From: Siderastrea radians
Lineage: Eukaryota > Cnidaria > Anthozoa > Scleractinia > Rhizangiidae
Reading direction: 5' to 3'
Assembly (NCBI GenBank): GCA_964017195.1
Contig: OZ024887.1
Location: 61,426,811-61,490,810 of the forward strand
DNA: 64,000 bases
Below the pieces are notes generated by a model. That model was not told where the DNA came from, ran no database searches, and saw only the letters and a list, made by a program, of their open reading frames with translations. The translations under genes were made by a program, and so were the position numbers. This document shows, one piece after another, positions 1 through 64,000 of this stretch; position 1 is the first letter of the stretch, and the number at the start of each line of letters is the position of its first letter.

Positions 1-2467
1 TTACATCGTGTCAAAATAACCAAGGTAAATAAATCCTTTAATGCACAAAAGAGAAATAACTAAGTAAATAAATCTCTTATTGCCAAAAGAGAAAGATTGC
101 GATCGGGGTTCAGATTAAAGACAAGGGACCGCACTGCTTGAAACTAGATCTCACGCTTCAGTTGAACTCAGGGTATGTGAGAAAAGCATTGATTTTGGTC
201 TTGTAATGACGGTAATTTGTCCAAAGACAAATTGTCTCATATTTCCTTTTGGCAGAGTTTTAGTTTCCGTGCTAATTCAGTTTTATTGTTAATATTTCGT
301 ATTTGTCATGAAAACCAAGGTCCACCGGCACATAGCACTTTTAATGTCGGTAAATGATCACTTGTTCTCAAACGTTCGTGCCTGTTTGACAGGAGTTACA
401 ATTTTTCGCCTTAATGCCGTTATCGTTGTGTTTGCCTTAAGTCAAACTAGATCATGTTTTTTCTTGGCAGGTCATTTGTTTGTTGATTTTTTATTACTAC
501 AGCGAGCTTTTCGATTCAAAACGAGCGAAGCAAAAGCCAAGGTTACTGGATATAATTTATTGTGCAATATTGATAGCCCATCTTTAATATTCGAGCCTAT
601 CCCAGCATTCTTTATTGTTCGGAAAACGAGCGAATCATCGCGGAAAAGAAGAATAAAGGAAGAAGAAGATGTGATCTTCCTTGTTGTTATACCGTGTTCT
701 GTTCGCTTGGCCTGTAAACGAAAGGCGGCGTTAATCGGTATCCGTTCAATTGGCAGCTGACGCTTTTTCTTTCCAGCTCATCAATTTTGGCTTCGCACTC
801 AGCACTCAATGTACCACACGAACAGGATCTAAGGTGGCAAAGGACTTTCAAAGAGTTGTGAAATCGATAGAAAGGACAAACATAAATTAAAATTACCGTG
901 AAGATGTAATTAAGCGAGTTGCTTTCATCAAATCGTCTTTTCTGGTGGGGAGGTGAGCGATTCTTTAGTAAAAGAGAGAGTGGGTAAAATTGAAAAAGAA
1001 AAGGAATCATTAAAGTCGAGAAAAGAAAAAAGCCTGGGAAAACTGATTAGGGACTAAAGAATTAAGAAAGAAAAAGACCTGAACCCTAGTATAATTAATG
1101 AGACGGAAAAACTGAAGCACTGATGGCAAAATATAGACTAGAAAAAATGTGGCAAGTAGTTAGAGAAAATCACCCAAAATGGTGATAACAAAATTGTGGC
1201 TAAAAAGACACGAGAAATTAAAAAAGGCTCTACTAACGTAACAACGTAAAAGTAAAACGGCCACCGACCACCAATTAATATCTTCCTATATATTTTTTCT
1301 TTGTTTAACATCTGGTTTGCATTCTGTCAAAATGTGTAACTTTTCAGATCTGAATTGCAAATAACAAACACTTATATTTCGGCCAAAAACTTAGAGCAAC
1401 CCATTATTGTCAATAAAAATCAATAATGTATTCACATAACCCACATCTTTGTTTTCTGAGCTATACGAAGTATTTCTTACACATCGTATAACACGAATTG
1501 ATTATAGTCATACTACGTGTATAATACATAGTCTGTATAGGAAGGGGAAATCAACCAGTGCCTGCGTAATTTAGGATCAAAAAGAAATATTTGTACAGAT
1601 TCAACGCAAACACGTTTTTCTTTGCTTGTGTAAATATTCTTGCTTTCGGGTGACGTGGTGGACTACGCATTAATTTACTTCAAGGAGCTTGCCTGATAGA
1701 TATGGTGGCTCACTGTTGGTAGAGAGGATAACTGAGGGCTATCTTCAAGAAAGAAATTCGGTCGTATTTCATCGTGTAGTCGTCTTTACTCTGCGTGAAA
1801 ATTCTTCTCTAAATTGTTAAAACGAGTTTTACTGTGTAATTAAAATGTAAATTATTAATATTATTTTTACTTTGAATTATGGCGACTTAAGGTCGTTTCT
1901 TTTGTAGAATTATCATATTAAATCAAAATTTGTCTTTTAATTGCATCCAGTCTATTGCGTTTTAAGGCTTTCTCTCGTTTAGTGGATTACGATCTGTAAC
2001 AAAGGGCCCTATATTAATTTTCTCTGTCCGTTTAATAATAGCTCTAAAGTGTTAACCTCAATTGATTTAGCAGTATAAGTTTGTTAATCAAACGAAGGCG
2101 TAAATTAGCGATTAAAGTATTAAGCATCCTTTATGACTTCCGACAAGCGATTATTGTTCCAACGGTAAAAACTGCTCTTGAAAAGTTCAAATTGTTATCA
2201 CAACCGAGCCAAATACGCGTCGTTGGTACCGTTACAGTGAGAAGGATTATTTATTACGAGATAAATACATCGCCAACTCTTCATCGACCTGTCACAACAT
2301 AGCTACGTGTCCATACGGCGACATTATTTAAGTAGTGTATTCTGAGGTCGCCGATGCATTGTTCTTTTGATGCTGGTATTGATTCAGTTATGCAGATGAT
2401 GTTGACGCTTCTTTTGTACCGTTTCTTGTATACACAGGCGCATTAAAGTAATCGGTAGAAGCTCAAG
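1..2467. other. Gene-free upstream region
   Basis: No supported gene is seen here. The longest open frames (for example 308-760) have no recognisable domain, and their composition matches the AT-rich surroundings. The stretch directly before 2468 presumably holds the promoter and 5' untranslated region of the receptor gene, but no clear core-promoter motif decides this. Confidence 0.5.
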
Positions 2468-3490
2468 ATGTCTGAAGCAGGAAACATGACGATTGCTCCA
2501 CCGACCGGTATTAATCCTACCCCGCACAGTATTGCCGCGGCTGTTTTCGTCGGGATCTTGATCTTGGTGACGTTATTCGGAAACATATTGGTATGCGTCA
2601 GTTTCTACAGCTTCCCAAACCTGCGGACGATTTGTAACTACTTTATTGTTAGTCTAAGCGCGGCAGATATCTTGGTTGCCCTGGTCGCTATGCCCTTCTG
2701 GTTCATAGTTCAGTTTAACAATACTAAATGGCCGCTCTCAAAGGAGTTGTCGTTATTCTGGGGGTGCATCGACATTTTTTGCGGCACTGCCTCCATAATG
2801 AATCTCACAGCAGTCAGTGTGGACCGAATGCTGGCAATCGTGACACCCTTCAAGTATCCGAAGCTACTAACCTCCAAAAAAGCACTACTTGCCATCCTGT
2901 TCGTCTGGGTGTACTCAGCTGCTATTGCTTGCTCCAGGCTGGCCAACTGGCCTGGTCGTAGCTATCTTCATTTTGTGTCTACTGTGAGTTTCTTTCTACC
3001 CCTGTCACTTGTTATCCTGATGTACGCTATTATCTTTGTCGTTGTGAAGATCCAAGTGAAGAGAATAGGATCCGCTGGAGGAAAAGAACACACCAACGAG
3101 ATGAAAGCCGCTAAAACCATCGCAGTCGTGATCGGTGCTTTTGTGATCTGCTGGCTTCCTTTCTTCGTTATCGTGGTAGGCCATGCTAACGATCCCAAAT
3201 TCTCTTATCCAATGGAGGTGTACAACATGTTCAAGTGGATGGAATATCTGAATTCGTGTCTCAATCCGGTAATTTACACTTGCATGAACCGCACATACAG
3301 AAGGGCGTTCAAACGGCTCTTTAATCGGGTGTATTTGGAACAGACTGTAGGAAGCACCAGACGAAGTTCACTTAGTGTGTATCTGAACAGAAGAGGATCT
3401 GCTATCAGTGGTTATCTAAGCAACCGTAGACCCCGAGGCTCTGAGGCTGTTACCAACGTGGAAATAATAGAGAGTGACTCACAAACATAA
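2468..3490 (+). CDS. Rhodopsin-class GPCR, aminergic-like, intronless
   Basis: This is a 340-residue seven-helix receptor in one exon, predicted to sit in the plasma membrane and signal through G proteins. Visible landmarks are GN at 38-39 (TM1), LSAAD at 63-67 with Asp67 at position 2.50 (TM2), Asp102 in TM3, DRM at 119-121 in place of DRY, CWLPFF at 228-233 (TM6) and NPVIY at 266-270 (TM7). Asp102 lies at the spacing expected for position 3.32, the amine-binding acid of biogenic-amine receptors, with Trp98 at 3.28. The TM3 cysteine expected at 3.25 is Ser95, and the short second extracellular loop has no cysteine, so the usual disulfide seems absent. N7 and N84 are possible glycosylation sites. 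The basic, Ser-rich tail (about 297-325) is a plausible phosphorylation region. The start ATG precedes a short polar N-terminus of normal length. The ligand is unknown; an orphan amine-like receptor is the safest reading. Confidence 0.9.
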   Translation: MSEAGNMTIAPPTGINPTPHSIAAAVFVGILILVTLFGNILVCVSFYSFPNLRTICNYFIVSLSAADILVALVAMPFWFIVQFNNTKWPLSKELSLFWGCIDIFCGTASIMNLTAVSVDRMLAIVTPFKYPKLLTSKKALLAILFVWVYSAAIACSRLANWPGRSYLHFVSTVSFFLPLSLVILMYAIIFVVVKIQVKRIGSAGGKEHTNEMKAAKTIAVVIGAFVICWLPFFVIVVGHANDPKFSYPMEVYNMFKWMEYLNSCLNPVIYTCMNRTYRRAFKRLFNRVYLEQTVGSTRRSSLSVYLNRRGSAISGYLSNRRPRGSEAVTNVEIIESDSQT

Positions 3491-4973
3491 AGTAGTTTCC
3501 TATAGGATTATCGAAAATAGGAAGTAGGCAGATCACAATATCACCATGGGCAATTATCTTAATCCAGCAAGTAGGATTCTGTAATTCAGTAACAATTTTA
3601 AGGATTTTGGATATTGCTTCTCTTGTAAAGAGTCTAGCTCAATAACCACGACTGCTCATACAGAAAAAAAAAAACATTCAAATCAGGCGTAAAATCTATG
3701 GGAAACACTTAGTTAATAGCTATGGAATTGTCTGGAGCATTTTGATTAAGGATTATCATTGGGCAGGACCTAATTATAAAGTCACTTTATCCGTCGTCGA
3801 GATAACAAAAGCATTCTTCTAGCAAATCGCTAACGGGGTGAAACGAGTTTTTGATGATATACACGATGTGATAATTTGTTAATTAAATAATTGCCATACA
3901 AGGAGTAAGATTTATTACCTTGGCTGCCACAAGAATTGGGTTAACAAGAACATCAATGGATAGTGAAATTGATCATGAGTGGAATTTAATTTGACAGCAG
4001 CAAGTGGTAGGATTAATTTTGACATATTAGGAGCTGAACGATCAAAGCATGATAGCTTAAAATCCTTATGTCAACGTGCGTTGTCGGTTGGCGTTGCAAA
4101 TCGAAAAGCCAAATGAAAATAATCAAACTGGATCCTCTCTTTTCTCAGGCTTCAAGTTAAAAAACAATTCTTAGCACTGAAAATCCAAAACAACAACCAG
4201 TACTAACAAGAAAAGAACCGCCCAACAGCTTTCAATTGAATGATTACCCTTTAGGACTTCATCCACAGACTGAAAAGTTAGAACCACCATGAACAGCGTA
4301 GTAGTCATCACGACAAGAACGTATGATCAGCAGCTTTTAAGTGAATGGTCGCACATAAGGATTTCATTCACAGACTCGAAAGCTAGAACCTGTTACGCGT
4401 CATAGATCAAAAGGAACGACTCACCAGGAGTGCAAAGGTTAACCATGCTCGGTTTTTTGTTTTTGTTTAAGCATTATCTCGATTTATTAAAAGTCTGCTT
4501 GATGACAAGGCTTAAATAAACGTGATTGTAATTTCTATATGTTTTAAATCCTTTCAGCGGTAGCTTTCACTCTGTTAAGTGTGAATTTTCTATGATGTCT
4601 CATAACGGTACTTTTTACGGACCACCGGAGCGATAATACCTCAATTTTAATTTAAGAAAATTAGAGGGAAAGTGGTAATAACTAATGTCAAACAATTATA
4701 GTAAATTAACAGTTGTCATTATCAAAAAGGGATTATTACTTTATATTGCTTTAAGGAAATATGAGGTAGAGAGAATATTCCTAATAGAGTAATTATTTTC
4801 TGGATCAAGTTGTCTAGAAATATTGAAATACTATTACTCAACAAATTTGCGTTTTCATGAACTTAGTTATACTTGTAATTACAGACATTACAGTCTTCTT
4901 TAATTGGTTTCTTGCACGTATTTTGTCTTTTTTTTCTTGGTAATGACTTTGGCTAGTTTCTTTAGGGCCGATC
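3491..4973. other. Intergenic, no gene seen
   Basis: AT-rich DNA following the receptor gene. No open frame with recognisable content, no RNA gene and no clear repeat boundary is seen. It should include the 3' untranslated region of the receptor. Confidence 0.4.
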
Positions 4974-5235
4974 CAGACGGTACAACTTTAATGTTATATG
5001 CGACTTGCTGACGAATAGCATGTGAAAATCAAAGCTACAACTTGCGCACGATTGCCATGCAAGACAAAAAATATGTCATAGGATTTTGAAACATGTTTTA
5101 ATACCTTCCAACAATCGTAGCCAGAGGCAATGATAAACGGTAAGCATGTTGGTACGATTTTTTTCAACAACGCGAGCAGTGAGCGCTTCAAAAGTCGCAT
5201 GCGACAGCCGTACACGGCTTAAGTCGTACCGTCTG
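4974..5235. mobile_element. MITE with AGACGGTAC ends (copy 1)
   Basis: A 262-bp non-coding element whose left end reads CAGACGGTACAACTT and whose right end is the near inverse AAGTCGTACCGTCTG. The same ends recur at 61353-61610 around a different body of similar length, so this is a dispersed short inverted-repeat family. No target-site duplication was settled by eye. It has no coding capacity and would depend on a transposase supplied elsewhere. Confidence 0.65.
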
Positions 5236-5730
5236 AATATGCTCTTACAATCAGCAACCAGAGAGGATAAAGGGGTATCCCCTCTTGTCAGCAACGATTA
5301 CAAACAAACAGTTACGATTCGTTGGCGATCACATGGAATTCAGTCTTCAATCGAGCGATCGTGGTTGCTGATCGCTAATCCGTGATTCTATGTGTTCGCT
5401 GACGAGCTTCTTTCAATGAACAATTTTTCTACGAAATCGATTCGTGCATGAGCTCAACCCAGTGCCCTTCCCCTCCTGCGGGAAGGTACAGATACAGGGT
5501 GCAACATTTTAGCTTGTAAATAGTAAGCCATCCATGTAATTAGGTTATGTGATGGTGAATTAAACTGAAACTAACAATTAAAAAATGGAAACTTACTCAG
5601 GATGTTTCGGATGGCATCCACCATCCTTGAACAGCAGTGTGATTTGTCCTTGGTATTCGGTAGACTGGTCCCTAGATAGGACTCGGTCTCAGACTCCCGA
5701 ACGTTCCACCTGGAGGCCACCTCTCCGCTT

Positions 5731-6301
5731 TTAAGAGCCGTTGTCAGTAACTTTCGAGAATCCGGCGACAGAGCCGAAAATTCGAATTTCTTTTTATTTG
5801 CCCAAAAGAACCCTTTTGGTGAACTATTTTCAAAAATAATATTTAAAAGTTCCAGCCAGTTTTTATTTTGGCAAAAAACGGAAAGTTCGAAATTGGCCTA
5901 AACGGGCCTTCGGACCCGATGTAAATTATGCAAATTCGTACATTTTCAAAACGCTCGTACAAGACAACGAAAACTTGCCTGGAATTAATCTTTTCACAGT
6001 TTGTTAGACATCTTTTGAAGTTGCTTTTAAACTAAACTTTTCATCGATCTAAACGTTCTTTGCTTCATATCCACGCACGTAAAGAGTACAGTATTCTCTA
6101 TTTCGTTGATACACTGAATTTTACCAATTTTTAGAAGACCATACCATCGGGGGTATACGAATATCTAGGCAATAAAAGGGCTCGTTTGAATCGGAAATGC
6201 TTGTTGTTTATCAAATAAAAATATTTAGTTTGGCCCGGGGAAAACGAGCGCGCTAGATGAAAATATGTGGAGTTCATTTTGACAGATTTCGCCATTTCTT
6301 T
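5731..6301 (+). repeat. Left terminal inverted repeat
   Basis: The 571-bp left arm matches the inverse of 15236-15806 along its whole length, with a low density of mismatches that rises toward the inner end (around 6240-6300). Homology stops sharply after GCCATTTCTTT. Open frames inside it are incidental. Confidence 0.88.
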
Positions 6302-8212
6302 CTTGCACGGCCTGTCACACACATTTTGTGTCGACTTAACTTTACCTTTTTTTCTCTGCCACCGCTTTTATTCATTGTAATTGTTTAAAAACGCTTTATT
6401 AAAGCATCCCACTACCATTGTCAAGCTACCAAACGACTCTTTTGCAGGTGAAGTTTTTTAGTTTATTTTACGTGAGTTCTAAATAAACAAGTCGCCTCAA
6501 AATACATAATCAATACTTTTATTATGGGCCGGGGAAATAAGCGGCTTCCGATGTAGTGTATTTTCCAGTCGCCTATATCATAGATATTAAAACTATTCTA
6601 CTTTTAATACTTAAGAAATAAAGTACAAATGTTGCTTAATATTCGTCCGATGTAAAAATGAAAGCCCGCATAATTTTATTATTCAGCAATTGTAACACTA
6701 GAAAGGAATTGCGTTGTACTTTATCAAAGGCGCGCGTGCCGATGTTTTTATTTTGCCTTTGTATATCTTTCCCACTGTCACTGGACTATGACACTAGAGT
6801 TTTTATGTGTTGAATCCCATCTGTTATAATACATTTGCTAATCAAGTACAGCTCTGTTATAACTTTGTAAAGATTGTTAAAGAAACAATGCAATAGCCCG
6901 GACTCATTCAATTTATCGACACTGAAATAAAAATAACTTGATAGTCAGACTGGAAACCTAGATTTAGATAAATGTTCTTACTTGTTTGTAGTCCACATGT
7001 TTCAAGCAGATTGCATCTGAAGACGTAGGGGGTAGGGTCTCTTGAAAAGCAAACCTGAACTCACAATTTCCTGTGATTCAACGAAACTTCAAAGTTTCAA
7101 CGAAGCGAGTTGCGTGACCAATGAAATGTCACATTTCACCCGCAGAAAAAAAATGAGGAAAAGTCAATATACTGATTTGCGCTAGCCTCTGTAAAGCCAC
7201 TCCATTGCCACAAGAAAAATGAAGTGACAGGTTTTTTGTCTTAAAAAAAGGAAAATGATAAGAAAAAATAGAGAAGGGCCTAAAATACAATTTCATTTTG
7301 GTGTATGAGAACTCATTACAATGTCAACATCCCGTTTATTAACTCACTGCCCACCCGACAATTCCGTACCACCTCCTATAAACAAGTATGCCACAGCTCC
7401 TCGACGGCTCTTCTTTACAAAAAGTTGCACTAAAATGACTTTTTTTACCTCTCAAATAAGCGTATATACTGATATCTGTGGCAAGAAGACACTTTTGTGG
7501 CGGGCAACTGTCACGCGCGCGCGCGTTTGCTATCCTGCGCGCAGAGTCTCCTATTTCCACGTGTGGAGCAAAGGAAATAGACGACGTCTGCACGCAGGCT
7601 AGCGTTTGCTCGCTCCACTACATATGGAAGCACCCGAAAGAATAAATCACAGAAAGAGGCCATCTGGGAGGAGAAAGCTTTCTAGCAGACCGTATAAGAA
7701 TAATTCACGCTGTTCACGCTACAAAGCGGGTAGGGGTCTACTTACCAAGTATTGAATAACGGTAGCGAGTTAGTAAGAGCGGTTTTAGCTGAGTGCTGTA
7801 AAACCAAAACCAAACTAATAACTGGCCGATCACAACAGACACAAAGAATCGAATGTAAATTACATACATCTAGCCAGAGCCAAGCGCGTGAAGCGCACGC
7901 GAGCAATCATGTTTGGTTTTGGTGTTAATACTCCTCGTTGGTTGCCAAAGTGGCACGAGGTTTTTTTTTTAGTCAAACACAACCAAACGCAACCCATAGC
8001 AATGCAAAACCAAAGCAAAGAAGATGTTTACTCTTCCGACACTCAAGTTAAGACACCCTTAACAGGCAGATTTAGCAAGGACAAGTCGTTGACAAGGAAG
8101 CTGAGACGACAAGGACCCGACGAAGTTTTAAGAGAATTACGTTGCTTTGGCGTTTTCGACCTTATGCACGCGTCAGTTGTCGAATCAACACGTCAGTCAT
8201 TGCTAAATCTGC
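6302..8212. other. Transposon interior, non-coding 3' side
   Basis: Lies between the left terminal repeat and the last exon of the transposon gene. Frames at 7321-7602 and 7888-8265 have no recognisable content. A GC-rich stretch of alternating CG near 7514-7526 is the only compositional oddity. Confidence 0.5.
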
Positions 8213-9099
8213 CTAATAATCGGATCCAGAACGTCCACAGGAGCAGCCGTCAACAAGGCCAGTGAGAGCCTGTATATATGAAGACTTCTTTCTTCGGTCC
8301 CCAACAGATACCTCAAGGTTCAACTTCTCGCAAAGCATTTGCAACAGACCCATCTTCAAGTTCTTTAGAGTGTCGTTGCAGACCATTGCACATATATCGT
8401 ACTGGTCATATACAATAGGGTGCTCTAGGTTCATTGACGTAAGAATCACTTCCCTTGCCTGTTGAAAGTTTACTTCCTCCTCTGCAGCGAAGATGTCCTC
8501 GTCAGTTGCGACCAGTTGTTGGCGAACTTTAGCTGCAAGTCTACCAAAAAAAGACGTGATCTGATGCACTGTTAGGAACTCTGTGGCCTTGAAAAGACGT
8601 TTCCCATCCGGGCCCAAGGCTCGTCTCATTTCCTTTGCTACGACGTTGGGGTCGAGTTTTCGTCCTGTTGCCTGGCCAAGATTAAACTTTGCCTCTAGGT
8701 AGCTCTTCTGTGTTTCATTAAACCGATAGGCTTTTTTAACGTCTTTCAAGGCCCAGCCCTCTTGTGTAACATTCACAGCAGTGGTAAATGGTGATGCTAA
8801 ATACAAAGTTGGCATGGTTGCCATACCTTCACGGAGGAGAGAAGCATATTCCGTCTTAGCCAGGTCTAACAAGGAAAGCCTTTCCAGTGATGTTGAACAT
8901 TTCTCGAACGAGAGATGTCGGTCAAGGCTTGATAGTCGTTGAAAGAGCCTGGTGCATCCATCTTGTGGGCATGGATAGGCCCCACCTTCAGTGTCCCCTT
9001 CTGTTTTCCTCTCCTCAGCTTTTCTTCTACGGGTGTGCTCAGCAACATATTTGAAGTCGCCAGCAGAAAAAGAGCCTGACAACCATTTGTAACCACGAT
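8213..9099 (-). CDS. Putative transposase exon 6, C2HC finger
   Basis: The acceptor after a pyrimidine tract (CTTTAG) leads into RGYKWLSGSFSAGDF. A basic stretch (HTRRRKAEERK) is followed by a finger-like motif, Cys-x4-Cys-x12-His-x5-Cys, in CPQDGC...RHLSFEKC. A long helical C-terminus follows and ends CSCGRSGSDY at a TAA. A DNA-binding role for the finger is inference from its form. The exon needs phase 1 from the previous exon, which the visible donors of exon 5 do not cleanly provide. Confidence 0.6.
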
Positions 9100-12000
9100 C
9101 TAAAGCAAAGAAAGAAAAAACGATAATTGAGCAATTAGAAACGGTAATTCTAGGCCTGGAGTGAGGTACACAGAGTGGAAAACGCAATACACTGCCTAAA
9201 TCCCTATTCAGTGAAGGTTAAGCCTTTTTCTGATGTTAGCTAAAACCAATTGTATTAAAACATGAAAAATTATGGTGCAGGCGCGCATACATTATCTGAT
9301 ACAAACACGACAGTGAATTTGAAGGATTTCAACAAGGTACTTGCAAGCTTTCTCATAAATAGTTCGCTATCTAGAGAAGTGTCCGAACAGTGTTTTTAGG
9401 CGGTGATAGGTTCAAGTAAAATACTCAGCTAAGTACTCGCGGATCGGTTGTACGCAAAATGGCCATAATACGTTCTTTAAGAAATCCTCCTCTCTTACCT
9501 GGGTTAACTGTTAAGTCGAGAAGCTTTCCACTTCCAACAGCATAGCCCTTCCAAGCAGTAAGCTTTCCACCGGTGAAGCGGAAGTTATTTAACTTGCTTA
9601 TGCCTGCTATTTTAGGCAGCTCACCACTTAAGGATTCTTCAATGGACTCTGCAACAGCCACTCGGACGCCTTCGATGCCACCATGTGATAGTAGCGCATC
9701 TTTCATTTGCTCTGCATTTGTAACATCGTTGCCCTCATTGATAAACATCCGGATATGACTTTTTGCCGTTGCTGCCATCCTATCCGCTGCACCTTTGCCT
9801 CCCTGAGGGTCGCTGAAGTCCAGGCGTTCTACTTTAACTCCCGTTGAAGTTTCAATGATGGGACATGCTAAAACTGTGCTTGCTGAATGGTAGCACCCAG
9901 CATTGTCTTGACGCAGGAAGACTCTCTCTATCTCTGGATGCTCGGTCTTTAGCGTCTGAATTACGTGCTCCAAGATGACAACTACAGCTGCGCTTCCCTG
10001 ACTACAAGACTGGATGGTATTGATGAAACCCTGCGACTGAAGCCGTCCGTTAATTTTACGGTACGCAACAGATATGTGCCATGAAATTCCCCTTTTTCCG
10101 AACCAGTCAGCCTGGGATTCTCGGTACCTTTGTGGGATGAATTTCATGGCCCAATCATTCACCAACAGCACGGTACGCTCATCAAGGAGGTCCAGGGCGT
10201 CAAGGCGTGCCTGATCTTGCCTAACCGTTCTTAATTGGTGGCACCTCCATGCCTGGATAGCCAGGGAAGCACTTTGGTAGAGGTAGAAAGCCTCGTCTCG
10301 ATCGTCTTCGCTGCGGAATGGAATCTCTCGTAACAGCTTCTCGATATCGCTCAGTGCAGATGATAAACCTGTGCATTGGTCACATTTTTGGTCATGAATG
10401 TGAGCACATAACTGCCTATGGTCTGCGTCTGACGGATCACTCAGTGAATAAGTGCTGCAATGCTCTGCAACAGGAGAGCTATCAGTGATGTGAACCTGGT
10501 TGACAAATGTTAACAAAACGGTTTTAGCAAATATTGTACGCGACGTTGTCTTGTGCTGTACGAGCTTTGACCTTTGAAAGCCTATGCTCAGAACTATACT
10601 TTTTAAATCTTCCCAGCCTAGATAAACAAATCACGTAAAGCACGCAATGCACACAATGGAGGGTAATTGTAGTTTTAATAAAAGGTGAGAGACTAAATTT
10701 CGAGGCCGAGTCTTTTGAGCACACAAATGCAGTACACGCATGAGCCTCCAGTTCAGGAAGACCTTTAAGTTAACATCTTAACTGTTCTAAAAATCCTGGC
10801 GGCTTCAACTTAAGTCGAACTCGGACTAGGCAAAAGTTGAAAAAAAACGTGTAGTCTGAAATCTGTGCGTGGACGGACAAAAGTTAACAGTGCTCGTCTT
10901 ATTTAGAAGCGCCTCTCAGTTTGCGTAGATTTTTTTTACCTTTAATACTACAAAAGCGCGTTAAGTAAAAGCGCAATATAAAAAAGAATGCAAGAAAGCA
11001 TTTACGTTTTCGGCAGTTTTTACTCAGAGATTTGCATGTATTAGTATAAAAAACGGCAAAGTAAACACGATTTAGGGGGAGTGGATTGAGTGCCTAGCCA
11101 CCACCCAAAATCCTTCAAAAAATAAATTAATTAACAAACTAACTTGGAAAATAAATAAGGCACAATAAATAAGTATAAAAATTGCTGTTCTTTTTCAGCG
11201 TAGCCCACCCCCTTCAAAAAATTCTGGATCCAACCCTGGGTTTACCTTGCAAGAAAAAAAATGTTACCTTAAAGTCGCTCTTAAGATATAGCTTTCCGGC
11301 CTTTAGCGCCTCCTGTAGGCCCTTTACTCTCTCCTTGCTTGTTCCCTTTTCCAAAGCTTCTTTTAGAACAGTAGACAAGTCGTCGAAAGCGCGTGCTCCC
11401 TCTGCAGCAAAGTAGTCGAGGCCTTGAAGGGACTTGCGTACGGAGGCGCTGCACTCTGAAAGAATCCTCGTCATTGTGCTCTCACTGAATGGTGTGAAAC
11501 TAGTGTCCGAACAGTACTGCTTGTATTGCCTAACGATTCGCTGTGGAATCAAGGTCCGTATTACGTTAGGAACCGCAATGCTCTGACCATTTGACAGCAT
11601 AAGATTCTTTTCACCAAACGGAAGGTCCTGCACCAAATGAGGACTTGTAATGAAACTCAAAAAGTGGTCTAACTGCCGCCTATCAACTCGTAACCTCGGG
11701 GCGTCTTTACTTGGTACAGGAACTGCTCTACCATGTTGGAGACGATGCAAGTTGGCCATGGTGTAACGATATGGCGTTAGCCCGGGAATGTGGACTGATA
11801 TTGCTTTGTAGCTTGCGATACCTGCCATAATAGACAAAACCTGCCTTCGCGTGTCCCATGCTTTCGCGTTCTTGTATGCTTCTGCCAAAGCCTCAAGATA
11901 ACTTCTATCAGATGGATGGCAAACTGCCTCGTCACCCAACATTTTACTAATTGTTGTGGAAGCCTGTAGTTCAGTCCACAGAGAACCAGGGTCATCGGGA

Positions 12001-14016
12001 TAAACCACTTTGAGAACGGATGAAATTATCTCCGATGCTCTGTGCACGTATCTTTGGCGCGTTCTTTCGCTAGCTTCGGCCCACTCTAGCCAAGGTTTTC
12101 CAAGTGCTTGGATTTGGCATTCCTCAAGAAAAGCATTGAGTTTGGACCGTTGAAGCTCAAAACCAGTCATTCCATTTTCCAAAGAGGAAGATGCCGTGCT
12201 CATTGTCTCAGGGGATGGGACGAAACTTTCTTCGTGAATCTGAAGACGTTCCATTTTACCAGCTAATCCTCCTGATGCTGTACTTTTGTCACTCTCCTGT
12301 GAGAAATCAAAAACGCAAACGTAAATTTACATACAGGAAGCGAGCTATCAGCCATGCAGCCACGTAGCTCGTAAGTGACTCGATCGTTACTGGTATTCAA
12401 AATAGAGCTAATTTGTTGTAGACGACGTATTAAAGATATGGAAAAATTGGCGGGTCAGTTTAGCAAACGTAAATACAGAGGGGGTACGTAAATTTTGATT
12501 TTCTTTTGTCTTATGCAAGCCTCAAATTTATCCTCATATTATACCGTCTTGGTAGTTTAGACTTTTGGCGCAATGATCAACATTTACCGCAGAAATCTGA
12601 AACACCCCTAAAATAGTATCGGAAATACCACGGCCAAGGGAGTGCGTGCATGGTCCACACCAAGAATTTTTCAGGTTCCTGAAGAACTTCTTAGCAATCG
12701 AAAATGTACGCACCTAGCTAGACAGAAAACCTTACAATGGTACAAAATATTATCTAAAGGGGAAACCTTATTAACCTGACTTTTTGTCCGGCTTTCTGTT
12801 TACGGAACCCACCTGTGTTGCTTCGTCACTGCTTTTTGAGCTCTCTTTTTCCTCTTCAGGAGACAGTGTAGCAGAGACGTCCGCTGAAAGACTGTGTTTT
12901 ACTAGCTCCTGCAAATGATCTCTACATCGCTTGCAAATTGCTAAAAAGCAACGACAAAAAAAAAAAACGAAATTATTGTGCAATTCAATTAGCCTTATAC
13001 ATAGTAAAAAAGAGAGATTCAAAACAGTCTTTTTAAACTTATTTAGCCAATTTCTTCACGACGGAACTCGGCCGTTTCGCAACGGCGATCTATGATTCAT
13101 TCGGAGATCATAGCAGCAATTGCTACTCTAAAAATCCGAATGTTTAAATAAAGAATGTTTAAATAAAGTTTATGTATGTATGTATGATGGATCGTCGGGA
13201 AACGCCGGTTTATTTGAGGGCGTTGGTTTGTTTATCGTTTGATACAGAGACCTGGGGAGAGGCGGGAAAATTCTTCCCGCCATCTTGTCGCGTTCGCACT
13301 CCCTCCACGCTCGCGCGCCAGGATCTTCCTTTCCTCCCCAACCCTTCCTCCCGTTGTTAGAGCTTTCCTAGTATCCGTTCCTCTTTAACTAACGTACAGG
13401 TTCGCTCTTCTTCTTTTCCAAAACTAACAACGTCATAGTCTCCTTTACTACCAAAATGTAGTCATATTTCAATGAAGCACCTTCAGTCATACCTCGAAGG
13501 ACATTGAGTATCAGTTTGCCGTTCTCACGGCATTGACTTTAAGATGTAACTTACGAGTTCCCACAGGATGAAGTTCGCCCACTGTGATTGAAATGAACGA
13601 CGATTCTGCACTGTTCATTCCGCGATCTCCCTTCGTTGTTGGCGATTTATGCCCTGCCACTTCAGTGGGGACGGAGCATCGCACCTTTCCACTTCTCCAC
13701 GGTGGTGAGGGCATATAGTCATCTCCGAGTGTGAACTTTCAGCAGTAAATATCCCTGGAAATAATAACCAATTAGTACAAACCAATTAATTCAATTTTTT
13801 AACAGTCAAACGAGAAACCGTACCTGCCCTTGCCAGTAATAACGCCATTTCGTCAGAAATTGCTTCATCCGGACCAATTTTTAATGACTTCAGGTGTGGG
13901 TGAACGTCCTTATTGCATTCTCTAAGCGTAACACATTGAAAATCTTGTGGATCTTTTGAGCTCGCTCCGCACGGGGAAGTGAGGTGAAATAGGGACGAAA
14001 AACTGCAAGTTGCCAT
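8213..14016 (-). CDS. Putative transposase of the TIR element, six exons
   Basis: Hand-built model, 5' to 3' on the minus strand: 14016-13824, 13754-13555, 12940-12813, 12296-11268, 10495 to about 9437, and about 9099-8213. Start is the ATG of MATCSFSS. Junctions 1-2, 2-3, 3-4 and 4-5 agree in phase (1, 1, 0, 0) once a deletion in exon 2 is allowed for. The exon 5-6 junction is unresolved. Parts in order: a Cys-rich N-terminus with CPHHR and CKRCRDHL, a helical region (exon 4), an RNase-H-like core with a Cys/His cluster (exon 5) and a C2HC finger (exon 6). I remember the same layout in uncharacterised proteins of cnidarians and other marine invertebrates, but not a name. Because the gene sits alone between 571-bp inverted repeats, a transposase role is inferred. 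The exon 2 frameshift suggests this copy may not make full-length protein. Confidence 0.7.
9437..10495 (-). CDS. Putative transposase exon 5, RNase-H-like core
   Basis: Encodes about 350 uninterrupted residues. Counting from the upstream in-frame Met (10516), there is a Cys/His cluster at 37-48 (CAHIHDQKCDQC). Acidic candidates for the metal site follow: Asp121 in VNDWAMKFIP, Asp204 in LRQDNAGCYHS, and Asp236 or Asp245 in DFSDPQGGKGAADR, followed by an NEGNDV stretch near 260. The order and spacing (hydrophobic strand ending in Asp, second Asp about 80 residues later, then an acidic helix) resemble DDE/DDD transposases. Assignment of the third acid is uncertain. The 3' border is set at CGA then GTACTT, but the phase does not match exon 6, so the true donor may differ or a small exon may be missing. 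Confidence 0.65.
11268..12296 (-). CDS. Putative transposase exon 4, helical region
   Basis: An uninterrupted 343-residue exon running from ESDKSTASGG to YLKSDFK, phase 0 at both ends (acceptor CAG, donor AAG then GTAACA). It is Leu/Arg/Glu rich and predicted mostly helical, with Trp residues near the N-terminal third. No named domain is recognised. It joins directly to VHITDSSPVAEHC of exon 5, which reads as one continuous protein. The intact length argues for recent selection or recent insertion. Confidence 0.65.
12813..12940 (-). CDS. Putative transposase exon 3
   Basis: Begins after a pyrimidine-rich acceptor and encodes PICKRCRDHLQELVKHS, whose CxxC probably completes a metal site with exon 2, followed by an acidic Ser/Glu-rich linker. 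The donor CAG then GTGGGT gives phase 0, matching exon 4. A later GT at 12775 would break the phase and is rejected. Confidence 0.55.
13555..13754 (-). pseudogene. Putative transposase exon 2, frameshifted
   Basis: Entering in phase 1 from exon 1, the frame reads through IFTAESSHSEMTICPHHR and then hits a stop. The continuation WRSGKVRCSVPTEVAGHK lies in another frame and runs on to HPVGT, where the GTAAGT donor restores the phase needed by exon 3. In relatives as I recall them, a short Leu-Gly stretch separates CPxHR from Trp-Arg, so a deletion of 3n+1 bases (perhaps 16) at about 13700 would explain both the lost residues and the shift. The exon is 200 nt; a length with remainder 0 modulo 3 is expected from its borders. 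Confidence 0.55.
13824..14016 (-). CDS. Putative transposase exon 1
   Basis: Encodes about 64 residues beginning MATCSFSSLFHL and ending in ALLLARAG, with a Cys-containing stretch (QCVTLRECNKD). The donor is CAG then GTACGG, leaving phase 1. An upstream in-frame ATG at 14148 is possible, but MATCSF fits a compact first exon better. No domain name can be given. Confidence 0.55.
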
Positions 14017-15235
14017 TGTGAGTTTACATACTACACGCTCTCCGAACAAAATGTTACTTTCAAAAGGTATTGCGAAATACGGTCTGGAAGTTTCGAAACT
14101 GCTGTGTTTTGTTGATTTTCCGATTAGTTCGTTCAGTTTGACTGACAAGGCTTTATTTTATAACACCGCACCTTCCGAATTACTGGCCCCATAAAAAGTA
14201 TCCCCAAAATTCGCACAGGATAGACTTTTTTTGACTTAACATCATGAATAAATAATGAAACTATCGTGATTCTTGTTTTAATTCATCGAGTATAACCTGA
14301 AAGGTTTTTTCATTAAAGAAGGAACGAACGAAAGAAAGAAAAGCTGTCACATGAAAAGCAAATATTGACAGTCTGAGTCATTTCCTGGCCATTTCCCTCC
14401 CGCGCTACTGTATCACATTTCAGTTGTCACGCAACATGCAACTCGCTTTTGGCCGGTATTGATCATTTTTGTCCGATGTTACCATTGTACGAAATTTCAG
14501 CTAAGGATTGCTTTCTGAGGGACCAGAAAATGATTCAAACATTGCAAGTAAGTAAATCACTGTATGTCTGAACAGTGGAATGATTTTCTAAGTCTGGTTT
14601 TAGAGTGTCTGTTCCGATCGCGGAATGAGTTCGCCAGCAAGTCAGTGTGAATGGCCTGATTGCATTATATTTTCAAAAATTTTAACAAACAAATATCAAA
14701 GCCAAGCTTCATTGGCAAATGTGTTGTAGCAGGTGGACTGCAAAAACATGCTATTTACGTGCCAGCGGTTAAGGTTTATATAGAAACACAAAAGCATCGC
14801 GCAGACGTTTTCATTTGCATGGGGAGTTCTCTGATAACATCTATCCCTCTGAATTCCTTTATCGAAACGTGACTTAATGGCATATTCATTCAAGGTTTCT
14901 TTTTACTCGAATTCACGTACTTTAACATTTAAAATTTTAATATTTGCCCTAAAGTGACGGCAGTAAGGTAGTTTGGAAAAGTTTGAAAAGCGAAATATAC
15001 GCGCGAGCGGCGCGACAGGTTAACATCGGGTCATCAAAACATCACATTGTCGACAGGGATCTTTCATCGTCTAATTGTTCTTTTATTTGAAACGCGTAAA
15101 ATAAAGTTAAAACATCGCTTTGGCTAAGGAAATCTTTTAGCTTACGTTCAATATATATAAAAGCAGTATGGTACAGACCAGAAACGTCGACCGTTTTGTC
15201 TGAATAGCATATTTGACTTGAAATAGAAGTACAAT

Positions 15236-15806
15236 AAAGAAATGGCGAAATCTGTCAAAATGCACTCCACATGTTTTCATTTTGCGCGCTTGCTTTTCAC
15301 GGGCCAAACTAAATATTTTTATATGATAAACAACAAGCATTTCCGATTCAAACGAGCCCTTTTATTGCCTAGATATTCGTATACCCCCGATGATATGGTC
15401 TTCTAAAAATTGGTAAAATTCAGTGTATCAACGAAATAGAGAATACTGTACTCTTTACGTGCGTGGATATGAAGCAAAGAACGTTTAGATCGATGAAAAG
15501 TTTAGTTTAAAAGCAACTTCAAAAGACGTCTAACAAACTGTGAAAAGATTAATTCCAGGCAAGTTTTCGTTGTCTTGTACGAGCGTTTTGAAAATGTACG
15601 AATTTGCATAATTTACATCGGGTCCGAAGGCCCGTTTAGGCCAATTTCGAACTTTCCGTTTTTTGCCAAAATAAAAACTGGCTGGAACTTTTAAATATTA
15701 TTTTTGAAAATAGTTCACCAAAAGGGTTCTTTTGGGCAAATAAAAAGAAATTCGAATTTTCGGCTCTGTCGCCGGATTCTCGAAAGTTACTGACAACGGC
15801 TCTTAA
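15236..15806 (-). repeat. Right terminal inverted repeat
   Basis: Inverse of 5731-6301, same length, ending CGGCTC then TTAA and unique flank GTGC. The right flank after 15806 has no match to the left flank before 5731, so the repeat boundary is sharp on both sides. Confidence 0.88.
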
Positions 15807-16608
15807 GTGCACAGATATTTTTGCGCAACATTGCGCATGGGGCCGGACACATACTACGTGTCGAATCGAGTGCATTTTCTAAAACGTTGCGGGCAATATT
15901 TTCAGAGTAGACTGATAACAACAGAACCAGGAGTGGCTCTACGCTGTAATTTCGTTGCATGTATGAGCCCTTAGATTTCACTCGTACCTTGAACAATTCA
16001 TTTTGCAGCGTAGAGAAATTCTGTAAATTCAGCTGCTACCATAATCATTGGCAGGCCAGAAATGGCCTCTTTCAAGGGCCGGTCATCAATTGATGAGGTT
16101 AGTTAAACTTGACTGACAGAGCTGTTTTTTTTTCTCATCAAAATTACTGACTGTTACAGCGAGTCGCACACATTTCGTAAACAAATGTCCGTAACCCAGT
16201 TTGGCAGCTTCTAATTGCTAGAAAAAGGTGTTGTTGGTGCTTGCCAAGCCGGCTCAACGAAGACGTTGATGTTTGGCTTCAAGTGAAACGTTGGTGATCA
16301 CCTGGCATGTTTAGTTATGAAACGAAGATATGCTCGGGAATTTGGCTGCTTTTTTTTTTATTTCGCTAAACCTACTACAATTACAGACCCCTGGTTGCCC
16401 ATAACACAATTTTTCTTTCATGTTCATTCAAATAAGCATTACTAACCTCGTTCTGGAGCTTGTAGTTCTGAAATAACGTTAGAATTGCCACAGGGTTAGT
16501 GAAGCTAATTTGAATCAAATGAAAAAAAAAAAGATATTTTAGTCGGCGGCCGTCTTTTTGCAAATTAAGGTTCTTCTTTTCATTTAAACTAGGCGAAACG
16601 AGGACTAG

Positions 16609-16895
16609 CTAAATATGTCCCACAGTTTGATTAGAAAAGTGCATGAGATGCAATCCAAGATGAACTTGTTTTGCCTGCACCTTGCCGCACGTGCTCTTGG
16701 ATGCAAAATAGTCAGTTTTATCGTTAAGTGTCTCCCATGGACTCCAAAAGCCGTTGAAATGTCTTGGGTCTGCTTTAGGGCTTATCAGTGGATAAACGAC
16801 TGGTAAAGCTGTACGGCGGTAGTAATTCAGACGCTCCTTCAGTTCCAGCACTTTTAGTGGATAAAGGTGCGAGACATCTCTGTATTCACAAGGAT
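16609..16895 (-). CDS. Sulfatase last exon
   Basis: Starts DPCEYRDVSHLYPLKVLELKERL, the Cys-containing C-terminal pattern of ARSB-type enzymes, and ends at TAG with 95 codons. It continues the phase of the exon at 17425-17648 (NLADG-DPCEY). A poly(A) signal was not fixed. Confidence 0.88.
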
Positions 16896-19800
16896 CTGGA
16901 ACAAGAAAAGCACAGTATGAGGTTCCCTTTAAAAGAAAGGTTTGGCGGCCTTGAGGCCGGGGGCTTAAAATAAATAATCGCATCCTGGATTCGAGTTAAT
17001 TTGAATAATTTTCAAGTCAATCAGATCTGCTAACATGAATGCAACGTCAAGCGGAAATAACCGAAATGACAAAAGACGTTACAACGACGTTGCAAAAAAA
17101 AAAAAAAAAAAAAAGAAAAAAGACAAAAAAAAAGGGTTGGCGGGTTGAGGCCGGGGGCTTCAAATTATGGCATCCTGGATTCGAGTTAATTTGAATGATT
17201 TTCAAGTCATTCAGATCTGCTCTCATGAATGCAACGTCAAGCGAAGATGACCGAAACGACAAAAGAAGTTACAAAGACAGGAAAGGGAAAAGGAACCGGG
17301 AAAAGGAAAAGCCACTGGCGCACTTTCTCAAGACCCTCCGTCCATTCTTGGATCTTGGCGTCCCAAAAATTCATACAAAAGCCTATAACTTTAGACATTC
17401 TGGTTAGCTTTTATTAACTCTCACCGTCAGCCAGGTTAAATAGACAAGCTTTGTGATGTTTTGAGTTACACATATCCTTCCCATTCGTCCACGGGCCACA
17501 GTTGATTACTGCTCCTGGAAGAGTTAGAGGTTTCTCCCAGGGTGGAGGGTTAAGGGTCGGATACGGCGCATGCCAGCCCAGTTCAAACGAGTCATCCATT
17601 CCGACCACAAGTTTAAAGTTGCCTTTCCGAATACCTTCAAACTTTAACCTTGAAAAAGCAATTACAAACAAGAAATGATAATTTCCATCAATCTTTCCAC
17701 AGTGATTGTGTGTGTGTTTTTTCCACAGGTTACTAGTGAGATTTTTGGGATGTAAAATGTAAACTTCTCCATTTGGAGAATTAGGTGGAATATCTTTTGA
17801 TTGTTCAGTTAACCAAAGTATACTCCTTAGTGCTAGACCGTTATTATTTTTTTTTTTGCAGCCTCTTTTTTAAGATATGTAGTATAGGGTGTTTAAGATA
17901 CCGACTGGTTAATTGGCGAAACGGTTTCCTGAGCGGCCCGTTTCTCGAAACTCCCACTAACGTCCCGGGGCTGATAAGAAAGTTTTGAAAAACGTTTTAT
18001 GGGGTTGTTTGAAAGTGTTAATGCAAGCTTGCAGCTGTGTTCCGTAATAAAACGGTAAATATTTTAAGATTTAGCTTTCCAAAAATAAAATCAAAATCAA
18101 AAACAAAAAAACATTGAGCCAGTTGTATTGGCCACATAAATTAGTTGACGAGCCCGGGTGAGATCAGTGTTAGGATGTGTTCACGCCCAGCTAACCTTTT
18201 TTTCCGCTTGTTGTAGCCGAACGAACTTGGATAAATCAGGGAGCAGATATGAATCATCATTATTAAATTAACTTTAAACACTTGTCGGCCTAGCAAAAAA
18301 CATTCCACCTAAAGATATTAACAACCTGATTAAACGTGTCTTCAAATGGGGAAAATAACATCCATAAAATCCGACTAGTAACCAATAGGAAAAAAAAAAA
18401 GCAGGGAATGAAAACAAAAGAAAATTCTATAACCAAATAAGCAAAAATACAATCAAAAACAAAGCCAATACAAACAAAAAATTAATTCCCGCCAATATTA
18501 AGTTCACTGCGGGTCTTGTTTTCAGCGGACTCCACTCTACACTTGACCAGGCTCCTCGCGGCTCATTTCAATTTAGCATAAAAACAAATCACGTTTTGCG
18601 CCTTCAACTGGGGTTTGCGAAGGCATTTGAGCGAATTTTCTCCAAGTTTCCGCCTTATTAAACTTCGAGGAAATACTCAGAATTGGATTCTAAAAATAAA
18701 CAATGGAAGAAACATGTATTATCTTCGTGAAATGTTTCAGGTTTTGGAAGGAAAGGTTGATGGAGTTGGTGTTGTCTGTTGATTCAGAAACCGAAGGTGA
18801 GAGAAAACACTAGCAACCTAAGAGAAATATTTCTTTGCATCTTAATAATCAATTACATTGCATATAAGAGTTTTAATTTATTTATAGCTACTGAGAATTT
18901 GGTAAAATTTCCGCACAGCCTCACTATCAGAACTATGCATACCGGAAAGGGGGGGGGGGGGGGACTCAATTTTTAAACATGGGGAGGCTCCGCCCGGAGG
19001 CGCAAACCCTTACTTAAATATGCTAATTTTTATCAAAATGACAGCCCTTTCATATACCTAGAGAAAAACTTATACCCTCTTATACCTAAATGGTACATAG
19101 TCAAAACAATAGTTTGAATATCCTATGTTCCCCCCTTTTTTTCCTGGGCTTTCAGTTGCCCTGGTTCAGCTGCTGAAAGCCAAAATTCTGCCAAAATTTG
19201 TCACCCATTTATATATTTCACCATAGTTAATAAAAGGATCTGGTTATGAAGCTCAGCAAGGTCTTTTGTTTTATGTTTTTGTTACCGTTTTTGGCCTTGG
19301 CCGTGCACAAACAACAATAGGTTTGAATTTTGCATGAGCAACGAACCAATGAAAATGTCACTGTTAAGTTATTCAGCCATAGTGTGCGAACGTAAAACAA
19401 AAGATTGTGCACGGTCGTAGAACTTTCAACATAAATTGCAGCACCTTTGTTATGGCCTTTGAAACTTGTAAGGTTTCATAACCAGTCCCTCGAGTAACTA
19501 TGATTTAACTTAAGCTGCTATCTGTTTATCTTTGTAGAGCACTTTGGTGACCCTGTAATATACTTAAATAACAATTCTCCCTACCCTTTTGTTTACAGTA
19601 AACTTAAAAAAGGCACCTTTTTTGGCGAATCCTCCCCGTTTAGCCTACAATAGGGAACCACTCTCCCCCCCTCCCCCCGGGATTCATACATTTTCTGATT
19701 CAAGCTCTTTTTGTGATTACTCTTTGAGAGAAATACTCCAAAAGTAATTAAAAGCATAATTTATGTTTGGGGTTGTCAGGGAATTTTACCAAGAGTTTGT

Positions 19801-22800
19801 ATTTTGAATTCCCATACAAACGTAAGTGTGTTATTGTGTTCACTTGGTGTAACCTTTAGGTACAAATCAAACGTTTGATCAATCAAATTCAATCAAATCC
19901 AATGACTGCAGTTCTTTTGATAACCAATCAATGGTATTGAACAATCACAAAAAATTCCAGCATTCAAACATAATCGAAAGCTGGAATAAGATCGATTGCA
20001 TGGTGGTTGCAACTGGAAAATGTTCACCGTATGAGTGCTTTCTATTGTTTAGAGCCACCAACAAACTCAGGGCATTAAGACGTCAACGATTCCAACTCAG
20101 GCCACTCTGGTTTGAGGAAATGCTTTCATCATTGTACCATTTCTGCTCTCTTATTGAGCGATTTTTATTTTAGCCTAACCATAGTTACTCGAGGGACTGG
20201 TTATGAAACTTTGCAAGTTTCAAGGCCTTAACAAAGGTGCTGCAATTTATGTTGAAAGTACCACGACAGTGCACAATCTTTTGTTTTACGTTCGCACACT
20301 ATGGCTGAATAACTTAACAGTGACATTCTTATTGGTTAGTTGCTCATGCAAAATTCAAAACCTATTGTTGTTTGTGCACCGTCAAGGCTAAAAACGGTAA
20401 CAAAAACATCAAACAAAGGACTTAGCTGAGCTTCATAACCAGATTCTTTTATTAACTATGGCCTAACTTCAGGGATCACTTTCGGGTAAATAACCTTAAA
20501 GCAAAAGAAAAGCTTTGATAAACCTGAAAAGGCGGCTGAAATAAAATTGAATCCAAAGAAATCTTGCTCTTTATTATGTTCTACATTAATGATGCTAGCA
20601 TCCATGTAGATCAGCCCTATAATTTCTTCTTGGTACTATCTTGGACAACTTGCTGATTATAAATCTGTTAAAATGCAGGAACAAAAGTTCGCAAAGCTGA
20701 GATAAACATTAGCATAAGAAAATGAAGAGTGAAGACGATCTCTGACTTGCAAAAGTGTTTAAAAAACTGTCAACTGTCTTACAAACTAAAAAGATAACTA
20801 TACTTCGCGTGTGCATCCTTTCCTCTCTCTCCATTTTTTTTCTGCGACTACATATGTAGTGTTAACATCACGTTTTTACAACAGATTATGCTAAGACCCT
20901 GTGCTTCAAAACTTTTTAGTGTCTTCTAACAATTTTCACAGCCATCTTTAAAAGTCCCGGCCCCATGGACTGTAAAAAGGCTTTATTTAACGCCTACGGC
21001 TAGCTTTTTGAGCCTTAAAGAGCGGGGGACTGATGGTTGGTTCCAGTTGAATGCCAGGTTTTTAAAATGTTTAGTATTTCACCTTAATATTTTACCTTTA
21101 CAATATATTCTAGATTACACTCAATCCAAAATAAACGCCTTCATAGTTTTTGTAGTGCATCTGAAATTTTGTCATTAAAGATGTGTTTATTGTTCATCGT
21201 GGTATAAGAGGATGGAATCGCTTTGAGTTGTTGATCGCGACGTTTCAACTGCAATACTGCTAGTCTTCATCAGGCGATGAGGTCAATTGTTTACGTGTTG
21301 CTATTTGTAGCATGATAGTTCGCTGCTATTGGTGCATTTCGATCCTCATTATTCCGACTATTAGATGTTGTTCCCTCGCAGGTCCGCTTTGTGGTTGGTC
21401 GGCTGTTGTGCTTTCTGATCGTAGGTATCCAAGCTTCTGGAATCGCCTGATGAAGACTAACAGTATTGCAGTCGAAACGTCGCGATCAACAACTCAAAGC
21501 GATTCCATCGTGAGACAAACGAATAAACGTTCATCGTACCTATCAGAAATTTTGTTATGATTTTTAGGATGCTTATAAAGAATTAGAGGGGGGTTAATAA
21601 CTGTAAGTGAAAATGCGAAAGCATGATTTCAAAATGATTGAAATTCATTTAAATAGTTCTAATTATAAACTTTTTAATAGTAAAACAGGCTGAAATCAAC
21701 CTAACTGATTTCACAGCCACTGCTTCCTTTCCCTGATCCCTCCACACCCATTAGCTAACCTGAGTACGTTACCTTGGGTCTATATTATGCAGTATTTCAT
21801 CGCGAGGTGATGGTGCACCATTTGCTATTGTGTCCCAGACATTCATTCCATCAGTTCTTGCAGATATTAGCTCTGCGTCACCTCCCCCTAAGTGGTATAG
21901 TGTTGGTGCCCAGTCTGTGGCATCAATTAGTTCTGTACACACGCGTTTTTTCTGCTTGATGAGGTCATTTGCAGTGTAGACAAAACCGACGCCTTTCACC
22001 CCACCCTCCCACAGGGTGGCTTTTCCTGCGCGAAGAGGATAGTTTGAGCCTGCATTCCTGATAAGAATAGCAGTCGTAAGTGTGTCTGCAAGAACCCATA
22101 TATATATCACTGCATCTGTTGTTTTTCTTCTGAATCATTTTGCCCTTTATCAGTCTTTGCACCCAATTCTTTGTCCATGCAGCCTTTATTTCCTCTGCTT
22201 GGTTTTCAGGCTACTGGATGACTTCCTCAATGTTTATTCTTTCAGGATTTCTTTAGAATAAGAGCAGTCCTCTTTCTGCTCAGGGATAATCGAGCGTGGA
22301 AAATACGCAAACACGCGCTACAATCAGCTGCCAATTGGAAACGTAACGCACGTGCGTCAATTTTTTGCACGGCCGACACAGAGCCTACTTCGCCCGCGTC
22401 CGTAAGTTGTTCTTGCCTGGGCAGAAAGAAGGACCGCTTGCTTTCTCTAGTTTCTTCTATTTGCGATCTGAGGATACAGGGGGCCCTTCCATTTCTGCAT
22501 CGTACTGAATATCGACCTATGCCTACATAAGCGAGATTTGTGCGTAAAACGTAGCTTGCGTGGTCAGGAGGCGCATAAAAGGAGAGGGAGTGGGGAACGC
22601 GCTTGCGAACGTCTGCCGCCTTTTAATCCCCTCTCAACGCCTTCCACGCGGGCTACTTAAAATGCAACCACAACCACATTGTAACGTAACACACGTAAAA
22701 GAAAGGAAAGAGCTCTGCTAGAGGATTAGGAGACTCGTCCAGTGCCCTCTTAGACTTGACCTTTGTCAAGAAAAGTTAAGGAGGTTCAATTACGATTAGA

Positions 22801-25800
22801 TCGCACGAGAAACATCGAGAGCACACGAGAGACAACGAGAGTAACCGAGAGCACACGAGAGTTGACAAGAACCACCGAAAGCGCTCTGGAGTCAGAGGCC
22901 AGTAGAGCCTGACTGTCGTGAACACACAACTCTCGGCTATTAAAACTCGGTATGGTATATTATCTGCGTGAACGATATTTGCTATTGTATTTTACTATTA
23001 ATAGTGCATTCAAGGTCTATCGTGCTCTTTTTCTTACCAGTTTAGCCCATAAGGAGCCCCTCCGTTGTCTGTTGTAAAAATGATGACTGAATCTTGCAGC
23101 ATCCCTCGATTTGCCAGTGCCGCCTTTACTTCCCTGACTGAGTTATCTAAGGCCGTCACCATAGCAGCGTATTTGCGTCTTTGGGGGTTTTTGATGAAAC
23201 TAAATTTCTGTAAGAAAGAATAAAGAGGAGATAGCTTCCTTGCTAGGAAAAAGATTTAGAGTTGAAATGCTTCCGCCTCGAACTAGGATTATGACTAATA
23301 TATAGATTTAGCCAAGCCTAAAAGCGGAGCCCCCCTTTTTGTTTTGTCTGTTTTTTGCCTTTGATTTTTGTTTTGTTTTTTTGTTTTGTTTTTGCTGGCA
23401 GTTATTAATTTCTGAAAATACTCTCATCCAAGTCGTTTTATTAAAAAAAAAAACAAAGAAAAAAAAAAGAAAAAAATTCTTGCTCCCGCTGACTGTCGAA
23501 CCCGGCTCGTCGGCGTGAGATGCCGGTAACTAGACCACTAGGCCATCGGCGTTTGACATTGTTCCCGAAGTTAATTTTAATACTTATTTCTTTCTTCGTG
23601 ACAAGCTGCCTATCAGCATGAAAATGCTGGTGTTTTTCCTGGCAAAATGTGTTCGAAACGCCGTAAACACCATGGTTGTGGACAGAAAAAACCAAAAAGC
23701 ACTAGCTCTGCTATATTTGCCGTCGAAACCGCTGCGAAAAGCTGCGAACTCAAGCGGTGTGCCGACCGAGTTTGAACAGAACCGACGAGGCAAATTTGAA
23801 CTTTTTGCCTGAACTTTATCGCCAAATTTCTTTCGCCTAGATTAAACTTTTCCCCTTCCACCAAAAAGACAACTGAGTGTTCTTTTGAACTTTTTTTTCC
23901 ACTAACAAATTTGTTTTTGACTTTTGTTGTCTTTGCTTGTTTTGCTACAACGCGGGTCAACATGCGATTTCGCGCCGAAAACACACGGGATTCAGCACAG
24001 GATTCTATCCAGTGTAGGAAGTGTATTGGTATCCCTGTGGTGCGGACGGACGGACGTACGGACGGATGTACGGACGGACGGTCACGTGACTACTACGTCA
24101 CTACCAAAATTTTTTGGCTTGATAGATTACCAAATTTCCTTAGCAATGGAGCTCCGCTGACGCGCTAGCGCGCTGGCTCCGCTAATAGTTGCAGAATTTG
24201 CCTCCTCCCCCAAAAGGTTTCATGTTCATTAAGATAGTGCGCTATTTGTGATTGTAACTTGTAACTCTCACCACAGAACTTATGTTTCAAAGGGTAAGGA
24301 AGTGTGAAGAGTCAGGTGTGAGCTTCTGTCTCCCCTTCCCCCTAAGACTGTTCGGGCTCGCAAAAACTGTTCTGAAAGTTTTTTGGGCTGCTGGAAACAT
24401 TGTATCAGACCCCAGGTATTTTACTCTCTCCTGCAGTAGGGGTATCCATAACTTAAAAACCTATTCAAAATGAAAACTTAACTTAACGTCCTCTTCATCT
24501 CGAAGGGGAGCGCGATAGGGTCTGGGTACCGGTTGCATAACATATTGCTTGACAGCGCGTTTCCGTAGCATTTTATTTAGTGGCATCGTGAATTGGCGCC
24601 AAAAATGGGTGAGCGAGAAAGGTAACGCTAAGGTACTAGACTGACCGTCAATGTCATATCTTTATTTTCTGATTTATTTATTTATTTATTTATTTTCCTC
24701 TCATTATCATTTCCTTCTTTTACCTCTATAAGATCATCTGGTGCCTGGAGAGGGTCATTTTTATTGGCTGAATGTACTGCTTGGTGAGCAAGATACAGAA
24801 ACATTGGCTTTGACACATCATGAGCGTTAATCTTCTTTATTGCTTCCTGCGTGAACAGGTGCGTTCCATAGACTCCAGTTCTTTTTATAGGCTAAAGAGA
24901 AAAAACATATGCACTCGTTTTTTAAACTTGCAAACAAAGGAAAAAGCATTGTAAAGGTCAACTCCTTGACCAATTTTAACCCTTTAAGCCCCAATAGTGA
25001 CAAGCAACTAATTTCTCCTTTCAGGATCACTAGTTGATCAAACATACAGGTCACGAGAATAAAATAAATGATCACCAAAGATAACATGTCCCGATGTTTA
25101 TGGAAATTCTCCCAACTAGTACCATAAGGAATATATGGAGAACAGTGAGGAGAACATGCCTGTTGATATTGGGGCTTATAAAGGGTTAATGTACATGTAA
25201 TAGATTGAAATCGATCTAGGAGACATATCAGTCATGCTCCGTCTTTGTTCAGGTTTCTTGTCGCATGAGCGTGAACCAGTATTACTACCCCCTGGATGGA
25301 ATTCTGGTCCAATGCAGTTTACCCCTCAAGTTTTTGTTAGGCTTCTCCAACCTTAAGGTAGCAAGTCCGACGTACCTACCACGTGACCGCCGTTGCTTCA
25401 GTCATAAAACATCCTCAAAACAGCACCAAAAATGCAAGAATTGGGTTGGAATTTTTTTAGTAAACTGACTTAAAGCGGACAGTGGACTTGGCATATTCTC
25501 AACGCCAGTGGCGGTTAGAGACTGTGCAATTGAATGTAAAAGGCAGCAGCGACAACAACAGCGTCCAATAGAAATGTTGACAACAACACAAGATTTTACA
25601 TCCTGCATGTCAATTCTTGTAAAAAAAATGATCAGACCTCTCACGCGGAGCCACGTACCGTCATGTTATCTCTGAGGTCGTATCCCCAGTAATCTTCAAA
25701 GGAGCTGTGGTCCCAGTAGTCCTCTTTTGCACCCAAAAAGCCGAAGAAAGAATCAAAGCCTCGGTATAATGGGGTGTGCTCCTTCGTGTAGTACCCTAGA

Positions 25801-28191
25801 TGCCACTGAAAAAGAAATTTGCATTTACGTTTATATTTACGTGGCTTAACTCGGCAAGAACTGTAGAGATATACCCGGGGAGATATAGCGCCAACTATAA
25901 AACAAAACAGCTTACTTGTAAAATCAATTAAATAAAAAAGACAAATATTAAGATGAGTAGGTTTTTACAATGTTAGCCATATCTACGTCTATCGCTGTGG
26001 ACGTGCAAAGGGAGGAAGGGAAGAAGAGAAGGCGGGAGAAAACGTTAAAAATGTTACCTTAAAGACATCTTAACTAGACAAAAAAACAAAAAAAAAAACA
26101 AAGCGATATCAACGAAAGAAAACTTAAGTTTTGTTCGCTATTCTTTTTGTAGACTGACATGCCAGAGGAAAACTCATTCTTTCATCCAGAGTTCATTTGT
26201 AATTTCACTACTGTATACGCTACGTCATTTTGGATTAACTTTAAGCGACCTTCGAACAACTTGGTAGGAGCTAAATTTTTATTTATATGGTATTATTGTG
26301 TATGTCCTCTACCTTTCCGACAGCATGTGTCTTGTAACCAAGAGCTTTGAGATACTGGGCTATCGTCACTTCCTTGAGGGGAAGACCATAAGGCTGTGCG
26401 GCGAAAATCACAAAATGTTGGATACCTGGTAAAGGGAGTTACCGGTAGTCTGGTAATTATAAAATTTTACATATAACGATACTAATCTTTAAGAAGCCAG
26501 GAATGACACGTGTATGAATCGTACAAGTGCTCGTGTTCTCACGGTTGAGCAAAAAGCTTCATCATTATAAATCCGCTTAATTTTACTAAAATTAAGCAGA
26601 TTTATGAAGACTTCACCGAACCTTTCATCCTGGGTACCAGAGGGTTCTCCTGCGTCTTAATTCTTGTGGAGCAATGATCGGTCTGATAGGCTGCAGCCCG
26701 CGACCATCCCGATAGGAGAAATTAGGGACACTAAGTTTGCGCATGTGTGCGTGCACAGGGTACAGGCACAGGGCGCAGGTACGGGCACCCTCCGATGGGA
26801 AGCTTTAGCTCAAGTCAAACGTGAGAATACGAAGGATGCTCTATTCGCGTGGTTACTTAAGATAAACTTTGCATATCACTTTACCCGTTCCATCCCTCGA
26901 GGTTCCTCTAAAATCCAATCGATGTTCTCGCATTTTGCAACGCTTACACTATTTAGTTTGTAGTTATCAAATGCAAGGACAAGCAAAAGTGGGGTTGTAC
27001 TTAAAACCTACCGAGGTGGATCGGGTGTTTACCCGTCATGATCGATGCTCTAGTTGGAGTGCACATTGGGGTCACATAGTAATTGTTCAATATGACTCCC
27101 GCATTGGCCATTTCATCGATGTTTGGAGTTGGGATTTGACGTGAACCATGAAAGCCAACGTCATCCCATCCCTATAAACAACAACAATAGCAACAACAAT
27201 AAAAACAACAACAAAATCAGTGAGGCAGTCGTAGCGATAATGTCTTTTCACCTGGACCCAGTTTTTCCTCTAAATTCTGACAATAACTGTGATCCCAAAA
27301 GAGGACAATTTTGATTCGTGATCGTCAATATTGTACGGAGATGGATCACTTTTTTTCTGAAAAACTGAAGATTTTTATCCCAGCCTAGCCTTGTAATGTT
27401 AGATGTAACGGAAGCCTGTAATTCCCCATTCCCTTCTCACCGACCTCTAGGCTAACTGTGATTTCTTGTGCAACAACCTTTTCAATGCCGAGCCTTTTAT
27501 CAGTAAAAAGTATCGCGGCCATAACAATTAGCCGCAAAACCCACTCTAATTTTAATTGCTGATCCCTCGTTATGACTGTGTAACATAATGACCACGTAAT
27601 GAACTTTCTACAGGAAGTCTAATTTGCCATGACTTGGCCTTACCTGGCAATGGGCTGTGATCAATATGTTTGCTGCTTGTAATTGCAACATTCACACACT
27701 TGTATTGCGTTGGCCACACGAGTTTAAAAAGTTTTATTCCGTCTAAGCTTGTCACTACTGATAGCCTGTAGTCTAGGTATTTTTTTGGAGAGGGGGGAGG
27801 GGGCGAATGCTGGATTACCTCGTGTGTGCTGCACCTAGGATTAGCAAAAACAGATGGGGGGGGGGGTGAAGGAATGTGGGAAGAATCCCTCTCCCTTGGC
27901 CATTTTTGTTACTTTCCACACCTCTGCTTCTTTCTCCTGATCCAAGATCGTAACACGATAAACAAAAAAAAATTAGCCCCGGTTGCTAAAAATACGCCTG
28001 CATGGCATGTTCGACTTTTGGTGGGTAAATTTCCATCAAGTACACTGGGAAAGTACCCAGGATAATAGAATTGCAGCTGACGTTTTTAACAATAACTCAC
28101 CAAATCATCCGCCAAAATGAAAATTATGTGCGGCTGTTTTTTCTTTAAGGCCGTGCAACTTGACGCTAAAATTCCCAACAGACAAGGCAAC
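16609..28191 (-). CDS. Arylsulfatase B-like gene, nine coding exons (5' exon missing)
   Basis: Exons 28191-28101, 27171-27012, 26425-26313, 25805-25659, 24891-24724, 23207-23038, 22057-21773, 17648-17425 and 16895-16609 (stop TAG) splice in perfect phase to give 547 residues after an incoming phase-1 base. Visible in order: a hydrophobic LPCLLGILASSCTA segment like a signal peptide; the metal ligands ADDL-GWDDVGFHG; the CxPxR active-site motif as CTPTR, whose Cys is converted to formylglycine in this family; GK-WHLGYYTKEH; FLYLAHQAVHSA; FTTDNGGAP; LWEGGVKGVGF. This is the order of type-I sulfatases of the ARSB/I/J group, which cleave sulfate esters from glycosaminoglycans in lysosomes or outside the cell. 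All seen catalytic residues are present, so it is probably active. The exon with the start codon should lie between 28192 and about 31900. Confidence 0.92.
16941..17280. repeat. Diverged tandem duplication in a sulfatase intron
   Basis: Two copies of about 150 bp, from 16941 and from 17135, share GAGGCCGGGGGCTT, ATCCTGGATTCGAGTTAA and GAATGCAACGTCAAGCG. They are separated by an A-rich tract (17094-17134). The first copy lies just outside the last exon, so the duplication sits wholly in the final intron. Confidence 0.8.
17936..17975. repeat. Fragment of CTCGAAA-ended MITE
   Basis: GGCCCGTTTCTCGAAA with a following CTCCCACTAACG resembles one end of the inverted-repeat element at 39199-39423. 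Only one end is recognisable, so this is a truncated or diverged copy inside the sulfatase intron. Confidence 0.4.
19222..20461. mobile_element. 1.24-kb element with about 280-bp TIRs in a sulfatase intron
   Basis: The left arm 19222-19501 begins CCATAGTTAATAAAAG and ends near CCTCGAGTAACTATG. The right arm 20180-20461 is its diverged inverse, ending TTTATTAACTATGG. The 680-bp centre has no gene. A third, shorter copy of one arm lies at about 47012-47218 inside the foldback element, so the family is dispersed. No target duplication is obvious. Likely a non-autonomous DNA transposon; the arms contain short frames that are not genes. Confidence 0.75.
21211..21509. mobile_element. 300-bp MITE with about 65-bp TIRs
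   Basis: GATGGAATCGCTTTGAGTTG at 21211 is matched by its inverse ending at 21509, and the symmetry continues inward through GATCGCGACGTTTC and CTTCATCAGGCGAT. The core of about 170 bp is non-coding. It lies in the 4.1-kb sulfatase intron beside the 1.24-kb element. Confidence 0.75.
21773..22057 (-). CDS. Sulfatase exon: GGV and ATDWAPT region
   Basis: A 95-residue exon carrying AGSNYPLRAGKATLWEGGVKGVGF, in which the Lys and Glu-Gly-Gly are hallmarks of the ARSB-type fold, then ELIDATDWAPTLYHLGGG, the segment preceding the C-terminal subdomain. It is followed by the largest intron of the gene (4.1 kb). Confidence 0.9.
23299..24188. mobile_element. CGGAGC-ended repeat family, copy with tRNA-like segment
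   Basis: The left end (TTTAGCCAAGCCTAAAAGCG) and right end (CGCTGGCTCCGCTAATAG) share an inverted GCGGAGCC/GGCTCCGC. A run of CGGACGGACG units near 24046-24080 is followed by CACGTGACTACTACGTCAC and CAAAATTTTTTGG. The same right-hand modules recur at 58495-58756 and, inverted, at 42756-42900 and 62631-62960. The left end recurs alone at 56660-56692. This is a dispersed repeat; whether the long copy is one unit or several nested ones is not clear. It sits in a sulfatase intron. Confidence 0.6.
23484..23553 (-). pseudogene. tRNA-Glu(CTC)-derived pseudogene or SINE head
   Basis: On the minus strand there is an A-box-like TGGCCTAGTGG and a B-box-like GGTTCGACAGTC, with a four-pair anticodon stem (CGGC/GCCG) around a loop carrying CTC, as in tRNA-Glu. 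The acceptor arms do not pair (3' side ends GGGAGC), so a functional tRNA is unlikely. T-rich runs follow on the same strand, as a Pol III terminator would. Confidence 0.55.
24671..24695. repeat. (TTTA)n microsatellite
   Basis: Six or so TTTA units in a sulfatase intron, just beyond the exon that ends at 24724. Confidence 0.8.
27012..27171 (-). CDS. Sulfatase exon with the formylglycine motif
   Basis: Encodes GWDDVGFHG, PTPNIDEMANAG and MCTPTRASIMTGKHPIHL. CTPTR matches the C-x-P-x-R site recognised by the formylglycine-generating enzyme, and the following TGK/HPIHL resembles the TGR..IH.G of ARSB. The essential Cys and Arg are both present. Confidence 0.9.
28101..28191 (-). CDS. Sulfatase exon: signal tail and first metal ligands
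   Basis: Follows a T-rich acceptor and encodes a hydrophobic Leu/Cys-rich run, then QPHIIFILADDL. The Asp pair binds the active-site calcium in sulfatases. The frame upstream of the acceptor has a stop, so the start codon must come from another exon. Confidence 0.85.
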
Positions 28192-28211
28192 CTTTAAAAA
28201 AAAATGAAACA

Positions 28212-28214
<3 letters not shown>

Positions 28215-28258
<44 letters not shown>

Positions 28259-28377
28259 ATTTATCTAGCGCTGTTTCCCGGTGGTTCAACAGCGGTTTAC
28301 AGATGTTAAAATAAATCAATCAATCAATCAATCAACCAACCAGCCAAAAACAACAACAACAACAACAACAACAACAA
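28215..28377. repeat. Compound microsatellite (AAT)n, (ATCA)n, (CAA)n
   Basis: An AAT run at about 28215-28257, ATCA/AACC units near 28315-28345 and a CAA run at about 28346-28377. They lie just upstream (minus sense) of the acceptor at 28192, within the first intron of the sulfatase gene. Confidence 0.85.
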
Positions 28378-28517
28378 ACTTTATTTACACTCGAATTTAA
28401 GAGTTGCCTGGAAATGACAATAACAATCTTTATTGAGGATACCTATATATTTCACTCGAAAATGCTTTACAGAAGGGTCCTCCTACTAAAGCTAATATCT
28501 CTGAGCGAAACCAAGCG

Positions 28518-28552
28518 ACCGACCAACCAACCAACCAACCAACCAACCAATC
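28518..28552. repeat. (CCAA)n microsatellite
   Basis: Perfect four-base units in the same intron as the preceding compound microsatellite. Confidence 0.85.
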
Positions 28553-28720
28553 AACTAGTTAGTTAGGCGGACAAGACCAAGAACTATTAAATTTAGAAAC
28601 CAAATGTGTTCGACTCTCGTCAAGTTTAAGGGGGGTTGACATTAATTTAAAGTTAAAACTGACAAAAAGGTACATCTAATTGCTTGAACTTTGTCATACA
28701 ATAATGAGAAAAGAGAAATG

Positions 28721-28922
28721 AAAAAAGCCAAATAGGAATATATTAGGCATGCAAACCACATTCAAGGATTCGCTCTGATGAAGAGCTACACTCAAAACGT
28801 CACCTTACACCAACTTATTTCTTATCAGATTGAAGTATCATACCATAGTGTACGAATGCTTTTATAATACTAAAATCCGAGAGTGTAGCTTGCATTCCTA
28901 ATTAATTCCTATTTAGCTTTTT
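28721..28922. mobile_element. 200-bp MITE with AAAAAGCYAAATAGGAAT ends
   Basis: The segment 28721-28757 (AAAAAGCCAAATAGGAATAT and on to GCATGCAAACCA) is matched inversely by 28882-28922. The core holds CTGATGAAGAGC and AAAACGTCA. No coding capacity. It lies in the region where the first sulfatase exon is expected. Confidence 0.6.
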
Positions 28923-31900
28923 ATTATTTGTTTTTTTTTCATTTTTGAATGACTACGTTATTTAAATTAGAGTTATGGGAAGTCCCAACTTCTCCGGTTT
29001 ATAGTCTGAATCAAATTGAAACTTCTCCTTTTTTGAATCATTCAGTTAGCACACTCAAGATACCTCGCTGTTATAAGAAAAGTGCGTTATATTTTTCCTG
29101 CAACTTATTCACTCCTGTTTGCATCGCGTCTCAATAAGAAGTCGAATTAATTGTGACGAGTCTGGGAGAAGAACTAAGCACAAAGTGTCAATACCACCCA
29201 AGTGATTTACTGAATGTCTCGCACCGTGGTCTCAGTTAGAAATAAATTCTGTTGCTCAGGAGAATATTTACACGTACATCGTACTTCGGCGACCATCTTT
29301 TCAAAATCTGTTTTGAATCAGTTCTCAGTTAAACTGTTTATTCGGAAATTCCCTTAGGAGACCATCTCTTGTACTTGTCCACATTTCCTGATACCAAGGG
29401 TGACTGCTTTAATTTAAAGAGATTCAACTGATAGTGGACAGGCATTCGCTGTCTCAAACTCTTTACCCGAGACAAAATCGATTGCCCCACAGGGTAACCG
29501 CAATGCAGTCTAGTCAGCTCAGTCTCAAAATTGCACCACCACTTTCAACAGTCAAAAATGTTTTTATTTTTTACAGGAGCAAACATAGATGAAAACAAAA
29601 AGAAAGGAAAAGAAAAGAAAAAAAAGAAACATTATTATATATTTTAAATAGCTTCCTAAGTATTAAATGTACTAGTTAACAAGGTATTCAACATAAAGTT
29701 GATGATTCAGTAGACCAATGGTCGACTGTAATTTCCAGCTCTGGCACTAATTAACGGTCACAGAATGCCAGTCAGCTGCTGTTGTCCTCTCATGTATTTA
29801 TATGTTATCATTTCATTTTGCTACACCTTAGTGGTAGTATAAGGCGAGTTTGGTCGAAGCACGACGAGAACAACTAAAATATCATTGAATTTTTAATCCT
29901 ACCCAAAATTTCCTTAACTGTTTCATAATATGGCATTCGCTTCTTATTACCGTCGATAGGTTTTATTGTCACCGACAGTTTTGATCGTCTTTTCTTAAAA
30001 ACAGAGACCATTTTGTTTACAGTTACAATAAACTTACCTGTCGTGCCTTTCTCTATTACTTTTCACGTAACGTTGCGCAAATTACCATTAGGTTCTCAAG
30101 ATTACGGGTTTGTGGATAATTTTTCAAAGCGTTCGTCACGAAAACTAGTTCTAAAACCCACGAGTGAGTGCCAGTTACCGGTGCGGCCCCTAATGATTTT
30201 CATGCGAAATTATGATTTGTTTTTCTCTGTATTTATTAAACATTTGCTTCCTCATTTAACGAACCTACTAATGTTTTACTTTTCACTGAAGAACTCTTTC
30301 GTACCGGCTTTCATTCGAAAGGCTAGCATGCAATAACGCGCTAAACTTACACGTAGTAAGGTGACCCTGGCAGTGTCTTGTTATCCCCCGATTTCATGAA
30401 CAATAGGCAGAGATTCTGATCGGCTACAGTGAAACTGCCCGTTCTAACGAACGTCTGTGTAACGAAGTCCTCGGTATAACGAACGATATTTTTCAGCCCA
30501 TTAATAGTGTAATGTATGGAAAAGAACCTCGATGTAATAAACTCTCGAGATAACCAACCAATTTCCCCAGTCCCTTGGCATTTCGTTAAATCGAGGTTCC
30601 ACTGTAATTCGTATTGGGGTGCTGTATGATGAAAAATGCTGAAATCCTCATCATTTCGTCCAAAAAGAAGATTCATTTGGAATTAGAAACTGCCAACAAT
30701 CGATAACTTGACCATGCAATAAGTTCATTTTCTCCTATATTTGACCCTTTTTTCTTACAGAGCCTAAATTATCAAATTATTTTATTGAGATTTTAGTTGT
30801 GGAGTTACACCAGCTGGTGTGGCAATAAATAAATGAAGACTTCATCAAACGCCAAACTGTTCAAAATATCTAAAGTTCGAGTTAGAGAGAGTAAGTTGCC
30901 GTTGAAAGTGAAGCAGAGAAAACAGCCTCAAATTTGTTTCGAGATAGCGATAAGTTCGAGCTGTCGGATTCGCGTTATCAAGATTCTTCTGCCATATTAT
31001 ATTGTTGGTCTAAACGAGAAAAGGTTTTAGGCTACTCACCACAGCGCTGCTAATGTTAATTCCATATTGGTTTCCTGTGGTCAGTTTATCTTAGTTACTG
31101 AAGTCTTCTTCCTCTTTTGTGCACTGAAGTATACTTAAACACTTTTTTTAACACGCATTGGTAAGCACAGAGTTTTCTTATTTGCTTGGGTTACAAGCAA
31201 CAATATTTATTCAAAAAGAGACAAAGAACACCTACTCGTGTTAATATTTTGATCTCTTTGACCTGTTTGTGTTCAAAAACAAAGTTGCGTTATTCTTATT
31301 TGGACCTGCTGTTGTTTAAAAACAACTATAGTACGGTGTCTCTATTTAGAGGAAGGTAACACTTCTTAAGTACAGTGTGTTATACTTTTTTAGATTTAAG
31401 GATTTTGCAAGCATGCAAAACCCGGCTAGAATTAATATGACAAAATGCAACACTTCAGTTTGTTAGGTTTATTCGCCCAAGACCTCTTAAGCTTTTCTAC
31501 CAAAAGGAAATGGAGTTAGCTTTAGTATAAATGCAGATTCGTTTTTATTTGTTTTTGTTACCTGTGACTAAAATTAAACGATAATTTTGGTGCCACATTG
31601 CAGTAAGGTTCTCTATTTGTTGCTAAAGAAATGTCCTCTGCTCCTCGTAGTTGTACTGTATGGCGGTACGTTTGAGAGGGAATTATATCAAAAGCCAACG
31701 TGGTAATTAAACAAGTTGTTTACGGTCTTCTAGGATAGACGTCGTAGGAAATTAACGCGGCGCAAAGAGCTTATCTAATCATTATTTTCAATTTGGGCAC
31801 CCTATTTTTTATTTGCCACTCTCGACTGCAATATTCTTGTGATACACTAAAACACTTTCTCCTTTTTCTGGTGGTATTCTTGTACTGTGGTATTTTTATA

Positions 31901-31948
31901 CTGTGGTTTCAATGTCGAACGTTCATCAAATTGTACAGAGTGAAAACG
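28923..31948. other. Probable 5' region of the sulfatase gene
   Basis: Contains no recognised coding exon apart from the MITE at 30425-30606. The start-codon exon of the sulfatase gene should be in or near this interval, and it would be very short (a Met plus a few residues ending in phase 1). I could not single out a candidate. Confidence 0.35.
30425..30606. mobile_element. pogo/Tigger-like MITE 1
   Basis: Starts TA-CAGTGAAACTGCCCGTTC and ends CGAGGTTCCACTG-TA, so it has a TA at both outer edges and inverted CAGTG ends with repeated AACGAA-type subterminal words. This matches the ends of pogo-type (Tc1/mariner superfamily) non-autonomous elements. Confidence 0.65.
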
Positions 31949-33070
31949 TCAAAAGCTGTTAAACCTTCTTATTTTAGTCAACTGAACGGCCTGGATCGGC
32001 AACTCTTTTAAATTCGGCAGCTGGCAATTCGAAATTGTTTTATGGTCAGCCGCCTCCTGATCAGAAAACGAAGCTGAACTCTTTGCCCTTTGCGATTTGT
32101 TGCTGGGTTTTCTTTGTTCGCCTCTGCTTTTACTTCGTAGACACCATATGCGGCGCACTGTTTCTTTCAACGCTTCTCGGTATTTTGGAATTGTCCATGC
32201 ATATAGAAACGGGTTTAATCCGGAGTTTAAAAACAGAACCGGTTCGGAGAGCTTGCTAATGGTTTTCACCACCGACACTTCCATGCAAGACTCACAGAGC
32301 AGCTCTACATGAAGCATTACATACAGCGGAAGCATACAAGCGATAGCAACCCATACAAGAAGGAAAACAGTTTTCGTCATTTTCTTTTCAGCTCTCACCG
32401 TAGTTTCAATCTCATCTTGAGTAGGCTGTCTTCTTGTTTGACTGTTGTATCCCTGGGTTCGTAAGGACTGCACAAGCTGCCGCTTGATTGTCAAATATAT
32501 GGAAATGTATAGTCCGATTAACATCCCGCCAAACAAGGTATAGTTCACATGTAAATCAATCCAGTAAAATATGTCTTGCGGCACACCCATTAAGCGAAGC
32601 ATGCTGAATAGTAGGGAGTAAATCCACAGTAAAAACATCACGGTGAAAATGCGATTTCGATCCATCTTTTGACTATATAACAAGGGATAACGCACTGCAT
32701 TGTACCGATCCCACGCCAAGGAAAGGATGGTCAAAATTGAAGCGTTTACAAAAACGTACGCTGTTGATTCCCCGACGAGGTACAAAACGTTTCTCTCTTT
32801 TCCCATGAAGTTGCTTATTTCGAAGGCTGCGTAGAAAGGTTCTGTTATCAGACCCGTGAAAAGGTCCGCAACTGCCAGATTAACGACCAAATAACTTGCT
32901 GTTCTTCTCAAACGTCCGTATGGGTCCTTGTAAATTGTGAAGCAAAGAAGTGAATTTCCCACAGTCGCGATAACTCCAACAAGTAAATTGGTTATACCGA
33001 TTACAAGTGCAGTTATCGAGCCTTCTGAGTTCTCAAATTCATCGTTTACACTTGTCTTATTGTTTGGCAT
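31949..33070 (-). CDS. Rhodopsin-class GPCR, intronless, orphan
   Basis: A 373-residue seven-helix receptor in one exon. Landmarks are GN at 38-39 (TM1), NLAVADL at 64-70 with Asp69 (TM2), a canonical DRY at 121-123 followed by NAVRYPL, CMLPLY at 245-250 in TM6 (no CWxP tryptophan) and NPFLY at 286-290, with helix 8 KYREALKETVRR. N4 is a glycosylation candidate. The Lys/Arg/Ser-rich tail (310-345) could bind arrestin. It resembles the large set of lineage-specific cnidarian receptors loosely placed near the adenosine/melanocortin group; that placement is from memory. It reads in the same direction as the sulfatase gene and lies upstream of it. The ligand is unknown. Confidence 0.9.
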   Translation of the reverse strand: MPNNKTSVNDEFENSEGSITALVIGITNLLVGVIATVGNSLLCFTIYKDPYGRLRRTASYLVVNLAVADLFTGLITEPFYAAFEISNFMGKERNVLYLVGESTAYVFVNASILTILSLAWDRYNAVRYPLLYSQKMDRNRIFTVMFLLWIYSLLFSMLRLMGVPQDIFYWIDLHVNYTLFGGMLIGLYISIYLTIKRQLVQSLRTQGYNSQTRRQPTQDEIETTVRAEKKMTKTVFLLVWVAIACMLPLYVMLHVELLCESCMEVSVVKTISKLSEPVLFLNSGLNPFLYAWTIPKYREALKETVRRIWCLRSKSRGEQRKPSNKSQRAKSSASFSDQEAADHKTISNCQLPNLKELPIQAVQLTKIRRFNSF

Positions 33071-33639
33071 CGTTACCGAGTGCTTTAACTCAAACGCATA
33101 GTTTTATGTTGAAATATTTTTCAACTGACAGAGAAAACCATGCGTCATTCGCAGCCGGTTTTCATGTCACTGCAGTTGATGCTTGCAGATCAGAGTTTAC
33201 AACAAAAAGTGAAAGGTTCATTGTCTTCCTAAAAATGTAACTCGGCAATCACCATAATATCATTCGGTCCATTTATTTTGTTTGATTACAAGAAACAATT
33301 GATTCAAAAATAGCGTGGATTGGACATATAACTCAATGGTCAAATTATACCGTCAACTAAGTGATTTCTTCCTCTCTGCAGTTGTTAAGTAATAAAAGAA
33401 ATAACTTTAACAAATGTGTGATTGACAATTTTTGATCATTTAATATTTTTTTACGGCAGATGGATGTTGCATCGTCAGTGAGTAATTACTGAATACCGTT
33501 GGAAACAAAATAAAAATGTAAATTTTGTGCTCGTGTTAATATCAGTTGCTCAGCATCTCGCATGCATGTGTTCCCTCAGTGGGAAAACATCCCGACCAGT
33601 ATTATCGAAATGTTTAACGGCGCTCGGTGTAAAATAAAA

Positions 33640-34215
33640 CAAAAAGAATCAAATGGAGTTTATTTCTTCGCAGATGTTTATTTATAGTGTACTGAAGCAT
33701 ACTGTCAAAACAACTACCTCGAACCACATGTTAGGCTACCGCTTGTCAGGTAGATGAAAGATGCAAATTAGAAATGCAGTGAAACAGTAGGGAATCTGAA
33801 ACCTTTGGTAAAAAGCTAACTTCTAGCAGAAAAAAAATATATATATATATACACTAAATATACATCTTAACCTCCAATAGTGGTCAAGCTATATGTTAAA
33901 TCCTATATATATATGGTCGTTCACAGGAAGTGATAGCTTAGCCTGTGGTGGCTTCCACATGTATAATTTTCAAGTTTGTTTGTAACGCTCAAGTGTCACA
34001 CAGGGCTGACACAGCGACCAGTATTTTGTAAAATAAAGCATTAAGAAAGTAATTTAAAAATGCATTTTGTTCGTTGTTTACCATACAGCAACCATTAAGT
34101 AGGATACTGAAACGAACTGTCAAAACAATTAACCCGCGCCAGATGTTGGGCTGGAAATCGGTAACAAAGATGCAAGTAGAAAATACAGTGAAACAGTAAT
34201 GGAGAATCTTAATTG
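33640..34215. repeat. Diverged direct duplication
   Basis: Two stretches (about 33690-33800 and 34090-34205) share ACTGTCAAAACAA, AGATGCAA and ACAGTGAAACAGTA at similar spacing, with TTTACATT/TTGTAAAATAAA-type sequence before them. An old local duplication upstream of the receptor; no gene is seen in it. Confidence 0.55.
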
Positions 34216-35374
34216 CTGACTTTAAAAAACGAAAAAAAAAGATAACCTACAGCAGGCTGATCTTCCCATGAGCGACCACTCAAAAGGTGAAGCTTAGGTT
34301 GTCGCTGACGAGAAGTTGTTGCTTACAGGCGGTCAGACCCTGTGGAATCCTGCAGTAGTCGGCAAACTACCCAGATATCCATACATAAAATCCAGACACT
34401 TTACAATTCCTTTTACTAGTCACAAACATATTTCAAAGTTTTTAACATTATACTGCAAGGACCAAAGAACAACCAAGATGATTGCCAGTGGTTTTGTTTC
34501 GTATTGTATCTGAGTTCGCCGATATAAACCGTTCTATGGGATGAGGCCAAAACCACGGCCCTCAGAAGGATCCAATTTTTGGGAAAGTGGTATCTGATGG
34601 CAGCGCGTATTTTAACACCTTTAAAAAGGTGGGGTTCCCTCTACCTGGAAGCCGTCGATGTAAAAAGAGTGGGGGCCTGTAACTGTTGCCAACTATCCAT
34701 TTAGAGGATGGAGGAGGCCTTTGCAGCTCCCCTTTAGTCTTTGTGTGGAGAGAGAGGTTAATTTCCAAGCAAAGGTGCTCCCAATCTCAAGATAAACAAA
34801 CCGGCAAAACAAAACAAAGGGAAAGATCACTTAGGAAAAAGGTTGCAAGCCAGTGCTATTTGAAGGCAAGTACGCCCAAACAAGTTGGTGCAACTTAATC
34901 GGTTTGCCAAAATGTTTTCGAACTGTTTTCGAACTGCTATGGGACTGTTTTGTTCACTTGTAATGGTGACATGAAAAATGTTAGAGACGGCTCGGTGATG
35001 TAAAAGTTGATTTATGAAGATCCAAGATCATTTGGCAATTATCATCTGACGTTAGAAAAGAATAACTCAATTTAATGAAAAATAAAAGAAAAGAAAGTTT
35101 TTCGTTGTTAGGGTGGATAATCATGTTCGAGGTTTCGAGGCCTTCAATATGGAAAGAGATTCTTGCTCATTTGAGAAGTAAACATTCTGTATGGGAAATT
35201 AAAACAGGGTATTCATTTGCTTCAAAGCCGATTAATTGCAGTGGAGATTGGAAGCCAAAGCAGGTATTGTCGCTTTTGTTGCTTTTCGATATCCATAAAG
35301 AGTTTTAAAAAACTCACTTTTAAATCCATCTCTGCTTTAAAACCTAGTCGCAAAATGAAGCTTAACTTTTCACC
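34216..35374. other. Intergenic, no gene seen
   Basis: No open frame here carries a recognisable domain. Frames at 34562-34898 overlap on both strands and look accidental. Confidence 0.45.
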
Positions 35375-36041
35375 TTAGGCTGCTTCACACTTGTGACATA
35401 ACCATAAAGATAAGCATAAGAATGTTCACACTTATGACATAAGCATAAGAAACGCGAGGGCTTCAGATTTATAATCCTGGGGGAATGAAACGAGTTGTAG
35501 TTTCAAAACGGCGGACGAAGAAGAAAACGAAGAAGCGTTCCTTTTGATGTTCCTGCTCCGAAACGTCAAAGGCGGAAGGAAAAACAACCTGAAAAAAGGC
35601 GGAGGTTCTGATGGGTAAGAGAAATCTTCACGAAGAGAAAACAGTGAGGGATTATCACAATCTTGTGCTCGAAATGCGACTGGCGGGCCGAGAATTTTAT
35701 TTCAGGTAGTTCGGGTAGTTAGTACGGACGGCCTCAGCCAGTTTCTCAAAAAAAATCCAGCGTGTTTGAAGAAGAAGACGCCATTTTGAAACTGCTACTC
35801 AGAGCGGGATTGGGAACTATTTTCGCTTGAGTTTCTGCTAACAGCAAATACTGCTGTTTCGTTATGCTTATGCTTATGTTGTCCGGTTCACATTTGCGAT
35901 TATGCTAGTTAAGCATAAGCATAAGCAAAAGAAAAAGGAAAAGTTTCCTTTTTCTTATGCTTATGCCTCTGCTTATGTAACTACGGTTCACACTACACTT
36001 TCTTATGCTCATGCTTATGTCACAAGTGTGAACCAGCCTAA
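35375..36041. mobile_element. 667-bp MITE, TTAGGCTG ends with ATAAGC-rich arms
   Basis: TTAGGCTGCTTCACACTTGT at the left is mirrored by ACAAGTGTGAACCAGCCTAA at the right. Subterminal regions on both sides are full of AAGCATAAG words and their inverse CTTATGCTT, including an internal palindrome near 35905-35970. Non-coding; a non-autonomous DNA transposon. Confidence 0.8.
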
Positions 36042-36764
36042 AATTTTGTGTCGTCACTGGGTATCATAGGTATCGTACACTGTGATTGTTACGATGTGCA
36101 AGGAAATACTTCGCCTTGACATTTTCTTGCTTCTGTAATTGCACCTGATTGGAGAACGTTTCGAACCGTGACTCAGATTGGATCCAATTGATTCGAGTTT
36201 TTCAAACAATATGTTATGAATATTCGGCACTATACTTGCAATTAGGGGCCTGGCATGGCCTGACCAGGGACCGAATCAAAAAAGTATCGCGAACTGAATT
36301 ACTGAATCATGAAGAAATAGTCTGCCACATTAAGACAACTAGGAAGAGAATTAGTAGTCTTAGCAAGTGTGGGAAAGTTTAGGTGAAAAGTCAATAAATT
36401 ACAACTTGTCAAAAAATCTATAAAATCCAACACCCCTGATTTAAAATAATGTGCCCCCCCGCCCCATTGTAAGCATACATACATCTCACTGTTGGATTTC
36501 ATTTATTCAACTTTTCTATAAGTTTCATACTTGTGAGGTTTACCATTTCTGGGTTGCCCTTTACGTGGTGGATGAGACCTTGGAAACCATAATTTTCCAA
36601 ACAACGTTGTTTCACAGTTTCGTTGGCTATAACTCGGCCACTTTTGCGCTTTTTCTGGGAGCGGAAATCATTTTATCTGCACTTGGTACTCTAATTGACC
36701 TAACTAGACAAGGAGCCTCACTTAAAATTATAAAATTATGGGCTTTAGTTTTAACGAACTTGTG

Positions 36765-37203
36765 TTATGCCTGGCACGTAGATGGGTTGATTAAGGCAGA
36801 TTCTGCATTTTCTTTACAAGACTCGACAAAATCATCCCAAATTACCACCGGATTTCCTTTTGTATACCCCTGGCACGATTTGGCGATTTCACGTATTTCT
36901 TCATCTGTGAGAATTCTGTTCCATAAGGCGAATACACTAATATGCATTTCGCCCCTATCTGCGTATTTTTCCATTTCCTTATGTTTTTGGATGCCCGTTA
37001 AAGTCATGTACTCGCCTCCACGCCTCACAAGTGCCCGACAGTGATTGATATATTGAGGCCTGGGTCTTTGAACTTGGACTCCATCTCTATAGAATTTCGC
37101 GTCATCTGGAGCGACGTACATGTCAGCATCTGGTGTACTTGCCCTCCATGATACATATAAATGATACCACGATTTTTTCTGCATATCTTTAAGTTCCACG
37201 CGG
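36765..37203 (-). CDS. Last LamG exon with natural stop
   Basis: Begins after CTGTAG and reads CRVELKDMQKKSWYHLYVSWRAS, KFYRDGVQVQ, YMTLTGIQ and VFALWNRILTDEEIREIAKSC, ending STCQA-TAA. An AATAAA lies about 260 bp downstream on the minus strand (near 36505), a plausible poly(A) signal. This exon is intact. Confidence 0.7.
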
Positions 37204-37611
37204 CTACAGAAAAACAAAGCGAAAATTAGAAACAAGCTAGTACAGCAAGCTAATCATACCTTTTTGGACTCTCGAAGGGGGGTCTTTGAAGTCCTGGAGT
37301 TCCGAAATCGTTGCCATGGAACCCAGAGGATAAAAGCTTTATTCTGCTTGGAGCACAGACAAAATAATGATCGAAGCTAAATAGAGCCTAGAGAACAGCC
37401 ATAGAGCCCAAAAGAGCCCTACAGCTCTACATTTGTTTAGCCTGGAGCCCTGGAGCCCAACCTCACTGGGACCTTGTCTTTTGGGACCATACAGAAAATA
37501 ACTGGCGTCGGATACCCAACCGTTCCCTAAATGCCGTCTAAGAAGGGTTTACTTTAGTCTACGATTACAAGAAACAGACAATTTGTATATTTAGTCCAAG
37601 TTCATTATCAT

Positions 37612-37635
37612 CATGATCATGATCATGATCATCAC
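37612..37635. repeat. (ATGATC)n microsatellite
   Basis: A short run of ATCATGATC units in the intron between the last two LamG exons. The unit is palindromic. Confidence 0.7.
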
Positions 37636-38948
37636 CATCTCCTTTATTTAAACACGATAAACATTTTAAAGTTTTTAATTTAAAGCCCATCTAAATGGAA
37701 TACATCCAACTTAAAGTCACAAACATCCCTCTATGACCTTTATATTTAGGATATGATGTCGTTAAACATAGGTACACTGCATCCACAGTGAATTTGACGT
37801 TCTTGATAGCAAATTAGTCGCGGCCTTTATCGTATCTAGTGTCTTAAAGTTACCTCCAAACTAAACTTAAAGGAGTAGTTACTTAGTGTCAGCTGTACCT
37901 TGGACTATGAACCACGACCGATTGGTTTTGGGCTTATAACAAAAAATCCAAAGATTCCCCAAGGCCTTGAAATTCCTTACCATCTTTTGTTTATAAAATG
38001 CCCTGGCTCTTTCGAAAACAGTGTAAATGCGTGGTAATCATATGCGGTGCGATACGAGAGTCCCCAGCCATAGACATAATTCCGTTCACTTGGTTTGTAT
38101 GTCACCAAATTGTAATTCGTATAGCTATCGCTGGTTATCTTCACCCAGATGCCTATAGTCATTCGTGACAGCATTTGAGGGAGTTTAGTAATCTTATCTT
38201 GGTCACGTGACATATACTTGGTGTTCGGCTTGATGTCATAACCTGAAAAAAGAAAAAAACAAATAGTACCGGGCTCAAATCCTTAGCCATGCTTGTAAAT
38301 AGCCAACTGCTAAGCCTCTTACCAGTTGGGGTTTTAAAATGTTTATATTTCGTTTTGTAATGTTACTTTCAGAGTTTTACAGTGTCCCCGTTTAGCACTG
38401 CCGTGCTAAATACTCAGACACTTAAATTAAGTTAAATTTAAAATTTAAAATCAAACACACAAAATCAAATTGATATTCAAAGATTTTGTATATAAAGGCT
38501 GTGCTAGACTGAAAGAACTGAAAGCATGTATTTAGTACGTATTTAGCATGTAAATCAAAAGGATTTTTTAATTTAGTAACTTCATGGTAATTTTCCTTCG
38601 ATTATTTGTATTTTTATTACCAAGTTGTGGTGTAGGCCTCCTCATTACAGATTAATTTTATTATTTATTATTAACAGCTTAGTGTTGTGTTTGATGTCAA
38701 GAATAAACAGAATACGGGATACTCACTTGTCACTGTGCACTTGGGCTAAACAACCCAAAAGAATTAGTTTATTTTTAACAGTGCAAAGACGGCAAAACCT
38801 TAAATTATATTATTATTAAAAACAACGCACGCTCCCGAGATTTTCCGAATGTTCTCACTGTCTCCTTATGGAATTTTATAGTTAGAGGTGAGAAAAGTTA
38901 GAGAGAAGCTTTCATTAAGATATACGGAAAATAGTTCGTGAAACTCAC

Positions 38949-39132
38949 TTGAGCGACATTTGTGTGTATTGCATTCTTGTTTTTCTTTAGCTGGTCCGAG
39001 GCTACTGCAGTCTTTTCCACCACGACTCGGCGGAGGATTGTTGCGATTTCTTACGCGTACTTGTATTCCTCCGCCCACACGTCAAACTGCACGGATAAAA
39101 CTCATACCATTCGGAGTATCCTCCATCAACGG
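38949..39132 (-). pseudogene. TSP1 exon with a one-base insertion
   Basis: Encodes VDGGYSEWYEF, CSLTC, then in the next frame [23 protein letters not shown] and ECNTHKC, together a complete thrombospondin type-1 repeat. Both borders are phase 1, so the exon should be divisible by three, but it is 184 nt. Dropping one G of the GGG after TGT (39073-39075 region) would restore CSLTCGGGIQ. Confidence 0.8.
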
Positions 39133-39198
39133 CTGTGAAGAAAGGAAAATTTGTCCACGAAACCGTTTTAGTTAAATGTTTTAAGGATTTACCAACCT

Positions 39199-39423
39199 GG
39201 GGCCCGTTTCTCGAAAGTCCCGATAACTTTTCGGGCTATTCTATGGGCGTAAAATTTACCTTAAAGGTTCAAATTTTGTTGGTTTTTAAAGCTAAGAAGT
39301 AAATTCTAAGTTAACGGAATAAGTCGAGCTGGTTTGCGGGATAAAGGCTACACCACTATTCTATAGGTTTTAAAATACTGCTCGGGGCCCGAAAAGTCAC
39401 CAGGACTTTCGAGAAACGGCCCC
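39199..39423. mobile_element. 225-bp MITE with GGGGCCCGTTTCTCGAAA ends
   Basis: The left end GGGGCCCGTTTCTCGAAAGT and its continuation ACTTTTCGGGC are mirrored by GCCCGAAAAGT and ACTTTCGAGAAACGGCCCC at the right. Non-coding core. It is inserted in the intron just upstream (minus sense) of the TSP1 exon. A related end fragment is at 17936. Confidence 0.75.
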
Positions 39424-39628
39424 ACGCCATGAACTCCTTTGGTTATTCCAGCGAGTAACAACATACATGCCAGTAGCAGATAATTTAAATTAAAAGGGGG
39501 GAAATCAGCAAAAACGTATCCTCCAGGGAAAGGAAGAAAATACCTTGTGATGAGAAATAGTCTTCTAGATAACATTTTGCAAAACTCAGTTTTAAAACAG
39601 TCAGCCAGTATCTTTCAGAAATATTTAC

Positions 39629-39999
39629 CTTCAGGAACATGGCATTGAGAAGTCCTCCTGACAATTGATGCCAGCGAGGAATCTCTTCTTACTGACACGT
39701 AGAAGTCTCGCCAACGAACCATAGGCCCACCCGTACCTCCATCGCATTTGTTAGCTTCTTTATCTATTTCGCTTTCGGATAACATTCTATCCCATGGATA
39801 AAAACTTGTCATTTCGACGTTTTCTGTTCTTCCACCTCCTCTCAAGTTGTAATGTTTTGCCTCCGGTTCGTGGTCCACTGGGGCAGACTTGATGATCCAG
39901 TTCTACTCCATTCTGATAGTACTTCGTGAAGACTGAACGCGTTTCTCCGGGCCGTACAAGACAAATGTGGTGTCACTTACCACTCGTCAGACCGTAAGA
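39629..39999 (-). pseudogene. Broken LamG exon (nonsense plus frameshift)
   Basis: The recognisable reading is YGLTSGK, a TGA at 39975-39973 where Trp is expected before HHICLV, then RPGETRSVFTKYYQNGVELDHQVC. After the CCCC run at 39883-39880 the frame moves by one to VDHEPEAKHYNL and continues to CHVPE at a clean GTAAAT donor. The exon length (371) fits its border phases, so at least two opposite shifts are needed: one near the acceptor and one near 39880. Confidence 0.65.
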
Positions 40000-40554
40000 C
40001 TGGAATTAGCTATAGTAGAAGAAACAATTGTAACAATTCAACCGGTTATGAGTTTAAGAGAAAAAAAGAAGAAGAAGCTGAGGCTCATGCGTATTTTTCC
40101 AGTAAGTGCACAAATCGGTATGATAATAAATCAATTCCAAACGCAAAATTTACCCTCAGTTCGCGCGGTTTGGTACCGTTAAGGTCGTGTTTAGTGGTTG
40201 CGTTTGTAGTTTTCTTCTGTGCAGAACATGACATTTGAATGGAAGCCCCGGTAACAAACCAAAGGAATGCCCAAGTTTACAATGGTACCAGTTTTGTTTT
40301 GTATTTTAAAGGTGTATGTGTCATTAACATGATGCCCTACAAACTATCATGATTCTGATAAACTGGAATAATAAATGCAATTTAGAGAGCCTAAAACAGC
40401 TTGCATATGCGTTTCTTCCATTGTTAGCCGCCTTGGCTGCAAAGTATGTCGAGATTTAACATTCGTAAAGAATCCATAGTGAGCTAAATCTTATTCGTGA
40501 GTTTTAACTAAGTCAATGCTTTTTAATTTGCTTCAAAAAAATCAAATCAAATTT

Positions 40555-40813
40555 AACGTCATAGTGTGGGGAATAGTCGCCTTATCTCCCGAGCCAGCCG
40601 GGCTCATGAGTAAACACTTGACGTCCAGGTCGAATTGGAATTTGGAAATGTTGGTCTTTATGGAGGGAGGAAAACCGGAGTACCCGTAGAAAAACCCTCA
40701 GAGCAAGGACGAGAACCAACAACAAACTCAACCCACATATGACACGGGGACCGGGAATCGAACCCGGGCCACATCGGCGGAATGCGAGTGCTCTCACCGC
40801 ACTGCGCCATCCC
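40555..40813 (-). mobile_element. tRNA-derived SINE
   Basis: On the minus strand the head GGGATGGCGCAGTGCGGTGA with GGGTTCGATTCCCGG carries clear Pol III A and B boxes in tRNA spacing. It is followed by a tail containing CCAATTCGACCTGGACGTC and a short GATTT-type run. The tail resembles that of the anthozoan/metazoan Nin-DC type SINEs as I recall them. It is intronic to the LamG-TSP1 gene. Confidence 0.75.
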
Positions 40814-40879
40814 TTTTCCCCTTTCGTTTGTTTGAGGAGGTACTCTAACTTGAAACTGAACATAAGAGGAGATCCTTAC

Positions 40880-41138
40880 CATGTTTTCTCGCCAGTTCCA
40901 ATCCCGAAAACAAGTTTTTTGTTTCCATTAAGGCCTAAAAAGAAGCTGTCTGCTGTCAACTCATCACTTTCAACAGCATAAGCAGTTAGGTACAAATTTT
41001 CGTTTGGATTTCCATTCAGTTCCACTGGAAGCCTTAGCCACGTACACATAGTCATTTCTGATAAATCTGGGATGGGGTCAACCTGGAATTTGTTCATCTG
41101 TAAAGACGGCTTGATGATGACATCAAAAAGTTCAATTG
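40880..41138 (-). CDS. Pentraxin/LamG-like half-domain exon
   Basis: Encodes IELFDVIIKP, DLSEMTMCTWLRL, NENLYLTAYAV and FFLGLNGNKKLVFGIGTGEKTW without a break, phase 1 in and phase 2 out. The MTxCTW pattern is typical of pentraxin-type jelly-roll domains. The donor lies only 67 bp from the head of a SINE at 40813. Confidence 0.75.
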
Positions 41139-42530
41139 CTGCAGTAATGTGAAATATTGTTAGAAATACTTTCTGAAAATTAACTCTAGAAAATTTTAGT
41201 GCCACACAGTAACAATAATGTTTTTCACGTAACACTATTGATTTTTGGATTGACTGAATTGGTCAAGGTAAATGGCAGCCATTTGTCAATAACATTCACT
41301 TCTACTACCATCGGCATATTCTACTGAATTATTTATGCCATTCTCCCACCATGAGGTGCTGCATGCTTTCTACAAATGCAGTACATCTTTCTTGAATCAG
41401 GTTCGACTACTGATGGGAAGCGAAGGTTTAGCTATCTAGCATTTAAAGAAGTCAGTCGTTTTAACGGGGTAAAAATAATTTGCCAGTGCTGAAGGCTTCA
41501 AAAGAATGGCTGTTGGTCGCATTAATCACCAGTGACGCGGTTTTCGGCTAAGAAAATGTTAACCGCGTATAATCGTACACGCCAAGGTTCCCTTTTGTGT
41601 TAACTTTGGTTTTTAGTGTTTGGTAGTCACGTTCCTCATTTTTAAGCAAGCAGAGTACTGGATTACTTTCGTAAATTTGAGGAATGCATCAAAATTTATA
41701 TTGATTATATTAAAGCAGTTAGCGAATTGTTACTCACGTGTCCGGTCGCATGCCTTCTGTCGCATGTATGATACAGGAATGAAATGGTGAAGACTCTCAT
41801 CCGATGAAAAGCCTGAAAACGTAGTTAGGTGCCATTTGAAATGCGATCTTCTAGGTTAAGCACCTACTCTGGAATAAGAAACATACTGTATACGTGCCGC
41901 ATGAAAACGGCATATTTAGTTGGAAAAATTTATTTGAGTCAAAGTGTGTCACCAATAGAAGATTGGACATGGAATGGGCATTGGCCCTCCCTCCCAAGCC
42001 ACCACCCCACCCCCCCGAAAAAAAATGGGCATCGTGGTGTGTTGTATCATACGAGTAATCAGGAATTCGCTTTCCGCTGAGATCATACATGCAGAAAGGG
42101 AGGCGACGGGTTCTACTCTCGGCCGGAACATTAACAATAAATAGTAAGATCATACTGGCTGTGCTCAATACCTTCTGTCAGTTCAGATGATCTCATCATT
42201 ATGCGGCGACTTCAAACCTTGGTCTCATACATCCACTCATATCATTTTGATAGTTAGGCTGACGTCTAATCTCTCCCCTCAACTGCTGTAACGCGCTTTT
42301 GAACACATAAACACGGAAAAATGTACTATCTACCCATGCTTACAGGATCTGCCGAAATCCTTCATGATTCCGCTCCTTTCCGTTATCCCTTGAGAAATCA
42401 CATTTATGTATATTTACGTTTGGAGATGTCTGTAGATGTGATTTTCAGCTAACCTTTTCATGTGAAGATAGATTAATCGTATGTGTGTTTTGTATAGTGT
42501 CCGCGTATAACGTAAAGAATATATACTTAC

Positions 42531-42582
42531 AGTGTGGTAGAAGAGACACCAGGAAGGCAGTGATCAACCTTAAGCCCGTCAT
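42531..42582 (-). CDS. Signal-peptide exon
   Basis: ATG followed by 16 codons of a typical secretory signal (Leu/Val/Ala core), ending in phase 1 at CACT then GTAAGT. It joins CFSSDESLHHF of the next exon in frame. Confidence 0.75.
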
Positions 42583-42755
42583 GTTTCCTGCTCAAAAAAG
42601 AACAGCAACTAACGAGTGGCAAAGAAGACTATGGTCAGATGAACTCAACTCAGATTTATTATCATATAATGTGGAGAACTCCTGGTATGAACAATCGCGT
42701 GCTTTAGTTGACCCTCTACGAATAGGCTTATCCCCTACAACTGTCCAATTGTTAT

Positions 42756-42900
42756 AGCGGAGCTCGCGGAGCACCATGGGTAAGAAAATTTGTTAAACCC
42801 GTTGATCCAAAAAAATTTTGGTTCTGACGTCAGCGTACGTCCATCCGTCCATATAGACTCTGGGGGAAGGTGACGGGAGTCCCAAGACAGCCTGAAGCTG
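42756..42900 (-). repeat. CGGAGC-ended repeat fragment
   Basis: TATAGCGGAGCTCGCGGAGC, AAATTTTGGTTCTGACGTCA, GTCCATCCGTCC and GACTCTGGGGGAAGG followed by GGGAGTCCCAAGACA match the modules of the family at 62631-62960 in the same order. Confidence 0.6.
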
Positions 42901-43736
42901 TAGCTGAAGTAAACAATATGGCGGCTGGTTCCTCGTACGCTCGACTTTCAATACGATAATTGTAATACATTCTTGGAATGAAGACTTGTAGCAGTTCATC
43001 ATGAAAAGGAAAAGGATTGCTATAATCTCGATGGTGCATATAGAAGATACTGGAGAGCTTGAAGGCAAGAAATCCTTGTTCGAGGACACTTGTTTTTTTT
43101 TCAAAGCTAAGGAGATCTGGAAAGAACCCGGCGACTTTCGCTTAGATTTTCAAGGCCTTCTTTCCGTTCAGTGGTAAAGTAAATTATAGATTTGATTGTG
43201 GATTTACATCGTAAAAATTGTTTAACTGAGCGACTTTCCATGTTTAGTAAATTACGGTAATTTTCTTGAAATGTTTTAAAAACTTGTTTAAAAATAGCTC
43301 GTAATTCCCGTTTGCCGGCTTGCGAGTAACTTCACCCGAGGGGAAAATTGAATGCAGTTTGCTTTCCAAAGCAATCGAATGCTTCGTATGTGAATGAAAT
43401 TTCATGTTTGTGAAGGTTTCTTGTCCCTTTTTCTGTTTATTCATTACTGTGTTTTATTCGAAAAGTGGAAATCGCGACTATTCTAGACTGAGTCTGTGTT
43501 GTTTTTTTCAATGTAGGTTGTTTTTCTTCGGCGACGCATATTGGGTTGTTTTGACTAATTCGTAATTTAGTATTCAACACCTGAAGAGTCGCTCTGTCAT
43601 CATTTTTAAGTTTATAGTCTTAGTGTAAAGTTCCTTGTTTTTTGTTCAGTTGTGGAATATTTTATCTTCCTTATATTGTTATATTTTTTAGTTTTTCCAT
43701 TTGAAGTGAATGACATTTCTGTCCCAATTTATGCAT

Positions 43737-44633
43737 GGTTCAATTTTACCTGTTACCATCCCCCCCCGGGCAACCCCCGGGACAAGTCCAGCCCTTTGGG
43801 CCCGGGGGTGGGGAATTGTTTGAAACGGTTTTGTCCCGGGGGTAGGGGGGCGGGGCAAATCGAAAATAACTTCTCGTTTTTCTTGTAAAGCACTTCACTA
43901 GCTTATCACTTCTCAGTTGACACAATGGCGCCGGACCGCGCAGAGAAGACTGCTGATTTCCAGGAAAAATCTCTAGAATTTGTAACAGACTGGTTGGAGA
44001 AGAATAATCTCTTGAAACTAAAATCTGTATTCAAAGGCACGTTTATTATAAATTGTTAAACGAAGGTGCATTTGATGCGTACTCGAATAGATGGCGTTCA
44101 TCACAAACATAGAAATATTTCTTCAGTGTATTTGTATGAAACAGATGCACGGCTTTATATTAAACAGAGATCTCAGTCCAGTGTTCTTGTGAAACAAGCT
44201 AAGAAAAACTCCTTTAAAATGCTGTCAACAATTTGCTCACCGGACCTCTTTTGTGCATGTGCTATATTTAGAATAAAACACGCGGTGAAGAACATTTCTT
44301 TACTCGCCAGCCGAATGCCAGCGCGGTTAGACTTTTTTCTTCAGTTTTCTTTTTCAATGTAGTGTCCATGTTTTTTAATACTATGTAATATCCTTCGTTC
44401 AGTAAACTCTAGAAAAGCGTTTAAGTTCTTGTCAAAACATCTGGTTGTCCTATTGTACGAAAATCAATTTTGAACACAAAACAACGTATTTGTGGTCGAT
44501 GAGGAGTCCCGGGGGTGGGGAATTGTCTCTTTCTGCTTGCCCGGGGGTGGGGAATGGACCGCCAAGTAAGAAAAAAATTGCAAATCCCCGGGGGCGTGCC
44601 CGGGGGGGGAATGGTAACAGGTAGAATTGAACC
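43737..44633. mobile_element. 0.9-kb foldback element with CCCGGG-rich TIRs
   Basis: GGTTCAATTTTACCTGTTAC at the left is mirrored by GTAACAGGTAGAATTGAACC at the right. Inside both arms are repeated blocks built of CCCCCGGG and GGGTGGGGAAT (43760-43858 and 44506-44610). The interior of about 650 bp contains a short ORF. No clear target duplication is visible. The G-rich blocks could fold into hairpins or quadruplexes. Confidence 0.75.
43925..44059 (+). CDS. Short ORF inside the CCCGGG element
   Basis: A 44-codon frame starting MAPDRAEKTADFQEKSLEF, with VTDWLEKNNLLKLKSVFKG, has a composition unlike its AT-rich surroundings and reads like a genuine amphipathic helical segment. The end (TFIINC) may be intron-like read-through, because AAG-G at about 44037 is not a clear donor. 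It could be a captured exon fragment or the start of a small gene. No family recognised. Confidence 0.35.
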   Translation: MAPDRAEKTADFQEKSLEFVTDWLEKNNLLKLKSVFKGTFIINC

Positions 44634-45092
44634 CCGCATTAGCGACTAAACTTAGACTCGCCGTTTCAGTCAGAGTGAGTTCAGTGTGGCATGTTTTCGT
44701 GTTCGTTTTGTTTTTTATTAAACCGCTAAGCCATTTCAGTGTGTCTTTAGTTACAGATCGAAATGAAATCTCTATTTAAGTAACTATAAGCGAAGCATTT
44801 CTCGATTTAAGTCTACCTGTATTTTGTCTAAAATGAGACTCTAAAAGCTTCCTAAAATTAGTTCAGGGTGTGTTCTTGAAAGCGCCCGATTAATACTTCG
44901 CGGCTAAAAAACTTGTGCCATTTTCTCTTGATAATTATACGTGTGTTTGAAAGTTTTCGAAAACATTTTTTGGAGAATTTTTGTCAGTAAACGGTTTGAT
45001 GCCGGGAAAATATTATTTATTTTAGCAAGATAGATTTCGAGAAATGTTTCATGGTTAACAGAACTAAACAGCCAGAGTGATGTATTGGAATC

Positions 45093-45102
45093 AGTGAGAA
45101 AT
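45093..45102. repeat. Left target-site duplication
   Basis: AGTGAGAAAT, identical to 51401-51410, directly abutting the inverted end at 45103. Confidence 0.8.
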
Positions 45103-45109
45103 GGCTATC

Positions 45110-46553
45110 TCTAAAATAGGGAACGGGAAATGGAGTAACGGGGAACGGGGAATGGGGAACGGGGAATCTCTAAAATAGGGAATCTCTAAAACGGGGAATC
45201 TCTAAAATAGGGAATCTCTAAAACGGGGAATCTCTAAAATAGGGAATCTCTAAAATAGGGAATCTCTCAAACGGGGAATCTCTAAAATAGGGAATCTCTA
45301 AAATAGGGAATCTCTAAAATGGGGAATCTCTAAAATAGGGAATCTCTAAAATAGGGAATCTCTAAAATAGGGAATCTCTAAAATAGGGAATCTCTAAAAC
45401 GGGGAACTCTAAAACAGGGAATCTCTAAAATAGGGAATCTCTAAAATAGGGAATCTCTAAAAGAGGGAATCTCTAAAACGGGGAATCTCTAAAATAGGGA
45501 ATCTCTAAAATAGGGAATCTCTAAAACGGGGAATCTCTAAAACGGGGAATCTCTAAAATAGGGAATCTCTAAAATAGGGAATCTCTAAAATGGGGAATCT
45601 CTAAAATAGGGAATCTCTAAAACAGGGAATCTCTAAAACGGGGAATCTCTAAAATAGGGAATCTCTAAAACGGGGAATCTCTAAAATAGGGAATCTCTAA
45701 AATAGGGAATCTCTAAAACGGGGAATCTCTAAAACGGGGAATCTCTAAAATAGGGAATCTCTAAAACGGGGAATCTCTAAAATAGGGAATCTCTAAAATA
45801 GGGAATCTCTAAAATAGGGAATCTCTAAAACGAGGAATCTCTAAAACGGGGAATCTCTAAAACGGGGAATCTCTAAAATAGGGAATCTCTAAAATGGGGA
45901 ATCTCTAAACTAGGGAATCTCTAACATAGGGAATCTCTAAAACGGGGAATCTCTAAAACGGGGAATCTCTAAAACGGGGAATCTCTAAAATAGGGAATCT
46001 CTAAAATGGGGAATCTCTAAACTAGGGAATCTCTAAAAATAGGGAATCTCTAAAACGGGGAATCTCTAAAACGGGGAATCTCTAAAATAGGGAATCTCTA
46101 AAACGGGGAATCTCTAAAATAGGGAATCTCTAAAATAGGGAATCTCTAAAATAGGGAATCTCTAAAACGGGGAATCTCTAAAACGGGGAATCTCTAAAAT
46201 AGGGAATCTCTAAAATAGGGAATCTCTAAAATGGGGAATCTCTAAAATAGGGAATCTCTAAAACAGGGAATCTCTAAAATAGGGAATCTCTAAAACGGGG
46301 AATCTCTAAAACGGGGAATCTCTAAAATAGGGAATCTCTAAAATAGGGAATCTCTAAAACGGGGAATCTCTAAAACGGGGAATCTCTAAAATAGGGAATC
46401 TCTAAGACGGGGAATCTCTAAAATAGGGAATCTCTAAAATAGGGAATCTCTAAAATAGGGAATCTCTAAAATGGGGAATCTCTAAAACAGGGAATATCTA
46501 AAACAGGGAATCTCTAAAATAGGGAATCTCTATAATAGGGAGTCTCTAACATA
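45110..46553 (+). repeat. 16-bp minisatellite, left arm
   Basis: About 85 units of AAAATAGGGAATCTCT and AAAACGGGGAATCTCT. The two bases after AAAA are mostly TA or CG, with only a few TG and CA. The outer 50 bp carry GGGAAC/GGGAAT variants without the TCTCTAAAA part. Several units are a base longer or shorter (for example near 45405 and 46035). Confidence 0.9.
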
Positions 46554-49500
46554 TAGGATCCTACTTTCGTCGGTATGCATTTTTTTCTCAGCCTGAATAA
46601 TAGGCCTTACAATTGATCCAAATATGGTGCGGATTACAGTGTCTGCGCGAGAAAGAGGGAATCGGATGTCAAAAAACTGTAATCAAATTTCAGTTCAGAA
46701 ATGGTTTAGAATCCTTGAAGTTGAAGGGGTGTAGCTGATCAGAAAATGTAAGCAGAAACATTTTTCCATTTTCTGTCAATTTTTCCGAGCACACTGGAAA
46801 CGTTACTGGAAATCGCGACTGCTGGTTTTCTCTGCTACACCTTTCAGACTGGATCGGGTGAAATATTCCGAAGAGGCGAAGAAATGAGTAAGTAATTATC
46901 CCTGGTTACGTTGCTTTGAAATTTAAGCGTCATTGTGACGGATAAAACTTTAGACAATACCAAACAATAACATGTCCTTACCGAAAAGGAAACGTGTGAA
47001 TTGCCAAATTAAAAACTGGCTACAAAACCTTGCAAGTTTAAAAGTACCATGACCGTGCACATTCCTTTGTTTAAAGTTCATATGCTGTGGCTGAATATCT
47101 TAACAGTAACAATTTGATTGGTTAGTTGCTCATGCAAAATTCAAAACCTAACAAAAGTAATAAAACAAAGGACTTCACTGAGCTTCATAAACCAGATTCT
47201 TTTATTACCTATGGTTGAATTAAAACCCTTTTTAATTGTAATTTCAACAAAACTCTTCTCTTTTACGAATTTGCACTCTTATCTTACATAGAATAAACTG
47301 TATTCTCTGAAACTCTCGTGAAAAAAAACTGCATTTCTGATACGTTTGGCAGCAAACAGTGTTCGTTAACAGTTGTAATTATTAGGATACGTTTTTAACA
47401 GTGTTATCAACAACAACAACAACAATCCCGTGCGACTTGGTACTGCTTGTTAGGGCCCTCTAACTGACACAAGTTAAACAAGGCATTTAAGGGCCAAAAC
47501 AAAAAAATTCCTGTTTTAGGTCAATAACAAGACACTCAAACTTGTTCGAACTGGGCTTCCAGAGAAAAAAATAAACATCATCGAAGGCACTGGAAAAGAT
47601 TAATCGGAGCCGGATTCGATGTTTGCCAAATCAGCAAAGCTCGCCCTGTAGACTGCATTCTTATTTTCCAATAACCTTTCAAGCGGTAACTTTCTGTTTC
47701 GATTTCTTCTTTCCCCTTTTGATCTCGACAAGATACCCATCAAACCCGCGACATACAGCCGTCCTTAATTTCGCCATTTTGGCAAGCCAATATTTACGAG
47801 GCTTTGATTTCGCGATTTCAAGAAGACAAACTGGTGAAAGAGTATTCCATTTCGTGAAACAAGTGTCCATAAAATGTTACTTTTCTAAACCTCTGCAGAG
47901 GTAATGAACAGTCCGTCATTCACTAGTTTGCAGATCAAGACGGTAGTGGGTATGTAGGTAAGAACTTGCTAATAGAGCGATTTTCATTTGACCTTGAAAA
48001 AGTGTTTCCGTAAGCGTTCGTTATTTGTTTCATCAGCCACTAGTTAAAAATGTGAAAACAAGACCTCGTTCCTTTACCGCTGAAGAGAACCCTAATATGG
48101 GTAAAGCATTGTTCCATTGTGCAATCGTATTGCTGAATACAGAGGTACATGGAAGCTCTTTACTAGGTGGAAAATGCTTGATGTTCGCTAAACCAACCAA
48201 AAGCCGTGTGCGTTTGTGTCTGTTCCCTAAACCAATTAAATTAAATTGCCATTGTTTGATTCCTCTGTTGTTTGTTTGCACGTAGTTACTTCCATGTCAA
48301 ACGAAAATCGTTCTTATATTTATTGATTCATATGTTTGATTATGTAAATTTCTCACGAGTGTATTACATTCTGCGTGTGTAAATTTTGAGAGGATTTTTT
48401 GTGCTGGCCTTTAATTTCTCAATTTTTTTTTCAATTCGCTAAAATTAAGACGCGCGAAAATAAGTAAAAATAAGGTACATCTGGAACAAGTCTAGACAAT
48501 AACAGTCACCGCTCAAAACGCAACATGTTTTTGGCTCAAGATGTCAAAAGTCACGCCATCACAATCGAGACGTAAAAGGTCACGACATCACAGTCACATG
48601 TCGTTGGCTCGAGGCGCAAAGCCAGCGTAAATGGCTCCTTTATTAGTTATTGGTAAAATGAGGCTGTTGTACATTTTTTCTTTTGCTTACAGTAAAATAA
48701 TATAACATAGGTATTGTTACCGTTCATACGAGAATTCGAAAACGTGCTTAACAGTTTACAGTTTATAGGTATACCCTGCTAGCAGAGTGTTTCTTTCTGG
48801 AAAGTTTTCTTAGCATGTCTGATGATGTTTGCGTCTCTCGTATTTCGCTTAGTTGCTTTGTTTATCGTGAATACAAAACGAAAAGTCTCTGTTAGCAGGG
48901 TATCACGGGTTGTGATGTTTGCTTACCTTTCCACGGTGGAACACGGCTTGGTCGACTCGGCAATTCGCAATCGAAGCAGCGCTTTTCTGTTACAGTGCTG
49001 CGCGCCATTCCGATGCCACTTGTACAAAGTTATCATGACGTTTTCTTTGATTGGCCATGAAAAAATTATCCAAAGAATTCCCATTACAAACGTGAACTGC
49101 CATTGGTGGGTTTGGATCCTATTTAGTTTCGGTTTCCTCACGGGTTCGTCAGTTTGCATCAAATATCTTACGCACTGTTCAGAATGAGAAGTCGAGGTGT
49201 TCTGACTCTCTTCTACGTGTAGCAAACATAAACTCTTTATTTGAAAGGTAAACAGGAAAGTGGGGATGGAATCTGGCCAACAACATTCCTGTGTGCGTTT
49301 CCGCGACTTAGCTGTGCAGTATCTTCTTATTGTAATACAAATGCTAACCAGTTCAATCAAAATAGAGGTGACAGTAATGAGAAACTGGAGCGTGGAATAA
49401 GACTTAAAGAACCGTTGCAAGTAGTATCGGCAGTCAACACACAAAAATAAATTGTATCACAATCAGCAGGATGTGATTTATTTCAGTTCACTCAATTTTA

Positions 49501-49672
49501 CTACATCGAAAAAGATACCTCTCTTCAATCTGCAATTACGGTGCCTTATTAAAGGGATGTGTGACGAGTTGGTCACGCAACGCGTTTATAGGGTCCCTTG
49601 GGTTATCTATCCTTTCCAAATTATGGTGGAGAGAAAAACAGACATGAAATTTAAGTTCGGGCTTCTGGATTT
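46554..49672. other. Core of the foldback element
   Basis: 3.1 kb with no transposase motif. It includes a fragment of the CATAGTTA repeat family (about 47012-47218) and overlapping frames on both strands. The longest, 49444-48923 on the minus strand (173 codons, with a hydrophobic run near residues 20-40), has no recognisable domain and no convincing coding features. Confidence 0.5.
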
Positions 49673-51246
49673 AGAGATTCCCTATTTTAGAGATTCCCCG
49701 TTTTAGAGATTCCCCATTTTAGAGATTCCCTATTTTAGAGATTCCCCGTTTTAGATATTCCCTATTTTAGAGATTCCCCGTTTTAGAGATTCCCTATTTT
49801 AGAGATCCCCTATTTTAGAGATTCCCCGTTTTAGAGATTCCCTATTTTAGAGATTCCCCGTTTTAGAGATTCCCTATTTTAGAGATTCCCTATTTTAGAG
49901 ATTCCCCGTTTTAGAGATTCCCCGTTTTAGAGATTCCCTATTTTAGAGATCCCCTATTTTAGAGATTCCCCGTTTTAGAGATTCCCTATTTTAGAGATTC
50001 CCCGTTTTAGAGATTCCCTATTTTAGAGATTCCCTATTTTAGAGATTCCCCGTTTTAGAGATTCCCTCTTTTAGAGATTCCCTATTTTAGAGATTCCCTA
50101 TTTTAGAGATTCCCCGTTTTAGAGATTCCCCGTTTTAGAGATTCCCTATTTTAGAGATCCCCTATTTTAGAGATTCCCCGTTTTAGAGATTCCCTATTTT
50201 AGAGATTCCCCGTTTTAGAGATTCCCTATTTTAGAGATTCCCTATTTTAGAGATTCCCCGTTTTAGAGATTCCCTATTTTAGAGATTCCCTATTTTAGAG
50301 ATTCCCCGTTTTAGAGATTCCCCGTTTTAGAGATTCCCTATTTTAGAGATTCCCTACTTTAGAGATTCCCCGTTTTAGAGATTCCCTATTTTAGAGATTC
50401 CCTGCTTTAGATATTCCCTATTTTAGAGATTCCCCGTTTTAGAGATTCCTTATTTTAGAGATTCCCTATTTTAGAGATTCCCCGTTTTAGAGATTCCCTA
50501 TTTTAGAGATTCCCCGTTTTAGAGATTCCCTATTTTAGAGATTCCTTGCTTTAGATATTCCCTATTTTAGAGATTCCCCGTTTTAGAGATTCCCTATTTT
50601 AGAGATTCCCCGTTTTAGAGATTCCCCGTTTTAGAGATTCCCTATTTTAGAGATTCCCTATTTTAGAGATTCCCCGTTTTAGAGATTCCATATTTTAGAG
50701 ATTCCCCGTTTTAGAGATTCCCTATTTTAGAGATTCCCTGCTTTAGATATTCCCTATTTTAGAGATTCCCCGTTTTAGAGATTCCCTATTTTAGAGATTC
50801 CCTATTTTAGAGATTCCCCGGTTTAGAGATTCCCTATTTTAGAGATTCCCCGTTTTAGAGATTCCCTATTTTAGAGATTCCTTGCTTTAGATATTCCCTA
50901 TTTTAGAGATTCCCCGTTTTAGATATTCCCTATTTTAGAGATTCCCCGTTTTAGAGATTCCCTATTTTAGAGATTCCCTATTTTAGAGATTCCCCGTTTT
51001 AGAGATTCCCTATTTTAGAGATTCCCCGTTTTAGAGATTCCCCATTTTAGAGATTCCCTATTTTAGAGATTCCCCGGTTTAGATATTCCCTATTTTAGAG
51101 ATTCCCCGTTTTAGAGATTCCCTATTTTAGAGATTCCCTATTTTAGAGATTCCCCGTTTTAGAGATTCCCTATTTCAGAGATTCCCCGTTTTAGAGATTC
51201 CCTATTTTAGAGATTCCCTGTTTTAGATATTCCCTATTTTAGAGAT
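49673..51246 (-). repeat. 16-bp minisatellite, right arm
   Basis: The same 16-bp unit as the left arm, inverted (AGAGATTCCCTATTTT and AGAGATTCCCCGTTTT), about 98 units. A variant block containing CTTTAGATATTCCC recurs at about 50402, 50545, 50742 and 50882, which suggests a higher-order period of roughly 9-12 units. Confidence 0.9.
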
Positions 51247-51380
51247 TCCCCGTTCCCCATTCCCCGTTCCCCGTTCCCCGTTCCCCGTTCCCCGTTCCCC
51301 GTTCCCCGTTCCCCGTTCCCCGTTTCCCGTTCCCCGTTCCCCGTTCCCCGTTCCCCGTTCCCCGTTCCTTGTTTCCCCGT
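51247..51380. repeat. (CGTTCCC)-type short tandem repeat at the right end
   Basis: About 18 short units of CGTTCCC with a few variants, between the 16-bp array and the terminal GGCTATC inverse. The left arm has the shorter counterpart (GGGAACG units, 45124-45166). Confidence 0.85.
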
Positions 51381-51400
51381 TCCCTATTTTAGAGATAGCC

Positions 51401-51410
51401 AGTGAGAAAT
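51401..51410. repeat. Right target-site duplication
   Basis: AGTGAGAAAT, identical to 45093-45102. Confidence 0.8.
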
Positions 51411-51749
51411 GTGTATTTGCATGGAAAAGTTTTTAAGTGGGTTTTTTGTTTTAGCAATTGTACATGTAGTTTTACAGCTACTCTTCTTGAACTCTACAAG
51501 CTAGCTTTCGAAAGAATGCTACAAGAAGAGCTGTCGGTGAAAGTCGTACTGAAGTCTTCTCTTTGACGAAAAATTAGTCGACTCACAGTTTCCTCAGCGG
51601 TCCGCATGTTTTCCCTTGCTGTTTTTCACCTCTTGAGGAATAACTGCACAACTAAAATTTACTGTATTTTACGGGCCATTAGCGTGAAAGAGAGACGTGG
51701 AGCTCCGCTTTTAGGCTATATATTAGGACTTAACTGTCCAATTGTTATA

Positions 51750-51908
51750 TTGCGGAATCCCGATGTTACTAACCTCCTAGGGAAAAGGAAATTGGTTCGA
51801 AAAATCAGTTGTTCGAAAAATCGAAGGTGCCGTAGACTGAAATCAAGTCCAAGGGAAATGAGGTTTGGTTCGAAAAATCGAGGGTTCGAGAAATCGGGAT
51901 TCCACCGT
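51750..51908. mobile_element. pogo/Tigger-like MITE 2
   Basis: TTGCGGAATCCCGATGTTAC at the left faces CGGGATTCCACCGT at the right, with repeated TTCGAAAAATCG and TTCGAGAAATCG subterminal words. About 160 bp, non-coding. The end style (GGAATCCCG) matches pogo-like MITEs. Confidence 0.6.
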
Positions 51909-52160
51909 CGGACTAAATACTGTCCAATTTGGAACAATAATTGGATGAAAAAATTCTGAGGATTGCAAATTGGCAGTTGGACAAGTCCTATTCGGTTGGT
52001 CTGGTACCAAGAATTTATAACTTTTGAGCAAGTGCATAAATGAGCTGAAGTACTATAGGGTACATGTGAGTAGCCTCTCCCCCCCATAAAACTTAGCTTC
52101 TTTTATTTGTTGTCTCAAAGAATGCATCTCCATTTTCGCAAAGGACAGAAAATTGATACC

Positions 52161-52737
52161 TACAATAAGACCCCGGTAACTCGAACTCGCATAACTCGAA
52201 CTCCCCCGCTAACTCAAACTAAGTCCCATTTCCCTTAGATTTCACCCCACTTTTCGGTCATTTTTACTCGGTTAACTCGGACTCGGATAACTCAAATTCC
52301 CCGCTAAGTCGAACTGAATTTCGATTCGTTTCTCTTGTCGAAAATTTACCCCGATAACTCGAATTCTGGTTCTTGCAAGTCACCACGGATGCCCATTGAA
52401 ATATCCTATTAGCTCTTCTTATCATGTAATCGGATTTAAACACTAAAACTAACACTATGTACAGCAATTTGATTTTAATTAGTGCAACGAAACAGATCAC
52501 GTCTTTGACAGTCATTTCCCGATCATATGATCTTACGTGTAACTGAGTTACATTCATAGTCCTGAATTATCATAAGAATGTATAATCGTGTTACAGTTTC
52601 TGACGACATAAGTTTAATTTGCTCTGCACTATATACTGAGGTGCTGAAAAATAAGTTAACTACCAGTTATTAACATGGCAAAACTCGAACTGTTTTTCGT
52701 TTCCCTTCAGAGTTCGAGTTACCGGGGTTCCACTGTA
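52161..52737. mobile_element. pogo/Tigger-like MITE 3
   Basis: TA-CAATAAGACCCCGGTAACTC at the left and GAGTTACCGGGGTTCCACTG-TA at the right give inverted ends of about 26 bp flanked by TA. Subterminal direct words AACTCGAACTC repeat several times near 52175-52300. The frame at 52264-52557 inside it has no transposase motif. Confidence 0.8.
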
Positions 52738-53996
52738 TTTCAATTTCTTGAGAACTGAATCCACCCACCAAAGCTTCACCAGGTTTTGCGGGAAAGCTAG
52801 TTTTGCTTCAATTGCTCTTTATAATCTAGTGAACGCGCTTTTCGAAAAATCTAAAAAAGGAGTGTTCGTTAAAATTTAGTGTCCCCCTTAGAAGGAGGGA
52901 CAAAAGACGCAAAAACATTTCAATATTTTTTTCAAAGTTACTTCGCGTGCAGTTTTGCAAAACCTGCAGTCACCTGTTTTTGTTTGAACTCAAACAGGTA
53001 CCATGCCACTTTACTCTCTCGTAGAAGGTCAATTTAACATATTCTCAACATTTCTAATCGTGATTGCTATCATCCTTACCATCAATCTTATGTTTCATGG
53101 TAAATGTTTCTTTTTCAAGCACAGGATTTATTTGTTAAAATTATTTAGTTTTCCGATACGACAACATTTTTTTGCCTTATCAAATGTTGCATTTGTTAGC
53201 CTTAGTTGAGTACCTGACCAGGGCGTGCTCGCGGAGACGCGCTGGATCGGTTTGTGAAGAACACAACAGAGACAACAAATTCATCAAGTGACCCCAATAG
53301 GAATAATATATCGACGGAATTTACACTCGTTAATCCAGTATTTTTTCAGGTTTATGTCTCAGCTGTGTGGGCTGCTATACCTCTGTATGCTGCGGGAAAA
53401 GACAAGTAATCGATATTTTCTTTACATATATACCTCATAGAGGTATACCATGCCATATAGCTACATGAACCTGAAAATTATGGACCAAAATGTGGGATTA
53501 AGAAAGTAAAGCTCAGTCGATGTATTTTCTTTGTGGAGGCATTTCATTTATTTTCTTCGTGTGTTTTCTTTGTGGAGGCACTTGTTGTTTGTCTCACGGC
53601 AGCTAAATTTCACCGATGCAGAGTTTGGCGCAAGCTATGAAGCCCTTCCATGTATGGAGAACCAAGCCTAACAATCATGCGTTGTTGATTGATGTGTACC
53701 CTAGTGTCATTTATTCTCATGTTGAAAATTTGTATACATAAACGATGGTAACATTTCCTTGAATGAATTTTTTCGCGAGAATTTTTCGGCTAGGTACAAA
53801 AACTGCGAGTAACGCTCAGGGCTTACGGTTCGAACAATGATAATTATAATACGAACAACAACCAGATGAAGAAATTAAACGTTTATCGAGTATGGGAGGC
53901 ACAATGTGACCTTACATTTTGTGTTACAACAATTTCTTTCAATTTTCATTTCTTTTTATTCGCCGGTTTCATTTGTACGAGCTTCAACAAAGCGTG
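52738..53996. other. Intergenic, no gene seen
   Basis: AT-rich, with short frames only. A perfect repeat of TTTTCTTTGTGGAGGCA around 53525-53580 is the only local structure noticed. Confidence 0.4.
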
Positions 53997-54884
53997 ACTA
54001 ACTGCAATTAGAACATGGTCACACCCACTCAGCCAATCAGTGTCCAGCATTTCGATGCTCTATATTCCATAATTAAACTGTCTTGAATTATGTAAAGTGG
54101 CGGGGGCTTTGAAGCACAGGGAAATTGCGGGGTAAAATTACAGTGAATTTCTGCACTCATTAGTGGTTCTATATAGACCATACTAATGAAGCATTGTTTT
54201 CCTTTGTTTGGAAGCCTCATTAGTATGCTCTATATAGAGCATACTAATGACTAAGTAGAAACTACTAATGAATGCACAAATTCTCTGTGAATATTTATAA
54301 CTAAATCGATAAAATCAACAGCTACAACGGCTAGAAACACTCATTATTTTTTTGCGTTTTAACAAAAAAATGCAATCGTACGGTATGATAGCATAGCAAA
54401 AAGCAAATCGAAAGACAAACGATTACTTTACATGAAATACGACCTGTTCAGACCTTAATTGAAACAGAAGGACAGACTTGTTTCTCCGCGTTTGCCAGAC
54501 TACGAGTGTTGTACTTGAACTTGACTTAATTTGGCCTCTTGGAGTTTCCTGCGGGTTCCCCACTTGCTGGTGTCGGTGGTTGTAGCGCCCTCGAAGACTG
54601 CTTTCACCAGTGTAAATCTAGAAAATCTTTAGTGGCGATCACTGCCTCGAGTTCCAAATTTCCGTGTATTGGCTCATGGCTGTTTACGCACCAACTGCGA
54701 TAAACCACGCGGTGAAGCACTCTAAAACATTGCACCTCAAAGGCATGCGTAAAATAACGAAAATATCGTAAACAAAATAGCAACGTGATTTCAAGGTAAG
54801 AACTAAAAAATTAAAATGCAAAAATACAATCTGCACGCAAAAACGAAATTCTTCGTGGGTGTGACCATGTTCTAAGACGGTTAG
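53997..54884. mobile_element. Putative 0.9-kb TIR element
   Basis: CTAACTGCAATTAGAACATG and GGTCACACCCAC at 53997-54030 are mirrored by GTGGGTGTGACCATGTTCTAA and ending GGTTAG at 54855-54884. A perfect-looking palindrome ATTAGTATGCTCTATATAGAG with its inverse lies at 54217-54249. No coding capacity. No target duplication identified. Confidence 0.5.
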
Positions 54885-54998
54885 ACAATGAACGCGCGTG
54901 TCCTATGGGATATAGCGTCCCTCGCAAGATAGAATGCCACTCGGCCATCTTTGCTCGGGAGACTATATCCCATAGAACACTCGCGTTCATTGTCTAAC
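54880..54998. mobile_element. 119-bp palindromic MITE
   Basis: GTTAGACAATGAACGCG with CTATGGGATATAG is mirrored by CTATATCCCATAG and CGCGTTCATTGTCTAAC, leaving a loop of only about 40 bp. It abuts or overlaps the right end of the preceding element by five bases (GTTAG), which may be its target or a shared end. Confidence 0.7.
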
Positions 54999-55003
54999 CC
55001 TTA

Positions 55004-58000
55004 CTTAAAAAATATATATCTAGAATGTATACATAATTAGTTGTGGACTAAATTTCTTTTTTGTGTTTTGATGGTGAATTCGTGAAAACAATTACCGTTT
55101 TGTATCGATGGATATTGAAGAACGTTTACGCCGTCATTACCAGGGAATTGATATCAAAAATGAAATTAACTAGCTGAGTTGTTCGAACATGAACACCAGC
55201 AGTGATTTTATCGTCTATATAATATTTTTCTCACATTATTATCATTTATTCAAAACATAATATAAACTCGTAGATAATCCACACTTTCTCTCAAACAGTT
55301 GAAAAAATGTCTAAACTAAACAAAAACATAAACATATTAAAGGAAAAATACTTTTTTACGAACTGTCACATTTCTCTTCTCTAACAAGGTATATTAGCCT
55401 TATTACTCGTAAAGTAAAGGATAAGTAAACCTGAATTTTGTGTTTGAGTGTAACCATTTGAAAGAAAGCAACTGAGCAGTATTCTTTGATCTATCATATC
55501 CGAGCAGTGTTGTTCGTTTTCCGATATCTGTAAAACGAGTCAATGGCCGTAACATTAGTAATCTTACGCACTTTACCTGCCTCTTTTCCCCTGCAGTGGT
55601 CAATGTCGACGTTATGTTGATATTCCAGGAGAAACTAAACAGTTCACCAAGCGTTTATATATTTATAACATAAAGTAATCTTAGTGACTTGTACAAATAC
55701 GAATGCAAACACTCGTTAGGTGGTCAGTGACACCTTGTCGGATGGAAACTCACTGAAGTGTTAAGACTTCTAGAGCCAGATTCATTTCCCTTACTGGCAT
55801 TGCAATTTTGTAGTGGTGGTAAGGCCTGTGCGTGCAACCCTTGTGCGTTTTCTTTATCTGAGAGCAATGCCATCACGAATGCTCCTGGTAGGGCCACTCA
55901 CGGTGATCTTGCTGGGGGGGGGGGGGGGTGGAATTAGACTAATGGCATTCCAAACGTCAGTCCCAGCTAGCTACAGGTTAAACAGTCTGGGGGAACCGAA
56001 CTCGTTCGCCTGATGAAGGCAACCGGTTTAGGAGGTGGCCGCTTTAAGGCTAGAATATGAAAGTTACACTCAGCCTCTTTACATCGCATGACCGCGGTGG
56101 ACGGTGGGCTAACAAGTCGCCTCGGTAACAAGCTTTTACTATCGGCGTCTTGACATTGCGTCCGATGTCAATACTCTTTTTCCCCATCTTGCTAGAGTCC
56201 TCACGCTTTCATTACTATTTTCTGAATTAGGAGCCGGAATTTTCACAACCCCCCCCCCCCCGGGATTCTCAGCAGATGGTGAAAATTGCTGCTATTTCTA
56301 AAATCGGCTACAGTATCAGTTTTATACCCGTTCCATGTTGTTCAGTTAAGATATCTAAAAAAAACTATAGCGATTACTGAGGAATCACAACAAGTTGTAG
56401 GAGTTTTGTACCCTAACTAGCTGCTTTTATCTCGTTAATAAATTAACTTCGTTTATCGGACGAATATTGATTTGGTACAGCTGAAAATCCCAGCTCATTT
56501 TAAAATCTACTTAGAGTCAATCCGTGTAGTGCTGTCACAGCTACTGCAGAATAAGTTGCTCCACTTTTAGTGGTATCTTTCGTCGGGGTGTCATGAGTCT
56601 TTCAGAAACATGAATGTTACTGAATTAACGTGAGGTCCGTATCGGCAAGTATTATAATATATAGATTTAGCCAAGCCTAAAAGCGGAGCCGCCAAGGAAT
56701 AAACTGGTGTTCGTTTCTCAAAGACTGAGTCCTGAAAATTTTCGGTCCGAAACATATTTCGGGGCTTGTTTTAGCTCGTTCGCTTTCGAAAAGTGTTTCT
56801 CAAACAGCCCGAAAGTTTTCCGAATTGTCCTCCAATATTTTGGGGATCTGTTCTGTAAAACCAAGCTCGAAAGGTCATTCTAGAGGCTGAGCGCAGCTTG
56901 ATTATTTTTTCGGGCATCAAACTGAACACATATTTTACTCACGAGCCCTCTTGCTTGGTTTTTGCAATGTTTCCATATCCTGTCATTTAACTGTCAAGGC
57001 TTGTAAAATCTCCTTGGATTATTGGCTGTTCGCTTGAATGAACTTGAAACGGCGCTCATTTACAACAACAAAATAAAACTTAAATGGGTTATCTTCATCG
57101 CGTTCGGATGTTAACAAATAGACTTTCTAAAAGTCGTTCGCTTCTCGTTTCTGGTTTGGTGGTAGTAGACCCAAGCAAGTCTAGTTAACAAATAACATGA
57201 ACTGCCACTATTAGTCTAGTCAAAAAATTGTCCTGGCATTTTACCGGCATTTTACCAGGAAAAGGCCAAAAGAAAGGATTTGGGGAGCTTCGAAGCACCT
57301 GTAAACTTTACTGAATTATCGAAGAAATAATGCCGCGTAGGTTTTAGCGGCCGCAAAGAGATTCTAGCAGTTTGAGGAACACACATTACAATAGCTTTAA
57401 ACCCAAAACTGCTTCACTTACAGTTACTTAAGTAACTTTTATATTTCGTTCTCTAACTTGAGACCATCGAGATTGAAAACAAACAAACACCAAACCTGCT
57501 TAACTATATGCGGATTGCGAATTGTTTAAAATTCGGGCTCTTTTAGAAATGCACAGAACTGATTTTGGAAGATTTTCGGATAAACTAGGTTTAAACCGAC
57601 AACTGCTTCGCTTATATTTCGTTGGCTAACTAGAGACCATCAAGATTGAAAACAAAAACCCAAACACGTTTTAAATTATGAATAAGTTTTGCAGATGCGA
57701 AGTAAGCCTATATAAAGTTAGCCGCTTTGAGGAACGCACAAAACTGTTTTCGGAAGGTTTTCGGATAAAATAGCTATAAACCGACAACTGATTACTATTA
57801 AAAACTTCTAGGACAAGAAAATCGACAATTGCACGAAGAGATGGACCCTCGCAGACAAAATTTAAAGCAATTATTTGCCGTAATCTCACTGTTCATGAAG
57901 TGATGCTTGTGCTGTTGCCTTGCGACTGTGCTTTGACCTGCTGTTACGAATAAACAAACACAAAATAATAAACAGAGAAATCATTTTTGATAAAGTTTAT

Positions 58001-58494
58001 TCGAAAACCCGTAAGTTTATACTTAAATGCAATTTGCGTTACACTTCCAGCATCGTGGGTCCGTCCGCGCGAGTGAAATCGGCTGAGCATAGCAAAATAT
58101 TCAAGACTACATCTGTCACAAATCTGAGCGCGTTTTCTAATAATTTTTTAAAGCCAAAAGTAAATGACACATTTCTAATGACATAATTAAATTTCCATTT
58201 TAAAACGTAATTTCTTTGACCGCAATACTCAGAATCATGTACCTTAAAGTCCTTTAAAAACTTCACTTACCTGGTTGTGTTTCAGAACAGGGCACGCTCT
58301 CCGTTGTGAAGAAACACAAACTAAAAGATGAAGTCCTTTAAAAGCAGCTTTCGTAACTTGAACTTTTCGCCTTCCACCAGTATTCTTTTGAACCTTTTCT
58401 TTCCACTTACAGATATTAAATGTTTTTCTCAAGTTTAAAACTTCAGCACTGTCCAAGAATCGTTTTGCTAAACTTTTCAAAGAAACCTCTTTTT
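55004..58494. other. Intergenic, no gene seen
   Basis: No supported gene. A G-homopolymer lies at about 55914-55928 and a C-homopolymer at about 56251-56262. A left-end fragment of the CGGAGC-ended family lies at 56660-56692. The sequence around 57400-57800 repeats the words TAAACCGACAACTG and GAGACCATC..GATTGAAAAC about 175 bp apart, a diverged local duplication. Confidence 0.4.
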
Positions 58495-58756
58495 CAAAAG
58501 CGACGATAGTCATGCGATTTCCCGCCAAGAAAAACGCCGGTTGCCCAAGAGCACCGCGCGATTTCCCGCCAAGAAAAAAAAGAAAGCATTCTCCACCCCC
58601 CACCTCCAATCGGGTTGTCTTGCGACTCCACTCCCCCTCCCCCAGAGTCTGTACGGGCGTACGCTGACGTCACAACCAAAATTTCCTGGATGGATAGATT
58701 AGATTTTGTTATCTATGGTGCTCCGCTGGCGCGCTAGCGCGCGGGCTCCGCTACTA
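58495..58756 (+). repeat. CGGAGC-ended repeat, right part
   Basis: CGATTTCCCGCCAAGAAAAA (twice), GGTTGTCTTGCGACTCC, ACGTCACAACCAAAATTT and GCGCGGGCTCCGCTA follow the same order as the inverse of 62631-62960. Two GCGATTTCCCGCC blocks show an internal 45-bp duplication. Confidence 0.65.
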
Positions 58757-59454
58757 ACAGAAGACCTGAGGTCACTAACGTCCTTGAATGAGTTCAAAAC
58801 TAAAATATGCCAAATGTCTTTCAAACATCAATGCAATTGTTGTCTATATAAATAGTATTTTAATGTACTGTATATAATATATGATTTTATTTTTATTTTT
58901 ATTATAAATACTATTTTATTTTTTTTCTTCGTCTTTTCTTTCTCGGAGAAATTAGCTATACAACTACCTTTGTAAATCCGAGGTGAAATAAAGGTGATGT
59001 TATGTTCGAATGTTTTTTTAAGGATATGGGCGGAGCCTAAGAAGGTCAGTGAAGTTGCCTTTTGCCCTCCCCCCCTCCCCCCACAGATCCCTTACAAATT
59101 TGCTGACAAGAGTTCGGTGCATCCTTATATCAGCAAACAGGTGTTCAAAAGCAAAGGTGAAGTAGAAACATAACCCTTTTCTGCCACTTTCGAAAACTGT
59201 TCCTCAAAAATGTCGGCCAAAACACTTCAAAGGGAGGAACTTAACACACACAAAAATAAATGTGCAAGAATAAATATAAAAAGCTGACTTTTCGGCAAGT
59301 TTATGCTTTAGCAAATCGCTTTTGATTAAAAATAAATATAAAATATAAAGGTAATTTCAAAAAACACAATTCTGGTCTTGTTAAGCAAATCACTAGCCCT
59401 ACTGAGGAGGCCAATCCAAATCTTCATTTACATAATATTACAATAACAGGAATC

Positions 59455-60160
59455 CAAGGGACACTCTACCAGAAATATACTTCTATTAATGATTAATGTC
59501 AAGGTAAAGATCAACGCATATATGGTATAAACATTTCTATTTTGACGCTTTTCATAGACGCATGCATAAAACCAATTCATCACATTCAGCCGGCATCGGC
59601 TGGCACAGCTAGTAAGATATCGTGCCTGCGCTATAACTGATAAGTCATTTCAACGAAAACTGTCTTCTTTCAATTTGCAAATCAATTTGTTCAGTTTGCT
59701 CAAGATATTGCCCAGTTTTTCCTTTTCAAAACTTTGCCCAGTACGATGGTTTTCGTCAAGAGCCAAACCCTGCTTCACGGAATGCCGTCAAAGAATTGCG
59801 AAAAACAGAACACACCATTGAAAACAAAAAAGTTGGAAATGAAAACTGCTTTCTATCGGGCGAACTGGCGGGAGTTAGGAAGAGCAATTTGAACATTCTT
59901 AATAAGAAAGACTCCAACTGTTATGGAAGAAAGGAGCATCGACGCCCCCCAAATAATTATACTTCCACCAAAGATAAATGCCAGGGTGAAGATTAATGCT
60001 TTGATATGGACGTCTCAATTTTGACTTTTTTGGTGGACTCACGCATACAATTAATTAATCACATTCGGCCTGCACTTGCCGGCACAGCCAGTCTGCTTTT
60101 TTCTTCCCTGTGCTTTAATTGATCATTTCAACGAAAACAGTCTTGTTTCAATTTATTCAT
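59455..60160. repeat. Direct duplication upstream of the 60408 gene
   Basis: Two diverged copies of about 230 bp (59455-59690 and 59945-60160) share AGATAAATGCCA/AAGATCAACGCATA-type, ATTCATCACATTC, CGGCTGGCACAGC/CCGGCACAGCCAG and ATTTCAACGAAAAC in the same order. The second ends about 250 bp before the start codon at 60408, so these may be duplicated promoter or enhancer sequences. That role is inference. Confidence 0.6.
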
Positions 60161-60407
60161 GGGCTCGAAATTAAACGAACTAGTCAGGACTAGAATGGCC
60201 ATAGTGCCACATCCTTATGAATAAAAGAATCTCCAACTAGTTTTGAAGAAAGGAGCACTTTAAACGAGCTAATTAGCGGCTGAAATCGAGAGTTAAGGTG
60301 ATAGATAACTGTGTGGATCGTAATTGATATGTCATTTTAAACTGCTCAGCTTCGAATGCACAAGCTAGTTCGCTTGAAAAACAGGTCAAGAAAGCCGATG
60401 TGTTAAC

Positions 60408-61266
60408 ATGTTTTTCCAGAAGTTTGCTCTAACCTTCGCTTTTGTTTTTTGTCTTATTTGCCTGGAACACGGAGAAGAATTGAACTATGTCATGATAAAT
60501 ATTTTGGAATTGAGTCCAAACAATTCGGATGGCGACGACTCCTATGCGATTAACTGTAGTCATGAAGCAGACTCCTCTATGACTGTTCTTCCAACTGCGG
60601 TGAGAGAAGTTGATGGAAGTTTACAAGCCCCACCTTATGACATCGGAAACACAACAGCCCAACCACTCCTCGGTCAACTGGGAACTGACAGCAGTCCTGA
60701 AGACCCCTCGACGCTTAAACCGACAACCACTGATGGAAGTGTTACCACCTTCCCCACGGAGACGCTAATTCAACAATGCAACCCACATGTTTGCTCTAGA
60801 GTCATCAACATAATTTGGCTATAGTCAGTTCCCTTTATTCTTCAATCAGAGAAGGAGAAACAGCCTGAGAAGTTTGACGACAGCATTACAGGTGTTTTCT
60901 ACACCATCATTGGGCGGGCCATTCAGTTTTGCTGCAAATATCTAGGCAAAAGAGGGACTCGCTTACAATACACACACAGGGCACGTAATAGGGATACTTT
61001 GCGTGCAAATATTTTTCATGGTGAAGCTTCCATAGGACTGCCAGTATATATTGAAAATGAGCTCTTTGATCATACGTATGACGGAAAGTTGGCCTTCATC
61101 AAAGTCCTCGAATCGCCCGGCTTAGTTTTGATTGCGAACAAAGAAAACGCCATAGACAACGATTTGAGGGTCCTCTGGAAAGCCATTTTAAACGAGTGGC
61201 CAATTGTGTTGATATCATTATTGCTCTGCGCAATATCTGGCATTTGTGTGTGGGCTCTTAGCTTGT
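60408..61266 (+). pseudogene. Ion-channel/receptor-like membrane protein, 5' exon with in-frame TAG
   Basis: One frame runs from ATG 60408 to a GTAAGT donor after 61266, broken only by TAG at 60822-60824. Before it: a signal peptide (FALTFAFVFCLICL), a Thr/Ser/Pro-rich extracellular stalk and CNPHVC. After it: SVPFILQSEKEK, FDDSITGVFYTIIGRAIQFC, a VLESPGLVLIANKEN segment and a hydrophobic helix WPIVLISLLLCAISGICVWAL. The order (Cys pair, PF motif, ligand-binding-like fold, SPG, TM1) matches what I recall of cnidarian proteins that join an ionotropic-glutamate-receptor-like ectodomain to a K+-channel-like pore. The pore exons are not seen and may lie beyond the window. The TAG replaces what is probably a Tyr codon. 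Either a null allele or pseudogene, a sequence error, or readthrough; the last is least likely. Confidence 0.6.
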
Positions 61267-61352
61267 AAGTCACATTTTTTTCTTTGCTTTAAACCCTTAT
61301 TATCAAAAGTGTGACCCTTCATCGTTAAGGGAACTGTCAGTTTAGGTCTCAG

Positions 61353-61610
61353 TTAGACGGTACAACTTAGTTGCGTGAGACATGCTCACGGCAAGCCTAT
61401 AACAGGAATTGCTTCGTACTAGTGAAACCTATAAAGGTTTGCAGTTGTTGTTTACGGCAAGAAAATATCGCAGTATTTTAAAACATACTTTTAAAGCTTA
61501 CGACGAACGTAGTCACAGTTGAATGATGGGAAGTTGAATACAGTTTTGCATGACACGATGAAGCAGCACGAGATACAAAAGTGACATGAGACAGAAGTCG
61601 TACCGTCTAA
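61353..61610. mobile_element. MITE with AGACGGTAC ends (copy 2)
   Basis: TTAGACGGTACAACTTAGTT at the left and GAAGTCGTACCGTCTAA at the right. Ends match the element at 4974-5235, and the length is almost the same. It lies just downstream of the 61266 splice donor, in an intron. Confidence 0.7.
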
Positions 61611-62630
61611 ATCGTGGTTCATCTGCGATTAGGGCAGGGTCACTTCAAGGTTGAATTTCCTGACAGGGTGAGTATGACATTTTTCGGTAGTCGCTAACTT
61701 TTAATTTGGTAGGAGTAAGGAACCACCGAGTTTGGATTCAAATTCGAGTTGGAGTTGGACTTCGCGTTAGATTTATAAGTGACAAGAAATTCTGAAGAAT
61801 TTACAGGCGGGGGATAGTCTCTCACTCCGCCCCCCCTCTTCCTCCCCTTCCTCTTTTCTTACCGGAAAAAAGGTTTCTTTTTAAAAAGCAACAGCGACAA
61901 TCTCCTATTGCTGAGATCGCATATCAGCTAAGACCACTTAAGGCTATCAATCGCAAGTTGTTGACAGACAACTTGATATAATACGGGTTTTGTTAAACGG
62001 TCACGAAACCGATAACAATTATTAGTATTCTCCTACAATCTGCGTGCACTGTCACAATCTGTCACTGTATTCCCTTTGAAAACACGTTTTATAAACACGT
62101 CTGTAGCGATTCTAACGTATTTTGCCAATACTACCCTGAAGTTTTCTGCGATCTTAGATGGAAAAGTAAATTCAACTTACTTGTAAAAGATCTTCAGTAA
62201 AGGTCATGTTATTATTTATTCACTAGTATGTCCGGTATTTCAAACCTGATAAAATCTATCTGTTTGCGTCATAAAAACAGCAGTAATCCCAAGTAATCAC
62301 TAAGCTTTGTAAACGCTGCCCCTTATCAACGACATGTCCTCAAAAACAGCGAAATAAACATATCAACGCTTACCTTTACTTAAGTTGGATACGCCGCAAA
62401 ACCCAAAAAGAGGAAATTAGACTCCTTTCTACCGTTCATTTTTTCCTAACCAACACTACTTCAAACAGAAAAGTAAAACAGACTTTTAACATTGGCCTTC
62501 ACTGACCTGCTTTGCACAATTAGCAGTTTCTGTATGTAATGAACTTTAGTAGTTCGTGGTTTCCGGTGACCTGTTATGGACAATTTGCGCTTCCGGTATG
62601 TAAGGAATTAAATGTATGTAAACATTGTTA
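61611..62630. other. Probable intron, no exon seen
   Basis: No frame continues the protein that ends at the 61266 donor. No pore motif (such as a GYG selectivity signature) is visible on the plus strand here or in the rest of the window. Confidence 0.4.
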
Positions 62631-62960
62631 TAGCGGAGCCTACGGGCAAAGCCCGCCAGCGGAGCTCCATTGCTAAGGAAATTTGGTAACCTATCAATCC
62701 GAGAAATTTTGGTTGTGATGTAATAGTCACGTGACCGTCCGTCCGTAAGTCCGTACATCCTTACGTCCGTACATCCGTACGTCCGTCCGTCCGCAAAGAC
62801 TCTGTGGGAGGGGGAGGGGAGTCCCAAGACAACCCGACTGGGGTAGAGAAGGCCATCTTTCCTTGGCGGGAAATCGGGCGGTGCTTTTGGGCAACCGGCG
62901 TTTTTCTTGGCGGTAAATCGCATGACCATCGTCGCTTTTGAAAAAGAGGTTTCTTTAAAA
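62631..62960 (-). repeat. CGGAGC-ended repeat with GTCCGTAC tandem units
   Basis: TATAGCGGAGCC, GCGGAGCTCCATTGCTAAGG and CACGTGACC are followed by about ten GTCCGTAC/GTCCGTCC units (62736-62795), then GGGAGTCCCAAGACA and two GGCGGGAAATCG/GGCGGTAAATCG blocks. Inverse of the copies at 24040-24188 and 58495-58756. Confidence 0.7.
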
Positions 62961-63010
62961 GCTTATGCTTCTTTAGCATTTAACGATTGCTCGAAAGTAC
63001 GGCATATCCT

Positions 63011-63320
63011 AAAAGCTGGACTGGACCCTGGACCCTGGACTCTGGACTCTGGACTCTGGACTCTGATTTATTTTCCTCTCAAAACTTTATCCCTCCCCCC
63101 AAAAAAATCCTCTATCTCCCCCCCGAAAAACCTCTATATCTCCCCCATGAAACTCCCCCCTCCCCCCATAAACATTTCTTCCCCCAAATATAGTGTGCGT
63201 GTTTTCAAACAAACAACGTTATTCCCCCCACCCACCTCCCCGAAAAAACCTTTATGTCTCCCCCTTAAAACTGCCCCCTCCCAAAAAACCCCCCTCTCCT
63301 CCCCAAATAAAAATACAACT
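63011..63320. repeat. CTGGACT tandem repeat and C/A-rich low-complexity tract
   Basis: Six or more CTGGAC(C/T)CTGGACTCT units at 63018-63065 are followed by 250 bp of CCCCCAAAAA and CTCTATCTCCCCC-type imperfect repeats. Open frames across this tract are artefacts of the repeats. Confidence 0.75.
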
Positions 63321-63406
63321 ACATTGGACTCGATTGAACAAACACTTGTCGTCTCAATGTTCTTCCACAAATCGGCATTGAAATCACGAACGCCATCGAA
63401 CGACCC

Positions 63407-63531
63407 GACCCCAATCCTTTAAAAAAAGTATTTGGCGTGCGAACGTGATTGCATTACACAACAAGCAAAGATCAGATAAAATTCTCTATTCATCGATTCG
63501 GCGTGTGCAAGCTATTATCAGCTGTCAGTGA
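63407..63531. repeat. 125-bp direct repeat, copy 1
   Basis: GACCCCAATCCTT through CAGCTGTCAGTGA; nearly identical to 63686-63810 and of equal length. Confidence 0.85.
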
Positions 63532-63685
63532 CAATGTTGTTTACCTAAGGTGTTACAGTTACTCTTGTTTTCAGTCAAGCATAAAGTATTGTTTGTCCTT
63601 GAAATAAATTGCGTTTTTTTATAACTTTACTTGTTCGATGGTCATACTAAAGCTTGTTAATTGCAGCCGCTCAAAGGCTCTTTCC

Positions 63686-63810
63686 GACCCCAATCCTTAA
63701 AAAAAAGTATTTGGCGTGCGAATGTGATTGCGTTACACAACAAGCAAAGATCAGATAAAATTCTCTATTCATCGATGCGACGTGTGCAAGCTCTTATCAG
63801 CTGCCAGTGA
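63686..63810. repeat. 125-bp direct repeat, copy 2
   Basis: Same 125-bp block as 63407-63531 with only a handful of substitutions, 279 bp downstream. The sequence between them is unrelated. Confidence 0.85.
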
Positions 63811-64000
63811 ATTAGGGAGTACTGATACAGGAACGTCACTTTTCTTACGGTGAGAAGTTGTTTTGTTACTCGAAGAAGAGTGCTATCCGTATTATCCGTT
63901 AAAATATTTTTGTACGTGTGTTTCGGCAAATCACCTATCGTCTTATGTATTTTATATGGCCTGCAGAAAAGGGTTTTTTTGCTAATAAATAATTAAAATC

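What the first reader, a model, noticed from the sequence alone, without database searches (positions are those of the whole stretch)
5731..15806. A 10-kb DNA transposon with 571-bp TIRs whose only gene is an uncharacterised cnidarian DDE-like protein
Two 571-bp inverted repeats of equal length, each with TTAA at the outer edge, enclose a six-exon minus-strand gene with Asp121/Asp204/Asp245-type acids, a Cys/His cluster and a C2HC finger. I know this protein layout as an unannotated multicopy family in marine invertebrates. Finding it framed by long TIRs gives it a likely role: transposase of a large, intron-rich, TTAA-targeting element. No piggyBac or Kolobok signature is apparent, so it may be an undescribed superfamily.
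Basis: partly seen in the sequence, partly recalled or inferred. Interest (0 to 1): 0.92.

Follow-up and report, generated by a model that had tools for sequence, protein, structure and literature searches.

The report
Recently active coral TTAA DNA transposon
This 10-kb stretch is a DNA transposon that has jumped recently within what is probably a stony coral's genome, and its one recognisable gene, a member of a large family of nameless marine-animal proteins, is very probably the enzyme that moves it; the element probably belongs to a known but little-studied group rather than a new one.

Summary
The window carries a 10,076-bp element (5731-15806) with 578-bp inverted repeats, 97.8% identical, each ending in TTAA. 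The same genome holds five more long copies with the gene at unrelated sites: four of 10.1 kb, 99.5-99.7% identical to it (gaps aside), and a 98.5% copy enlarged by insertions. In the 22 two-ended elements read, all 44 ends are TTAA; of four related uninterrupted sites, two show one TTAA, one TTGA, one is unclear. The six-exon gene (1,150 aa) is intact in two other copies; the window copy is broken by a private 19-bp deletion. The exon-5 product is predicted to fold as an RNase-H DDE/DDD core (closest: retroviral integrases, then Mos1) with three near-invariant aspartates. Diverged gene subfamilies (62% and 53-55% identical in exon 5) sit with their own long repeats, so gene and repeats belong together. 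Over 1,100 related database proteins exist; none listed is named a DNA-transposon transposase. Most other copies read are gene-less near-palindromes of one end. The "undescribed superfamily" claim is not shown: features fit Sola (probably Sola3), already annotated as abundant in corals. Membership by sequence could not be tested here.

The parts
5731..15806 (.). Whole element, 10,076 bp including the TTAA at each end
   Evidence: Inverted-repeat ends; same unit at other sites of the genome, 99.54-99.68% identical over ungapped columns in four ~10.1-kb copies (98.9-99.2% by blastn with gaps) and 98.5% in a fifth, enlarged copy
5731..6308 (+). Left terminal inverted repeat, 578 bp
   Evidence: 97.75% identical to the reverse complement of 15229-15806
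15229..15806 (-). Right terminal inverted repeat, 578 bp
5731..5734 (.). TTAA, left target-site copy
   Evidence: TTAA at 44 of 44 ends of 22 two-ended copies; related uninterrupted sites
15803..15806 (.). TTAA, right target-site copy
   Evidence: Same as the left copy
13824..14016 (-). Exon 1 (ATG at 14016)
   Evidence: GT donor; uninterrupted frame with exons 2-6 in two other copies
13555..13754 (-). Exon 2, Cys/His-rich (CPHHR...CSVP); 19-bp deletion in this copy between 13698 and 13697 breaks the frame
   Evidence: 200 bp here, 219 bp in all five other long copies
12813..12940 (-). Exon 3 (CKRCR motif)
11268..12296 (-). Exon 4, largely helical region before the catalytic core
   Evidence: full-length model of the Oculina relative
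9499..10495 (-). Exon 5, Cys/His cluster and RNase-H catalytic core
   Evidence: AlphaFold model, mean pLDDT 82; structural matches
10373..10408 (-). Cys/His cluster C-x-H-x-H-x3-C-x2-C in exon 5
   Evidence: C30, H32, H34, C38 in 44 of 44 aligned relatives, C41 in 42 of 44
10154..10156 (-). D114, first proposed catalytic aspartate (strand 1)
   Evidence: 42 of 43 relatives; strand 108-119 in the model
9905..9907 (-). D197, second proposed catalytic aspartate (end of strand 4)
   Evidence: 41 of 44 relatives; strand 191-197
9782..9784 (-). D238, third proposed catalytic aspartate (start of last core helix, GGKGAAD)
   Evidence: 43 of 44 relatives; helix 236-253
8213..9099 (-). Exon 6, C-terminal region with stop codon
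8897..8971 (-). C2HC zinc-finger-like motif CPQDGC-x12-H-x5-C in exon 6
   Evidence: Pattern match; a relative scores weakly, below cut-off, with zf-C2H2

Best explanation
A recently mobile DNA transposon of a cnidarian, probably a stony coral (inferred from its relatives; the species is not given). Its 1,150-aa product is an RNase-H-fold transposase with a DDD active site. The likely cycle: the transposase binds the long terminal inverted repeats, cuts the element out next to the terminal 5'-GAG, and joins it into a TTAA whose four bases are repaired into a duplicate on each side. Shown by sequence: copies at unrelated sites, TTAA at both ends, related sites with one TTAA, gene and repeats found together in three diverged subfamilies. 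Predicted: the fold. Inferred: the chemistry, cut-and-paste rather than copying, repeat binding, and mobilisation in trans of the gene-less near-palindromic derivatives. The window copy cannot supply full-length enzyme. As for kind, it is most likely a family of the Sola superfamily, Sola3 group (my estimate 0.65).
Against: No transposition or enzyme activity is shown. Sequence membership in Sola3 was not testable: no Sola protein was at hand, Bao et al. 2009 is not held, and TTAA with GAG termini for Sola3 is recalled only. One diverged gene copy (C2:52.97 Mb, 36% identical) shows no long inverted repeats within the 13 kb read, and at C1:1.94 Mb the gene lies about 5 kb outside the repeat. 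Foldseek's matches are weak (best E 3e-4, to a herpesvirus terminase nuclease). One of the two intact frames has E in place of the second aspartate. D229 and E254 are as conserved as D238, so the third acid is not certain.
Confidence: 0.9

Rival explanations
1. An undescribed superfamily of TTAA-specific DDD transposases.
For: No Pfam match to any of six exon frames and no transposase family in long relatives or in the families shown for 44 exon-5 relatives; no relative in the listed hits is named a DNA-transposon transposase; Kolobok's C/DxxH is found in 0 of 44 and 0 of 12 aligned proteins; piggyBac's termini and short repeats are absent.
Against: All general features given for Sola in PMC10741241 are met, and Sola-3 is the second (Siderastrea siderea) or third (two other corals) most numerous of the DNA classes in the table read; unnamed database proteins are usual for transposases.
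Confidence: 0.2
2. A diverged lineage of Kolobok.
For: TTAA duplication and 5'-RR...YY-3' termini (GA...TC) match the Kolobok rule in PMC9587614.
Against: The C/DxxH motif between second and third acid is absent in 44 of 44 exon-5 relatives and 12 of 12 long ones; no Pfam domain such as THAP was found (that Kolobok often has THAP is recalled).
Confidence: 0.08
3. A host or other gene captured between the repeats of an unrelated TTAA element, so that it is cargo and not the transposase.
For: Most repeat pairs read (16 of 22) lack the gene; at least one diverged gene copy shows no repeats nearby.
Against: Three subfamilies with diverged repeats each enclose the corresponding gene; DDE/DDD-type fold; more than 1,100 related proteins; ten other frames of the element give no Pfam match above cut-off.
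Confidence: 0.04
4. The repeats are an old segmental inversion or assembly artefact and the gene is a resident host gene.
For: None beyond the bare inverted-repeat geometry.
Against: Same 10-kb unit on other chromosome-size contigs with unrelated flanks and TTAA at each end; related uninterrupted sites.
Confidence: 0.01

Closest known systems
Sola superfamily, Sola3 group
   Same: DDD-type transposase, 4-bp target duplication, long and variable inverted repeats, size range (PMC10741241, passages); Sola-3 annotated as common in corals (PMC11370458, passages; PMC12314368, passages). TTAA and GAG termini for Sola3 are recalled, from no call.
   Different: No direct sequence comparison was possible; the six-exon 1,150-aa gene with an N-terminal Cys/His region and a C2HC motif could not be compared with Sola3 descriptions.
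Kolobok superfamily
   Same: TTAA duplication; termini 5'-RR...YY-3' (PMC9587614, part of the text).
   Different: No C/DxxH motif; no Pfam domain found.
piggyBac superfamily
   Same: TTAA target; DDD catalytic acids (the latter recalled for piggyBac).
   Different: Termini GAG instead of CC[C/T]T and 578-bp instead of 12-19-bp repeats (definition in PMC2872659); no Pfam match.
Retroviral integrase and Mos1 mariner catalytic cores (fold only)
   Different: 7-17% sequence identity in the aligned parts of the rows shown; a fold match, not membership.

Membership tests
Sola (Sola3) | DDD transposase (PMC10741241) | tested here: met
   D114/D197/D238 near-invariant and placed on strand 1, strand 4 and last core helix of an RNase-H model; by prediction only, no assay; D229 and E254 equally conserved
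Sola (Sola3) | 4-bp target-site duplication | tested here: met
   TTAA at 44 of 44 ends of two-ended elements; related uninterrupted sites found for 4 of 23 insertions: single TTAA in 2, TTGA in 1, unclear in 1
Sola (Sola3) | Inverted repeats of 11-1124 bp; element mostly 2-9 kb, some over 15 kb (PMC10741241) | tested here: met
   578 bp and 10,076 bp; 836/839 bp and 10,407 bp in a diverged subfamily
Sola (Sola3) | TTAA target with 5'-GAG termini for the Sola3 group (recalled) | tested here: inconclusive
   Both seen here, but the definition is recalled and no paper found states it
Sola (Sola3) | Sequence homology to known Sola3 transposases | not testable with these tools
   No Sola protein or Repbase/Dfam library available; Bao 2009 not held
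Kolobok | TTAA duplication and 5'-RR...YY-3' termini | tested here: met
   TTAA|GA...TC|TTAA (rule)
Kolobok | C/DxxH motif between second D and last acid | tested here: not met
   0 of 44 and 0 of 12 aligned proteins, taking D238 as the last acid
piggyBac | TTAA duplication | tested here: met
piggyBac | 12-19-bp inverted repeats ending CC[C/T]T (PMC2872659) | tested here: not met
   578-bp repeats ending GAG
piggyBac | piggyBac transposase domain | tested here: not met
   No Pfam family for any of the six exon frames at E up to 10 (HMMER's filters drop most very weak matches)

The most novel reading that the evidence does not exclude
The element founds an undescribed superfamily of TTAA-specific DDD transposons found in anthozoans, amphioxus, rotifers and mussels, which would give more than 1,100 nameless proteins a function and add a TTAA integration system with long terminal repeats.
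Probability: 0.2. Interest if true: 0.75.

Novelty: new member of a known kind. Interest (0 to 1): 0.45.

Why it matters
It ties a very large set of unnamed or 'uncharacterized' marine-animal proteins (1,128 matches to exon 5 alone, many of them single-exon pieces) to a mobile element with intact repeats, so these gene models can be recognised as transposases and kept out of counts of host gene families. Two copies keep a full open frame and the long copies are about 99.6% identical, so recent activity is likely and directly testable; an active TTAA-integrating element with long repeats would also be of interest as a genetic tool in cnidarians. The near-palindromic derivatives could form long double-stranded RNA if transcribed, a testable link to silencing (speculation).

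Tried and rejected
Pfam on the exon frames of the window (0 families in 6 of 6), on ten other frames inside the element (only matches below cut-off), on eight long relatives (only weak matches below cut-off, among them DUF7869 in two amphioxus proteins and zf-C2H2 and SAP in one each) and on 44 exon-5 relatives (no transposase family in the 25 of 45 families shown; scattered matches to unrelated families, and one member with a RING finger, a fused gene model). PDB by sequence: nothing credible (one hit, E 1.5). Relatives in viral contigs and GTDB contigs: none confirmed. Foldseek on PDB and viral models gave only weak RNase-H-type matches; the absence of solved piggyBac, hAT or P transposases from the rows shown is not evidence. 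Bacterial-type promoter scan of the 5' end: no more than chance for promoters and not meant for animals; dropped. Uninterrupted relatives were sought for 23 insertions in the DNA in hand; 19 gave none, and C12:33.3 Mb gave only an unclean match (11-15 extra bases). The minisatellite site (C13:36.7 Mb) is weaker than the C13:3.7 Mb one because its units hold TTAA.

Papers: searches (10 of 10). Seen: PMC9587614 outline, abstract and first of six parts; PMC2872659 first two of four parts; passages only of PMC5199201, PMC4455052, PMC12314368, PMC10741241, PMC11370458, PMC10294476, PMC5753468, PMC4735498, PMC8634313, PMC5704228, PMC9297572; the rest search listings only. Bao et al. 2009 (Sola) and Yuan and Wessler 2011 are not held and are recalled. 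In these searches I found no paper that describes this gene with these repeats; supplements were not readable here.
Full report
OBSERVATION. The window holds a single long inverted-repeat pair in 4500-17500. Read from TTAA to TTAA the element spans 5731-15806 (10,076 bp) with 578-bp repeats, 13 mismatches (97.75%), the outer 279 bp identical, and no clear similarity beyond the TTAA. The six exons on the minus strand are 14016-13824, 13754-13555, 12940-12813, 12296-11268, 10495-9499 and 9099-8213, with GT-AG junctions. In the copies at C1:55.87 Mb and C9:33.4 Mb these exons give one open frame of 1,150 aa; the frame is broken in the window copy (19 bp missing in exon 2), the C2:64.9 Mb copy (one base missing in exon 5), the C3:12.07 Mb copy (one extra base in exon 3) and the C13:3.7 Mb copy (insertions and other length changes). 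So 2 of 6 long copies are intact; the two proteins differ at 12 positions, one of them the second proposed catalytic residue, D in one and E in the other. Codon differences between them are 4 silent and 12 replacing, as expected for recent copies without selection.

IT IS A TRANSPOSON. The window lies at G000:C1:61426811-61490810 of an unnamed 805-Mb assembly. Searching the repeat there scored 40 of 688 candidates, all 40 matching at 93-100%. These 40 lie at 27 loci; I read 26 of them, the window included, and not C8:1.45 Mb. Four other 10.1-kb copies are 99.54-99.68% identical to the window copy over ungapped columns (98.9-99.2% by blastn with gaps counted); a 15.9-kb copy is 98.5% identical outside its insertions. 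Of the 26 loci, 22 have both ends: TTAA at 44 of 44 ends. Four have one end: TTAA at 3, TTAT at 1. In the 14 insertions compared, flanks outside the TTAA are unrelated to one another apart from short repeats. Joining the flanks of 23 insertions around one TTAA and comparing with all DNA in hand gave uninterrupted relatives for four: at C13:3.7 Mb, a gene-carrying copy, the relative (L017:189-353, 86.7% over 165 bp) has a single TTAA at the junction; at C13:36.7 Mb (a minisatellite) also; at C10:28.6 Mb (L034:5111-5253, 89.5% over 143 bp) the site reads TTGA; at C12:33.3 Mb the match has 11-15 extra bases and proves nothing. These are related, not orthologous, empty sites.

THE GENE GOES WITH THE REPEATS. 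Exon 5 as a protein matches 113 places in the genome among 1,006 candidates, 41-100% identical. The 14 repeat matches of at least 96% fall at 8 loci; all 8 have an exon-5 match of at least 87% inside or near, though at C1:1.94 Mb the gene lies about 5 kb outside the repeat (a rearranged locus) and the C2:64.9 Mb match is in two pieces. A subfamily with 62% identical exon 5 (C7:17.5 Mb) is a 10,407-bp element with 836/839-bp repeats, 92.9% identical to each other, TTAA at both ends and the same exon order; its terminal ~170 bp align to ours at 73-74%. A third subfamily (C4:41.86 Mb and others, 53-55% identical in exon 5) has a right end TTAAGAGGC...; its 566-bp repeat has 44 matches (758 candidates), of which 14 are full-length at 92% or more and fall at 8 loci; an exon-5 match lies inside (6 two-ended loci) or next to (2 one-ended loci) all 8, with spans of 7,754, 8,480, 8,480, 8,513, 8,518 and 31,343 bp (the two of 8,480 bp look like one duplicated segment, and bases were read at one end of one element only). 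The other 30 matches (28 at 84-87%, two short pieces) were not examined; some form close pairs without room for the gene, such as C5:1.937-1.940 Mb, 2.1 kb. Between our copy and the C7 subfamily dN is 0.27 (exon 5) and 0.33 (exon 4) with dS beyond estimation, so the protein has been kept by selection over long times.

DERIVATIVES. Of the 22 two-ended elements, 6 carry the gene and 16 do not. The 16 are 4.2-5.9 kb long and carry the right-end sequence at both ends; in the 7 analysed further, arms of 1.57-2.57 kb are 92.7-98.4% identical to each other's reverse complement, and only exon-1 (in one case also exon-2) remnants were found. Their repeats are about 92-94% identical to the window's, and they are the commonest form among the copies read.

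MECHANISM. Most likely cut-and-paste into TTAA by the DDD enzyme (conclusion from the above and from established knowledge of DDE/D transposases). The steps of binding, cleavage and joining, and the trans-mobilisation of derivatives, are inferred; nothing here shows activity, and replication during movement is not excluded.

KIND. piggyBac: termini and repeat length not met. Kolobok: TTAA and 5'-RR rule met, C/DxxH not met (0 of 44, 0 of 12). Sola: DDD, 4-bp duplication, repeat length and size met (PMC10741241, passages); Sola-3 has 17,315 copies in Siderastrea siderea, second among the DNA classes of the table read, and is third in the two other corals of that table (PMC11370458, passages); it is enriched in parts of Acropora genomes (PMC12314368, passages). 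That Sola3 uses TTAA and begins GAG is my recollection; no call confirms it. I therefore file it, at 0.65, as a Sola3 family without having tested the decisive feature, and leave 0.2 for an undescribed superfamily.

Noticed in passing
window 45162-46553 and 49670-51250: Two long arrays of a 16-bp minisatellite (GGGAATCTCTAAAATA) in opposite orientations about 3 kb apart; the same repeat flanks a derivative of this transposon at C1:44.1 Mb.
   Followed up: no
L019-L025 and related loci: Gene-less derivatives of the element, 4.2-5.9 kb, carry its right end at both ends and TTAA outside; the 7 analysed are near-perfect palindromes, which if transcribed would fold into very long hairpins.
   Followed up: partly
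L041+L042 (C2:52.97 Mb) and rows with open frames of 649-1093 aa: Some diverged relatives of the gene have one long open frame with few or no introns; the one read (36% identical) showed no long inverted repeats within 13 kb.
   Followed up: partly
L017+L018 (C13:3.7 Mb) and L040+L027 (C10:13.1 Mb): Other sequences appear to be inserted in copies of this transposon, with 6-bp and 9-bp overlaps at the joints that look like target duplications.
   Followed up: no
C9:33.4 Mb copy, exon 5: One of the two copies with a full open frame has glutamate in place of the second near-invariant aspartate.
   Followed up: no
P0130 and P0134 (amphioxus relatives), residues 700-747 and 675-722: Weak, below-cut-off match to the Pfam family of unknown function DUF7869 (E 0.069), a possible distant link to other proteins of unknown function.
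   Followed up: no
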